52,047 nucleotides of DNA from Clostridium thermobutyricum. GTDB lineage: Bacteria; Bacillota; Clostridia; Ch29. Location of the stretch: positions 1 to 52,047 of the forward strand of contig JAENYD010000015.1 of the NCBI GenBank assembly GCA_016842005.1. The letters are read 5' to 3'. The notes below the pieces were generated by a model. It was not told the origin of the DNA, searched no databases, and saw only the letters and a list, made by a program, of their open reading frames with translations. Below, one piece after another: positions 1 through 52,047 of the stretch. Position 1 is the first letter of the stretch; each line of letters starts with the position of its first letter. The translations under genes were made by a program, and so were the position numbers.

Positions 1-62
1 CCAATTATGTTGACTTGATGCCATTACCATCAACCACAACATTTATTGTTGAATCATAAAAA

Positions 63-87
63 ATACCCCATCTTTTAAGAGGGGATA
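63..87 (-). terminator. Hairpin terminator of the LytTR gene
   Basis: On the minus strand a TATCCCC/GGGGTA stem with an A/T-rich loop is followed by a run of T. It overlaps the last codons of the LytTR gene, so the stop codon falls within the hairpin. Confidence 0.6.
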
Positions 88-797
88 AAAATATCCTTAT
101 ATTTTTCAAATTTATACCTGCTCATTAGAGCATTTTTATCATAACCGTAAAATTCAATCTCATATGAGCGGGTGCTTACCTCTTTAATCATTTTTACTTT
201 ATTAAAGTTTACTATGAAAGATTTATGCACTCTGAAGAAGTTTTTTCCCAGCCTTTCCTCAAATTCGTTCAAGGTTTTGTCTGTTTTTAAGATATTGTCC
301 TTTGTATGGATGAGAGTGTATTTGTCCTGCTTTTCAGCAAATATTACGTCGTCTTGCCGAATAAAGCATATCTCGTCTTTCGTCTTGATTACTATGTTTT
401 CCTGGTTTGTTATATAATTATTCCCTTTTGCGATCCTGTCTGCAAGGCTACTTATAACTTTCTTCACTCTCTCTTCAGTAAAAGGCTTTAGAATGTACTC
501 ATACGGATGCACCTGGAAAGATTCAAATACATATTCCGAATGCCCTGTAATAAAAACAAAATATGTGCCTGGATTTAATTCGTCAATTCTTTTAGCCGCC
601 TCAATCCCATTTAATCCTTCTCCTTCAAGGCCTATGTCGAGTAATATAATGTCAGGTTTGTGTTCTTTAGCGAGTCTGATTGCTTCTTTGGCATGGTGAG
701 TATCAATGACCATGTCTACCAGGTGATTCCCGTAAGCTATTTTCTTTAAACTTTCCCTGATAAGATACTCGTCTTCCAAGATTAAGACCTTAACCAT
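75..797 (-). CDS. LytTR-family response regulator
   Basis: Two-component response regulator of about 240 residues that should bind DNA through a LytTR domain. Residues 1-120 form a receiver domain: acidic pair near residues 9-10 (LEDE), phosphoacceptor Asp54 in ILLDIGLEG, and the conserved Lys in LKPF. The C-terminal ~110 residues carry LytTR hallmarks (FFRVHKSFIVN, STRSYEIEF). I prefer the ATG at 797 over the TTG/ATG just upstream because it gives proper spacing to AGGG. No sensor kinase lies beside it in the window; one may lie beyond the left edge. The stop codon sits inside the loop of a terminator-like hairpin. Target genes are unknown. Confidence 0.9.
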   Translation of the reverse strand: MVKVLILEDEYLIRESLKKIAYGNHLVDMVIDTHHAKEAIRLAKEHKPDIILLDIGLEGEGLNGIEAAKRIDELNPGTYFVFITGHSEYVFESFQVHPYEYILKPFTEERVKKVISSLADRIAKGNNYITNQENIVIKTKDEICFIRQDDVIFAEKQDKYTLIHTKDNILKTDKTLNEFEERLGKNFFRVHKSFIVNFNKVKMIKEVSTRSYEIEFYGYDKNALMSRYKFEKYKDIFIPS

Positions 798-1031
798 CCG
801 CATCAATCCCTAACGCTTCATGAACATTGGTATAATAACAAAAAATTGAATGCAAAATAAGCCCTCCCGTACAAAAATTTCCCCGGCTTATATGCCCCAA
901 TTATCCCCACAATTTCATCTCGTCTATAATGTATAGTATTTTATTCCATAATATAATTCTAACAATTTTTTCAAATTCCTTCTCATAACCCGAAAATTTA
1001 ATGATGAATCTTAAAAAACAGGGATTGTTAT

Positions 1032-1053
1032 ATGTTATCGCATATGATAACAT
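1032..1053. promoter_or_regulatory. Inverted repeat upstream of the HigBA-like pair
   Basis: ATGTTATC-N6-GATAACAT is a perfect 8-bp-arm dyad about 40 bp before the toxin start. Toxin-antitoxin operons of this class are usually autorepressed by the XRE antitoxin at such a dyad, so this is the likely operator. No convincing -35/-10 pair was assigned. Confidence 0.55.
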
Positions 1054-1093
1054 TAGGGAAAGAGAGGCATATCCTGCTATAGGGAGGTGCGAA

Positions 1094-1453
1094 ATGAGTT
1101 GGGAGGTTGAATACTATCAAAAAGAAAACGGAGATATTCCGGTGTTAGATTTTTTACTAACCCTGAATCCAAAAATGCGAGCAAAAGCATACAGTGAAAT
1201 TGAGTTGCTCCAGCGGCATGGTCCGCATCTGCGCGAACCATATGTAAAACCAATCAGGGGTGAGGAATACAAAGGAATGTTTGAACTGAGGGTAAAGTTT
1301 GCATCTGATATAACACGAATATTCTATTTTGTGTTTAGGAAAAATACCTTTGTATTACTTAACGGATTTATTAAAAAATCATATAATACCCCACAGCGGG
1401 AGCTTAATAGAGCCAAACGGTACAAAGATGATTATGAAATGAGGTGTGAATGA
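1094..1453 (+). CDS. HigB/Gp49-type toxin (RelE superfamily)
   Basis: Protein of 119 residues resembling phage-derived Gp49-like / HigB toxins of the RelE-ParE fold, which generally act as ribosome-dependent mRNA endonucleases. Supporting text includes LRVKFASDITRIFYFVF and the late FIKKSYNTPQRELNRAKRY segment, where the basic patch of this family normally sits. I chose the ATG at 1094 because AGGGAGG ends 6 bp before it; the longer frame from 1001 has no ribosome site and would run over the operator dyad. The stop overlaps the antitoxin start (ATGA), so translation is probably coupled. The toxin-first order is typical of HigBA. Confidence 0.85.
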   Translation: MSWEVEYYQKENGDIPVLDFLLTLNPKMRAKAYSEIELLQRHGPHLREPYVKPIRGEEYKGMFELRVKFASDITRIFYFVFRKNTFVLLNGFIKKSYNTPQRELNRAKRYKDDYEMRCE

Positions 1454-1737
1454 TGAGTAAAGCAGGTATCAAGTTTTCCGAAATCAGAGAACAGCTTATG
1501 AAAGATGAAGAGTTCAAAACCGAATATGAAAAATTGAAACCTCGCTATGATTTTATATCCCAAATTATTGCCGCAAGAGCAGAGCAAAACATCACACAGG
1601 AAGAGCTTGCCTTGCGTGTAGGCACTCAAAAATCCAACATCAGCAGATTGGAAAGCGGGACATACAATCCTTCCCTTGACTTCATTATAAAAGTGGCAAA
1701 GGGCCTCGGCAAAGAAGTGCATATAGAAATAAAATAA
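1450..1737 (+). CDS. HigA-like XRE-family antitoxin
   Basis: Protein of 95 residues with a Cro/C1 helix-turn-helix at about residues 35-90 (ITQEELALRVGTQKSNISRLESG). It should neutralise the upstream toxin and repress the operon through the dyad at 1032-1053. Two consecutive ATG codons (1450 and 1453) follow GAGGTG; either may be used. The N-terminal ~30 residues (EIREQLMKDEEFKTEYEKL) match the toxin-contacting leader seen in HigA proteins that pair with Gp49-type toxins. Confidence 0.85.
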   Translation: MMSKAGIKFSEIREQLMKDEEFKTEYEKLKPRYDFISQIIAARAEQNITQEELALRVGTQKSNISRLESGTYNPSLDFIIKVAKGLGKEVHIEIK

Positions 1738-1921
1738 AAATAACTCCCGCCTGTCTCTGACAGGTAAAGGGTTGATCCCTGTTGATGGCTGGTCCCGGTA
1801 AAGGCTTGTACATTGACAGGGATGTCTGTTTTCTATTACTCTTACTACCTGCCATTATACTATATATCCTGTATTTGCATTTCCGTATCCCTTCCATCAA
1901 TAACACTGTTCAGGGTGTAAA

Positions 1922-1980
1922 TAACCATATCGTAAAATTCAATTTCATATGACCGGGTGCTTATCTTTTTAATTTTTATT
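1922..1980 (-). pseudogene. Remnant of a second LytTR-domain gene
   Basis: About 60 bp closely matches positions 138-200 inside the intact LytTR gene, in the same orientation. The minus strand reads KIKKISTRSYEIEFYDM, equivalent to MIKEVSTRSYEIEFYGYD in the intact protein. No longer reading frame survives around it. The rest of 1738-2068 shows only A/T-rich sequence and short GGTAAAGG/ACAGGGAT repeats, with no recognisable gene. Confidence 0.7.
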
Positions 1981-2068
1981 CTATAAAATAAAGATGAAAA
2001 TACCTGGGGAATGCAACCATATGCTCACAAACTGTGTCAAATTAGTAGACAAAGACGGAGGAACCGTA

Positions 2069-2626
2069 ATGGATGACCTGATTATTATCAAGGGGCTGAA
2101 AAAATCTGAAGAGTGGGCGGTAGAGGCGGTGCTGGAAACCTACAGTGACAGGCTGCTGAAATCCGCTTTCTCCATAACCGGAGACAGGCATACCGCAGAA
2201 GAGGTTGTTCAGGATGCACTGCTTACGGTATGCCGGAAGATAGATTCTTTCAGGGGTACATCCTCTCTGTATACATGGATGTACAGGATAACCGTTAATC
2301 TGGCGAAAAACAGGACCAGAAGCAGATGGTTCAGGAAGGTATATGTACAGGAAGACCCCATAAAGTACGGCAACCCTTCCGAGGGTTTAACCCCGGAAGA
2401 CAGCGTTATTGCTGAAGAGAATACCCGGGAAATAACTGCCCTGCTCCGGGATTTGCCGCTGATTTACAGACAGGTTGTAGACCTTTATTATATTCAGGAA
2501 TTCAAGATATCGGATATGGCCCGTCTCCTCGGGGTGTCCGAAGGGACCATAAAAAGCAGGCTTGCAAGGGCACGGAACAGGCTGGGCAGTCTCATGAAAG
2601 AAAGGTGGACCGAATATGAAAGATAG
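2069..2626 (+). CDS. ECF-type RNA polymerase sigma factor
   Basis: Sigma-70 family protein of 185 residues. Region 2 covers about residues 25-90 (LLKSAFSITGDRHTAEEVVQDALLTV as the region 2.1-2.2 core, then YTWMYRITVNLAKNRTR). Region 4 covers about 125-180 (VVDLYYIQEFKISDMARLLGVSEGTIKSRLARAR). There is no region 1.1 or 3, as expected for an ECF factor. The ATG at 2069 has GGAGG 7 bp upstream; the longer frame from 1994 lacks one. It overlaps the next gene by 11 bp, so the two are co-translated, and that gene is the natural candidate for its regulator. Confidence 0.9.
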   Translation: MDDLIIIKGLKKSEEWAVEAVLETYSDRLLKSAFSITGDRHTAEEVVQDALLTVCRKIDSFRGTSSLYTWMYRITVNLAKNRTRSRWFRKVYVQEDPIKYGNPSEGLTPEDSVIAEENTREITALLRDLPLIYRQVVDLYYIQEFKISDMARLLGVSEGTIKSRLARARNRLGSLMKERWTEYER

Positions 2627-2999
2627 GGAAAGCGTCTTAAGGGATATGCTGATACGCCATACGGAACATATACATTTTCGGGAACAACGGAAGAAAGAGA
2701 TAAAGACCCTGATGATGGATACCCTTTCCTCTAGAAATAAAAGCCTGGCGGAACGCCTGGCCGACAGGGTCATGGACTTCTGGCATTCCACCTATGAGAT
2801 ATCGGTTGTCCCCATAGTTGCAGCCATCTGTCTGGTGCTGCTCACGGCTACATCTTCAATATACTATTATCCCGGTATGACAGCAGGTCAGCAAAACAAA
2901 AAATGCATGTATATACAAACAGCCATACAGTCCCCGGACTGCTACAGCATTGTATTCATACCAATAGACGGTGAGGTGTCAAAGGATGAAGACAATTAG
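2616..2999 (+). CDS. Small membrane protein, candidate anti-sigma partner
   Basis: 127 residues: a charged cytoplasmic N-terminus of ~60 residues, one hydrophobic helix near residues 64-84 (VVPIVAAICLVLLTATSSIYY) and a short outer tail. The first 60 residues contain no His/Cys zinc anti-sigma motif, so it is not a standard ZAS protein. Its position directly after and overlapping an ECF sigma gene suggests an anti-sigma factor. That is inference from context; the family is not recognised. Confidence 0.55.
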   Translation: MKDRESVLRDMLIRHTEHIHFREQRKKEIKTLMMDTLSSRNKSLAERLADRVMDFWHSTYEISVVPIVAAICLVLLTATSSIYYYPGMTAGQQNKKCMYIQTAIQSPDCYSIVFIPIDGEVSKDEDN

Positions 3000-5277
3000 A
3001 CTGAAAGGCAGGCTGATAATACTGGCATTACTGGCTGTATTCCTGATAACTGCTGTTATATATGCAGCGGTACCCGAAATACTCATGAGACAGGCGCATA
3101 ATTACAGCGGGCCGGGAAAATCTGCACAGGCCCGCAAAATATATGAGAGAATAGCCAATTGGTTCCCTCTCTCTTCCAAGGCCCCGATGGCTCTGTATCT
3201 TTCGGCGGGATATGATGCCCCGGCCTATTATATAGGCCATAGAAGCTCAGGTCTTGTATATATATTCCCTGATTTCACCTCCTGGAGCTTTGACGGGGTA
3301 AAAAATAACCCCGAAGCAGCAGTGGAAAAATATAACCGGCTTATAGAGAACTATCCGGAATCCCCCTGGGCAGGGCATGCACTGAAAAAACTGGCTGCCA
3401 TCCATTATCATATGAGGGAATATGAGGAGGCTGAAAGATATATAAAAGAATATATGGAAAAGACTTCTTTTGCAAGTGAAGGATACAGGATGCTGGCAGA
3501 AATATACAGGGAACAGGGGATGCTGCAAGAGGCGCTGGAAGCTGTGGAAACTTCCCTGCACAAACACCCCGGAGGCCTTGAACTGGAAATGACCCATTTG
3601 AAGGCAGAGATACTGATGGAACAGGGTATGTATGATGAGGCTGCCGATACGGCACGGATGCTTCCGGATATGGCTGCGAAGATATATACCGGCCTTAAGG
3701 AACGCAGTGATGAAGACACATATCTGATGAATAGGAATGAATGGGAAGAGCGGGCCCGGAGACTTATTGCAATAATAGAGAAAAAGAAGGAAAACCCTGA
3801 CTTCGCCGGTCGCATCACAGGAAGGGTGCTGAAGGGCGGAAAACCTTTAGCCAATGTATATGTATTTCTCCAGGATAAGGCCATGAGTAGCAATGATGTA
3901 AGCCCCCCCAACTACGAATTTAAGACAATGACAGACGGGACCGGGCAGTTCGTATTTGAAGGACTGCCTCCAGGGGAATATCGTATAGGCCTGGGTGTTC
4001 CATATGATGCCCTTGAAGGATACAGCCTGAGGAAGACCGAGAAGATGTCCTCCCTGAACCTGTCAGCCCAAAATAATGAGGATACCATCCAGCTCAATTT
4101 CATGGAAAATATCAAACTCATATCCCCTGTAGGTGGTAAGGAAGTCAGCTTGGACGGTATCCGGTTCCAATGGAAAGAAGTTGAAGGCGCTTACAGGTAC
4201 TCCCTTTCTATTGGAGCGGTTACAAGAGGAGAAGATGGTACAATAAAATCTGTCATGTCCTATGGTCTGATGAACCATATAGAAGAAAACAGTGCAGTTT
4301 ACAACCCCCATGTCCTTGACCTGAAAAAGCCCACGACCCTGTCGTATGATGAGGAAGGAGTATCTCCTTCAAGTATACTGGGCCCCGTTTATCAGGGAGG
4401 GGAATTTACATGGGGTGTCATTGCCTATGATGAAAATAATATGCAGATTACCAGCAGCAGTGGATATGGTTTAGCTATGCATGAGAAAGAACTCCCCATA
4501 TTCAAGATTCCGGGGGAACTTCACAGCAAGGGCGACCGTCTCCTGATTCAGAAAAAATATGAAGAGGCTGTAGCTGCGTATGAGGAGGCTGTTGAAAAAG
4601 ACCCGGCAGACATTCACAGCCTGTCCGTACTGGCCAAACTGAACCATTACGGCATGAATAAGGACATGGAAGACTACAGAAATGCGGAACATTACTACAG
4701 ACAGGTTTTGGCACTGGTCGATGCTCCTGATATGAGAGAATCCCTGGCAGATGTACTCATGAAGCAGGAGAGATTTGATGAAGCATGCAGGGAATACGAG
4801 AAACTGGTGCAGGAGGGCAGCGATCAATGGCTCCACAGTTACAGGATAGGCCAGTGCCTGTTCAGAAGCGGCCGGACCGATGAAGCTTTTGCCTGGTTTG
4901 ACAGGGCTTCAAGTCTTGAAAATGGAAAATATATGAGAAGCTATCCCGTAATACTATCTGTCCTGCTGGGCAAGACCGATAAGGCCTTGGACTATGCCCG
5001 GATGGTAGACGGCGGGACCGAGTACTATGAGAACCTTACCTCATACCGGCAGCAGGGATTCAGGGTAGATACAGATACACTGAGCCTTATTGAAAAGGGA
5101 GACCTGGAAGGCGCCCTCAAATCCCTGGCATCTGACAAGCCGCATGACCTGTTCATTAAGGGGCTTATTCTTAAAGTAACGGGAGATCAGGAACAGCTTA
5201 CCGCAATAAGAAGCAGTCTGGCAGACATGGAGGGCCCGGGACCGGCAATATTGTCAGACCTCCTTGAAAAACTGTAG
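2986..5277 (+). CDS. Membrane-anchored TPR protein with a carboxypeptidase-regulatory-like domain
   Basis: Protein of 763 residues. An N-terminal membrane helix (residues ~8-30) is followed by TPR-like helical repeats to about 270 (EAAVEKYNRLIENYPESPWA, EEAERYIKEYME). A beta-sandwich of the CarboxypepD_reg type follows at about 275-345 (ITGRVLKGGKPLANVYVF ... GLPPGEYRIGLG), then a ~130-residue beta-rich stretch, then a second TPR block to the C-terminus. It is probably extracytoplasmic. The ATG at 2986 follows GAGGTG and overlaps the preceding gene. As the last gene of an ECF operon it could be the sensor or scaffold whose state is relayed to the sigma factor; function is otherwise unknown. 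Confidence 0.75.
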   Translation: MKTIRLKGRLIILALLAVFLITAVIYAAVPEILMRQAHNYSGPGKSAQARKIYERIANWFPLSSKAPMALYLSAGYDAPAYYIGHRSSGLVYIFPDFTSWSFDGVKNNPEAAVEKYNRLIENYPESPWAGHALKKLAAIHYHMREYEEAERYIKEYMEKTSFASEGYRMLAEIYREQGMLQEALEAVETSLHKHPGGLELEMTHLKAEILMEQGMYDEAADTARMLPDMAAKIYTGLKERSDEDTYLMNRNEWEERARRLIAIIEKKKENPDFAGRITGRVLKGGKPLANVYVFLQDKAMSSNDVSPPNYEFKTMTDGTGQFVFEGLPPGEYRIGLGVPYDALEGYSLRKTEKMSSLNLSAQNNEDTIQLNFMENIKLISPVGGKEVSLDGIRFQWKEVEGAYRYSLSIGAVTRGEDGTIKSVMSYGLMNHIEENSAVYNPHVLDLKKPTTLSYDEEGVSPSSILGPVYQGGEFTWGVIAYDENNMQITSSSGYGLAMHEKELPIFKIPGELHSKGDRLLIQKKYEEAVAAYEEAVEKDPADIHSLSVLAKLNHYGMNKDMEDYRNAEHYYRQVLALVDAPDMRESLADVLMKQERFDEACREYEKLVQEGSDQWLHSYRIGQCLFRSGRTDEAFAWFDRASSLENGKYMRSYPVILSVLLGKTDKALDYARMVDGGTEYYENLTSYRQQGFRVDTDTLSLIEKGDLEGALKSLASDKPHDLFIKGLILKVTGDQEQLTAIRSSLADMEGPGPAILSDLLEKL

Positions 5278-5315
5278 TAGAAGGGCAGACACCCTTGCCT
5301 GCGGGCGGAGACTTA

Positions 5316-5338
5316 AAAGCAGCCTCAACGGCTGCTTT
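5316..5338. terminator. Bidirectional terminator between convergent operons
   Basis: AAAGCAGCC-tcaac-GGCTGCTTT is a perfect 9-bp stem with A and T runs on both sides. It lies between the end of the TPR gene and the end of the leftward exporter operon. Confidence 0.75.
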
Positions 5339-5366
5339 ATCATATGTGTAACCGGATACTCAAACC

Positions 5367-6512
5367 CTAGTCCAGTCTCTTTCTGAACCTTAGGGACGCT
5401 ACCACCAGCAGAACCGTTCCCACAGAAAACAGAACAGCTACTTCCGGCCACAGATAGCCAATACCTACCCCCTTGAGTATGATACCCCTCAATATCGTCA
5501 GGAAGTAAGTAAGGGGTAGCAGATAACCTGCAGCCCTTATAACTGCCGGCATTGCCTCCCTGGGAAAAATAAATCCGGACAGCAGTACACTGGGCAGCAG
5601 GACCAATATGGTCACCTGCATTGCCTGAAGCTGGTTCTGGGCTATTGTAGAAATAAGCATCCCCATAGCCAGGGCGCATATGACAAATCCCAGGCCCAGG
5701 ACTATCAGCAGCAGTACATTCCCTGCAACAGGCACATTAAACCACCATGTCCCGATGAGTAAGGCAATCAGAAAATCCACCGAGCCTATAAGGATATAGG
5801 GTACCATTTTCCCGATTATCAATTCCCCCGACTTTATGGGGGTGACAATAAGCTGTTCCAGGGTCCCCTTTTCCTTCTCCCGGACAAGGGCAAAGGCTGT
5901 GAGCATGACAGTCACATTCTGCATTATAAGACCGATAAGACCGGGTATGGTAAACATAGTGCTCTCCAGGTTGGGGTTATACCACACCCTGGTCCTCATA
6001 TCCACTCCCCCCGAAGCCAATAACGCCGCCCCGTTTTTCCGCAGTTCCTCCTGCTGCCGCCTTACAGAATACATCCTGGAGATCAAAATCCCGCTCTGCA
6101 GGGCTGTCCTGGCCACGGTAGGATCAGTGCCATCCACTATAAGCTGCACCTGGGGACTTTTCCCCCTGACGAGCTCCCTGGAGAAACCGGACGGTATGAT
6201 AAGGGCGGTCTTTACCTTGCCTTCGTCAATCAGCCGTTCTATCTCACCGATGCCGTTCACATACTCATAGGGCTTATAATAATCCGAATAGACAAACTTG
6301 TCTATGAATTCCCTGCTCTCCGGCGTCTTATCCTGGTCCAGTACCGCCATATCGATATTATCCACTTCGGTGTTCACCGCGTATCCGAATATCAGCATGA
6401 GCATCACCGGCATTACCACCGCAATGCCAAAACTGGCCCTGTCCCTGATTACGTGAAGAAACTCTTTCCTTATTATTGTCTTAAGCCTCTGGAAGCTCAG
6501 CCTCCGGTTCAT
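5367..6512 (-). CDS. ABC-2 type exporter permease (YbhR/YbhS-like)
   Basis: 381 residues with the layout of YbhR/YbhS/YhhJ-type permeases. One helix near residues 25-45 is followed by a large extracytoplasmic domain (~50-170), then five helices (LIGLIMQNVTVMLTAFALV through the C-terminal segment). EKEKGTLEQLIVTPI is the conserved coupling region. The start overlaps the end of the ATPase gene by 4 bp. E. coli YbhGFSR has two permeases; only one is encoded here, so it probably homodimerises. Substrate is unknown, likely a hydrophobic compound or drug. Confidence 0.9.
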   Translation of the reverse strand: MNRRLSFQRLKTIIRKEFLHVIRDRASFGIAVVMPVMLMLIFGYAVNTEVDNIDMAVLDQDKTPESREFIDKFVYSDYYKPYEYVNGIGEIERLIDEGKVKTALIIPSGFSRELVRGKSPQVQLIVDGTDPTVARTALQSGILISRMYSVRRQQEELRKNGAALLASGGVDMRTRVWYNPNLESTMFTIPGLIGLIMQNVTVMLTAFALVREKEKGTLEQLIVTPIKSGELIIGKMVPYILIGSVDFLIALLIGTWWFNVPVAGNVLLLIVLGLGFVICALAMGMLISTIAQNQLQAMQVTILVLLPSVLLSGFIFPREAMPAVIRAAGYLLPLTYFLTILRGIILKGVGIGYLWPEVAVLFSVGTVLLVVASLRFRKRLD

Positions 6513-7300
6513 GCGTTCTCACCTTCCTGCCCTTCCCGGATGAATTTCATCTCGTTAAAGGAAGAACTCACCTTCTGCCCCGTCTGCTCCTCCACATAAC
6601 TGATAAATACATCCTCGAGATTCTTCCCCCTTCTTCTTTCAATCAGCTCAGACGGCGTCCCCACTGCCAGGACTTTGCCCCCGAAGATAAAGGCTACCCT
6701 GTCACAGCTTTCCGCTTCATCCATATAATGCGTTGTAACCAGGATGGTAACCCCCTGCTCCGCAAGTCTGAAAATAAGTTCCCAGAATATCCTCCGGGAT
6801 ACCGGGTCAACCCCTGCCGTGGGTTCATCCAGTATCAGCAGGCGGGGTTTGTGAACCAGGGCACAGCCCAAAGCCAGTCTCTGCTTCCATCCTCCCGATA
6901 GGTGCGCCGCCAGAACTCTTTCTTTCCTTTCAAGACCGGCCATCCTGACAAGCTCGGTCATTCTGTCCTTTTTGACAGTATTGGCAAGGGAATATATGCT
7001 GGCATAAAAGTCCAGGTTCTCCCATACTGTCAGGTCTTCGTACAGGCTGAACCTCTGGGACATATATCCTATACTCTGCTTTATGTTTTCGGTCTGGGTG
7101 TAGATATCATACCCCAGTACCTTCCCCTCTCCTTCCGACGGGGTAAGGACCCCGCAGATCATTCTTATGGTAGTGGACTTGCCCGCCCCGTTTGGCCCCA
7201 GCAACCCGTAGATTTGCCCCCGGGATACCTCCAGGTCAATCCCGCTCACCGCGGTAAAATCTTTAAACCGCTTGGTAAGATTTGTTGTTACTATAGCCAT
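6509..7300 (-). CDS. ABC transporter ATP-binding protein of the exporter
   Basis: Nucleotide-binding subunit of about 263 residues. It shows Walker A GPNGAGKST, Q-loop (YMSQRFSLYEDLTVWENL), signature LSGGWKQRLALG, Walker B RLLILDEPTAGVDP and H-loop TTHYMDE. The signature reads LSGGW rather than LSGGQ, a common variant in this subfamily. The ATG at 7300 sits after GGGGGAAGG; the upstream MMGEG is probably untranslated. It powers the neighbouring ABC-2 permease and works with the HlyD-type adaptor. Confidence 0.92.
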   Translation of the reverse strand: MAIVTTNLTKRFKDFTAVSGIDLEVSRGQIYGLLGPNGAGKSTTIRMICGVLTPSEGEGKVLGYDIYTQTENIKQSIGYMSQRFSLYEDLTVWENLDFYASIYSLANTVKKDRMTELVRMAGLERKERVLAAHLSGGWKQRLALGCALVHKPRLLILDEPTAGVDPVSRRIFWELIFRLAEQGVTILVTTHYMDEAESCDRVAFIFGGKVLAVGTPSELIERRRGKNLEDVFISYVEEQTGQKVSSSFNEMKFIREGQEGENA

Positions 7301-7311
7301 GCCTTCCCCCA

Positions 7312-8328
7312 TCATTTACCACCATCCAGTCTTACATCCACAATCATCCCGGGCTTGAGGGCCAGAGGCTCTTCACCAAGATTCACCCTTACCTTAACGG
7401 CAAAGACCATCTCCTCTTTGCTCTCCTTGGATTCAACATTATTGGGGGTGAATTCCGCTTCAGTGGATATATATATAACCTCGCCCGTGACCTCCTTATC
7501 TTCGAAAGCATCCGCATACAACCTTACTTCATCTCCCAGGGCAATCCTGTGGAGGTGTTTTTCGGGTACATATATCTTCACCCACAGGTCGTCAGGATCA
7601 ATAATGGAAACGGTGACTCCTCCGGTCGGTATAAACTCCCCCTGTTCATAAAACACCTTTTGGACTATACCGCTGATAGGCGCCAATACCTTCCCTTTTG
7701 ACAACTGGTACCTGAGAAGCTCTACCCTGGCCTGTGCCCTTTCCACTTCCGCCTCCGCCATTGAAATTTTCTGTCCGGTGGGACCGTTCAGCACTAGATC
7801 CAGCTGGGCTTTCGCAGATTCATACTGTTTTTCCAGGCTTCTCACATTTGAGTAAGCCTTGTCAGCCAGCAATCTTGTTTCATCCAGCCGCTGCAGGGAC
7901 ACCGCCCCTTCCTGAAAAAGCTGCTCCATATCGGTCAGATTTTGAAGACAGTATTCATAGTCTTTTTTTGCTCCTTCCAGCAGCGCTTCAATGTTGGCAA
8001 CATTGGCTTCCGCCTTTCTGACTTCTTCGCTCCTGGTACCGCTGTTCAATTCATCCAGGGCGGCCTGTGAGGCCCTGAATCCCGCTTCCGCCTCCATGAG
8101 CTGCAGTTTCAGACTCTCGGTATCAATCCTGCATACCACATCCCCCTGAACAACAGGCTGTCCCTCTTCCACACCAATCTCTTCAATGGTTCCTCCCACC
8201 TGTGTGCTGACATCTATTTCCCTGGCTTCTATCGTACCCGTATAGGTCAGGTCTTTGGAAGCATTCCTTCCCGTGCAGCCGGAGAGGAGCAGTATTACAA
8301 CCGCTGCCAGTATTAACCTGTATTTCAC
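7312..8328 (-). CDS. HlyD-family membrane-fusion lipoprotein
   Basis: About 338 residues. The N-terminus is a lipoprotein signal ending in the lipobox LLSGC, so the protein is membrane-anchored on the outside. It then shows the adaptor plan: a biotinyl-lipoyl-like half (EARE-IDVSTQVGGTIEEIGVEEGQ), a long coiled coil (~75-190, ELNSGTRSEEVRKAEANVANIE), the second lipoyl half (GKVLAPISGIVQKVFYEQGE) and a beta-barrel. The GTG at 8328 follows GGGGGGTG and yields a compact signal peptide; an upstream TTG would add six residues. It resembles YbhG. Confidence 0.88.
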   Translation of the reverse strand: MKYRLILAAVVILLLSGCTGRNASKDLTYTGTIEAREIDVSTQVGGTIEEIGVEEGQPVVQGDVVCRIDTESLKLQLMEAEAGFRASQAALDELNSGTRSEEVRKAEANVANIEALLEGAKKDYEYCLQNLTDMEQLFQEGAVSLQRLDETRLLADKAYSNVRSLEKQYESAKAQLDLVLNGPTGQKISMAEAEVERAQARVELLRYQLSKGKVLAPISGIVQKVFYEQGEFIPTGGVTVSIIDPDDLWVKIYVPEKHLHRIALGDEVRLYADAFEDKEVTGEVIYISTEAEFTPNNVESKESKEEMVFAVKVRVNLGEEPLALKPGMIVDVRLDGGK

Positions 8329-8399
8329 CCATGACACCCCCCGCAACCTTTATAGTCCTAATCTCAATACATAACAACAGCAATCTCATTAAATATTCC

Positions 8400-9023
8400 T
8401 CACGCATCTTTCATCCTGGCGCCGTTTAAGAATACATCTATCACCATATCCAGTTCCTCTTCCAGATTATCGGCTACATTTACAGAAGGCATCAAAGACC
8501 TCTGAACCAGCATTAAAAAAAGCATGCCCATAAACGACCTGACAGCTACCAGGGAGTTTACATCCCTTAGCTTATTCTGGTTCTTCAGTTCCTCAAAAAC
8601 ATCCGTACCCAGTTCTATTGCCTTCATGGCAATTTTGTTATAGAACAACTGCCTGATGTCTTCGTGAAAAAGCATTTCATTGAGGACTATCCTCGCCATA
8701 TGTGAATACTTCCGGAAGAGCCTGGCCCTGTCCAGGGCTATTGCCTTCAAGAACTCTTCCAGCGGTTTGTCCTTGCTATCCTGTATTACCTGCTGCAGAG
8801 AACCGAATACCATAATCTCCCCGAATATATCCACCGCCTTTAGAATCACCCCGTGAAGCAGGTCTTTCTTCCTGGGAAAATACTTGAAAATAGTGCCTTC
8901 GGCCACTTCCGCCTCTCTGGCTATCTCACTGGTGGTTGAAGCAGAGAACCCCTTCTGTGAAAATATGATTATCGCGGCTTCAAGTATCCTTTCCCTGGTT
9001 TCATCCGATTTTCGCGCTGCCAT
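8400..9023 (-). CDS. TetR/AcrR-family repressor of the exporter operon
   Basis: 207 residues. An N-terminal TetR helix-turn-helix (residues ~8-55: RERILEAAIIIFSQKGFSASTTSEIAREAEVAEGTIFKYF) is joined to an all-helical ligand domain. ATG at 9023 follows AAGGAGG. It is the first gene of the leftward operon with the HlyD, ATPase and permease genes, so it probably represses its own operon via the dyad at 9038-9059 and is relieved by a transported compound. Confidence 0.92.
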   Translation of the reverse strand: MAARKSDETRERILEAAIIIFSQKGFSASTTSEIAREAEVAEGTIFKYFPRKKDLLHGVILKAVDIFGEIMVFGSLQQVIQDSKDKPLEEFLKAIALDRARLFRKYSHMARIVLNEMLFHEDIRQLFYNKIAMKAIELGTDVFEELKNQNKLRDVNSLVAVRSFMGMLFLMLVQRSLMPSVNVADNLEEELDMVIDVFLNGARMKDA

Positions 9024-9037
9024 TTATCCGCCTCCTT

Positions 9038-9059
9038 AAAGTGAGTACTCACTCACTTT
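9038..9059 (-). promoter_or_regulatory. Candidate TetR operator
   Basis: Two overlapping dyads: AGTGAGTACTCACT (9040-9053, a perfect palindrome) and AAAGTGAG-N6-CTCACTTT (9038-9059). It lies between the -10 element and the TetR ribosome site, where bound repressor would block transcription. Confidence 0.75.
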
Positions 9060-9061
9060 TT

Positions 9062-9090
9062 ATTTTACTACTTTCAGATAAAAAAATCAA
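9062..9090 (-). promoter_or_regulatory. Sigma-70 promoter of the exporter operon
   Basis: On the minus strand TTGATT (9085-9090), 17 bp, TAAAAT (9062-9067). The spacing is optimal and the -10 lies immediately upstream of the TetR operator dyad. Confidence 0.6.
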
Positions 9091-9179
9091 CCATCAGCAG
9101 CCCTGATTTATTGAAAAAATTCGTGACGGAACTGGCGTAATGGTAAATAATCTGAATTACAACATCAGGCGAAAAATAA

Positions 9180-9203
9180 AAAAACCGGCTTTCACCGGTC
9201 AAG
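9180..9203 (-). terminator. Terminator of the NifU-like gene
   Basis: On the minus strand ACCGG-tgaaa-GCCGGT is followed by a run of T, just downstream of the NifU-like stop codon. Confidence 0.75.
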
Positions 9204-9206
9204 TCT

Positions 9207-9578
9207 TTATTTCTGCATGCTCCTGTATTTCTTTATCGCATCTCTCAGGGCATCCACTCCCAGGAGGGAGCAGTGCTCCTTGTCTTCCGGAAGGCCTCCC
9301 AGGGCGACTATTATGTCTTCCTCCTTTATTCTGTACGCCTCATCTAAAGTTTTTCCTTTTGCCAGAACCGTTGTCATACTGCTGGTGGCAATTGCCCCGC
9401 AGCAGCCATAAACCTGGAATTTGATGTCTTCAATAACCTCGTCCTCGCCAACCTTGACAAATATCTGCAGAAAATCCCCGCAGTCAGTACTGCCCGCCTC
9501 CCCCACAACATCGGCATCTTCAATCACACCCGCATTCTGAGGGCAAAGAAAATGTTTGATGGCCTCTTTAGTATACAT
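9207..9578 (-). CDS. NifU/IscU-type iron-sulfur scaffold protein
   Basis: 123 residues matching the N-terminal (IscU-like) domain of NifU. The three expected cluster-ligand cysteines are visible: TDCGD (~33), YGCCGA (~59-60) and EHCSLL (~102). There is no C-terminal Nfu domain, so it is the short stand-alone form common in anaerobic Clostridia and archaea. ATG at 9578 follows GGGGGAG. No IscS/NifS neighbour is present; it is a single-gene unit with its own terminator. Confidence 0.88.
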   Translation of the reverse strand: MYTKEAIKHFLCPQNAGVIEDADVVGEAGSTDCGDFLQIFVKVGEDEVIEDIKFQVYGCCGAIATSSMTTVLAKGKTLDEAYRIKEEDIIVALGGLPEDKEHCSLLGVDALRDAIKKYRSMQK

Positions 9579-9758
9579 TACACTCCCCCATCTCTATACT
9601 CTGTAATACTATCCAGGAGAACCCCTGTCAGAATTATATCAGAAAATGATGTCCATTGGTATTTTAATCTCAGTATCCCATTAAAAAAATTCCCCGTTCG
9701 CTGCCTTTGTGATATTATCTTGTTGAGGAAATTTTCCGGTAAATATGGGGGTGGAAAT

Positions 9759-10217
9759 ATGGACAGTAATCATAAGGATGGTAATGGTCTGCCGGAGACC
9801 TGTCTGCAGTATTTCAACAGCGGTTTCAGTTGTTCGGAAGCCGTTTTAATTGGCGCTAGCCGGTACCTGGACATTCACAACAATATAATTCCCGGGATTG
9901 CCACTCCTTTCGCAGGAGGAGTCAGTAGAAAGGGTCACGGCGTATGCGGGGCGCTGTCCGGCGCCATGATGGCCATAGGTCTTAAGTACGGCAGGAATAC
10001 CAGTACCGGTGACCGTTCAGTTGCCTTTAAAAAGGCCGTAAGCCTGATTGACAGGTTCAAAGAAGAATACGGCACCCTGAACTGCATCGAAATAATTGGG
10101 CTGGAAGGAATGAGTGAAGAAGAGATACAAAAGCGCAAACAGCATACCCGTGATACCATATGCCGGCCCCTGGTGGAGCAGGTTGGAAAATGGATACAGG
10201 AGGAACTGACCGAATAG
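9759..10217 (+). CDS. C-GCAxxG-C-C family redox protein
   Basis: 152 residues belonging to the family named for its cysteine pattern. Visible features are FSCSEAVLIG, GVCGALSGAMMAIGLKYGR (the GCGA/CGALxG core), LNCIEIIG and TICRPLV. Family members are cytoplasmic proteins found mainly in anaerobes and probably have redox or metal-linked roles; the reaction is not established. The ATG at 9759 has a G-rich GGGGGTGG site; the upstream ~70 codons of open frame have no start signal and are probably not translated. Confidence 0.85.
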   Translation: MDSNHKDGNGLPETCLQYFNSGFSCSEAVLIGASRYLDIHNNIIPGIATPFAGGVSRKGHGVCGALSGAMMAIGLKYGRNTSTGDRSVAFKKAVSLIDRFKEEYGTLNCIEIIGLEGMSEEEIQKRKQHTRDTICRPLVEQVGKWIQEELTE

Positions 10218-10265
10218 GACACAGTGATGTCAGTAAATTGAAAAATATACGAGGGAGGGATATGC

Positions 10266-10529
10266 GTGAATTGGGACGATATAAAAAAGGCTTATCCCAA
10301 TCAGTGGGTAATAATTGAAGCTATTGAAGCTCATACCGAAGGGGACAGAAGAATTATCGAAAATATAACTGTTGTTAACACATTCCAGGAGGATAATAAC
10401 AAAGCGTTACTTGAATATGTTAAGCTGCACCGGAAGCACCGGGAAAGAGAAATGTATGTTGTCCATACTTCCAGGCCGGAGCTGGATATTATTGAGCAAA
10501 AATGGATTGGTGTGAGGGCAGATATATGA
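10266..10529 (+). CDS. Small protein paired with a retropepsin-like protease
   Basis: 87 residues, soluble, with no recognised domain (WDDIKKAYPNQWVIIEAIEAHTEGDRRIIENITVV). GAGGGA precedes the start. Its stop codon overlaps the start of the next gene (ATGA), so the two products are translationally coupled and probably act together. I recall similar small proteins next to retropepsin-like genes in other Clostridia; what they do is unknown. Confidence 0.7.
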   Translation: MNWDDIKKAYPNQWVIIEAIEAHTEGDRRIIENITVVNTFQEDNNKALLEYVKLHRKHREREMYVVHTSRPELDIIEQKWIGVRADI

Positions 10530-10900
10530 ATATAAGAACACGGTACGGATTACCTTTTGTTGCGGTGGAGTTGCTGCATAATGGCAAAACATTCCGTTTT
10601 GAAAACTTTCTTATAGATACAGGCTCTGCATCTACTCTTATCGCTGCTGAAATTGCTGTCCAGTTAGGTTTAGGACCTGAGCCAAACGATGTAATAAGGG
10701 GAATACGGGGTATTGGTGGAACGGAGTATGTCTATGAAAAACACATCGGGAAAATACAACTGGGCTCAAAGTATTTGGAAAACTTTAAAATCCAAATTGG
10801 AGACATGAATTATGGTTTTGAGATGGATGGTATTATCGGATATAATTTTTTAAGAGCTTCAAGAGCATTGATAGATTTGGACAAGATGGCAATTGGGTAA
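10526..10900 (+). CDS. Retropepsin-like aspartic protease
   Basis: 124 residues with a single aspartic-protease motif, Asp31-Thr-Gly-Ser (FLIDTGSASTLI), and the hydrophobic-hydrophobic-Gly motif DGIIGYNFLR near the C-terminus. Bacterial retropepsin-like proteins of this size are expected to form a homodimeric active site. No signal peptide or membrane helix is present, so it should be cytoplasmic. The start is set by the ATGA overlap with the 87-residue partner; an eight-codon longer frame exists but has no ribosome site of its own. Confidence 0.8.
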   Translation: MNIRTRYGLPFVAVELLHNGKTFRFENFLIDTGSASTLIAAEIAVQLGLGPEPNDVIRGIRGIGGTEYVYEKHIGKIQLGSKYLENFKIQIGDMNYGFEMDGIIGYNFLRASRALIDLDKMAIG

Positions 10901-11017
10901 TTTCAACACAAGATAAACGTCAACAGTCAAGCTTAAGCAAATTGGAAGGTTGTTGAATATGGATAGTCCAAGACTTGAATTGTTAAATAATGAATTGCAC
11001 CGTTGGGGGTATTTTTT

Positions 11018-11179
11018 ATGGAAGTGTTTAATAATGTAACAAAAATTGTAAAGGATGACTTAACGCAAGTTATCATGCCAGGAAGCCGCATTTCTATTGC
11101 AGCTGCCTGTTTCTCAATTTATGCTTATAAGGAATTGAAGTCCCAGCTGCAAACAGTGTCAGGGGGACGGTTCTGCTGA
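11018..11179 (+). pseudogene. 5' stub of a PLD/SNF2-helicase-like gene
   Basis: A good ribosome site (GGGGGT) and ATG begin a frame reading MEVFNNVTKIVKDD ... SRISIAAACFSIYAY. This resembles, from memory, the start of large Clostridial helicases that have a phospholipase-D-like N-terminal domain. After about 46 codons the frame runs directly into the left arm of the inverted repeat at 11154-11213 and stops. The rest of the gene is absent. The 120 bp upstream (10901-11017) holds no other recognisable feature. Confidence 0.55.
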
Positions 11180-11227
11180 CAATCTTGTCAGCAGAACCGT
11201 CCCCCTGACACTGTCCCCCTGACACTG
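11154..11227. repeat. Perfect 29-bp inverted repeat (REP-like) with a tandem half-copy
   Basis: Left arm 11154-11182 and right arm 11185-11213 are exact reverse complements separated by 2 bp. The core is GGGGGACGGTTCTGCTGACA. A further direct copy of the right end, TGTCCCCCTGACACTG, follows at 11212-11227. The hairpin also lies just past the YyaL stop codon and could act as its terminator. Sequences of the GTCAGGGGGACGGTTCT type recur as dispersed palindromes in Clostridial genomes. Confidence 0.85.
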
Positions 11228-11231
11228 ATGA

Positions 11232-13286
11232 TTACAATCGCTGGTTGTTGTCAAGCAGTTCAACCAATTTATTTATATCGGTCACAGGAGGATGGCAGGC
11301 ATAATTCTCACATACGTATACAGTGGTTGTATCCTTTTCCCTCTTCTGGTCTCCGATAAAGGGTATTAATTGCCGGATCCCTGATCCGTTATTCAATACA
11401 ACGGTGGAGTAAGGCAAAAATCTTTTGTTTATTTCCCTTATCATGGCATCCGTTTCCCTTTCTCCTTTCTGGCCCGCGATTACAATCTCTCTTGTGGGTA
11501 TTTGGTTGAACAGAAGGGCCATTATGAAATGGGTATGGGAAACCGGACTGTTTTTTATGCTTCCCCCGAATACCTTGAACTGTTTTCCCACCTTCTCCTC
11601 CAGTCCCTTATTCCCTGTCATTCGGGCCAGTCTGAGCATATTCAGGGCTGCCACCGAATTGCCTGAAGGCATGGCCCCGTCATATACATCCTTGGGCCTT
11701 ATGATAAGCTGTTCACTGTCCTCCCCGTACAGGAACAGCCCTCCCGCCGGGTCTTCAAAGTATTCCAGCATATCCCGGTTCAGGTACAAGGCCCTGTCAA
11801 GGTAATCCGGTTCAAAGGTGGCCTCGTACAACTCTATCAGCCCCCATATCAGAAAGGCATAGTCATCCAGGTATGCCGGCAGTGCCGCTTCCCCGTCCCT
11901 GTACCTGGCCAGCAGCCTGCCGTCTTCTCTCATAAGGTTGTCTGCTATGAACCGGGCCGCCTTCCCGGCCGCATCAATATATTCCTGTCTGCCAAACACC
12001 CGGCCTCCACAGGAAAGGGCAGCAATCATCAGCCCGTTCCATGCCGTCAGGATTTTGTCGTCCTTGTGCGGATGCACCCTTTTTTCCCTGTGCTCAAACA
12101 GTGTCTGCCTTATGGCATCCAGTTTATTCCTCAACGCATGGTCGGTGTCTATTTCCTCCAGGTCCTGACCTATCAGATTTGGTATGTTCTTCCCTTCAAA
12201 GTTGCCCTCAGGGGTGATACTGTAATACCTGCAGAAAAGCTCTCCGTCTTCTTTCCCTGCAACCGATGCTATCTCGTCTACCGTCCATACATAGAATTTC
12301 CCTTCCTCCCCCTCGGAATCCGCATCCTCCGCCGAATAAAATCCCCCCTCAGGCGAAGTCATATCCCTCAACACATAGGTAAATATCTTCTCGGCTACCT
12401 CTTTATAGAACAGATCTCCTGTAATCTGGAAGGCCTCCACATAAACCATTGCCATCAGGGCGTTGTCGTAAAGCATCTTCTCAAAGTGGGGCACCAGCCA
12501 TTTGCGGTCTGTAGAATACCGGGAAAACCCGAAACCGATATGGTCGAAAATACCCCCCCTGTACATGTGCTCAAGGGTATTCTCCACCATCTCCAGGGCC
12601 CTTTCGTTGCCTCTCACATGGAAGTACCTGAGCAGCAGAGACAGGTTATGGGGCGTGGGAAACTTGGGAGCGATGCCGAAGCCTCCGTAGACAGAGTCAA
12701 AAAGGTTCTCCAGACTCCTGTAAGTATCATGTACTGTCTTTCTGCCTATTTCCACTCCGTCATGGGACGACTTCATATCCTGCAGGGCAGAGATTATCTT
12801 GTCACCCGACGTAATCAGATCATTCCTCCGGGAAGCCCAGGCTTCACGGATTCTGTTAAGCACATGTACCAGTCCGGGAATACCATGCCTGTTATCTTTG
12901 GGGAAATATGTTCCTGCAAAGAAAGGCTTTTTATCGGGACTCATTATTATTGTCAGAGGCCATCCTCCCTGCCCTGTCAATGCCTGACATACCGACATGT
13001 AGATACTGTCAATGTCCGGCCGTTCTTCCCTGTCCACCTTTATGGAGACAAAATATTTGTTCAGTATGTCCGCCACTTCTCGGTCTTCAAAGGACTCCCT
13101 CTCCATGACATGACACCAGTGGCAGGTTGAGTAACCTATGGACAGGAATATTGGCCTGTCCTCCTTCTTTGCCTTAACAAAAGCTTCTTCCGACCAGGGA
13201 TACCAGTCAACGGGATTATGGGCATGCTGGAGCAGATAGGGAGACTTCTCCTTTGCCAGCCTGTTTGTATATTTTACCTTGGACAT
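11232..13286 (-). CDS. yyaL: Thioredoxin-domain protein of the YyaL/DUF255 family
   Basis: 684 residues. The N-terminal ~160 residues are the thioredoxin-like DUF255 domain with the opening [20 protein letters not shown] and the redox motif Cys55-His-Trp-Cys58. The rest is an (alpha/alpha)6-type six-hairpin domain like those of glycosidases ([31 protein letters not shown]). The family is widespread (human SPATA20) but its biochemical role is not settled. I chose the ATG at 13286 because GGAG lies 9 bp upstream; two earlier in-frame starts (TTG, ATG) are too close to it. Cytoplasmic. Confidence 0.92.
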
Positions 13287-13360
13287 GGGCATCAACTCCT
13301 ATAGTATTATTACATTATTATTTCCCGCTTTTATAAAAACAATAAAATCAGGGTATGTCA

Positions 13361-13384
13361 TTGAGGACGGTTCTTTTTGTCACG
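13361..13384. repeat. Degenerate REP-like fragment
   Basis: GAGGACGGTTCTTTTTGTCAC shares GGACGGTTCT with the inverted repeat at 11154-11213. No pairing arm remains nearby. It is a likely decayed copy of the same dispersed family. Confidence 0.4.
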
Positions 13385-13455
13385 TTTTCCTGTTCCGCCA
13401 GTTAAATATTGGGATGCTCTTTTCTGATGGCTATCCTTCTGTACCGGTTTTCCTA

Positions 13456-13511
13456 TTGACAAAACAGGTTTATTGGAATAAACTTAATGTGGAAGGTTTA
13501 TTCCAATAAAC
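13456..13511 (+). promoter_or_regulatory. Promoter and double operator of the BlaI/M56 operon
   Basis: TTGACA (13456-13461), 17 bp, TAAACT (13479-13484). Two 16-bp boxes, GTTTATTGGAATAAAC (13468-13483) and GTTTATTCCAATAAAC (13496-13511), are exact reverse complements of each other, and each is itself nearly palindromic. The first covers the spacer and -10, the second the transcription start region. This is the expected layout for BlaI-type autorepression, though the sequence differs from the classical TACA/TGTA operators. Confidence 0.75.
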
Positions 13512-13529
13512 TTACGGAGGTTGGCTGCT

Positions 13530-13889
13530 ATGGACCAATACAAACTGTTTGACGCAGAATATAAATTTGCAAGCCTGGTATGGGAAAATGAACCCATTAA
13601 TTCAACCGAGCTTGTAAGGCTCAGCCGTGACAGACTTGGCTGGAAAAAATCCACCACATACACGGTTTTAAGAAAGCTCTGCCAGCGTGGAATACTTAAA
13701 AATGAAAATGCAACCGTTTCAGCCATTGTCAAGAAAGAAGATGCCCAAAAATACGAAAGTGAAACTGTAATAGAAAAAATCTTTGACGGTTCCCTTCCGC
13801 AATTTCTGACGGCATTTCTGGATGACAGGAAGATTACCGAAAAGGAAGCCCGGGAGCTGAAACGTATTATAGAGGAGGCGACAAAATGA
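13530..13889 (+). CDS. BlaI/MecI-family repressor
   Basis: 119 residues with the BlaI winged-helix plan: an N-terminal domain (VWENEPINSTELVRLSRDRLGWKKSTTYTVLRKLCQRGIL) and a C-terminal dimerisation helix region with the cleavable linker found in the family. ATG at 13530 follows GGAGG by 9 bp; the TTG at 13521 is too close. Its stop overlaps the start of the M56 peptidase gene (ATGA). By analogy with BlaI/BlaR1, the partner protease should inactivate it on signal. Confidence 0.92.
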   Translation: MDQYKLFDAEYKFASLVWENEPINSTELVRLSRDRLGWKKSTTYTVLRKLCQRGILKNENATVSAIVKKEDAQKYESETVIEKIFDGSLPQFLTAFLDDRKITEKEARELKRIIEEATK

Positions 13890-16129
13890 CAAACCTGTTC
13901 ACCATCATACTCAATATGAGCATCACTGCCAGTTATGTGGCCCTGGCAGTTATCGCCGCAAGGTTTCTCCTGATAAAATTGCCCAAAATCTTTTCCTATG
14001 TACTGTGGCTGCCGGTGTTGATAAGGCTGGTCTGCCCCTTTAGTTTCAGTTCCGCCTTCAGCTTTTTGAATTTTCTGCAGCATAAACCCCAGACAGGCAC
14101 AGGGACAATGGAATATGTCCCCTACAACATCGGTTTCATGCAAAACCCTGCGGCCGATGTAGGGATTGGCGGGATAAATAATGCTGTCAATTCCTACCTC
14201 CCGTCTGCCACACCCACAGCCAGTGTAAATCCCATGCAGATGGTCATGGAATTTGCCGGGGTTGTCTGGATTGCCGGCATGGCGTTATTGCTTATCTACA
14301 GCATTGTTTCCTGCCTGAAAGTAATGAATAAGGTAAAAACCGCCACCCTCGTAAGAGACAATATTTACGAGACCGACAGCATCACTACGCCCTTTGTATG
14401 GGGATTTATCAAACCCAGAATAATCATTCCTGCCGGAATGAATGAAGATGAACTGTCCTACATCCTGACCCATGAACAGACCCACATAAGGAGACTGGAT
14501 TATCTTGTGAAGCCCTTTGCATTCCTGGTGCTGATTGTCCATTGGTTCAATCCTCTGATGTGGCTGTCCTTTGCACTAATGGGCAGGGATATGGAGATGT
14601 CCTGCGACGAAAATGTACTTAAAAAAATGGGGAATGATATTAAAGGCAGTTACTCACATTCTCTGCTCTCTCTCTCGGTCAGAAGAAGCGGCCTTCTTAT
14701 GGGCAGCCCCCTTGCCTTTGGAGAGAGTAGTATCAAGTCAAGGATAAAGAATATCCTGACCTATAAAAGACCAGAGTTCTGGGTTATTGCGGTTGCAGCG
14801 ATTATAACTGTCGCCCTGATGGTATCCTTTACGGCAAACCCCAAAGACCAGCCGTTAACTGCACCAAATACCTCCGAATACGATGCCGAAGCCTTGATTG
14901 TCGGCAAAACCCCCTATGTGGGCAATAACAGCAAGGTTATCTCTCTCATTGATGCCATGCCGCTGCCGGCAGGTATCGTACGGGATACGGTAGAGCTTCA
15001 CACCGCCAGTCCCCCCTATGGAATAACAATTAATCTGATAATGGACGGTACTTCAAAAGTCCGCACCATGGACAAAGATACCTTCTATAAAAATTCCATA
15101 CTGCTCTTCAGTCTGATTGATAATGCAGATACCATAAACTGGAATATCCCTGATAATAGCAATAATTACCACGGTACTTACCCCAGCCTCACCTTTACAA
15201 GGGAAATGGCTGAAAAACTGGCAGGTGGAGATGTCCGTTCCTATGCGGACAGCGCCGGTACTCTCAAAGACCTTATTGCCCTGCTGGACAATATATCCTT
15301 TAAAGCCGTGCAGACGCCAAAGGATGCTCAGATTGAGGAATATCTGGAGATAATTATGTCCTCCCCAAAAACCTCTTCCAATCCCCAGGACTATATTGAC
15401 GCGCACCCGGACGCCTATGAAAATATAAAGAAAATTGGCGGAGATGATGCCCTGCAATACATGCTTTCGCAGTTTGAAGCGGGCAATGCGGCCGGTCTGC
15501 GGGGGCACATCATGATGGCCCTTTGCAAGGACCTTCTGGGCGACAGAAACAATGTAACGGATGAAAGCTTGTCCCCGCAGGAATGGTTCTCCCGGCTGGC
15601 ACCCTATGAGGAAACAAAGCTGCCCGATTTCAGGGCCAATGTCTCCGACCCCGTAGAACAGCTTGTTTACGATGCAGCGGTCAAACAGTACTCCCGGCCA
15701 GACAGGGGATTCACTGTCGTTGCGCCTACAATATTCGGCAGCTACGAGGAAGAAAACAAGCTGAGAATTTTCGTAACCGTTTTCAGCATGAGATACAGGC
15801 TTTATGACAAAACCCTCTCAGAAACGGGAGGCAGTATTGTACCGGCGGCAATCACCTACACCAAAAATGCCGATGGCAGCTATACACTGGATGAATACCT
15901 GGAAGCCATGGACGGTGCCCACTTTTCAGATTCCATAAAGGAATATTGTGTAATGCCGGTGTCCAAAAAAGAAATCAATGGGCTTCATAACAAAATTATG
16001 AAGGACTATGGAAGCAACAAAGACCGCTCGGAACTGCTCATGAAGAACCTGGTCCAGCATCTGAAATCCAACGGTCTGGAAGATATTGTTCTCAAGCGGG
16101 TCACCGATGAACTGATACCATTGACATAA
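13886..16129 (+). CDS. M56-family (BlaR1-like) membrane metallopeptidase sensor
   Basis: 747 residues. The N-terminal ~320 residues are the M56 membrane peptidase: helices near 5-30, 38-60, 120-145, 205-230, and 305-323, with the zinc motif His196-Glu-Gln-Thr-His200 and the downstream FNPLMW and DMEMSCDE motifs. The remaining ~425 residues are outside the membrane. That part lacks a recognisable penicillin-binding STxK/SxN domain, so the ligand is probably not a beta-lactam. It is translationally coupled to the BlaI repressor and likely cleaves it. Confidence 0.88.
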   Translation: MTNLFTIILNMSITASYVALAVIAARFLLIKLPKIFSYVLWLPVLIRLVCPFSFSSAFSFLNFLQHKPQTGTGTMEYVPYNIGFMQNPAADVGIGGINNAVNSYLPSATPTASVNPMQMVMEFAGVVWIAGMALLLIYSIVSCLKVMNKVKTATLVRDNIYETDSITTPFVWGFIKPRIIIPAGMNEDELSYILTHEQTHIRRLDYLVKPFAFLVLIVHWFNPLMWLSFALMGRDMEMSCDENVLKKMGNDIKGSYSHSLLSLSVRRSGLLMGSPLAFGESSIKSRIKNILTYKRPEFWVIAVAAIITVALMVSFTANPKDQPLTAPNTSEYDAEALIVGKTPYVGNNSKVISLIDAMPLPAGIVRDTVELHTASPPYGITINLIMDGTSKVRTMDKDTFYKNSILLFSLIDNADTINWNIPDNSNNYHGTYPSLTFTREMAEKLAGGDVRSYADSAGTLKDLIALLDNISFKAVQTPKDAQIEEYLEIIMSSPKTSSNPQDYIDAHPDAYENIKKIGGDDALQYMLSQFEAGNAAGLRGHIMMALCKDLLGDRNNVTDESLSPQEWFSRLAPYEETKLPDFRANVSDPVEQLVYDAAVKQYSRPDRGFTVVAPTIFGSYEEENKLRIFVTVFSMRYRLYDKTLSETGGSIVPAAITYTKNADGSYTLDEYLEAMDGAHFSDSIKEYCVMPVSKKEINGLHNKIMKDYGSNKDRSELLMKNLVQHLKSNGLEDIVLKRVTDELIPLT

Positions 16130-16231
16130 GTTCTTCAAGAGCCCCGGATTATACAGCACAGGCAGCAGGCACTGTACATGTCTGCTGCCTGTTACCTGTT
16201 ATATGTCTCAATTTAAATGAACAGGATTCCT

Positions 16232-16300
16232 GGTTTCAGGTGGGATTTAAATCCCATTTGAAACCAAGAATCCATTATCCAGGGATATAGCATCACTTAT
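16232..16300 (+). repeat. Dispersed hairpin element, copy 1
   Basis: The stem GGTTTCA/TGAAACC encloses a perfect 16-bp palindrome TGGGATTTAAATCCCA. About 15 nt later comes the motif TCCAGGGATATAGCATCAC. A second copy with the same architecture lies at 48142-48210. This one sits between the convergent M56 and feoB genes and may also serve as their terminator. Confidence 0.65.
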
Positions 16301-16338
16301 CTGTCTTCTGAAAGAACAGGAAGCTTCAACGTCGGTAG

Positions 16339-18489
16339 TTACCGTATGAATCCCAGGAGTCTGACTGTCTGTGCCACTGTAAAACATATTGCTATCCCGA
16401 CTATTGTGGGTATAAGAAAAGCCACCACTGTCCATTTGTTGCTCTGTGTTTCTTTTCGTATGGTCAGCAGGGTTGTTCCGCAGGGAAAGTGGTTAAGAGA
16501 AAACAGCATTGTGCACACCGCCGTGAGCCATGTCCAGCCATTGGCCACCAGCAGGTCCCTTAAAGCGGTGAGACTGTCCAGTTCCAGCATGGCTCCCTCA
16601 GACATATAGCTCATAATTATTATGGGTATTACTATTTCGTTTGCCGGCAGACCCAGTATAAAAGCCATCAGAATGGTACCGTCCATCCCCAGCAGTCTGC
16701 CGACCGGTTCCAGAAATCCGGTGCAGTGGTGCAGCAAACTTGCCCCGTCCAGGCTCAGATTGGCCATGAGCCATATTACAAGGCCGGCGGGTGCCGCCAC
16801 CATTATAGCCCGGGCAAGAACAAACAGTGTCCTGTCAATCAATGACCTCACCAGTATCCTGCCTGCCTGGGGCTTCCTGTACGGGGGCAGTTCCAGGACA
16901 AAAGATGAAGACAACCCCTTCAGTATGGTCTTTGACAGCATCCTGGAAACTGCCAGGGTAATAATAACCCCCAGTACAATCATAACCAGTACCGCCAATG
17001 CTGCGATGAACGACTTTCCCGTCCCTGCTGCCCCGGCTATAAATATTGTGGCCAGTGCAATCAATGTGGGAAAACGCCCGTTACAGGGAACAAAATTGTT
17101 TGTGATGGTGGCAATCAGCCGCTCCCTTGGTGAATCAATAATCCTGCAGGATATTACCCCGGCGGCATTACATCCAAACCCCATGCACATTGTTAGGGCC
17201 TGTTTCCCATGGGCACAGGCTTTCTTAAAGAAGTTATCCAGATTGAATGCCACCCTGGGCAAATATCCCAGGTCCTCCAGCAGTGTAAAGAGAGGAAAGA
17301 ATATTGCCATGGGGGGAAGCATAACCGACATTACCCATGCCAGGGTACGGTATGCACCCAGCACCAGGATGCCGTGAAACCAGCCGGGAGCGCCTATTCT
17401 CATGAACAGGTCTGTCAGCCTCTCCTCCACCCAGAAAAGTCCCTCCGCCAGCAACTGAGACGGGTAATTCGCCCCTATAATGGTAATCCAGAATACCATG
17501 CCCAAAAGCCCTATCATTATGGGTATTCCGAAGACCTTTGAGGTCAATACTGCATCTATCTTCCTGTCAATCTGGTTATAGCCCTTGTTCTCCAGCGTTA
17601 CAACCTGTCCTGCAATATCTTCCGCCAGCTTCACAATGGCAGATACAATCCTGTCCTCCAACCCCTCTGCATCCACCTTTTCTTCCAGGAGCAACTGTTT
17701 TGCCGAGTTCAGTCGCTCTGACAGTTTCTCATCCTGCAGAAGGTCAAATCCCAGATACCCGGCCAGGGCCTCCGTCAAAGTATTGTCCCCTTCCAGCAGC
17801 CTTAATGCGGTCCACCGTCCCTTTACCCTTCCTCCTGTGATGCTGTCTATATAGGAACCGATTGTTTCTACTGCCTTCTCAATCACACTGTCATATTTTA
17901 CAGCCACAGTATGCCCTGACCCTGTATTGGCAGCCAAATGCCATATGGTCTCCTTTAACTGTTCCAGGCCATCGCCAGTCCGGGCATTGGTCCCGATTAC
18001 CGGTATGCCCAGGATTTCGGAAAGCCTTGACAGGTCCACCCGGATTTTCTTTCTCCGGGCCTCATCCATCAGATTGACACATAACACAACCTTGTCTGTT
18101 ATTTCGAGTATCTGCAGCACCAGATTCAGGTTTCTTTCCAGGCATGTGGCATCAGTAACCACCACAGTGGCATCCGGTTTGCCAAAACAGATAAAATCCC
18201 TGGCCACCTCCTCTTCAACAGAGTTGACCAGCAGTGAATAGGTGCCGGGCAGGTCCACCAGTATGAATTCTCTTCCTTTATATTTAAATCTCCCCTGGGC
18301 ATTGGTTACAGTTTTACCCGGCCAGTTTCCGGTGTGCTGTTTCAATCCCGTAAGACTGTTGAATACCGTACTCTTTCCCGTATTGGGATTCCCCGCCAGA
18401 GCGATAACCATATGGCCGGCAGCATCCCCCTCTATCTCAAACATATCCCTGAGAGCACCTGCTCCGGTTGACTGACGCGTTAAACCCAA
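16339..18489 (-). CDS. feoB: Ferrous iron transporter FeoB
   Basis: About 716 residues. The N-terminal G domain has G1 GNPNTGKS (~33-40), G3 DLPGTYSL and G4 NLMD, followed by the helical GDI domain. The C-terminal half has two Gate (nucleoside-recognition) membrane blocks with the Cys-containing motifs GFGCNAAGV and FVPCNGRFPTL and the FPCGTTLL segment. Start: TTG at 18489 is 7-8 bp after GGGGGG, better than the upstream in-frame ATG, which would overlap feoA. It takes up Fe(II) with FeoA. Confidence 0.95.
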   Translation of the reverse strand: MGLTRQSTGAGALRDMFEIEGDAAGHMVIALAGNPNTGKSTVFNSLTGLKQHTGNWPGKTVTNAQGRFKYKGREFILVDLPGTYSLLVNSVEEEVARDFICFGKPDATVVVTDATCLERNLNLVLQILEITDKVVLCVNLMDEARRKKIRVDLSRLSEILGIPVIGTNARTGDGLEQLKETIWHLAANTGSGHTVAVKYDSVIEKAVETIGSYIDSITGGRVKGRWTALRLLEGDNTLTEALAGYLGFDLLQDEKLSERLNSAKQLLLEEKVDAEGLEDRIVSAIVKLAEDIAGQVVTLENKGYNQIDRKIDAVLTSKVFGIPIMIGLLGMVFWITIIGANYPSQLLAEGLFWVEERLTDLFMRIGAPGWFHGILVLGAYRTLAWVMSVMLPPMAIFFPLFTLLEDLGYLPRVAFNLDNFFKKACAHGKQALTMCMGFGCNAAGVISCRIIDSPRERLIATITNNFVPCNGRFPTLIALATIFIAGAAGTGKSFIAALAVLVMIVLGVIITLAVSRMLSKTILKGLSSSFVLELPPYRKPQAGRILVRSLIDRTLFVLARAIMVAAPAGLVIWLMANLSLDGASLLHHCTGFLEPVGRLLGMDGTILMAFILGLPANEIVIPIIIMSYMSEGAMLELDSLTALRDLLVANGWTWLTAVCTMLFSLNHFPCGTTLLTIRKETQSNKWTVVAFLIPTIVGIAICFTVAQTVRLLGFIR

Positions 18490-18511
18490 AACAATTCCCC
18501 CCTTACAGTAT

Positions 18512-18751
18512 CTAAACCGGTTCAACCAGTATCTGTGAAGCTTCCTCCGAGCGGAGGGCTATAACAGCACCTCTTATATTATAGGCGGTAGGGTCGCCGG
18601 AAGGACTTTTCCCGACGGCCTCCACCCGTGTATCATAAATAAGCCCCAGGTCCAGCATCCGTCTCCTTCCATTGCCCCTGGCGGTCAGTCTTTTCACTCT
18701 CGCCCCGCAGCCCACAGGCACCATGTTCAAAGGTATAAGACATTCTTCCAT
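18512..18751 (-). CDS. feoA: FeoA-family protein
   Basis: About 79 residues with an SH3-like FeoA fold (VPVGCGARVKRLTARGNGRRRMLDLGLIYDTRVEAV, later GAVIALRSEEASQILVEPV). It lies 22 bp upstream of feoB in the same operon and helps FeoB-dependent Fe(II) uptake. The ATG at 18751 follows a GGGGGG site; a longer frame exists upstream. Confidence 0.92.
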   Translation of the reverse strand: MEECLIPLNMVPVGCGARVKRLTARGNGRRRMLDLGLIYDTRVEAVGKSPSGDPTAYNIRGAVIALRSEEASQILVEPV

Positions 18752-18801
18752 ATAAAAACCCCCCAAAGTCGTCATTTTATATTATCTCTTTCATAAAGTT
18801 A

Positions 18802-18825
18802 GTAGTGAGAAAACTTCTTGCCTAC
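18802..18825. promoter_or_regulatory. Candidate metalloregulator operator between feoA and the DtxR-type gene
   Basis: Hyphenated dyad GTAG-tg-AGAA-aac-TTCT-tgc-CTAC in the 136-bp divergent intergenic region. The outer flanks TTAG and CCTAA resemble half sites known for DtxR-family operators. The position would let one regulator control both feoAB and its own gene. Confidence 0.45.
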
Positions 18826-18887
18826 GCCTAATATATGATGGGTTCCTCATTTGTGTTAATGATGATTTTAGAGGGGTTGAATGACAT

Positions 18888-19388
18888 ATGGGAAACAACT
18901 GGGAGTTCCACACCTTCCGGGGATATCAGATGCTTGTACAGGAGAAAGAACAGTTAACTCCAAGCATGGAAGATTACATGGAAATGATATTCAGAAATTG
19001 CCTGGACGAAGGATACGTACGCATCAGCAGCCTTGCAAAACAGTTGAATGTCAGGGCCTCTTCGGTGTCAAAAATTGTCCAGAAGCTCTCATCCTACGGA
19101 CTGCTCAAATATGAAAAATACGGCATTATCCAGTTAACCGGAGAAGGGGAAAGGGTGGGCGAATTTCTCCTGCACAGGCACAAAACAATAGAGACCTTTT
19201 TATTGAGCATTGGAGGAGGAAAAACAGCCCTGCGGGAAACCGAAATGATTGAACACCATATCAGTATAAATACCCTGAGAAATATTGAAATGCTGAATGA
19301 GTTTTTTGAACAATACCCTGATATACTGAAGAAATATAACCAGTTCAAAAAATCCCGCCATAAGAAACAAGAAAAAAGTACATACTAA
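18888..19388 (+). CDS. DtxR/MntR-family metal-dependent regulator
   Basis: 166 residues. Winged helix at about 25-85 (MEDYMEMIFRNCLDEGYVRISSLAKQLNVRASSVSKIVQKL, then YGIIQLTGEGERVG) and metal-binding/dimerisation helices at about 85-140 (HRHKTIETFLLSIG, EMIEHHISINTLRNIEML). There is no SH3 domain, as in MntR. Divergent from feoAB and therefore the probable iron- or manganese-responsive repressor of iron uptake. Confidence 0.9.
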   Translation: MGNNWEFHTFRGYQMLVQEKEQLTPSMEDYMEMIFRNCLDEGYVRISSLAKQLNVRASSVSKIVQKLSSYGLLKYEKYGIIQLTGEGERVGEFLLHRHKTIETFLLSIGGGKTALRETEMIEHHISINTLRNIEMLNEFFEQYPDILKKYNQFKKSRHKKQEKSTY

Positions 19389-19428
19389 TCACAGGCTGCC
19401 ATCATACGATACAGGAGGAGTATGCCTC

Positions 19429-20565
19429 ATGATTATAAAAACTGTAGGATTGCCCAGGATGCACAAGGAGAAAGGCGAAAAAAGGGATTTTCTTCCCGGT
19501 TTTTTAAAAAAACTTGCAAATTACCCTGTGGAAGTTGTACTGGAAGAAGGATACGGCAGTGACATGGATTATTCTCCCCAGGAATACCTGGACACCAACC
19601 CAGGGGCCCGCTTCGGAAAAATGGAAGAAGCCTTTGCCCAGGACCTGGTAATAGTACTGCGGGCCCCGGATGATGGGATTGATTTGATGAGAGACGGTAC
19701 CGTCCTTATGTCCATGCTTCATTATGAGACAAGGCCTCTCAGGATCAGCAAACTTGAAGAGAAAAATATAACAGGCCTTGCCCTGGACAGTATAACTGAC
19801 GACAACAATGAAAGAATAGTGGAAAACATAGCCGGTACTTCCTGGAACGGCATGAAAATCGCCTTTCAAGAACTTGGAAAAAATCTGCCCGGTTTTCATA
19901 ATAAAAAAAGAGATTATTTAACCGTCTCCATTATAGGCATGGGGGCGGTAGGTATGCACGGGGCAAAGGCTGCCCGGAAGTTCGGTGATGTAAACCTGTA
20001 CAACTCAATGGAACATAAAAAAACACCCGGAGTGCTGGTGCAGTTCTTCCCCCGCAGCATAACCCGGGATAAGAATATATTGGCCGGTCTGATGGAAAAT
20101 ACCGACATTCTGGCAGATGCCAGCAAGAGATACGACCCCACCCTACCGATAGTAACCAATGACCTGATAGGGTTACTGCCCGAACACGCCGTGATACTGG
20201 ACCTTACGGCGGACCCCTACGATTTCAGCCTTTCACCCATACAGGTCAAAGGGATAGAAGGCATCCCCACCGGAAATCTTGATCAGTATGTTTTTTATCC
20301 CCGGGATGAAATATATGTAGAATTGAGCAGGTACATAAGTACCTGCAACAGGAGAACTGTGGTAAGCTGCAATGCATGGCCCGGAATAACTCCGGTGAGA
20401 TGTATGGAAATATACGGCGAGCGCATCAGCCCTTTTTTCCCTGTACTTTTCTCAAAGGACCCCGGAAAACTGTCGCCGGAATCGGATAACTTCAGCGAAA
20501 GGGCTCTGGCCAGGTCAACCATTCAGTATTTCCGGGATCATATACTTACCCTGCAGGAAGTATAG
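19429..20565 (+). CDS. Alanine dehydrogenase/PNT-like NAD(P)-binding protein
   Basis: 378 residues. The N-terminal part follows the AlaDH/PNT-N plan (IKTVGLPRMHKEKGEKRDFLP, VEVVLEEGYG, VIVLRAPDD). The second half is a Rossmann fold with GMGAVGMHGAKAARKFG and a strand ending VILDLTADPYDF. It is close to alanine dehydrogenase, lysine-forming saccharopine dehydrogenase and ornithine-cyclodeaminase-like enzymes, but I cannot assign the substrate. Preceded by AGGAGGAG; convergent with ftsH with 3 bp between the two stops. Confidence 0.7.
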   Translation: MIIKTVGLPRMHKEKGEKRDFLPGFLKKLANYPVEVVLEEGYGSDMDYSPQEYLDTNPGARFGKMEEAFAQDLVIVLRAPDDGIDLMRDGTVLMSMLHYETRPLRISKLEEKNITGLALDSITDDNNERIVENIAGTSWNGMKIAFQELGKNLPGFHNKKRDYLTVSIIGMGAVGMHGAKAARKFGDVNLYNSMEHKKTPGVLVQFFPRSITRDKNILAGLMENTDILADASKRYDPTLPIVTNDLIGLLPEHAVILDLTADPYDFSLSPIQVKGIEGIPTGNLDQYVFYPRDEIYVELSRYISTCNRRTVVSCNAWPGITPVRCMEIYGERISPFFPVLFSKDPGKLSPESDNFSERALARSTIQYFRDHILTLQEV

Positions 20566-20568
20566 GTG

Positions 20569-22425
20569 TCAAGCCACCACAGGCGATTTCCCACTGTCCC
20601 GGACCGGAGACTGACTGTTTTCCCCGGCCGGTGAAGCTATATCTTCTCCGCCCATGATGGCATCAAGCTGCTCTTCGTCGATTGTCTCTTCCTCAAGCAA
20701 AGTTTTGGCTATCTTGTCCAGGAAATACTTGTTCTCTATAAGAAGGCCCTTTACCTGATTATAATACTTCTCCATGGCCTTTCTACCTTCTTCGATTATC
20801 TCCTTATGGGCGCCTTCAATATTGCGCAAAGCTATATCGTAATTGAGCAGCCCTGTTTTTTCTCCCATGCCGAACCGTTTTATGAGGTCCATAACTATCC
20901 TTGTTGCCTTCTCTATATCATTGGAAGCCCCGGTAGTTACATTATCCTGCCCGAAAATTATTTCTTCGGCGATCCGGCCGGCAATGGCGATTTTTATACT
21001 GTTTTCCATATCAACCCTGCTGTGATACATCCTGTCGGGAGGAAGGGATATGCTGAACCCTCCCGCTCCCCGGGTACTTGGTATTATGGTAACCCTTGAG
21101 ACCCTGTTCTCAGGAGCCAGCAGTTTGGTGGCAAGGGCATGTCCCGCCTCGTGATAGGCAGTAATCTGGCGATCCTTCCGTGAGATTGCACTCCTGTCCT
21201 TCTTCTCGGCACCGGCTATAACCGTATAGAAAGCCTTGTCTATATCCTCGTTTTCGATAAGTTTTGAACCTCTTTTAGCAGCAAAGATGGCCGCTTCATT
21301 GAGGAGGTTTTCAAGCTGTGCACCGCTGAAATACACTGTCTGCCTGGATACTTTCTTCAGGTCAATATCCCCGGACAGGGGTTTGTTTCTGCCGTGTATC
21401 TTCAATATTTCAAATCTCCCGTTCACATCCGGAAGTCCTATTTCAACCTGCCGGTCAAACCTTCCCGGCCTGAGCAGTGCCTCGTCCAGTATATCCAGTC
21501 TGTTGGTGGCTGCAATAACCACCACGCCTTCATTGGCATTGAATCCCGACATCTCGGTAAGCAGGGCGTTCAGTGTCTGACTCCTCTCGTCATTTCCTCC
21601 CGAACCAAACCCGTCCCTTTTCTTCCCCAGGGCATCTATCTCATCAATGAATATAACACATTTTCCTGTTTCCCTGGCCTTTTTGAAGACATGGCGCACC
21701 CTCGCCGCACCAACTCCTACGTAAATCTGCACAAAATCAGACCCTGAGAAGGCGAAATAAGGTACCCCAGCCTCTCCGGCCACAGCTTTTGCCAGCAGGG
21801 TTTTACCGGTTCCGGGAGCGCCGTAGAATATTATTCCTCTGGGCATCCTGGCCCCCATTTTTACGTACCTGTCGGGGTTCTTCAGGAAATCCACTATATC
21901 CTTGACACTTTCCTTGGCCTCCTCGCTGCCTGCCACATCATCGAAGGTAATACCCACATTTCTGAGGGTTTCGCATTCCAGGGAGGACAGCTGGTCTGCG
22001 GGGTCATTCTTTACAGAAAGGGAATTCTTTTTCATGCCCCTTGAGATCATCCATACAAACAGCACCAGCAGTGCCAAAACAAATATGCTTCTCAGGACTG
22101 CCATAACTTCCTCATTCCGGCTTCCTTCCCGCACATCAACCCCCAGCATAAGCATATTCTCTTTAAAATTTTCACTCCTTGGATTCTGGGTAACAAAAGA
22201 TGTGCCGTCTTTCAGGCGGCCGGTAATTTCTGAACCGTTATCCAGGTATACTATGTCCACTTGATTCTTCTGGGCCATATCCAGAAACTTTTTATAAGTA
22301 AGCTCTTCAATTGTCCCGGAATTTTTTCCATACATGTATGCAGAAACAGCTATTGCCACTAGAAGCAACACTATAGCAAAAATAATGCAGCGTTTTTTAT
22401 TCATCCGGATTCTCAACCACATCAC
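20569..22425 (-). CDS. ftsH: ATP-dependent zinc metalloprotease FtsH
   Basis: 618 residues. Two N-terminal membrane helices (~12-32, ~112-128) flank a short external domain. The AAA module has Walker A GAPGTGKT (~202-209), pore loop YVGVGA, Walker B CVIFIDEIDA (~256-265) and arginine fingers RPGRFDRQ. The zinc site HEAGH is at ~425-429. The start is uncertain: ATG codons near 22422 and at 22404 are both poorly spaced from AAAGGG. It is not next to hpt/tilS, the usual ftsH setting, so it may be a second copy. Confidence 0.93.
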   Translation of the reverse strand: MMWLRIRMNKKRCIIFAIVLLLVAIAVSAYMYGKNSGTIEELTYKKFLDMAQKNQVDIVYLDNGSEITGRLKDGTSFVTQNPRSENFKENMLMLGVDVREGSRNEEVMAVLRSIFVLALLVLFVWMISRGMKKNSLSVKNDPADQLSSLECETLRNVGITFDDVAGSEEAKESVKDIVDFLKNPDRYVKMGARMPRGIIFYGAPGTGKTLLAKAVAGEAGVPYFAFSGSDFVQIYVGVGAARVRHVFKKARETGKCVIFIDEIDALGKKRDGFGSGGNDERSQTLNALLTEMSGFNANEGVVVIAATNRLDILDEALLRPGRFDRQVEIGLPDVNGRFEILKIHGRNKPLSGDIDLKKVSRQTVYFSGAQLENLLNEAAIFAAKRGSKLIENEDIDKAFYTVIAGAEKKDRSAISRKDRQITAYHEAGHALATKLLAPENRVSRVTIIPSTRGAGGFSISLPPDRMYHSRVDMENSIKIAIAGRIAEEIIFGQDNVTTGASNDIEKATRIVMDLIKRFGMGEKTGLLNYDIALRNIEGAHKEIIEEGRKAMEKYYNQVKGLLIENKYFLDKIAKTLLEEETIDEEQLDAIMGGEDIASPAGENSQSPVRDSGKSPVVA

Positions 22426-22576
22426 CCTTTGGTTTACATAATGTCATAACAATATTATACCCTTTCCAGGACAGTTAGTCCATGGATGATTTTTCATGCT
22501 AATCTACCATCCTCAATAACACTTTTATCATTACTCCCATAAGATATTGTAGGAAATCTTAGAGAGGTGGAACAGC

Positions 22577-23833
22577 ATGATTTATCTGTATAACCTGTTT
22601 TTTCTTTTAATGCTAAAAAAGATGATAGATGTGCCGCTCTATACTAGTTTCATAGATCCCAGACTGGCAGTCAAAGTGAAAAAAACCGGAGGGGAAAAAA
22701 TCCCTGTTATTATCTATTTGAAAGACTGTCCCCTGTCCCGCCTGGGAAAATGTATTTCAGAAAACTTTTCTGTTAATATAAAATACCATCTGCCCATAAT
22801 AAATGCGCTGGCGGTGGAGATACCCGCTGAACAGTTAAAACACCTGGCATTCATGAAGGAAGTCAGCTATATTTGCGAAGACTCCCAGGTATTCATCCGG
22901 ATGGATATTGCCAGGGAAACGATACGACTGCCCAAATTCCATGACTCCTGGCTTACGGGAAGGAACATAACAGTGGCTGTTATGGATACAGGCGTGGCAC
23001 CCCATCCCGACCTTACCATACCGCGAAACAGAATAATTGCATTTAAAGATTTTGTCAATAATAAGACACGCCCTTATGACGACAACGGTCACGGCACCCA
23101 CGTAGCAGGTTGTATCGCCGGTAACGGCTATGCATCCGATGGCAAATACAGGGGAATTGCACCTGAAGCAAATATAGTAGCTGTAAAGGTCCTTAAAGAC
23201 GATGGCAGCGGCAACACCTCGGATGTTGTTGCAGGCGTTCAATGGGTGGTGGACAACAGGAAAAAGTATAACATAAAAGTGCTGAATGTATCTCTGGGAT
23301 CCGAAGCATCCCGTTCTTACTCACCTCTGGATAAAGCTGTCATGGCTGCATGGGAAAGCGGTATTACAGTGGTAACAGCAGCCGGGAACAGTGGTCCCAA
23401 AAGATATACCATCACTTCTCCGGGAGTATGCCCGGATGTTATTACGGTGGGGGCCCTGGACGACAGGAATACTGCATCCCATAAAGATGACAGGATTGCC
23501 GATTTTTCCAGCAGGGGCCCGGCTCCCGGACGTGTCCTCAAGCCTGATATAATTGCACCGGGGGTTGATATTATATCCCTGGCAGTACCCTCGGATGAAG
23601 AAAACAATGGAGAGCTTTACCGGTCTCTGTCAGGCACATCCATGGCAACCCCCGTTGTTTCCGGATGTGCGGCACTGATTCACCAGATGAAACCTTCCAT
23701 GAGTAATGCGGAAGTCAAGAAACTGATGATGTCTACTACCGATAAGTTGAGATATGCTGCATATGTTCAGGGAAAAGGACTGATAAACATGCAGCGGATT
23801 TATGACAATCTGCAGGGGGGTGAAGGCAATTAG
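22577..23833 (+). CDS. Subtilisin-like serine protease (S8)
   Basis: 418 residues. A hydrophobic N-terminus (~1-14) without a clear signal cleavage site is followed by an I9-like prodomain (~30-110) and the S8 catalytic domain. The triad is Asp137 (VMDTGVAPH), His172 (NGHGTHVAG) and Ser355 (LSGTSMATP), with oxyanion Asn271 (AAGNSGP). The product may stay attached to the membrane or act inside the cell. AGAGAGGTGG precedes the ATG. The next gene overlaps its end. Confidence 0.93.
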   Translation: MIYLYNLFFLLMLKKMIDVPLYTSFIDPRLAVKVKKTGGEKIPVIIYLKDCPLSRLGKCISENFSVNIKYHLPIINALAVEIPAEQLKHLAFMKEVSYICEDSQVFIRMDIARETIRLPKFHDSWLTGRNITVAVMDTGVAPHPDLTIPRNRIIAFKDFVNNKTRPYDDNGHGTHVAGCIAGNGYASDGKYRGIAPEANIVAVKVLKDDGSGNTSDVVAGVQWVVDNRKKYNIKVLNVSLGSEASRSYSPLDKAVMAAWESGITVVTAAGNSGPKRYTITSPGVCPDVITVGALDDRNTASHKDDRIADFSSRGPAPGRVLKPDIIAPGVDIISLAVPSDEENNGELYRSLSGTSMATPVVSGCAALIHQMKPSMSNAEVKKLMMSTTDKLRYAAYVQGKGLINMQRIYDNLQGGEGN

Positions 23834-24281
23834 CAATAACTTTGAAGAAGACCTCAGAGAAATTCTTGAGGTGGTAATTGATAAACTCAGAGAAAAATAC
23901 GTGGCACCTTTTGAAGAAGTGGTAAGAAGTAAAGATGCTGACCTGAAGAATAATCCCTCACCGGAGATAAATCTGCTCAATGCATTTAAACCCTTTGTGA
24001 ACGATAAGTGCTGCAGGGTTATTGATAAAGTCGTGTCCTCCTACCAGGTTGCAACAGTAGCCAATGCAATCACCGATGATATACTGCAGGCGCAGGTCAC
24101 CGGGACTAATTCCGCGGATGCATCCCACAGCAGGGACGGTGTTTCTGTCAGTTCCGACGGAGATAGGGGTGCAGACGGCGGCAGCACAGCTATGGGCCTG
24201 GGGAACAGTCTGATGCACTCCAATAAGGTGATCCTTATAATAATTTTTGCCTTTCTCATAATTTTACTTGAAACACATTAG
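23820..24281 (+). CDS. Unrecognised tail-anchored protein after the S8 protease
   Basis: About 153 residues: a helical, charged N-terminal part (NNFEEDLREILEVVIDKLREKYVAPF), a Ser/Asp/Gly-rich linker (~105-130) and a single C-terminal helix, VILIIIFAFLIILLETH. A GTG at 23820 after GGGGG is the most plausible start, but spacing is tight and an ATG at 23802 is possible. Overlap with the protease gene suggests co-translation. It might be a membrane tether or substrate of the protease; no family was recognised. Confidence 0.6.
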   Translation: MKAISNNFEEDLREILEVVIDKLREKYVAPFEEVVRSKDADLKNNPSPEINLLNAFKPFVNDKCCRVIDKVVSSYQVATVANAITDDILQAQVTGTNSADASHSRDGVSVSSDGDRGADGGSTAMGLGNSLMHSNKVILIIIFAFLIILLETH

Positions 24282-24329
24282 ACCCTACGGCGTATATATA
24301 ATAATATCGAAAGAATAGGAGGGATAGGT

Positions 24330-24548
24330 TTGAACCATTTTAGCCCGGAGTTTATCGGCCAGGTAGCAGAGAAATACTCCCATATGAGTCAGGAGGAATT
24401 GATAGCAGAAGTGCAAAAGATAAAGCAGCTTACCGGGAGAAAAGAAATAACCCAGGAGGAAAAGGATAAACTTTTTGAAAGCGTATCGGCTTTTCTGTCA
24501 GAAAAGGAACTTGAACAGCTGGAACAATTACTTAAAATGTTTGAATAA
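24330..24548 (+). CDS. Small helical protein of unknown function
   Basis: 72 residues starting at a TTG after a strong AGGAGGG site. It is almost entirely charged helix (SQEELIAEVQKIKQL, EEKDKLFESVSAFLSEKELEQLEQLLKMF). It ends in the S8-protease gene group just before a strong terminator. No domain recognised. Confidence 0.7.
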   Translation: MNHFSPEFIGQVAEKYSHMSQEELIAEVQKIKQLTGRKEITQEEKDKLFESVSAFLSEKELEQLEQLLKMFE

Positions 24549-24556
24549 CACCTCAG

Positions 24557-24590
24557 ACGGAGCAGGACGGTATAAACTGTCCTGCTCCGT
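24557..24590. terminator. Strong terminator after the small helical protein gene
   Basis: ACGGAGCAGGAC and GTCCTGCTCCGT form a perfect 12-bp stem, followed by TTTCATT. It ends the S8-protease gene group and separates it from the next gene, which has its own G-rich ribosome site. Confidence 0.85.
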
Positions 24591-24726
24591 TTCATTATGA
24601 AGTTAATATCCTTTATTGATAAACCATTTATTTTTGGGTGTGTAAATTGTTTTAGATTGATTACCTATAACCATTTGTCTTTCCCTGCATATAATGTATT
24701 GATACCTTTTTTGGGGAGGGCAGATT

Positions 24727-25329
24727 ATGGAAGATAACATGTATGATATATGCAGAAACTGCAAATACAGGGAGGCGGCAGAGAAAAGCAGAACCCCCGA
24801 CCTGGGGGAAATGATCAAACTGGCCATGATGGTATCAAAGATGTTTGGACAGGGCGCTGCCTCAAGACAGTCACCTTCTGCTGCACCTGCTTCTGCTGCC
24901 GAAACCGCCCTGCAGTCCGGAAGCTCTCAGGAGATTTTGGACTACGACAGCCTGATACAGGACAAGAGAATAAAAATAATAAAGGCCTCCATTCCTTTTC
25001 TGCATCCTGAAATCCAGAAGTATGTACATCTTACGGCAAAATTCCTGGAAATAACCAATATCGTTAATTCCCCCCTGTATACCTCCAGGATCCGGACTTC
25101 ATCTTACCACGAGCAACCCGTGGAAGAGCTGTCCCTCGGGATGCTGAGAGCAGTATCCCCTCACCTTGATGAGGGGGAAAGGCAAAGAATAGAAGCTGCA
25201 TGCAAGGCCCTTGAAATGATTTCCATCATGAAATCGGTGGAAAAAATAAGGAGCGGAAAGGAAGAAGAAAAGGATGGGGAAGAAGTACAAGAAAATGATA
25301 TCCCAGAGTTACAGAGAATAAATACATAA
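24727..25329 (+). CDS. Unrecognised 200-residue protein
   Basis: N-terminal Cys pair DICRNCKYRE, an Ala/Ser/Pro-rich linker (~47-68), a helical middle part (IIKASIPFLHPEIQKYVHLTAKFLEI) and an acidic, charged C-terminus (~175-195). No signal peptide or membrane segment. GGGGAGGG precedes the ATG. I do not recognise the family; similar Cys-pair-plus-helical proteins occur in Clostridia near sporulation-type genes, but that link is only inference. Confidence 0.65.
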   Translation: MEDNMYDICRNCKYREAAEKSRTPDLGEMIKLAMMVSKMFGQGAASRQSPSAAPASAAETALQSGSSQEILDYDSLIQDKRIKIIKASIPFLHPEIQKYVHLTAKFLEITNIVNSPLYTSRIRTSSYHEQPVEELSLGMLRAVSPHLDEGERQRIEAACKALEMISIMKSVEKIRSGKEEEKDGEEVQENDIPELQRINT

Positions 25330-25439
25330 CTTCAGCACTTTCTTCTGACCCCTCTTTTTCATTTTCCGGGAGGAAAAAGCCGTCTTTTGTAGAATAGGTA
25401 TGGATGACGACAAAAGATTAGAAAACCGGGTGAAACTGC

Positions 25440-27110
25440 GTGGACTATAAAAATAATTTCAGCACGGACAAAAACTATATTTATCCTGCAGCTGCCTTAG
25501 TACTGTCTCTGCTGACTTTCAGCATCCTGTGGTTATTAAAGCCCCTTATGCTGACAACCATTGAAAATACCCATTTTCTTTCAATCCATATTTTACTGGA
25601 ACTGCTCAGCATAATCTTTGCTTTTTCAATATTTACCCTGATTTTTTATATCTACAGGGAAAACAGCAATACAAGGTTTACCATACTGGCCGCCACCTTT
25701 TATATAAGCGGGTGGGTGGATATATTTCATACCCTATCTTACAACGGCATGCCTGTCTTTTTTACCGCCAGTTCCGCCCCCAAGGCAACCGCCTTCTGGA
25801 TTATCGCCCGGCTGGTCATGTCGGCGGGTTTCCTGCTGTCGGCCCTGTCCCCCAAGGATAAGACCACCAGGCTGTCCCGATACTTTGTTATTTTTTGGTC
25901 CAGTATTATTTCATTACTGGTTTTTTATTTGGTTACCTATTTCCCCCATGTAATACCCGTCTATTATATAGAGGGCAAAGGACTTACGCCGCTGAAGGTC
26001 CGGACCGAGTATTTGATAATTGTCCTGCAGGGTATCACAGCATTGCTGTATGCCCGGGAATACGGGAGAACCGGTCACAGGGCCTCCATACTGTTCTCCA
26101 CCGCCTTGATAATAAGTATCTTCAGTGAACTGCATTTTACCCTTTATGTCAGCGTTTACGACCTTTACAATTTTACGGGTCACGTATTCAAAATCCTGGC
26201 CTATATGATAATGTTCAACATACTGTTTGTATACAATGTACGGCTTCCCTATCAGAAGCTGAAAGAAGCGGAGCTTCAGCTGAGGAACCATTCGGAAGAG
26301 CTGAAGACGGAAGTGGAAAAGGCCAGACAGCAAATACTGTATTCAACCAGAAAAATTTACAGGGATATTGAGCATGCCAGGATACTTCAGCAATCCATGC
26401 TGCCTGAAAGGTATCTGAAGCTTGACGGGGTTGAATTCTTTTCCGCCTTAATACCCTGTGAAGACCTGAGCGGTGATTTCTTCAATATCTTCCAGATTGA
26501 TGATGACCATATCGGCATGTACCTTGTGGATGTATCCGGTCATGGCATATCGCCATCCATAATGACAATATTTACAGACAGGACCATCCTCAGCAACAGG
26601 CTGGTCACGTACAAGCAGCAGTTGCTTCTCTCTCCCTCCAAAATACTGGAGGACCTGTTCAGTATTTATAATGAGAGCAATTTCCCCTCCGAAATGTACC
26701 TGCTGATGTTCTACGGGGTATATAACCGGAAAACCGGGGAATTTGTCTATTCATCCGCGGGTCTTAACACCGAACCCTATTTTATATCCGGCTCTGAAGC
26801 GGTTGCCCTGAAAACCGAAACGGTATTCCCCATATGCAAGATGGGAGAGTACTACAGCCCGGCATACAAGGATAAAAGCATTGTTCTTAAACCCGGTGAC
26901 AAGATACTCTTCTATTCGGACGGCCTTGCCGAAGCAAAAAACAGACAGGGAATCGCCTTCACCGTGGACAGGCTTAGGCATATTCTGACCGGAAACCCTT
27001 CGGCTTCCGCGGAAGAAATGTTTTATGAGATATTTGACAGAATTTCCTGCTTTGTGCTTGATGAAAAGCTAGGAGATGACGTAACCTTTTTCCTCATGCA
27101 TATTATTTAA
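25440..27110 (+). CDS. MASE3-SpoIIE family protein phosphatase
   Basis: 556 residues. Residues ~12-268 form a MASE3-type membrane sensor with about eight helices (FYISGWVDIFHTLSYNGMP is characteristic). A coiled linker follows at ~270-310. The C-terminal ~240 residues are a PP2C/SpoIIE phosphatase with metal-site motifs LSGDFF, VDVSGHG and YSDGLAEA. It should dephosphorylate an anti-anti-sigma-type (STAS) partner; none is encoded nearby. The start is a GTG at 25440 after GGGTGA. Together with the next gene, a symporter, it may link solute sensing to a general response. Confidence 0.88.
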   Translation: MDYKNNFSTDKNYIYPAAALVLSLLTFSILWLLKPLMLTTIENTHFLSIHILLELLSIIFAFSIFTLIFYIYRENSNTRFTILAATFYISGWVDIFHTLSYNGMPVFFTASSAPKATAFWIIARLVMSAGFLLSALSPKDKTTRLSRYFVIFWSSIISLLVFYLVTYFPHVIPVYYIEGKGLTPLKVRTEYLIIVLQGITALLYAREYGRTGHRASILFSTALIISIFSELHFTLYVSVYDLYNFTGHVFKILAYMIMFNILFVYNVRLPYQKLKEAELQLRNHSEELKTEVEKARQQILYSTRKIYRDIEHARILQQSMLPERYLKLDGVEFFSALIPCEDLSGDFFNIFQIDDDHIGMYLVDVSGHGISPSIMTIFTDRTILSNRLVTYKQQLLLSPSKILEDLFSIYNESNFPSEMYLLMFYGVYNRKTGEFVYSSAGLNTEPYFISGSEAVALKTETVFPICKMGEYYSPAYKDKSIVLKPGDKILFYSDGLAEAKNRQGIAFTVDRLRHILTGNPSASAEEMFYEIFDRISCFVLDEKLGDDVTFFLMHII

Positions 27111-27189
27111 AGATTTACAGAACCAGATATAACAAAAATCTTTTACATGCTTTTGCAAGGAGGTAATTATCATACTTACTCTCAACTGG

Positions 27190-28584
27190 ATGCACATAAC
27201 CAGCTTTACCGTTACCCTTCTTTCAGTAACGGCTGTGGGCGTTTATTCGGGTAAAAGGGTAAAAACCAGCAGAGATTTCACGGTTGGGGGGCAAAGCAGC
27301 GGACCAATGCTGATAGCCGGCGCAATTATAGGCACCCTGGTGGGGGGCGCCTCCACAATAGGTACGGCACAACTGGCCTTCGAATACGGGCTGAGCGCAT
27401 GGTGGTTCACCCTGGGCAGCGGTATTGCCTGTCTGATGCTGGGACTTTTCCTTGCCGCTCCCCTGCGGAACCTGGAAGTGGACACGGTAACCCGGATACT
27501 GGGTAATATTTACGGTTCAAAGGCCCGTACCCTGTCCGCCGTCTTTTCATCGGTGGCAACCTTTATGAGCGTTGTTGCACAGGTACTGTCGGCGGTAGCT
27601 TTGATAACAGCCCTGCTGCCGCTGAACAGCCTTACGGCAGCCGTGATTGCGGTTGTCCTTATATCCACTTACGTATTCTTCGGCGGGATCTGGGGTACAG
27701 GCCTGGTAGGGATAATCAAACTACTTATGCTGTATTCCCTTATGCTGCTGTCGGGGATACTGGTTCTGGGCTTCACGGGAGGACCCTCCGGTATATACGG
27801 CTCCTTTCCTGCAAACCCCTGGTTCAACCTGCTGGGCAGGGGGGCAAGAACCGACCTGGGGGCCGCTTTTGCCATGCTGGTGGGTGTAGCTTCCACACAG
27901 ACTTACCTGCAGGCTGTTTTCTCCGCCAGAAGCGTCCCTGCCGCCAGAAAAGGCGCACTTTTAAGTGCGGTCCTCATACCGCCTATCGGCGTGGCGGGTA
28001 TCCTGATAGGTTTATTCATGCGCATGCACCATCCCGATATTTCATCTGCAGTAGCCCTGCCCCTGTTCGTAATAAAATATCTTAATCCATGGATCGCCGG
28101 TTCTGCACTGGGGATACTGATCATCACCATAGTTGCGGCAGGTGCCGGACTTTGCCTGGGCATCAGCACCATGATAAACAATGATGTGCTTCATCCGCTG
28201 TTTAAAAACATGGATGACAGAAAAACCCTTTTTTATCACAGGGCTATTACCCTCTGCATTGCAGTATTTACCCTTCTTTTTGTCAGCGGTAATCTTAAGA
28301 CACTGATAATGAAATGGAGTTTCCTGTCAATGGGTATCAGAGGTGCCACCATTTTCTTCCCCCTGATAGGGGCGCTGTTCTTCAACAAGTACCTGTCAAA
28401 AACGGCAGGGACCCTTGCGGTAACCGTTCCGCCAGTTCTCGTACTGGTGTGGAAAAACATCTCCCCCTGGGACTTTGAACCCTTGTTTGCCGGGTTGATT
28501 GCAGGATTTATCATTATAGGAGTGTCAGTAACCTTTAATATTATCAAAGGGCAGCATGAGAACCGCCCTTCACCCTTACAGTAA
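27190..28584 (+). CDS. Sodium:solute symporter family protein
   Basis: About 464 residues with 12-13 membrane helices and SSS motifs (SGKRVKTSRDFTVGGQSSGPM, GTLVGGASTIGTAQLAFEYGLSAWWFTLG). Substrate unknown. The only strong ribosome site, AAGGAGG (27157-27163), is 26 bp from the first ATG. An in-frame ATC (27169) or ATA (27172) is correctly spaced, so a rare non-ATG start adding six or seven residues is possible. It resembles the second symporter at 48907-50319. Confidence 0.88.
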   Translation: MHITSFTVTLLSVTAVGVYSGKRVKTSRDFTVGGQSSGPMLIAGAIIGTLVGGASTIGTAQLAFEYGLSAWWFTLGSGIACLMLGLFLAAPLRNLEVDTVTRILGNIYGSKARTLSAVFSSVATFMSVVAQVLSAVALITALLPLNSLTAAVIAVVLISTYVFFGGIWGTGLVGIIKLLMLYSLMLLSGILVLGFTGGPSGIYGSFPANPWFNLLGRGARTDLGAAFAMLVGVASTQTYLQAVFSARSVPAARKGALLSAVLIPPIGVAGILIGLFMRMHHPDISSAVALPLFVIKYLNPWIAGSALGILIITIVAAGAGLCLGISTMINNDVLHPLFKNMDDRKTLFYHRAITLCIAVFTLLFVSGNLKTLIMKWSFLSMGIRGATIFFPLIGALFFNKYLSKTAGTLAVTVPPVLVLVWKNISPWDFEPLFAGLIAGFIIIGVSVTFNIIKGQHENRPSPLQ

Positions 28585-28605
28585 TGAAAACTTTTTTGCT
28601 CCGGC

Positions 28606-29682
28606 CTATGATACATCCACATCCACCAGTTCATAGTCGATGGATCCCATCCCCAGCCTGCCGGCATGGATGATCTGAACACTGTAATCGTTCTTGGGCC
28701 ACAGCCTTCTCAGTATATCCCCACCGCTGTTTTGCTTCAGAAGGTCCACCGACGCCTGGTCTATGGCAACCGGGTCATAGGATGCCAGGATGCCTATGTC
28801 ACCGGTTATTTTATCCTGGACCTTGTCCATGCAGTCGCATTCTTTTGTGATGTGGGTGAGGAAGTTAAAATAACAGCATTTCCCCTCCTTGTTCTTTACG
28901 GCCCCGAAGGCGTATTCGGCCATCTTTTCCTGCAATGCCCTGCTTGTATCATTGAAGGAGTACTTGATTGCCTGGTAACGGCAGGTGGCGATACACTCTC
29001 CACAGCCGTAGCATTTCTCAATATCTATCCGGGCCACCCCGTCATATATCTGTATGGCATCCCTGGGACACCACTCCATGCACAACCTGCAGCCCCTGCA
29101 TTTCTCAGCATTCACCTCCGGCCGCACATCCGCATGCTGAACCTGTTTGCCGCTCCTCGGCGCGGCACCCATCGCAAGGTTCTTAATTGCCGCCCCCATA
29201 CCGCTCAGGATGTGACCGGTCACATGGCTCAAAACCATGAGGGAATGACTGTGCAGGATATCATTGGCTATCCTGACCGACTGGAAATGCTCTCCCGGAA
29301 CCGCTACCTCGGAAAAATTCTTGGAAAGCAGGCCATCGGCTATAATCACCGGCACGCCCAATGTTTCTATGCTGAACCCGTGCTCATAGGCCTGCATCAG
29401 ATGGTCTATGGAGTTCTGGCGTTCACCCCTGTACAGGGTGTTTGTATCGGTCAGAAAAGGCTTGCATTTCTTCTCTTTCAGGGTATCCAGCAGGGGTTTT
29501 ATCCACTGCGGTTTGATATGCCCCGTATTGTTTTTCTCTCCGAAATGGATCTTAACCGCCGTAAACTCGTCCTCCCCGAATATCTTTTCAAAACCTGCGG
29601 CATCATACAACCTGACCAGCTTTTCGGATATCTCGACGGCTCCTGCATTGTCTTCAAGGGAACTGAACCATACTTTGCTCAT
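28606..29682 (-). CDS. DUF362 protein with a 2[4Fe-4S] ferredoxin domain
   Basis: 358 residues. The N-terminal DUF362 domain (AVKIHFGEKNNTGHIKPQW) is followed at about 190-250 by two cluster motifs, CRGCRLCMEWCP and CYGCGECIATCR. It is cytoplasmic and probably handles electron transfer in an anaerobic pathway; the partner is unknown. The ATG at 29682 follows GGAGG; a much longer open frame runs upstream to 29916 but has no start signal. Between 29683 and 30044 I see no gene or RNA, only A/T-rich sequence. Confidence 0.88.
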   Translation of the reverse strand: MSKVWFSSLEDNAGAVEISEKLVRLYDAAGFEKIFGEDEFTAVKIHFGEKNNTGHIKPQWIKPLLDTLKEKKCKPFLTDTNTLYRGERQNSIDHLMQAYEHGFSIETLGVPVIIADGLLSKNFSEVAVPGEHFQSVRIANDILHSHSLMVLSHVTGHILSGMGAAIKNLAMGAAPRSGKQVQHADVRPEVNAEKCRGCRLCMEWCPRDAIQIYDGVARIDIEKCYGCGECIATCRYQAIKYSFNDTSRALQEKMAEYAFGAVKNKEGKCCYFNFLTHITKECDCMDKVQDKITGDIGILASYDPVAIDQASVDLLKQNSGGDILRRLWPKNDYSVQIIHAGRLGMGSIDYELVDVDVS

Positions 29683-30044
29683 TGCGATACCTCCATCTTT
29701 AGTCTTTTTTATTCGACGACCAACCGCCGCCTGAATAAGGTTACCCTCTCTATAACAGTATATAGGGAAACCGGCAATATTTAAAGGGTTCCCGGGAAAA
29801 GGGACCCCTGAATGACGCCATACCTGTTTATCTCTTCGGTGTGCACACCAATGAATACTGGTAGAAAATTTCATAAATTCGTACCTGTACATTTTATCCA
29901 TGATAAATTGCATCATTTTGCCAAGACAAAGGGGAACTGCTGGTTATAGGTTTCACAGTCATATTTGTTTTATCTACGACAACATCACAAATCGCTAATG
30001 TGTTATGTGCCGTACACGATATAAATGATATTTATAGAAACTCA

Positions 30045-30075
30045 TTGACCCGTATTATAATACGTATTATAATAT
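30045..30075 (+). promoter_or_regulatory. hicAB promoter with tandem palindromic operators
   Basis: TTGACC (30045-30050), 17 bp, TATAAT (30068-30073). The perfect palindrome GTATTATAATAC fills 30052-30063, and a second near-copy GTATTATAATAT (30064-30075) covers the -10. This suits autorepression by the HicB ribbon-helix-helix domain. Confidence 0.75.
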
Positions 30076-30094
30076 ATACACGGAGGGAAACTAT

Positions 30095-30288
30095 ATGAAA
30101 TCTTATTCTTCTTTTGAGTTAGCTAAAATACTCAAAGCACACGGCTGGTACTTTTATAAGGCAAATGGAAGCCACCATCATTATAAGCACCCTACGAAAA
30201 TGGTAAAGTCACTATCCCTCATCCTAGAAAAGATATACCCGATAAAACAGTAAAAAGTATCCTTAAACAAGCAAACATAAAACTATAG
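30095..30288 (+). pseudogene. hicA: HicA toxin gene with a frameshift
   Basis: GGAGGG and an ATG begin a HicA sequence (FELAKILKAHGWYFYKANGSHHHYKHP, with the catalytic His region). After about codon 35 the frame is lost. The family continuation GKVTIPHPRKDIPDKTVKSI ... LKQANIKL is encoded in another frame ending at the TAG at 30288. One missing base near 30197-30206, in the AAAATGG tract, explains it; the 194-bp total length is one short of a multiple of three. Read as written, the product stops at 30253 with 52 residues and no second half. Sequencing error is the alternative. Confidence 0.8.
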
Positions 30289-30330
30289 ACAATACCCCTC
30301 CATAAATTTTCTAAAAAAGGAGCATGTACA

Positions 30331-30741
30331 ATGAAAAAAGACCACTATATCTATCCAGCCATATTTGACTATGAAACTGATGGTATTTCAATTTCATTCC
30401 CTGACTTACCAGGTTGTTTTTCTTGTGCTGATACAGATGAAGAAGCTCTCTATATGGCTAAAGAAGCATTGGGACTTCACTTATATAGCATGGAAGAAGA
30501 TAATGATATAATCCCTGAACCAACACCCGTAAATCAGCTACCACTTGACAAAAATCAAGCAGTTGTACTTGTTGAGGTAATAATGCCAATAATGCGCGAG
30601 GCTATTGAAAATTATTCAGTTAAAAAAACCCTATCTATACCTCAATGGTTAAATAAACTAGCAATAGATAATAATATTAATTTTTCACAAGTTCTTCAAA
30701 AAGCTCTGAAAGAACAACTAGGAATTAAAGAGAGACATTAA
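30331..30741 (+). CDS. hicB: HicB-family antitoxin
   Basis: 136 residues. N-terminal HicB fold (YPAIFDYETDGISISFPDLPGCFSCADTDEEALYMAKEALGLHL) and a C-terminal helical DNA-binding segment (KKTLSIPQWLNKLAIDNNINFSQVLQKALKEQL). AAAAGGAGC precedes the start. It remains intact although the toxin gene upstream is frameshifted. The cassette is distinctly more A/T-rich than the genes on either side, consistent with acquisition. Confidence 0.92.
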   Translation: MKKDHYIYPAIFDYETDGISISFPDLPGCFSCADTDEEALYMAKEALGLHLYSMEEDNDIIPEPTPVNQLPLDKNQAVVLVEVIMPIMREAIENYSVKKTLSIPQWLNKLAIDNNINFSQVLQKALKEQLGIKERH

Positions 30742-30756
30742 GGTCTCTTCTTTTTT
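30730..30756 (+). terminator. hicB terminator
   Basis: AGAGAC-attaag-GTCTCT followed by TTCTTTTTT. The hicB stop codon lies in the loop. Confidence 0.75.
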
Positions 30757-30787
30757 ACCTTAAACCCATCTCTGAATATACGCATGT

Positions 30788-31020
30788 CACATAACGGGCG
30801 GCGGGTTTGCGGCATCCCTGAACCCTGGTGCTCACACTTGGTGAAGGGATTCCCGCAAACCCGTTTGATATGCGGCATCGCAAGCGGTTAACTGCGAGCT
30901 AGGAGCCTATTGAGCAGGACACCCGACGTCCGATAATCGGACGAACGAGTGCAGCAAGCTATGCCCGCTTATCGTTACCGTATTGCCGGCGTCCCCCGGC
31001 CTTAAAGCGATGACCAAATC
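30788..31020. other. GC-rich structured element of unknown nature
   Basis: About 230 nt without a gene and strikingly GC-rich against A/T-rich surroundings. The main stem pairs CGGGTTTGCGG plus ATCCCT (30802-30819) with AGGGAT plus CCGCAAACCCG (30845-30863). Smaller hairpins follow, such as GTCCGATAATCGGAC (30929-30943) and GCCGG/CCGGC (30985-31000). It could be a non-coding RNA, the end of a mobile element, or a recombination site like an attC. I do not recognise it as a known class. Confidence 0.5.
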
Positions 31021-31108
31021 TTAGTTAGCTCTTAACTTATGTGAAAATTCTGCCAAATCCATTATACCAAAATATTTCATGTTGTACAGAGTTTTTACTC
31101 AATAATAC

Positions 31109-31198
31109 AAAAAAGGCCTCCGAAACCCCGGAACCCTTTTTATTCGCTATGTGAGAGTATGTGACAATCGCCTCGCCCCGGGCACTGCCAACGTCCGG
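31109..31198 (-). pseudogene. Degenerate copy of the selC 3' end and terminator
   Basis: About 90 bp align with 51795-51883 (the terminator and 3' half of selC) at roughly 80 % by eye. Shared blocks include AAAAAAGGCC, CCGAAA, GAGTATGTGA, CCCCGG and CCAACG, in the same order and orientation. T-arm pairing and the CCA end are destroyed, so it is not a functional tRNA. The terminator hairpin with its T run (31109-31140) still looks active and would end transcription of the leftward acetyltransferase gene. Confidence 0.7.
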
Positions 31199-31237
31199 GG
31201 AGATATTTTTATGAATGGACATATTGAATTGAACAGG

Positions 31238-31711
31238 TCAATCTTTCATTAAATCCAGTTCCATATATCTTGTTCCTTCTATCGGGTTGTACCTGTATGC
31301 TTCTATATCATAAAAACCCAGGCTTTCATACAGTTTTATCGCCTCTTTCATAAATTCTATGGTATCCAGTCTCATATGTTTATAATTCAATTCTTTCCCT
31401 TTCTCAATAATTGCCCGGGCAAGTTTTTTCCCGATGCCAAGGCCCCTGAATTCCGGTTTCACATACAGTCTTTTCATCTCGCATATATGGTCATCCAGCG
31501 GTCTTAGTGCAACACACCCGCTTATCGTGTCATTATGCAGGGCTAAAAGCAGGCAGCCCCTCGGAGGAGAGTAATCCCCCGGCAGACTGCTCAGTTCTTT
31601 TTCAAAATTTTGAAAGGACAGGTCAAATCCCAGTGAAGCCGCATATTCTCTGAATAGGCTTTTTATATGTTCAATATTGTTATCCTTTCCTTTTACCTGC
31701 ACTATTCTCAT
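31238..31711 (-). CDS. GNAT-family N-acetyltransferase
   Basis: 157 residues with the GNAT acetyl-CoA site (RLYVKPEFRGLGIGKKLARAII: R/QxxGxG/A reads RGLGIG) and the later LYESLGFYDIEAYRYNP segment. Substrate unknown. GGAGG precedes the ATG. It is the leftmost intact gene of the block bounded by selC and its degenerate copy. Confidence 0.92.
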   Translation of the reverse strand: MRIVQVKGKDNNIEHIKSLFREYAASLGFDLSFQNFEKELSSLPGDYSPPRGCLLLALHNDTISGCVALRPLDDHICEMKRLYVKPEFRGLGIGKKLARAIIEKGKELNYKHMRLDTIEFMKEAIKLYESLGFYDIEAYRYNPIEGTRYMELDLMKD

Positions 31712-31928
31712 ATCATTTCCTCCCGGGCAAGCCGATTTGCTCCAACACCATAGGATTGTATTTGATTATTATTCTGCTTCCGGACTTACATTCCCTTCTG
31801 CTTTCGTGGGATAATTTTTCTATTCTGCTGATGTCCTTCTTCTTTTTCCTGATAATCTATGGTGTTTTGTTTCCTGCTGTTAACTGTGTTCTGCGTGGCA
31901 ATGCAAGTGTTCCCCTTGACATGACAAA

Positions 31929-31965
31929 GCAATAGGATATCACTCAAAATGTGATATCCTATTGC
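31929..31965. terminator. Long perfect hairpin after the TRAP/AOR operon
   Basis: GCAATAGGATATCAC and GTGATATCCTATTGC form a perfect 15-bp stem with a 7-nt loop, 45 bp past the TAXI protein stop. Its T tract is weak. It is the probable terminator of the operon that begins at the GntR gene. Confidence 0.7.
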
Positions 31966-32010
31966 CTGGTTTATTTGGTCATCAAATGAAATTCTGTTGA
32001 AGTGGCGCGA

Positions 32011-32961
32011 TTATTTGCCTGCTTCGTCAAAGTACTTCTGTGCGCCCGGATGCAGAGGCACGGATGTCTCCGAAACAGTCTCCTCGTCAATCTGCTGCGC
32101 CGTTGTATTGATCTCCTTAAGCTTGTCCAGATTGTCATAAAGGGCCTTGGTGATTTCATATACATCGTCTTCATCCATATCAGCTCTGCAAATAAGCATA
32201 TTTCTGACGCCTAAGACTGCAATTTTTTCATCATTCCCATATGTGCCAGCAGGAATATATATTCTGGAATAATATGGATATTGTTCTAATAATCCGTCAA
32301 AGGTTTCCTTATCCATTTCCAGAAATCTCAGCTCATTCAAGGTTGATGCTTCCAGAACAGCAGCAGCCGGGTATCCACTCAGTGCAACTGCAGCATCTAC
32401 ATTGCCGTCTCCCAATTGGGAAAATCCATCGGAATACGGCAGATAGCTGGGTTTGATTTCATCAATGGAAATCCCGTACTGCTCCAGTACCAACGACAGG
32501 AAGTTTACCGACGCCCCCCCGGCGGTTCCCACAGCAATCCGTTTCCCTTTCAAATCTTCTATTGTTTTAATATCCGAGCTTGCTTTGACAACAATGTGGA
32601 ATACACTGGGATGAAGGTTTCCAATCGCTAACACATCCAGCTTCTTTTCATAAGGTGCCTGTCCCGAATAAGCGAAATATGCGGTATGAGAGTTGGTTAT
32701 ACCAATATCGGATTCATGGTCATGCAGTAATCTTGGATTCTCCACGGCACCGTTTGTAACCTCTGCGGTTAATTCTACCTTTTCGCTGTTTTCATTGACC
32801 ACCGTGGCAACTGCCTGTCCCATTGGATAAAAGGCGCCCCCTACTGTTGCGGTTGCAACTCCGTACTGCGATACAGTATCTTCTTCAGTAGTGGCACATC
32901 CCGCCAAAGCCAGTGAAAATACAGTTAAAACCATTAAAAACACAATACCTTTTCTTAACAT
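32011..32961 (-). CDS. TAXI-type TRAP transporter solute-binding lipoprotein
   Basis: About 316 residues. Signal with lipobox LALAGC, then the TAXI-family fold (YGVATATVGGAFYPMGQAVATVVNE, VGTAGGASVNFLSLVLEQYGI, FAQLGDGNVDAAV-like FSQLGDGNVDAAV). It binds an organic acid or amino-acid-like solute outside the cell and delivers it to the fused permease encoded upstream in this operon. The ATG at 32961 follows GGAGGG; a slightly longer frame would place the ribosome site inside the gene. Confidence 0.92.
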   Translation of the reverse strand: MLRKGIVFLMVLTVFSLALAGCATTEEDTVSQYGVATATVGGAFYPMGQAVATVVNENSEKVELTAEVTNGAVENPRLLHDHESDIGITNSHTAYFAYSGQAPYEKKLDVLAIGNLHPSVFHIVVKASSDIKTIEDLKGKRIAVGTAGGASVNFLSLVLEQYGISIDEIKPSYLPYSDGFSQLGDGNVDAAVALSGYPAAAVLEASTLNELRFLEMDKETFDGLLEQYPYYSRIYIPAGTYGNDEKIAVLGVRNMLICRADMDEDDVYEITKALYDNLDKLKEINTTAQQIDEETVSETSVPLHPGAQKYFDEAGK

Positions 32962-33000
32962 CTTATTCCCTCCCATATAATTATTACAGTAGTAACTTTC

Positions 33001-34884
33001 CTATTGTTTGACCAAATGTTCTATCCCCAGTTCTTTAAGCAGCTTTTCTGTCGGACGGCCGGTGGCCGGGTCCCATTCATGACTGGTATAATACTCGGTC
33101 AGCATATCTTCGAACAGTTTTCTGTCAAGCACTTCGCCCTGATATAGGCCTCCGCTGACAGGCACTTCCATTATCCTGTCAGGCAGAAAATCGTCATCCT
33201 TTGTAAAATCTGTATTAATTACATTGTACATTTTCTCCAGGTTCACGATACGACGTCCTATGGTCCACATTTCCTCGTTTGTCATGTCCCCGCCTGTATA
33301 AGCATTATATAAGTCAACATAGAATTCAGTACTTGCCAGGGCCAGTTCATACCATCCCGCATCAAAATAACAGATACCGATAGAATCTATGATAGCCTTA
33401 TAGATTTCAAAATAAGCTACCAGTCGCCCTTTGTCCCTGTAGGACCTCGGATTTCCTGCTTCTGGAGCTCCAAACAGCCATTCCCCGGTACTCTCGTCAA
33501 TCAGCCGCTTTTCTGTTTGGGGTGAACAGCTGACATGCCCGCTCCCCCTTGAACTTACAGCTATTCCCAGAGCCCATGCCTTATGGGTACGCAGGCTCTG
33601 TTCATTAATACCTGTCTTCTTGACTGTCATGGCATACTTCTCGGTACCCCGGCCAATGACCCTTGAAGCTCTGTAAACCCCTTGCCCCAGTATCTTGCCG
33701 AAACCGTCAGCAAAAGCAATCTTTTTCAACAGGGCAAAGTTCTCTTTGGGCCGTCCCCACCCCAGCCGCAGACCGTCAGTATCTTCTTCGGTCAGCAGCC
33801 CTCTTTCAAAACACTCAATTGCCCAGGCAATAGATGACGATGCCCCGTCCACGTCAATTCCCATCTGGTTGCACAGCGTATGCGCTTCAAAGATATCCAC
33901 CGGATTATCAATATCCCAGTTTGAGCCGAAACCGCGAACAGAATTGGCATGCATGCCTTCCCCTTCCAGCTTCCTTCCCTTTTCTTCTATCTCGTAATAG
34001 TGAAGGCATTTTAACGGGCAGTTGTAACAGCCGGTGCGTTTAACCTCATATTTGCGCATTTCCTTTTCAGTTGTTTTCTTTGTCTTTTCAGGGTCCCAAT
34101 GACCATCTTGAAGGTTCCTGACAGCGGTTGGGGCTTTGCCACTCCACCCGCCGGATGCAGCGGTACCATGGGTGCCGCCGATTTTCAACCGGGCGGATGT
34201 TACCGATGAAAGCAAAATCCTGTTGTATTTTCTGACCTCTTTCTCAAAGGCTTGTTTGTCGTTAATCTTATTGCTGAGATGGGGCCCATATTCAGCCACT
34301 ATGGCTTTCAGGTTTTTTGACCCCAGAATAGCGCCATTCCCTCCCCATGCCAGTGCATGGGCCTTATCAATTATTACGCACGCAATTCTGGAAAGGTTCT
34401 CTCCTGCGGGACCAATGGTCGCAACTCTGATTTTCCCTTTGATTTTTCCCCTGAGCAAGTCTTCGGTTTCCCAGGTTGTCTTTCCCCATAAATCAGCAGC
34501 GTCTTCAATCCGGACATTTTTGTCTTTTACGTGCAGGTAGACCGGTCTGACAGCTTTTCCCTCGATAACGATTGCATCAATACCGGCGCTTCTTAATGCC
34601 GGTGAAAAATCCCCCCCTCCACTGGAATAATTTATCCCGTCATTTTGTGCATTCCTGCTGACTATCTCTATCCTTGACGAACCGGGCAGTGGAGTGCCTG
34701 TAAAACATCCGGAAGCAAATATGATTTTACTTTCCGGATCCAGGGCATCATAATTCCTGTGCATGTCTTTTGACAGCTCATAAATGCCAAATCCTCTTCC
34801 GCCCAGCCATTGATAGAATTCCGGACTCTCTTCAATTGTCACCTGGTTTTGTGAAAGGTTTACTCTCGCAATTCTTCCCTTCAA
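33001..34884 (-). CDS. Aldehyde ferredoxin oxidoreductase family protein
   Basis: About 627 residues. N-terminal AOR domain (LSQNQVTIEESPEFYQWLGGRGFG), the domain with the [4Fe-4S] ligands Cys-x2-Cys-x3-Cys (GCYNCPLKC) and a distal Cys (HTLCNQMGID), and pterin-cofactor contacts. AOR enzymes use a tungsten or molybdenum bis-pterin to oxidise aldehydes to acids with ferredoxin; some family members reduce aryl acids or act on other carbonyls. TTG at 34884 is well placed behind GGAGG and gives the family-like start MKGRIARVN; the GTG at 34893 overlaps the ribosome site. No partner subunit is adjacent. Confidence 0.9.
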   Translation of the reverse strand: MKGRIARVNLSQNQVTIEESPEFYQWLGGRGFGIYELSKDMHRNYDALDPESKIIFASGCFTGTPLPGSSRIEIVSRNAQNDGINYSSGGGDFSPALRSAGIDAIVIEGKAVRPVYLHVKDKNVRIEDAADLWGKTTWETEDLLRGKIKGKIRVATIGPAGENLSRIACVIIDKAHALAWGGNGAILGSKNLKAIVAEYGPHLSNKINDKQAFEKEVRKYNRILLSSVTSARLKIGGTHGTAASGGWSGKAPTAVRNLQDGHWDPEKTKKTTEKEMRKYEVKRTGCYNCPLKCLHYYEIEEKGRKLEGEGMHANSVRGFGSNWDIDNPVDIFEAHTLCNQMGIDVDGASSSIAWAIECFERGLLTEEDTDGLRLGWGRPKENFALLKKIAFADGFGKILGQGVYRASRVIGRGTEKYAMTVKKTGINEQSLRTHKAWALGIAVSSRGSGHVSCSPQTEKRLIDESTGEWLFGAPEAGNPRSYRDKGRLVAYFEIYKAIIDSIGICYFDAGWYELALASTEFYVDLYNAYTGGDMTNEEMWTIGRRIVNLEKMYNVINTDFTKDDDFLPDRIMEVPVSGGLYQGEVLDRKLFEDMLTEYYTSHEWDPATGRPTEKLLKELGIEHLVKQ

Positions 34885-34923
34885 AAAAGCCACCTCCTCC
34901 GTAGTACCTTCCCCGTGTCTTCC

Positions 34924-35805
34924 CTATACTGACAATAATCTTGCAGGATTGTCCTTAAGCATGACATCTATCTTATCTTTACTCAGACCCAGACTCTGAA
35001 GCATATGGGCATAAACCCTCAATCCTTCCGTTGGTGCGGGGTGTACGGTCTGGCCATAATCGGTGATTAGACAGCAGTGTTCATAGCCTATCTCTTTAAT
35101 CAGCTTTACAATTTCCATCGGGTGCTGCCCGCCGTTCTGGACCGAGCATACCCCGTAGGACAATGTCAAAGTGCCTCCGTAATCCACCAGCTGTTTAAGC
35201 ACATCGTAGTTGAAGTCCTCCAGCCAGGCGTTGGGATGGGTGACTTCCAGCTTTTTATAGCCGATGGCATGACTTTCTTTCGCCAGTATCAGCGCTTCAA
35301 CAGGTGAAATATGGCCGGTTCCGAGGATAATATCGTGGGATTTGCATATCCTCAGTATCTCATTCACATCATCCAGGAGCTTTCCATCATCGTCCAGTAT
35401 CTCCAGGCCTTCCCTTGGATAACCAAAGGTTGACGTATTTACATAGTGACTGATCCAATGCCCCTGGCCGGCTTTTCTTATGGCGTATTCGGCATCCACC
35501 GTTGGCAGCCAGACCATTTTGCCGCCGGCCCGCGCCGCCGCTTCAACATTCCTTGGATTGAAGGCGCCGTTGGCTTCATTCAATGCAACTCCGCCGAAAA
35601 CGCGGATATTTTCAACCACACTGTCCGCTTCATAGGCTGCATTAACCGTTGACAACAAATGTCCCTTTATCAGTATCGCCTTCATCCCTGCCTCTGCAGC
35701 TTCTTTCGCAAGGGTTATGGCGCTACCGTACCTGGGCATGTAATCCGGTCCGGCATGAATATGCAGGTCAATCGCATCATGCAGAAACTCTTTATTGATA
35801 AACAT
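34924..35805 (-). CDS. DUF6282 amidohydrolase-like protein
   Basis: 293 residues with a TIM-barrel amidohydrolase look. It shows the metal-type motif DLHIHAGPD, a lysine in AILIKGHLL, GTGHISPVEAL, EVTHPNAWLEDF and a late acid in LITDYGQTVHPAP. It is cytoplasmic. It may open a ring, lactone or amide in the pathway served by this operon; the substrate is unknown. It starts directly after GGGGAAGG and is followed closely by the AOR gene. Confidence 0.8.
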   Translation of the reverse strand: MFINKEFLHDAIDLHIHAGPDYMPRYGSAITLAKEAAEAGMKAILIKGHLLSTVNAAYEADSVVENIRVFGGVALNEANGAFNPRNVEAAARAGGKMVWLPTVDAEYAIRKAGQGHWISHYVNTSTFGYPREGLEILDDDGKLLDDVNEILRICKSHDIILGTGHISPVEALILAKESHAIGYKKLEVTHPNAWLEDFNYDVLKQLVDYGGTLTLSYGVCSVQNGGQHPMEIVKLIKEIGYEHCCLITDYGQTVHPAPTEGLRVYAHMLQSLGLSKDKIDVMLKDNPARLLSV

Positions 35806-35827
35806 TTATCCTTCCCCTTTACTGTTC

Positions 35828-37033
35828 CTATTTATATTTTTTTGCCAGTTGGACGAATTCATCATCGGGTATTAACGCCTTTCTGTCTATTCCCATCTGC
35901 TTTATTTCCTTCAAAAGCTGTTTTTTGCCGTCTTCGCTCATAGAAATATTATGCTGCGCCAATTTCACATTGATAGAAGTTAGTCCGCTCTTCTTGCCCA
36001 ATACTAATGAGGCTTCTTTCCCATAATAAGCGGGATTGGTGGCAAACATGGCCAGAGGGTCATTGAAGAGGCAGTCCACCCCTATACCGGATTCTCTGGT
36101 GAAATTTGCGATCCCGACGACCGGTTTGTTCTGTGCCAGTTTGAACCCGCTCACTTCCTCCACATATTTGGATATCTCGATTATTTTTTTGATATCAATA
36201 CCGGTCTCCACACCATACAGCATTTCAAGGGAGACAACTATTTCTTCCAGAGAACAGTTCCCGGTGCGCTCACCCATCCCGTTGATGCAGCAGTGTGCAA
36301 CCTGAGCTCCGGAAGACAAAGCCTTGATGGTGTTTGCGAGTGCCATGCCAAAATCATTGTGGGTATGAATCTCTACCGGTATGCCCAGGGAATCGCTGAA
36401 ATGCTTAACCAGGTATTCAACCGTATCCGGGGTAGCGCATCCCATGGTATCCACCAGCCCGATAGCATCAGGCAATGCCTCTTCCTTCAATGCATGGAAT
36501 AGTTTGAACAGGTCGTCCTTGTCGGCCCGGGTGGTATCATACGGGAAAAATACGGTATACAGTCCCAGTTCCTTGGCTTTATTTATTGATTGAATACTTG
36601 AGCTGATAACCTTTTCAACATCCCACTTGAACTGCAATTCAAGCTTGGGCCTGCCAATCGGGACTTCAATGATTACACCGTCCACTCCACACTCTTTGCT
36701 CATCAGAATATCTTCATCCTTGGCACGGACAAAACTGAATATCTCAGCTTTTAACCCCAGTTTTTTGATTTCCATGATTGCCTGCTTATCATCTTCGGAA
36801 ACTGCCGGCATTCCGGCTTCTATCCTGTGGACGCCGGCTTCGCTTAGCATTTTTGCAATCTTTATTTTTTCCTCTTTTGAAAAAACAACACCAGGGGTCT
36901 GCTCTCCGTCACGTAAGGTTGCATCATGAATTTTGATATTATTGCTGAACTTATGTTTTTTCTTTACATCCTCTTCAAAATTGTATGGACTTGTCCACCA
37001 GTTTTCATTCTTCCATTTACTTTGAATGCTCAT
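35828..37033 (-). CDS. HMGL-type synthase or lyase (homocitrate/isopropylmalate synthase-like)
   Basis: 401 residues. The TIM-barrel HMGL core begins with the motif DATLRDGEQTPGV, then RIEAGMPAVSEDD, and the metal-binding HxH in EIHTHNDFGMALAN. The C-terminus (SGLTSINVKLAQHN) resembles NifV/homocitrate synthases and lacks the long LeuA regulatory domain. It could join acetyl-CoA with a 2-oxo acid or catalyse the reverse cleavage. The start overlaps the permease gene by 17 bp. In this operon a catabolic or chain-extending role with the AOR product is possible but not shown. Confidence 0.85.
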   Translation of the reverse strand: MSIQSKWKNENWWTSPYNFEEDVKKKHKFSNNIKIHDATLRDGEQTPGVVFSKEEKIKIAKMLSEAGVHRIEAGMPAVSEDDKQAIMEIKKLGLKAEIFSFVRAKDEDILMSKECGVDGVIIEVPIGRPKLELQFKWDVEKVISSSIQSINKAKELGLYTVFFPYDTTRADKDDLFKLFHALKEEALPDAIGLVDTMGCATPDTVEYLVKHFSDSLGIPVEIHTHNDFGMALANTIKALSSGAQVAHCCINGMGERTGNCSLEEIVVSLEMLYGVETGIDIKKIIEISKYVEEVSGFKLAQNKPVVGIANFTRESGIGVDCLFNDPLAMFATNPAYYGKEASLVLGKKSGLTSINVKLAQHNISMSEDGKKQLLKEIKQMGIDRKALIPDDEFVQLAKKYK

Positions 37034-38903
37034 ATGAGTCCTCCTTTTTTGTTCTGTTGATTAAAACCGCACATATAGCTATAATCAATATTCCAATCAG
37101 GTTATATAGATTGTCTTGGATGGTCATCAGCACCCCGGCTATAAACAACAATACTCTGGTGGGTATTTTGAGAGAAGCCTTATAGTATCCCGTTGCACTG
37201 ACAGCAATTACAAATACTCCAATCAACGACCTGATTATTGCCAGTGCAATATCAAAACCGGTTCCACTGATCATTATCCCCGGATTATAGACCAGCATAT
37301 AGGGTAGTATAAAGCTGGCAATCCCAAGGCGGAAGCCTGTCCATCCCACTTTGCTTATATCAGCTCCGGATATTCCCGCAGCAACATATGACGCCAGCGC
37401 TACAGGAGGTGTTATAGTAGAAATGCATGCAAATACAAAGATAAACAGATGGGCTGTCAATAATGGAATTCCCATTTTCACAAGGGCAGGCGTTAATATG
37501 GAAACGGGAATTAAATAGGCTGCAGTTGTGGGCAGTCCCATACCCAGAATGATTGAAATAGTCATTGTGAGGAGCAATGCAATAATGGCTTCTCCCCCCG
37601 AAACACTGATTATGGAATTTGACAGTTTTGCTCCGATACCGGTTAATGAAACAACCCCGACAATGACTCCTGAAACTCCGCAGGCAATCGCTATAAGCAC
37701 GGTGTTTTTAACCCCATCGATAATTGAATTCACTACTTTGACAATAAAATTCCTGGAAAAGTCTCTCTTGACGATAAGATAGTTGATTAGCATTACGATT
37801 ATTGAATAATAGGCCGATTTCAGGGGAGACATCCCTATTACCAGTAAAACAATCAGTGAAATCACAGGTAGTATCAAATACCAGTCTTTCTTGATAAAAG
37901 TTCCTATTTTTTCTGTACGGGCCGATGCCTTTTCCTCTCTGCTGTCAATCTGGTCTCTGTGGGCTATCAGATGAATCACTGCATATATAGAAGCGAAATA
38001 AAGCAACGCAGGTATTAATGCCGCCTTCATAATCTGCGTATAAGGCGTGTTGGTCAACTCTGCCATTATAAAGGCTGCAGCACCCATAATGGGTGGCATT
38101 ATCTGCCCGCCGGTTGAAGCAATGGCTTCAATAGCCGCTGCAATATTCGGCTTATAACCTGCCTTTTTCATCATTGGAATGGTAATGGACCCTGTAACTG
38201 CCACATTACCCGCAGCAGTACCCGAAATCATGCCTATCAGCCCGCTGAATATTACAGCGGTCTTTGCGGTGCCGCCTATCAGCCTTTCAGTTATACTGGA
38301 TGAAAGTTTGAATAAAAAATCACCAATACCAAAATTATTTAGAAAAGCACCGTATATACTGAACATGATAATATAGCTTGCCGATACACTGATGGGGATG
38401 CCGTATACCCCCTGGGTACCGGTAAACAGGAAGTTGAACACCCTTTGAAAATTATAGGCGCGGCTGTGCAACAGTCCGGGTAAGTATTGCCCAACAAATG
38501 GATAAATCAGAAATATTACAACAATACCGGCCAGGATTTTTCCAATACGCTCTGAAGTCAAATATATTAAGGCCAGGACAAAAATACTGCCCATAATTGC
38601 ATCGGTGGAATTGGTAATCCCGCCTGTCAGGGTGATCTGCCTCCATCTGTATAAAATATAGGTGCTTGAAACAATTGTAATCATCATACTGATTACATCC
38701 AGTATTTTAGTTGTCATCCTGCTGCTTGTATCCCGGTCCATACCCATTAGCAAAGCTATGAGTATCATAAAAAGTAAATGGGTTGCTCTTAATGTCATTG
38801 CCGAAAAGGCTACTACGCCATTTATATTCAATATATGAATAATACCGATGGTAAAGGCTAGAATCTGAACTAATATGTTAATTATAGTTTTATCTTTATT
38901 CAT
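37017..38903 (-). CDS. TRAP transporter fused permease (DctQM type)
   Basis: 628 residues with about 17-18 membrane helices. The first four form the small (Q) subunit region and the rest the large (M) subunit (SGLIGMISGTAAGNVAVTGSITIPMMKKAGYKP, QIMPPIMGAAAFIMAEL, GMGLPTTAAYLIPVSILTPAL). It is the usual membrane partner of TAXI-type binding proteins, here the last gene of the operon. Starts 9 bp after the GntR stop. Confidence 0.92.
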   Translation of the reverse strand: MNKDKTIINILVQILAFTIGIIHILNINGVVAFSAMTLRATHLLFMILIALLMGMDRDTSSRMTTKILDVISMMITIVSSTYILYRWRQITLTGGITNSTDAIMGSIFVLALIYLTSERIGKILAGIVVIFLIYPFVGQYLPGLLHSRAYNFQRVFNFLFTGTQGVYGIPISVSASYIIMFSIYGAFLNNFGIGDFLFKLSSSITERLIGGTAKTAVIFSGLIGMISGTAAGNVAVTGSITIPMMKKAGYKPNIAAAIEAIASTGGQIMPPIMGAAAFIMAELTNTPYTQIMKAALIPALLYFASIYAVIHLIAHRDQIDSREEKASARTEKIGTFIKKDWYLILPVISLIVLLVIGMSPLKSAYYSIIVMLINYLIVKRDFSRNFIVKVVNSIIDGVKNTVLIAIACGVSGVIVGVVSLTGIGAKLSNSIISVSGGEAIIALLLTMTISIILGMGLPTTAAYLIPVSILTPALVKMGIPLLTAHLFIFVFACISTITPPVALASYVAAGISGADISKVGWTGFRLGIASFILPYMLVYNPGIMISGTGFDIALAIIRSLIGVFVIAVSATGYYKASLKIPTRVLLFIAGVLMTIQDNLYNLIGILIIAICAVLINRTKKEDSYEHSK

Positions 38904-38912
38904 TGTCCCACC

Positions 38913-39563
38913 CTACTTTTTGTTTATTTTTTCCCATAAGTGAATATTTCTCGTCTTGTGGTCCCTGATTATCCTTTCCAGCTTTTCCCCGTCCTTGTCT
39001 TTAAGGGCCTTAAGTATCTGATAATGTTCTTTCTGTGATTCTTCCATCCTTCCGGGAATAAAAGCAAAAATTGCGCTTGTCGGCCTGCCGCCGTCCCAGA
39101 GATTGACAATCATGTCATACAATCTGCTTAGAGGGGATTGTTTGTATAAATATTTGTGAAACTCTTTATTGGCATTCGCATAACTTTCATCATCATTTTT
39201 CAGGATATACTCATCCATCTTTCCAATCATTGATTCCAGATGCTGTATTTTTTCATCATCAAAGTTTGGTATTGCGGTACGTGCAGCATATCCTTCCAGC
39301 ACAGCTCTTATTTCAATGATTTCGGATATTGTTTCTTTATCAAATGTAGTTACCTGCGCCCCCTTATGTGGTATGATATTCACCAGCCCTTCCATCTCCA
39401 GCCTCTTGAGGGCTTCCCTCACGGGGATTATTGACATATCAAATTCATCAGCAATTTTACTGATGTTCAGACTTTCTCCCTGCTGGTATTTCCCTTCAGT
39501 AATACGCTTTTTCAATATATCGCACACATAATCCGATTTAGTGGTAAAACCGTTGTTAACCAT
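38913..39563 (-). CDS. GntR-family (FCD) repressor of the TRAP/AOR operon
   Basis: 216 residues. Winged helix at ~8-75 (YVCDILKKRITEGKYQQGESLNISKIADEFDMSIIPVREALKRLEMEGL) and an all-helical FCD ligand domain (ISEIIEIRAVLEGYAARTAI, NANKEFHKYLY). First gene of the leftward operon, so it probably senses the transported acid or a breakdown product and represses its own operon at the palindrome at 39587-39617. Confidence 0.92.
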   Translation of the reverse strand: MVNNGFTTKSDYVCDILKKRITEGKYQQGESLNISKIADEFDMSIIPVREALKRLEMEGLVNIIPHKGAQVTTFDKETISEIIEIRAVLEGYAARTAIPNFDDEKIQHLESMIGKMDEYILKNDDESYANANKEFHKYLYKQSPLSRLYDMIVNLWDGGRPTSAIFAFIPGRMEESQKEHYQILKALKDKDGEKLERIIRDHKTRNIHLWEKINKK

Positions 39564-39586
39564 TCGCCCACCCCTTGCCCATGTAT

Positions 39587-39617
39587 TAATATATAATATA
39601 TTTTATATTATATATTA
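39587..39617. promoter_or_regulatory. 14-bp-arm palindrome, candidate GntR operator
   Basis: TAATATATAATATA-TTT-TATATTATATATTA (39587-39600 and 39604-39617) is a perfect dyad. It overlaps the -10 element of the promoter at 39614-39641. Confidence 0.6.
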
Positions 39618-39641
39618 TATATTATATAAAGGTATTGTCAA
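39614..39641 (-). promoter_or_regulatory. Sigma-70 promoter of the GntR/TRAP/AOR operon
   Basis: On the minus strand TTGACA (39636-39641), 16 bp, TATAAT (39614-39619): both hexamers are consensus. Upstream of it (39642-39908) I see no gene. That stretch holds A/T-rich sequence and then GC-rich repeats, including the palindrome GGACAGGTCCCTGTCC at 39861-39876. Confidence 0.75.
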
Positions 39642-39860
39642 GCTATCGCATTTTTTTCTTTTTAAAATTTGCGATATCCGAAAATCAGTCCAAAATACGG
39701 CAAATAAAAAAACTCCCAAATCATGGAAGCCTTTTTTGCTTTCTGCAATCACCCCTGGAGGAAGGGGCCTTTTGCTATCCGCTGCGCTGCATCGAGGATC
39801 TCTAAAAAATATAATCAGGGCAACCTGTCCTTGATGCCTGATTTATGTTGCCATGCTACC

Positions 39861-39901
39861 GGACAGGTCCCTGTCCCCCTGTCTGGGGTCCCTGTCTGGA
39901 T
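39861..39901. repeat. REP-like GC-rich palindromes downstream of the NtrC-type gene
   Basis: GGACAGG-tc-CCTGTCC (39861-39876) followed by two further CTGTC/GGGGTCC units up to 39901. It may terminate the regulator operon. It belongs by content to the family of GGGGAC/GGACAGG repeats seen elsewhere in the window. Confidence 0.5.
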
Positions 39902-39908
39902 GCCTGGG

Positions 39909-41270
39909 TTATGCGTCAATATTATATTGTTTTATCTTATTGTACAGCGTTTGCCGGTTAATGTTCAGTATTTTTGCCGCCGTGGTTTTGTTCCCGTCCA
40001 CCTTTTTCAGGGTATTAATTATATGGTGTCTCTCACATTCCATAAGGGTGAGAATCTCTTTCTCCTTCTCTTTACAGCTGCTGTCACTGCCCAGTATGTT
40101 CACCGGTAAATGCCTGGGCAAAATTGTGCCGTCCCTGTCATCCGCTATGGCAACGGCCCTTTCTATGACATTTTTGAGTTCCCTTACATTGCCCGGCCAG
40201 TTATAGGCCGTTAGATATTCAAGAGTATCCACCGAAATAAGGGTAATGTCTTTATTATATTCGGTATTATATTGATTGAGAAAGTACTGCGACAGCAGTG
40301 GAATGTCTTCCTTCCTTTCCCTTAAAGGAGGTATTTTGAAACTAACCACATTAAGCCTGTAATATAAATCGTCCCTGAATTCACCATTTTCCATAGCCTT
40401 TTCCAGGTCCTTGTTTGTAGCGGATATTATCCTCACATTTACCCTGATCTTATTCAATCCTCCAACCCTTTCAAACTCTCTTTCCTGGAGAAATCTCAAA
40501 AGTTTGGCCTGGAGCACCGGACTTAGCTCTCCAATTTCATCAAGGAATATGGTGCCCCCGTCTGCTTGTTCAAACTTCCCAATCTTTTGTGTAACCGCGC
40601 CGGTAAACGCACCTTTCTCATGACCAAAAAGTTCACTCTCCAGCAGGTTCTCGGGCAGTGCTGCACAGTTTATAGTAATAAAGGGTTTAAACCGCCTGTT
40701 GCTCTTTTTATGTATAGCTTTTGCAAATATTTCCTTACCCGTACCGCTTTCACCCGTAATAAGCACATTGGCTTTACCCGGTGCAACCTTCTCAATCAGC
40801 TTATATAAAGCCACAATGCACCCGCTCTTGCCAACAATATCTTCAAACCTGTAACGATTGGTCAGCCTTTGCTTTAAGAGCCTGTTCTCCTCCAAAAGCT
40901 GTTTCCTCTCAACTGCTTTTTTGATGGTAATAACCAATTCATCAATTGTAAAATTTTTTTGCAGATAGTCAAAGGCCCCTAACTTAATAGATTCAACAGC
41001 CTTCTTGATATCTGTGTATGCTGATATTACGATGGTCTCAAAATTGCTCTGCACATCTCTCATGGCCTCCATAAGTTCAATACCATCCATACCGGCCATC
41101 CTTAAATCGGTCAGCAGGATATCAATATTCGTTTCTTTTGCAATTTGAAGTGCTTCCGGGCCATTGCATGCACACACCACCCTGTATCCTTCCCGTTCGA
41201 GGGCAATTTTAAGAGTATCCCTGATTGAAGGTTCATCATCCACAATCAACAAAAAGGCTTTGTCCTTCAT
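39909..41270 (-). CDS. NtrC-family sigma-54-dependent response regulator
   Basis: 453 residues: receiver domain with acidic pair DDE and Asp55 (ILLTDLRMAG), AAA+ domain with Walker A GESGTGKE, the sigma-54 contact loop GAFTGA, DEIGEL and the arginine finger region FRDDLYYRLN, then a Fis-type helix-turn-helix (NKTTAAKILNINRQTLYNKIKQY). It activates RNA polymerase containing sigma-54. ATG at 41270 follows a GAGTGG site. It is 38 bp downstream of its kinase gene, and two candidate -24/-12 promoters lie nearby (48011 and 50468). Confidence 0.95.
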   Translation of the reverse strand: MKDKAFLLIVDDEPSIRDTLKIALEREGYRVVCACNGPEALQIAKETNIDILLTDLRMAGMDGIELMEAMRDVQSNFETIVISAYTDIKKAVESIKLGAFDYLQKNFTIDELVITIKKAVERKQLLEENRLLKQRLTNRYRFEDIVGKSGCIVALYKLIEKVAPGKANVLITGESGTGKEIFAKAIHKKSNRRFKPFITINCAALPENLLESELFGHEKGAFTGAVTQKIGKFEQADGGTIFLDEIGELSPVLQAKLLRFLQEREFERVGGLNKIRVNVRIISATNKDLEKAMENGEFRDDLYYRLNVVSFKIPPLRERKEDIPLLSQYFLNQYNTEYNKDITLISVDTLEYLTAYNWPGNVRELKNVIERAVAIADDRDGTILPRHLPVNILGSDSSCKEKEKEILTLMECERHHIINTLKKVDGNKTTAAKILNINRQTLYNKIKQYNIDA

Positions 41271-41308
41271 TTGCACCACTCCATGTAATAAAGGATTGAA
41301 ACGGATGG

Positions 41309-42862
41309 TCACCTGGCGGAAGGTACGCTTATCTGGAACCTGACACCTTTATCTTCACAATTGTATACATTTATATCGCCACCCGCGTTGCTGACAATAT
41401 TGTAAACCATAGACAGGCCGAGACCGGTTCCTTCCTCCTTGGTGGTGAAAAACGGATCGAATACCTTATATAGATTATTCTCCGGAATACCACAACCCGT
41501 ATCGCGGAAATCTATTATTACTTTCTCGTCCTTTTCATCTATTGAGACCTCTATCATCCCGCCTCCTTCTATAGCGTCTATGGAGTTCAGGTAAAGGTTC
41601 AAAAAAACTTCTTTTAGACTGGATGGAGACATATAGACATATAAGTCAGTTTGGTCATATTGTAGATTTACGGATATGCCTTTGCTTTGGCATCTGTACT
41701 TCAGTAACTGGTTTGTCTCGTTGAGAATATCCAATAGATTGATACGTTCCGGCTTTTCGTCATAGGGCTTGGCCAGTTTCACAAAATTGTTGAGGGAATT
41801 GTTTAATCTCTCCGCCTCTTTATAGATAATATTTATCAGGTTCTTTTCTTCTTCTTCAAGATACTCTTTCTTTGAAAGAATTGATGCTGCTGTCCTTATT
41901 GGCAGCAGTGGATTTCTAATCTCATGGGCAAGACCTGCAGTGCACTGTCCCATCATAGCCAGCCGGTCCACCCTCCTTACCTTCTCCTGCAGCATTTTAA
42001 TTCTGGAGATATCGCGAAACACACATGTAGCACCTATTTTTTCATTCTTATCATCCCTGAGCAGCGAAGTACTGAGACTAATAGGTTTTTTCTCTCCCTT
42101 TTTGGTTATAAAATATGTTTCCACCTCGTTATAAGATTTTCCCGTTATGAATGTATCAAGGATAAACCAGTCCTCAGAGCTTTCCTTAAGCTTAATGCTT
42201 TTAATATCTTTGCTTATGACCTCATCCCTGCTATACCCGGTTATCTTTTCAGCCTGTTTGTTAAATCTAATAACCCTGTGCATCTTATCAATAACTATTA
42301 TGCCGCTGTTGACATTTTGCAGAATATGATTGCTGAACTGCTGTGTTTCGTTAAGAGCCCTGTTTGCTTCCAGAAGTGCAGCTATCTGTGATCCGATAAT
42401 GCTTATCATCTGTACATCTCTCTGGCTGAACATACCGGGTCTTGAGTTGGATATACTTAGTATTCCAATCACATGGTCCGAGACAATCAGTGGTACTGCC
42501 ATATACGAACGTATAACAGGGTCCTCATGAGAATACTGCCTTACTCTTATCTCCTGATTATACATGGCGTTTTCCAGCATAACCGCTTTTTTTTCCTTTG
42601 CAACCCAGCCCACTGCCCCTTCCCCTATTCTGAATTTAACCCTTTTTCTGAGATTGCTTAAGTTGGACCCTCTGGCAGACAATACCTCCAGTTGTTCTTT
42701 TTCATAATTGATGACATATATGATTGCCATATTGAACTCTATTACTTTCTCAATAAAATCGAAAAGCTCACTGGACATATCCTCCAGACTTTTTGATTTG
42801 CTGATGCTGTCTATGGCTTGAAACAACGAAGTCAATTGCACAACACTGCTGTACTGGTCCAT
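41309..42862 (-). CDS. GAF-PAS sensor histidine kinase
   Basis: 517 residues, soluble. GAF domain (~20-170: KFRIGEGAVGWVAKEKKAVMLENA), PAS (~180-290), HisKA with phosphorylated His313 (LAHEIRNPLLPIRTA) and HATPase (DTGCGIPENNLYKVFDPFFTTKEEGTGLGL). No membrane helix, so the signal is internal, possibly a catabolic intermediate. ATG at 42862 follows GGGGGAGGG. Paired with the NtrC-type regulator just downstream. Confidence 0.93.
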   Translation of the reverse strand: MDQYSSVVQLTSLFQAIDSISKSKSLEDMSSELFDFIEKVIEFNMAIIYVINYEKEQLEVLSARGSNLSNLRKRVKFRIGEGAVGWVAKEKKAVMLENAMYNQEIRVRQYSHEDPVIRSYMAVPLIVSDHVIGILSISNSRPGMFSQRDVQMISIIGSQIAALLEANRALNETQQFSNHILQNVNSGIIVIDKMHRVIRFNKQAEKITGYSRDEVISKDIKSIKLKESSEDWFILDTFITGKSYNEVETYFITKKGEKKPISLSTSLLRDDKNEKIGATCVFRDISRIKMLQEKVRRVDRLAMMGQCTAGLAHEIRNPLLPIRTAASILSKKEYLEEEEKNLINIIYKEAERLNNSLNNFVKLAKPYDEKPERINLLDILNETNQLLKYRCQSKGISVNLQYDQTDLYVYMSPSSLKEVFLNLYLNSIDAIEGGGMIEVSIDEKDEKVIIDFRDTGCGIPENNLYKVFDPFFTTKEEGTGLGLSMVYNIVSNAGGDINVYNCEDKGVRFQISVPSAR

Positions 42863-43115
42863 AAAAGCCCTCCCCCTGCATACGGAATTGCCCATGGGTT
42901 AACATCATATTTCTTCAAAAGCTTTGATTTTCCTTTAAAAAATAAGATTTATCAGTGAATTTTAATATGTAAATTATACCATATGAATTTATGTATTAAT
43001 TCTCACAAAAGTCACTGACAATAATTACTTCTAAAAATCTCTTGGCCACAAAATTCGTTGTTGACCCCAAAATAATAGTTTTAAAGAATATCTCTGTGCT
43101 CATACCATACAATAT

Positions 43116-44270
43116 TTATTCTCTATTTGGCATATTATTCACTGATGCTGTGTTCTTTTTATCCACTAACGTTGCACATGCAGTCAGGCTGGCACCACTA
43201 ATCCAGAATACAGGGAGAACCCCTATCATAGAAGCCATAAGTCCAAAGATTAAAGGACTTATGGTTTGTGCTATGTAGTTGCCCATAAGACGTAGGGCAA
43301 GTACTTGACTCCTCCGGTTTTGTGGAGCAGCATCTGTTACTGCCATAAGTGTCAAAGGGGACATAAAACCCATGGCCATTCCTGAGATGCCGGACATTAT
43401 GATTAATAAAGTATATTCTCTGACCAGACTGTATCCCGCGAGACTAAATCCACCCAAGACCAAACAAATTTTCATTATCTTATTTTTTTCATAAAAACTG
43501 ATAATGCTGTTTAACAACGGCCTTACAAGCATTATGGCAAAACCATTCACGCTAAAAATTGTCCCAATTGCTGCATTTGAAAGACCCATTTCCCTGCCAT
43601 ACAACGGTAGATAGCTGATTGTCATTTCGAATGAAAACTGAACAGTACTGCCTATTATCAAGGTTCGGATAATGGGACCCCTACCAAGCAGTTGTATTAT
43701 CGTACCCTTTTCTACTCCATCTTTTGTTTGAGTCCTCTTTGGCATAAATAATGAACAAAACCAGCATACAACGCCGATTACCGCTGCGCCATAAAAGCCT
43801 CTGCCGGTACCTAGCCAATTTTGAAAATGTCCTCCAATATATGGGCCTGCAAACATTCCAACCGAGTTGGCAAAAACATATATCCCCAAAACTTTGTTTC
43901 GCAAACTGCTGTATAGTCCTGTAACCACATGCTGAACACTCAATAGAGCCAGCATATGGGATGCCCCTAGAAAGAAATAATATACGGCCATAGCATAGAG
44001 ATTTTTTGTGTTAGCCAGACCTATAACACCCAGGATAAAAACAATAGCCCCGTATATTGCAGGACAGTGGGCTCCCAGTTTATCAATCCATTTGCCCGCT
44101 GGAAGGGCCAGCATCACCTGCGCCACACTGTACGCCGCCGCAATCAATCCAACTGCCATACTGTCCCCTCCACTTTCTGTCACCAACAGAGCAATATACG
44201 GTCTGGCTGCGTATAAAGCCATTCCATGACTAACTGCATATAGTATTGTACAGATGATAGGTGAACGCAT
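43116..44270 (-). CDS. MFS transporter
   Basis: 384 residues with 12 predicted helices and MFS features: AAYSVAQVMLALPAGKWIDKLGAHCPAIYGA (loop 2-3) and the second-half repeat FSVNGFAIMLVRPLLNSIISFYEKNKIMKICLVLGG. Substrate unknown. The ribosome site is a modest GGAG. Separated from the DctM operon by the hairpin at 44301-44331, so it may be transcribed partly on its own. Region 42863-43115 upstream of the kinase shows nothing recognisable beyond A/T-rich sequence. Confidence 0.9.
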   Translation of the reverse strand: MRSPIICTILYAVSHGMALYAARPYIALLVTESGGDSMAVGLIAAAYSVAQVMLALPAGKWIDKLGAHCPAIYGAIVFILGVIGLANTKNLYAMAVYYFFLGASHMLALLSVQHVVTGLYSSLRNKVLGIYVFANSVGMFAGPYIGGHFQNWLGTGRGFYGAAVIGVVCWFCSLFMPKRTQTKDGVEKGTIIQLLGRGPIIRTLIIGSTVQFSFEMTISYLPLYGREMGLSNAAIGTIFSVNGFAIMLVRPLLNSIISFYEKNKIMKICLVLGGFSLAGYSLVREYTLLIIMSGISGMAMGFMSPLTLMAVTDAAPQNRRSQVLALRLMGNYIAQTISPLIFGLMASMIGVLPVFWISGASLTACATLVDKKNTASVNNMPNRE

Positions 44271-44300
44271 GTATACGGACTCCGATCAATTTAATATAAC

Positions 44301-44331
44301 ATTGCCGCACCCTATACATGGGTACGGCAAT
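44301..44331 (-). terminator. Hairpin between the permease operon and the MFS gene
   Basis: ATTGCCG ... CCC ... GGG ... CGGCAAT forms a long imperfect stem with a short loop. The T tract is weak, so it may terminate only in part. Confidence 0.5.
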
Positions 44332-44383
44332 AATATTGACAGGGTATTTTTACGTTAATACTGAAATATCAGGTTAGTGTTTT

Positions 44384-44689
44384 CTAGTTTTTATCCTTTA
44401 TCTGACTCAGGTTCTCTTCGGCCTCTTTCTTATCGGCAGTCAGTGACAAAGCATGCATCTTACCCAAATACATACCGATAAGACCGATACCAATAACTAT
44501 GGAAGTGACTCTGATAACAACCGGAAAATACTGTTTACGGATAAATACTGCCAGGGCCTCGGCACCGGGACCTCCTATGATGATTCCTGCCAGAAAACCG
44601 AAGAAAGCCAGTCCTCCGGCAATCAAGCATATAAAAACGCCCCAGCCGAATATCTTATTGAATAAAGCTGCCGTTTCGGTTCTATTCAT
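44384..44689 (-). CDS. Small two-helix membrane protein with the DctM-like permease
   Basis: About 101 residues: two hydrophobic segments (VFICLIAGGLAFFGFLAGIII and VTSIVIGIGLIGMYLGKM) and a charged C-terminal tail. Start ATG at 44689 follows GGAGGTGG; the GTG in that site gives a longer apparent frame. It lies 14 bp after the DctM-like gene, where a TRAP small subunit (DctQ, four helices) would be expected. It may replace DctQ, but no homology to it is evident. Confidence 0.7.
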   Translation of the reverse strand: MNRTETAALFNKIFGWGVFICLIAGGLAFFGFLAGIIIGGPGAEALAVFIRKQYFPVVIRVTSIVIGIGLIGMYLGKMHALSLTADKKEAEENLSQIKDKN

Positions 44690-44702
44690 TATATCCACCT
44701 CC

Positions 44703-46058
44703 CTACATCAGTCCCCAGATGGGCAGGAGCCCAAGCATTACTATTACAGTCATTACGTAATGCAAACCTACCCAAATCAAACAGTTCTGGGTAGTCTCTT
44801 TTAATCCGGAATCCGCAATACCCATAGCAGTATACATACAAAGGGCCAAAGGAGGTGTCATACCCTCCATAGCACCAGTCATGACAGGAAGCATACCAGC
44901 CACGAGGAAAGGATTAGCTCCTGCAGCTACCATAATGGAGATAATTGCACTGCCGAATATGGCTGTTTGAGAGGAACCGGGCAAGATCATTCCCAACAGT
45001 GCACAGAACAGCGGAATGAACATAGCCAGTACCACCTTGCTCATGCCCAGGGATGCAATATATTCGCCTATAACCGAGCCAGCCCCCATTGAGGCAAATA
45101 GATTACTGATTGAATAAGCAAAGAAGATGGTAGCACATACTGGAACAATGGATTTTACCTTTTCTGCAAATAAGCCGGCAACAGCCTTTGGCCTTACATC
45201 GGTATGTTTCCTCGAAATGAACATCCCATAAAGAGCCGCAAGGCCGGGAGTAAATATAAGGATACAACTGGACATGCTACCTGCACCGCTACCAAGTCGA
45301 GCTGTAAAGAATGTAGTTTTGAGTTTGGAGTCCAGATAGAAGGGGAGGAATATTATAACAGGAATAAGCAAAGCCTTCCAACCCTTTTTCAGCGTATCAG
45401 CCAACTTGGGGATATCTTCCTTGGCCATCGGTTCAACCTTGTAGTAACGGGAGAAGAAATATAGGGTTATTGCTCTCTGAATAATGAACCAGATTGCAAT
45501 ACCCCACATCAATATCCAGAAGTCGGACATATTGTACTTGTCGGGATATAAAATCTCCAGGCAACCGAAAGCTGCAACGATGCTACCGGCGGGAGGAATC
45601 ATATTGCCCATTGTACTGGCCGACATCTCAACATTGGCCGCCAAATGGCTCGGAAAGCCGGTACGTTTCATTGCCGGGATGGTGAATACGCCGGTGGCAG
45701 CTACATTACCTGCACCCGAGCCCGAAAGGGACCCCATGAAAGTACTGGCAATTAGCGATATATATCCGGCACCGCCTCTGAAACGTCCGAATACGGATAG
45801 TATAACGTCAATAACTGCATCAATCACCCTGGTTCCACCAAATATCTGCGCTACGGCTATAAAAGCCAGAATAGCGTAAAACAATGTGTTGGTAGAGGTT
45901 TTCAGGAGGTATGTGAATATATTTCCCCATTCGTTGGTAATTGCAACCATTACCAGATATCCTACGATCATTGCCTCATAGATTGGACGCTTAAACACTA
46001 CAAATACAACACAAATAGCCACAAGCAGAATACCCAGGTAAATCATTTCAACAGGCAA
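44703..46058 (-). CDS. DctM-like large permease of a TRAP-type transporter
   Basis: 451 residues with about 12 membrane helices. The pattern SLSGSGAGNVAATGVFTIPAMKRTGFPSHLAA, then NMIPPAGSIVAAF and GMILPGSSQTAIFGSAII, matches TRAP large subunits and related DctM proteins. No binding protein is encoded next to it. A TTG at 46058 is suitably spaced after AAGGAG. With AtuA/DUF4387 upstream it probably imports the substrate of that pathway. Between 46059 and 46239 I found no gene or clear promoter. Confidence 0.8.
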   Translation of the reverse strand: MPVEMIYLGILLVAICVVFVVFKRPIYEAMIVGYLVMVAITNEWGNIFTYLLKTSTNTLFYAILAFIAVAQIFGGTRVIDAVIDVILSVFGRFRGGAGYISLIASTFMGSLSGSGAGNVAATGVFTIPAMKRTGFPSHLAANVEMSASTMGNMIPPAGSIVAAFGCLEILYPDKYNMSDFWILMWGIAIWFIIQRAITLYFFSRYYKVEPMAKEDIPKLADTLKKGWKALLIPVIIFLPFYLDSKLKTTFFTARLGSGAGSMSSCILIFTPGLAALYGMFISRKHTDVRPKAVAGLFAEKVKSIVPVCATIFFAYSISNLFASMGAGSVIGEYIASLGMSKVVLAMFIPLFCALLGMILPGSSQTAIFGSAIISIMVAAGANPFLVAGMLPVMTGAMEGMTPPLALCMYTAMGIADSGLKETTQNCLIWVGLHYVMTVIVMLGLLPIWGLM

Positions 46059-46239
46059 AGGTGTTCATCTCCTTTCAGACTACCCCCGGTAAAGAGGGTT
46101 GTATAATACTTGCAGAGATACTAAATACCCTGTCAATTTATCATTATTGCCACATACTGATGTAGATATTTCGTTTGTTTCATAGGTTATTGAACAAATA
46201 AGGTTTAATAAACTGGGACAGCCTGCATAAACATCCTGC

Positions 46240-46566
46240 CTAATCCTCCACCGGTATTTCTACATCAAGAAGGGGTGGATACTGCTGGCATCCGAAAATA
46301 TCACCTTCACCAAAGGAACCGCTAGGAACCAGCCTGTTTATAGTGAACTTAATGGCAAACGCCGGATCAAACTCAACGAAATCGACTATTCTGGATTCGG
46401 GAATGTTAAAAAGCTTTGCAACCTTTTCCCTGCTCAATGCTCCGCTCTTTCTGACCAGTTCATAGTTCTCTTTTTCTCTGAATATAATGTCAAAGGTTAT
46501 TCTGTCAGTACCGGCGTTTTTACTGCGAATGGTTTTTGCCAGATCAACCAGCTTAACTGTTTTCAT
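46240..46566 (-). CDS. DUF4387 family protein
   Basis: 108 residues (KLVDLAKTIRSKNAGTDRITFDIIF, later NRLVPSGSFGEGDIFGCQQYPPLLD). DUF4387 proteins typically sit next to AtuA/DUF1446 genes, as here, and in some proteins the two are fused, so they probably form one enzyme. Strong ribosome site AGGAGGAG. Ends the pair begun by atuA. Confidence 0.85.
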   Translation of the reverse strand: MKTVKLVDLAKTIRSKNAGTDRITFDIIFREKENYELVRKSGALSREKVAKLFNIPESRIVDFVEFDPAFAIKFTINRLVPSGSFGEGDIFGCQQYPPLLDVEIPVED

Positions 46567-46581
46567 TTTGCTCTCCTCCTC

Positions 46582-47952
46582 CTATTCGCCGATTTCTGTA
46601 ATATGAACCTGGAACAGTTCCATCGGGTCATCCACAGTCACCGTATGATTCATAGTCCATTGATAAGCAGGGGACGCTTCCAGCACCTCATCAAGTACAA
46701 AGGCCGCTGTGCCGGCGGTACCTTTAACTTCAGGCAGCCTGGCATAGAATATCTGTCGCATACCAATCATGGTAACCTCTTCGGCCACTTCCTTTGTGGG
46801 TGCAACACCTTCAACGATAATCATAAGCTCATGGGATTTGATTTCCTTAACGGGCTCCAGGTCACCCATAACACCGTTTTTACCGAAAATTCTATAACTG
46901 AGTTGATATTCTTTGCCGGCAAACCTCTCTTCCACCTGGTCCCTGGCCCATTGGATGACCTCATCGATATGTTTGATGGTATACGGGTCACGTATACCGG
47001 CCATACCCAGATAACGCTCTCCGACTTTGCCCGAGCCTTCCAGCTTGATTTTCATTTTTCCTTGTATGGGGATAAATCTGGCACCGGTTATACGACAGGT
47101 CTTCTCATCGTACTGCTCATACACACAATCCCTCATATCCAGCATACCGCCGGCAACATGTTCGTAGTAGGGATTTGACCTTTCATACATGGCGTGCCCT
47201 GCCACCGAAGCAACGGTACATCTCTGATCTGGATGCATGGCTGTAACCTTTACATCATCCCTGGTAATGGTGCCTATTACCGTCTCTTTTGCTCCATAGG
47301 GCTCTGCACAAAAGGAGGCGCACTCCAGCACCTTCCCGCAGTAGTAGGCTATGTTCTCCGGGAAACCCTCGTATATAGCCGGTGCTGCAAACACGCAGGC
47401 ATCACTGGAACGTCCACCGATGATAACGTCAGCACCCATTTCCAGCGCCTTTATAAAAGGATGTACGCCTGCTACCGCCACAATACGGTCGGTTTTGTCC
47501 AGTTCCTCTATAGTTAGGTTGTTTCTGCCGTCCAGCCCTTCTATGACCTCACCGGCTTCCATCTTTTTGTAGAGATATGCCTTATCCACTTCTGAATAGA
47601 AATAAGCCAGTTTGAACTTTTTCATTTTATGCTTTTGGGCAATTTCCCTGATAAAATCGACATACATATCCACCCGGCTGTTGCTGCCGGTATCTCCCGC
47701 AGAACCGATAATCATGGGGACCCCCTGCTGGCGGGATGCAAGCAGCATAAGCTCCAGGTCGTGTTTCTGCCATTCATGATGGCTGGCACATTTGTCTGCT
47801 CCCAAAGGAACAGGCCCGATATCATCACTGCCCGAATCGCAGCAGTAATAATCCGGCTTTGTCCTGGCGCCAATCCAGAAGCTTTCCTCCTTTGTCGGGG
47901 CAAACCCCAGATGGCCGTTGGAGCAGTGAATCCTCAGCGTTTTCTTCTGCAT
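46582..47952 (-). CDS. AtuA-like protein (DUF1446)
   Basis: About 456 residues resembling the acyclic terpene utilisation protein AtuA (TLRIHCSNGHLGFA, DYYCCDSGSDDIGPVPLG, GSAGDTGSNSRVD, DVIIGGRSSDACVFAAPAI). In Pseudomonas atu genes act in citronellol and geraniol breakdown; many anaerobe homologues have unknown substrates. The ATG at 47952 is 8 bp after AAGGAGG. The longer frame to 48027 would overlap the candidate sigma-54 promoter at 48011-48026, which argues against it. Confidence 0.88.
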   Translation of the reverse strand: MQKKTLRIHCSNGHLGFAPTKEESFWIGARTKPDYYCCDSGSDDIGPVPLGADKCASHHEWQKHDLELMLLASRQQGVPMIIGSAGDTGSNSRVDMYVDFIREIAQKHKMKKFKLAYFYSEVDKAYLYKKMEAGEVIEGLDGRNNLTIEELDKTDRIVAVAGVHPFIKALEMGADVIIGGRSSDACVFAAPAIYEGFPENIAYYCGKVLECASFCAEPYGAKETVIGTITRDDVKVTAMHPDQRCTVASVAGHAMYERSNPYYEHVAGGMLDMRDCVYEQYDEKTCRITGARFIPIQGKMKIKLEGSGKVGERYLGMAGIRDPYTIKHIDEVIQWARDQVEERFAGKEYQLSYRIFGKNGVMGDLEPVKEIKSHELMIIVEGVAPTKEVAEEVTMIGMRQIFYARLPEVKGTAGTAAFVLDEVLEASPAYQWTMNHTVTVDDPMELFQVHITEIGE

Positions 47953-48010
47953 AAACATTGCCTCCTTAAACAGTTTATAGTAATTATTAAATGTCTCGCC
48001 ATAATACATA

Positions 48011-48026
48011 AGCATATTCCATGCCA
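48011..48026 (-). promoter_or_regulatory. Candidate sigma-54 promoter of the atuA operon
   Basis: On the minus strand TGGCAT-GGAAT-ATGCT, which matches TGGCAC-N5-TTGCW at all invariant GG/GC positions with correct 10-bp spacing. It would start transcription about 45 bp before the AtuA start codon. Between this site and 48373 there is only the repeat element at 48142-48210 and REP-like sequence. Confidence 0.6.
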
Positions 48027-48141
48027 AAATAACAACACGACTAATAACACGGTCAGAAGATAAAAGCGATTACAATCGTTTCGGATGACTGTATAATTTT
48101 TAGACTATATTCAATAAATGCTGCCTAAAAATACGGCAACA

Positions 48142-48210
48142 CTTCAAGTGGGACTTTCAATCCCATCTGAAGCTTAAAAACCCTTGTCCAGGGACGTAGC
48201 ACCGCTTATG
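48142..48210 (+). repeat. Dispersed hairpin element, copy 2
   Basis: CTTCA-a-GTGGGA-ctttcaa-TCCCA-tc-TGAAG hairpin followed by TCCAGGGACGTAGCACCGC. Same order and spacing as copy 1 at 16232-16300: about 67 nt, one-base length difference in the loop. The changes keep the stem paired. Confidence 0.65.
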
Positions 48211-48216
48211 TTTAGC

Positions 48217-48300
48217 TGGGGACATTCCGATGGGGACATTCCTGTCCGCAGAGGAATACCGGGACTTCAGCAGGCGTGTCCCCTGACCTCTGACAGGACG
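48217..48300. repeat. REP-like GGGGAC repeats
   Basis: TGGGGACATTCC occurs twice, 14 bp apart (48217-48228 and 48231-48242), followed by CTGTCC and the segment GTGTCCCCTGACCTCTGACAGG. Contents match the GGGGAC/GTCCCC repeats at 11154 and 39861. No coding potential. Confidence 0.5.
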
Positions 48301-48373
48301 GGAGTATCAGCGGCGCCAGCCATCGGATAAACACCGCATTTACTGGACATGCAATTTATTTATTGCAAGATTA

Positions 48374-48892
48374 TCATTCTGATACCATTTGCTCATAAAC
48401 ACTGTCAAATTCAAAAACTATATCGGAACTTAACTCAAGTATCTCATTGTAAAAAGCTCTGTGCATGTCTGATAAAGACCGTCGGGATGCATTCTGCATA
48501 TAACTTTTATTGATTTCTATCATAGATATGTACTCTTCTATTTTGCTTACAAGTAATTTTATTTTCTCATTAATACTATCCAGCCCTTTGTCCTGTAGCT
48601 TGCACTCGTTCATTTCTGCGACACATGAAAACACTTCCTGCTTCCCGGATTCAAATTTGTCCCAAAAATTATTGTCCGCTTCATCTTGCTGCCCGATATT
48701 TTTATCCACCAGCCTGGCCAGCCCGGTAAAACTCGTAACCAGCTTGTTATAGCTTGCAACTACATCATTATATTCATTGATGCTTATAACGTTAGACTTG
48801 AGGTTCCCATACTCCTCAATCCTGCATCCACATACCACAGTAATTATCACTGCCGTTATCAAAAAAAACAACAGGAATCTGATTCTAGGCAT
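48374..48892 (-). CDS. Predicted lipoprotein of unknown function
   Basis: 172 residues. Signal peptide with lipobox VVCGC, then a helical body (NEYNDVVASYNKLVTSFTGLARLVD ... SVYEQM). GGGGGA precedes the ATG. It follows the symporter gene by 14 bp and is therefore in the same operon, but helical coiled lipoproteins of this kind are not recognised as transporter parts. It may be a sensory or envelope accessory. Confidence 0.75.
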   Translation of the reverse strand: MPRIRFLLFFLITAVIITVVCGCRIEEYGNLKSNVISINEYNDVVASYNKLVTSFTGLARLVDKNIGQQDEADNNFWDKFESGKQEVFSCVAEMNECKLQDKGLDSINEKIKLLVSKIEEYISMIEINKSYMQNASRRSLSDMHRAFYNEILELSSDIVFEFDSVYEQMVSE

Positions 48893-48906
48893 TGCACCGG
48901 TCCCCC

Positions 48907-50319
48907 TTAAATATCCAGACCCCTAACCTTCGCATCCCTTCTCCTGAAAATGCTGCTATAAATAACGGTAGAAACCAGTGCCACTATGACAGAAGCGTAT
49001 GTTTCGGTTAGCATGGGGCTGATCGGGTAGTACCCGTATACCGCTTTGTAAACCACCCAGAAAAGACCCACCAGGCTGGTGGTAAGCATCGCCCACACCG
49101 CACCTTTGGAAGATATACCTTTCCAGTATATGGCCAGCAATATCACCACAAACAGTGACCCCCTGAGGGTGTATGCGAAGTAAACTATATCAAGCACCCT
49201 TGTACTGCCGTACATTAATATTGCAATCACTATACACAACACACCGGACAGGCCCGTGGTCACTCTTGAAACCAACAACAACTGCCCGTCGGTAGCATCC
49301 GGTTTAAATACGCGCTGATACATGTCCTTGGTAAACATAGTACCCGAAGCAAGTATTATCGGGGATATAGTTGAAAGAATAGCTGCCATTATAGAGGCCA
49401 GTACTATCCCCCCTGCAACGGGTTGCAGATTCATCATAAGAGTAGGCAAAGCCAGTTTGGCATTGGCAATGTTGGGGAAATTAACCCTGGCAGCCATACC
49501 CAGCAATGCTGTAAGAATACCGAAAGGTGCTACTACAAACGCGGTTATAACAGCGGACTTTTTTGCAACATTAACATCTCGTGCAGCAAGTATAGGTTGT
49601 ATTCCCGCCTGGGCAGTACAGGCCCCCAGTATGGAAGCTATTATCCAGGAAGAAACCTTTGGCATTCCAATACCAAACCATGCAAAAAACGGGTTAGCCG
49701 GCAGGGCTATTCTGAGAGCCTGCAGCCCCCCCATATCCGAACTAACCATTATAAGTGCCATGATGCTTCCTCCGTACATAGTTATAATGTGCATAATATT
49801 TGTGTATCCTACCGATGTCATCCCTCCTGCCAGTGTGTACAATATAAAAACAATACCCAGTGCCATAACGGATAGCTTATAATCCAATCCCAGCACAGTT
49901 ACCCCCAGGGTGCCTGCGGCAATAACCTGTGCCGTACCAACAGCTATCATAACAAATATAAGCAACGCGCTGGCTACTATCCTTGCATTTACACCTATAA
50001 ACCTTTCCACTATTCCCGGTACTGTAACCGAATCCAAACTCCTATAAAGCTTTGCAAAAAACAATGCAAGCACCATTACCCCGATAGCATTGGCTATTGT
50101 ATACCACGCCCCTGAAATACCATAAACGTACCCGTATTCTGAAACTCCGGTGGTGGATGTCCCTCCAAGCCACTCACCGGTGCCTGCGGCGACACACATT
50201 AACACTCCCAGGCCGGCCCCATGGAATGCACTGGACCCTCTGGACTTTCTCTTTGCAACTACACCTATTATTACTGTTATCAGAAGATATGCTACTATTA
50301 CGAGAAATTGAACAGACAT
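48907..50319 (-). CDS. Sodium:solute symporter family protein (second copy)
   Basis: 470 residues with about 13 helices and SSS signatures (AYLLITVIIGVVAKRKSRGSSAFHGAG, GTGEWLGGTSTTGVSEYGY, ILAARDVNVAKKSAVITAF). The putative substrate is an organic acid or similar. ATG at 50319 follows GAAGGAGAGG. First gene of the block-1 operon, with a candidate sigma-54 promoter 150 bp upstream. Confidence 0.9.
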   Translation of the reverse strand: MSVQFLVIVAYLLITVIIGVVAKRKSRGSSAFHGAGLGVLMCVAAGTGEWLGGTSTTGVSEYGYVYGISGAWYTIANAIGVMVLALFFAKLYRSLDSVTVPGIVERFIGVNARIVASALLIFVMIAVGTAQVIAAGTLGVTVLGLDYKLSVMALGIVFILYTLAGGMTSVGYTNIMHIITMYGGSIMALIMVSSDMGGLQALRIALPANPFFAWFGIGMPKVSSWIIASILGACTAQAGIQPILAARDVNVAKKSAVITAFVVAPFGILTALLGMAARVNFPNIANAKLALPTLMMNLQPVAGGIVLASIMAAILSTISPIILASGTMFTKDMYQRVFKPDATDGQLLLVSRVTTGLSGVLCIVIAILMYGSTRVLDIVYFAYTLRGSLFVVILLAIYWKGISSKGAVWAMLTTSLVGLFWVVYKAVYGYYPISPMLTETYASVIVALVSTVIYSSIFRRRDAKVRGLDI

Positions 50320-50467
50320 TTTTTGTATCCTCTCCTTCTTGTCAATTTATCTGCAAATAGGCCCGCTATCACAAGCTCAATATATAACTCAAGGAGAAAT
50401 GTTGTCGATTTTTTATACACGTGTCGCTCAAAAGAATGCTTGGGCATATTTAAATACCCGTCTTCCC

Positions 50468-50483
50468 TGCAGGCACTGTTCCC
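50468..50483 (-). promoter_or_regulatory. Candidate sigma-54 promoter of the symporter operon
   Basis: On the minus strand GGGAAC-AGTGC-CTGCA, matching TGGCAC-N5-TTGCA at 8 of 11 defined positions with invariant GG and GC and correct spacing. It would give a leader of about 140 nt before the symporter. Elsewhere in 50320-50884 there is only the selC-terminator copy at 50731 and the promoter of the toxin-antitoxin pair. Confidence 0.5.
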
Positions 50484-50730
50484 CGTATAATATTGATTGT
50501 GACATTAACAGGACAATTGCAAAATTTGTGTGAATAAAAGGTTTGTTTTATTATTTCAGGAGCAAAAAATATGCCATAGTGAAGCGACCGGCTTTAAACT
50601 ATAATAATATCAGCAAATTCAATTCAGAAAGGCTCTTATATTGTGAGTATTGTGAGTGGAAGGAAACTTAAAATAAATAGTATTGTTCTTACGAAGGCCT
50701 TGAGAGCCCTCACAAACCATATCCGGTAAT

Positions 50731-50762
50731 AAAAAAAGGCCCCCGAAACCTCGGAAACCCTT
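50731..50762. repeat. Third copy of the selC terminator sequence
   Basis: AAAAAAAGGCCCCCGAAACC and CGGAAACCCTT match the selC terminator (51795-51822) closely and the copy at 31109. Here no tRNA sequence follows and no gene ends here, so it looks like an orphan fragment left by a rearrangement at selC. Confidence 0.65.
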
Positions 50763-50820
50763 CAAATATCTTTGTGGAACTTTTCTATATAGTGTTCACT
50801 AAATTATTTTGTTATAGTAA

Positions 50821-50854
50821 TTGCGTTTTTACGTTTTTACGTATATACTGTAAA
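50821..50854 (+). promoter_or_regulatory. Promoter and dyad of the AbrB/RelE-type operon
   Basis: TTGCGT (50821-50826), 17 bp, TATACT (50844-50849). The dyad TTTAC-N9-GTAAA (50836-50854) straddles the -10, fitting autoregulation by the antitoxin. Confidence 0.55.
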
Positions 50855-50884
50855 TACACAAACACTGAGGAGGTGTAAAAAATA

Positions 50885-51175
50885 ATGGGTATGGCTAAGT
50901 CTTACAAGGTCTCTGTGCAAAGAAGAAACTTAATCACACTGCCAAAGGAAATAAGGCAAAAACTCAATATTTCGGAAGGAGATATGCTTAATATACACAT
51001 AGATAATAACAAAATCATCATTGAACCATATAAATTGGTTCCCTCAAGCCAGGCATATTTCTGGAGTAAAAAGACCCAGGAAGATATGCTGGAAGCCAAG
51101 AAAGACGTTAAAAATGGTAGGGTTCGTGAGTTCTCAAATTTAGATGAATTTCTGGATGGTTTAGAAGATGACTAG
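50885..51175 (+). CDS. AbrB/MazE-type antitoxin
   Basis: 96 residues. N-terminal swapped-hairpin AbrB domain (YKVSVQRRNLITLPKEIRQKLNISEGDMLNIHIDNNKIII), with a C-terminal acidic stretch (REFSNLDEFLDGLEDD) of the kind that masks toxins. A second ATG at 50891 is possible; GAGGAGGTG lies upstream. Overlaps the toxin gene by 8 bp. Confidence 0.88.
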   Translation: MGMAKSYKVSVQRRNLITLPKEIRQKLNISEGDMLNIHIDNNKIIIEPYKLVPSSQAYFWSKKTQEDMLEAKKDVKNGRVREFSNLDEFLDGLEDD

Positions 51176-51449
51176 GCAGTTTAGATCTACCCGTAAGTTT
51201 GACAAACAGTTTAAATCTCTTGATAAGAAAACCCAGCAACAGGCTGCTAAAGCTATTGAATTGTTTATTAAAAACCCTACCCACCCTTCCCTTAGGTTTA
51301 AAAGAATACAAGGCACAAATAACTTTTTTGAAATATCAGTTAACATGTCAGTAAGGATTATTATTGAAGTTGACAAGTCCGCAGATAATAATCAAATGAA
51401 CACACTCTATGTCATAGGAAGATACGAAGAAGTTTTTCCCCCTAAATAA
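51168..51449 (+). CDS. RelE/ParE-superfamily toxin (YafQ-like)
   Basis: 93 residues (RQFRSTRKFDKQFKSLDKKTQQQAAKAIELFIKNPTHPSLRFKRIQGTNNFFEISVNMSVRIIIEV ends in a typical RelE-fold strand series; late HxxxY-type VIGRYEEV). Likely an mRNA endonuclease restrained by the preceding antitoxin. The stretch 51450-51794 holds no recognisable gene. Confidence 0.85.
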   Translation: MTRQFRSTRKFDKQFKSLDKKTQQQAAKAIELFIKNPTHPSLRFKRIQGTNNFFEISVNMSVRIIIEVDKSADNNQMNTLYVIGRYEEVFPPK

Positions 51450-51794
51450 ACTCATTACGTGATCCTAAAACTTTTCTTAATTCCGGCGTTGTCGTATAGC
51501 TTTGGAATTTACTATTACTCCCCTTCTTTGTAAATCGAAATAATATTTGCTGCTCCGTCAAAACCCTACAGGCTCCCACATGTAACGCTGATGCCCTATG
51601 CGACGCAAAGCCGGTAGACGCGCTGGTTGTCCAACGCACCCCGCACAGATATAATCTGATTTATTTGTCCTTTCTGGCCCGAAAGCCATTTCCGGAGTTT
51701 AACATAGCGCAATTAGAGTATTAAGATTTACATTTTACATATTACCATTGGGCATTTATTATTATCTTCCTTGTAACACAGCAAATCGCAAATT

Positions 51795-51822
51795 AAAAAA
51801 GGCCCCCGAAATCTCGGAAACC
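51795..51822 (-). terminator. selC terminator
   Basis: On the minus strand GGTTTCCG and CGGGGGCC pair with G-U wobbles around a short loop and are followed by TTTTTT. Confidence 0.7.
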
Positions 51823-51835
51823 CTTTTATTCTCTA

Positions 51836-51933
51836 TGGCGGGAGTATGTGAGAATCGAACTCACCCCGGACGCTACCAACGCCCAGCGACTGGTTTTGAA
51901 GACCAGGAGGCACACCAGCGCCCATCTACCCCC
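51836..51933 (-). tRNA. selC: Selenocysteine tRNA (anticodon UCA)
   Basis: 98 nt with encoded CCA. The acceptor starts GGGGGTAG and ends ATACTCCC-G-CCA (one mismatch at the eighth pair). It has an extended six-base-pair D stem, anticodon stem CTGGT/ACCAG with loop CTTCAAA (anticodon TCA), a long variable arm (TCGCTGGGCGTTGGTAGCGTCCGGG) and T arm GTGAG-TTCGATT-CTCAC. It reads UGA as selenocysteine, so the genome should encode selenoproteins and SelA/SelB/SelD; none is evident in the window. Confidence 0.93.
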
Positions 51934-51946
51934 ATTTACGCATTGT

Positions 51947-51975
51947 ATTATAACATGATGATAAATACATTTCAA
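51947..51975 (-). promoter_or_regulatory. selC promoter
   Basis: On the minus strand TTGAAA (51970-51975), 17 bp, TATAAT (51947-51952), 13 bp before the tRNA 5' end. Right of it, to the window end, no other feature was recognised. Confidence 0.75.
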
Positions 51976-52047
51976 CTATCCCGGGGTGTAGCGTCTCTTT
52001 TCACATTTAGTGTTCCAATAAATTACCAACACAATTGAATCAAGCAG

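Follow-up and report, generated by a model that had tools for sequence, protein, structure and literature searches.

The structured, GC-rich stretch at 30788-31046 and the HicAB genes next to it are, very probably, part of an integron-type cassette array that has decayed, in which HicAB was inserted at the R' box of the second attC. Positions are those of the window, the whole 52,047-nucleotide stretch of Clostridium thermobutyricum DNA that was analysed. Read on the minus strand, from 31046 to 29956, the order is a truncated attC (31039-30973), an ORF-less mini-cassette (30973-30795) and a reversed HicAB cassette (30795-30002). This piece is a fossil. Intact arrays with the R''-L''-L'-R' architecture occur in relatives and, judged by sequence, the system is of integron type with a non-IntI integrase, in a phylum thought almost devoid of complete integrons: the IntegronFinder 2.0 survey gives a single one in Firmicutes, that of Limnochorda pilosa, besides a few CALINs (PMC9024848). 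The features, by position, are:

29956-30001, minus strand: remnant of an attC of type D, the HicAB cassette's own attC; L'' half only, the L' half lost.
30002-30009, minus strand: R'' box of the HicAB cassette (CACATAAC on the minus strand); homology of HicAB with genome G005 ends there.
30002-30795, no strand assigned: HicAB gene cassette; its genes run against the reading direction of the array.
30095-30288, plus strand: hicA toxin gene; Pfam PF07927 on residues 8-36 only, intact-looking ORF just to 30253.
30331-30741, plus strand: hicB antitoxin gene; Pfam PF15919, 9.7e-16.
30788-30795, minus strand: R' box G^TTATGTG, the recombination point where the HicAB cassette begins and where the homology of the HicAB block breaks off.
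30795-30939, minus strand: attC of type A; L'' GGACGTCGGG and L' CCCGCCGCCC close the stem over internal hairpins.
30940-30973, minus strand: spacer of the ORF-less mini-cassette with a small hairpin, part of the type A attC unit; kept in 4 of 4 site copies.
30973-31039, minus strand: remnant of an attC of type B; R'/L' half and hairpin AGTTA-GCTCT-TAACT (31023-31037), the R''/L'' half lost.
31038-31045, minus strand: CACATAAG, possibly the R''-like end of the truncated type B site; complements TTATGTG at 30788-30794.
31238-31711, minus strand: GNAT acetyltransferase gene (Pfam PF00583, 9e-20), adjoining the array remnant.
G000:C23:35282-36199 (L031), in the same genome as the window and at the end of a contig: remnant of an integrase (C-terminal part) with attI-like repeats and a first cassette that is broken.

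The GNAT gene may or may not be a cassette; a terminator-like hairpin of its own lies between it and the array remnant.

The G+C content is 0.50-0.56 over 30750-31049, against 0.27-0.39 in the neighbouring 29775-30749. Positions 30770-31050 fold with -103.9 kcal/mol (z = -3.97), a value equalled by none of 200 dinucleotide shuffles, and their minus strand also folds stably (z = -3.3). The original prediction of a structured, GC-rich element is thus borne out, as is its near-19-bp stem: the exact 11-nt arms 30802-30812 and 30853-30863 give a 13-bp and a 6-bp helix on folding, and together these are one internal hairpin, or arm, of the type A attC. The patch is not the single element then supposed, and its integron nature had gone unrecognised: it holds several sites, and its structure is a composite of two different ones. 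By blastn it is single-copy in its own genome. Second copies, which had been proposed as a check, were found as diverged copies of its parts in four of the five other family genomes; the type A attC has single diverged copies in G002, G003 and G005, with covariance-model matches of 1e-50 to 1e-56 (E-values of models R2 and R3 are rough). Searches against Rfam, one of the window and a more permissive one of the patch, returned only chance matches near the element, none reaching a gathering score in the patch, and a DNA search of plasmid and phage records had no match to it. Elsewhere in the window, a selenocysteine tRNA gene lies at 51840-51933 on the minus strand (Rfam RF01852, 67 bits).

The octamers GTTATGTG at 30002-30009 and CACATAAC at 30788-30795 had been seen to flank the HicAB cassette, and they do so not by chance: the block shared with G005:C27 (84% identity, window 29999-30796) stops at both, octamer to octamer. 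The R'' box at 30002-30009 exactly complements the start of its own cassette, TTATGTG at 30794-30788; the octamer of 30788-30795 also begins the first cassette after the remnant integrase on contig C23 of the same genome. HicA and HicB domains side by side identify a HicAB toxin-antitoxin pair. The hicA gene carries a frameshift close to 30200, where the sequence is A-rich, with the remainder of the protein in another frame, through either decay or an assembly error. HicAB is also found between attC sites in G004:C7 and G005:C27, and at other loci in three of the four family genomes holding diverged patch copies. The left flanking gene of the locus has orthologues in relatives and the right flank is not syntenic; an empty, cassette-free site in relatives, looked for via the flanking genes, was not demonstrated.

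On the left of HicAB, window 29958-30009 has ~80-85% identical stretches in G001:C33 and G004:C86, in which the complete type D site has the paired arms AGAGATTTATGATGTT and AACATCATGAATCTC. This flank had been regarded as structure-free, an idea rejected once homology revealed the truncated attC. On the right, the hairpin of the type B remnant is an exact pattern match, and its intact relatives align and covary. The type A part between them had been considered an insert inside an attC; this was given up for a mini-cassette with its own attC, because the type A ends carry matching R' and R'' boxes in G005 (L004). With a near-complete type A site, truncated type B and type D sites and no integrase nearby, the window contains a CALIN, defined by at least two attC without an integrase in the vicinity.

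The hairpin AGTTA-GCTCT-TAACT has relatives AGATA-ACTCC-TATCT and ACATA-GCTCT-TATGT, and a search for its pattern in the family found 15 places, several of them forming co-oriented series 1-2 kb apart. Aligned with their surroundings, these attC-B sites have a common 19-bp stem, 10 of whose 19 pairs are changed on both sides. In this stem 91% of the cells are paired, against 26-42% in slid versions, and none of 500 shuffles did as well. Compensatory changes, which had been named as worth looking for, are thus present in the hairpin, yet they are no argument for a transcript, because attC sites work as folded single-stranded DNA. Folded from R'' to R', the better-preserved sites show two complementary boxes, an outer and a second one, separated by an unpaired spacer, and then the inner arms; on the hairpin-bearing strand, the G001 example reads CAGATAAC-GGTACGT-GTTCCCG ... 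CGGGAAC-ATAAT-GTTATCTG. The defining properties of an attC, paired R''/R' and L''/L' boxes and a folded hairpin, are therefore present. The hairpin strand was at first taken as the top strand of the attC; this was reversed in view of the position of the recombinase and of a hydrolase cassette shared between genomes.

Covariance model R2, of the attC-B core, replaced a first one (R1) of only 9 pairs; R2 has 4 to 13 matches in each of four family genomes, counting weak matches and those on the reverse strand. R2 sites occur in 13 of the 291 genomes of the class and 29 of the 398 genomes of the phylum sample. Most of these genomes are MAGs; array ends are often unseen because MAG contigs break at repeats.

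Between consecutive sites lie one or few genes, for acetyltransferases, a nucleoside-kinase-like protein, hydrolases, a protein kinase and toxin-antitoxin pairs: cassettes at alternative copies, also proposed earlier as a check, thus do occur in relatives. Two families (G001, G260) share a hydrolase cassette (93% over 1051 bp) whose limits are the R' boxes of two successive attC; a ParDE-type cassette, present in both G003 and G005, has limits of the same kind. From such shared blocks it follows that the unit is a gene with a 3' attC, which fixes the reading direction. The start of a cassette also agrees with its own R'': at least 7 of the 8 positions agree in 24 of the 43 cassettes, and the mean is 6.49/8 compared to 5.60 (sd 0.12) for shuffled partners, with none of 5000 shuffles as high. 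This complementarity is expected cassette by cassette, because in integrons both parts once formed one circular site. Shared blocks and start/R'' match together delimit cassettes of one or more genes plus a 3' attC, exchanged at the G^TT of R'. Arrays are mostly of one orientation, as in G155, where there are six attC and all cassette genes are on one strand; toxin-antitoxin cassettes in these arrays are often reversed, as HicAB is.

Several cassettes have peculiarities of their own. In L101, the same 143-aa cassette gene is found twice in tandem (2957-3388 and 4267-4698) behind an integrase remnant, and again in G000:C23; a Clostridiales-2 RNA (RF02937) lies just upstream of the L101 integrase remnant, at 5367-5448 on the plus strand. 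In L106, a 22-nt inverted repeat with 21 matching positions encloses the first cassette (11050-12000), a Doc-like toxin-antitoxin pair; this repeat extends far past the R boxes.

G004 and G005 encode a tyrosine recombinase of ~370 aa. In G155 it is directly followed by the six attC with cassette genes between them, and in G005 it also directly precedes an array. Clusters of self-repeats were compared downstream and upstream of the recombinase, relatives of which were found by name: the counts are 6/0 in G005, 5/0 in Clostridia Go_SlDig_bin_83, 8/0 in G155, 10/0 in Clostridiaceae M1-B18, 10/0 in Cohnella sp. AR92, 7/0 in Profundicola and 9/2 in Flavobacterium celericrescens, whose sites resemble classical attC. 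Just after the recombinase stop, most Bacillota members carry two direct repeats ~40 bp apart, an attI-like arrangement; known attI sites, such as attI1, likewise contain direct repeats. The integrase gene and attI at the head of an array thus have their counterparts in the recombinase and attI-like repeats of G155, G005 and the Bacillota relatives. In the window's genome, the last ~100 residues of the recombinase remain on contig C23, followed by the repeats and then by a cassette starting GTTATGTG.

The recombinase type was found in ~18 of the 398 phylum genomes, some of these being the short IS91-type. Seven recombinase-bearing genomes contain attC-B, for 1.3 expected (p = 1e-4, uncorrected for relatedness). 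At the threshold used, 22 of the 29 attC-B genomes of the phylum sample are without the recombinase, so that CALIN-type remnants or overlooked genes have to be assumed there. Array-free members of the family exist too, as IS91-adjacent copies and in archaea, and these are without the N-terminal HARP-like domain described below. At some loci the recombinase may be no more than a bystander.

None of the six family genomes has a match to TIGR02249, the model of standard IntI, over its cut-off. The array-linked recombinase scores 208-230 bits with it (cut-off 265), and passes NF040815 ('site-specific tyrosine recombinase/integron integrase') with 222-236 for a cut-off of 220. The spacing between GKGxKDR and HxLRHSFAT is 56-60 residues in the array-linked group and its non-array relatives, and 99-101 in IntI1, the G591 IntI, a Gemmatimonadota IntI and a phage IntI. 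By this spacing the recombinase is without the ~41-residue additional domain (I2 helix), and an AlphaFold2 model (mean pLDDT 79, pTM 0.50, with unsure domain packing) has no extra helix at that position. Like the sites, the cassette boundaries and the shared cassettes, the adjacency of the recombinase and the absence of this domain are read directly from the sequences. In a quick tree, with several inner branches open, IntIs form one clade (SH-aLRT 100) and the array-linked recombinases fall outside. The probable integrase of these arrays is therefore not an IntI with the I2 helix. Standard IntI occurs in 2 of the 398 phylum genomes: G591, a Bacillota genome that may be Limnochorda (two copies, L183 and L202), and G411 (L184).

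The first ~57 residues of the recombinase form a separate small N-terminal domain (~60 residues). Searched as a profile against the PDB, its best match is 4O66, the HARP domain of SMARCAL1 (E 0.0027), and Foldseek with the domain again ranks 4O66 first, weakly (E 0.55). The Pfam HARP score stays below gathering (PF07443, 19.4 bits compared to 25), with 8 of 14 members matching at E up to 0.5; the HARP match is thus a weak one. A GRxWDxxxKxWxxP motif, of the type found in 4O66, is present in most proteins of the array lineage, and absent, one chance pattern match aside, from IS91-adjacent, archaeal, Xer and IntI proteins. Unlike in SMARCAL1, the domain is fused to a recombinase, with no SNF2 ATPase. 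HARP proteins anneal and remodel forked DNA (PMC4035279), and we infer that the HARP-like domain may replace I2. A few array-linked members do not have it (L119, L129, L141). The Flavobacterium family members L141 and L150 have 580-592 aa, with a different extra part.

Among structures, VchIntIA (IntI4, PDB 2a3v) is the best match to the recombinase in sequence (2.7e-39, PDB search) and in fold, and shares its C-terminal SPLD-type end, but ~40 residues around IntI4 180-239 are missing here. With XerA and archaeal Xer (5hxy, 4a8e; NF040815) it has in common a catalytic core without the insertion and a score above the NF040815 cut-off; it differs in adjoining cassette arrays with attI-like repeats and in the extra N-terminal domain, and host Xer proteins form a separate, distant clade. 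IS91-associated tyrosine recombinases belong to the same wider clade and share the catalytic core, but they are short (281-289 aa) and without the HARP-like domain; L116, L120, L203 and L219 are such relatives, directly beside IS91-type transposases.

The arrays themselves resemble sedentary chromosomal integrons and CALINs in attC box architecture, in units of gene(s) plus 3' attC, in co-orientation and in attI-like direct repeats, as well as in their toxin-antitoxin, acetyltransferase and ORF-less cassettes and in group II introns beside attC. They differ from them in the integrase, which is without the additional domain, outside the IntI clade and equipped with the N-terminal HARP-like domain, and in the conserved internal hairpin of attC-B with its nearly fixed loop. 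The group II introns (RF02005) stand directly behind the attC R' boxes in L027 (3139-3378, plus strand) and L025 (4387-4626, plus strand), on the array's own strand, whereas published IIC-attC introns are on the opposite one.

In the intact system, as relatives show it, the tyrosine recombinase gene is followed by the attI-like site, two direct repeats ~40 bp apart, and then by the cassette array, each cassette consisting of one or few genes and a 3' attC that folds as an imperfect hairpin with R''-L''-L'-R' boxes. The recombination is probably performed by the array-linked recombinase, most likely joining attI and attC at G^TT and so capturing and excising circular cassettes; its substrate would be the folded single-stranded attC, which the N-terminal HARP-like domain may bind, or help to form. 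Published integron definitions require the additional domain (PMC2426708; PMC9668308), and I2 has been called indispensable for capturing cassettes and the innovation from which integrons arose (PMC7790495), which counts against an I2-less recombinase as integrase.

The strongest rival keeps the integron-like system but lets the I2-less recombinase act on double-stranded sites, as Xer does. The Xer-like enzyme, devoid of the I2 helix, would fit this, the more so as I2 is held necessary to stop second-strand exchange (PMC7790495). We consider it unlikely, though still deserving of attention: the sites have kept a hairpin with compensatory changes, and their boxes are complementary within each cassette though differing between cassettes, as a folded-strand substrate predicts.

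A good deal less probable is that a standard IntI, since lost or acting in trans, moves these arrays, which would then be of the ordinary integron kind, with the I2-less recombinase a bystander. Many CALINs do exist without an integrase, the attC sites have the ordinary box architecture, and standard IntI is present in the phylum. Against this stand the family genomes, all six without a TIGR02249 match over cut-off, the absence of attC-B from both IntI-bearing genomes of the phylum sample, and arrays that begin right behind the I2-less recombinase in unrelated genomes, with attI-like repeats.

Of the three options offered by the original prediction, the recombination site that brought in the cassette was right in kind; the RNA and the mobile-element end were not upheld. 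A new class of structured RNA (riboswitch, sRNA or toxin-antitoxin RNA) would agree with covariation and a stable fold on both strands, but it is hardly credible given copies at cassette boundaries beside unrelated genes, homology that breaks at G^TT, the lack of an Rfam match and a covariation explained by folded single-stranded attC. Just as implausible is a transposon end, MITE or intron fragment, suggested by the inverted octamers around HicAB and by the group II introns beside two sites in relatives: the window has no match to group II intron domains and no transposase between the two octamers, so that the known intron or transposon end that would have spoken against the prediction did not come up, type A has one copy per genome, each cassette has its own octamer matching its own R'', unlike fixed terminal repeats, and the exact G^TT breaks disfavour it.

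Integrons are hardly known in Clostridia. Returning to arrays served by their own I2-less recombinase, we put at about even odds that they represent a second class of integrons, with an integrase that never gained I2 and handles the folded attC otherwise, possibly with a HARP-like annealing domain; this class would extend over Bacillota, Bacteroidota and perhaps Spirochaetota and Marinimicrobia. Surveys based on profiles would score such arrays as integrase-less CALINs and, if this is true, many CALINs have an adjacent integrase overlooked by IntI-built profiles. Clostridia and Flavobacteria would then carry gene-capture platforms that lie outside current surveys, and the I2-less arrays would either have survived from before I2 existed or have arisen as an independent solution, making the origin of integrons directly testable.
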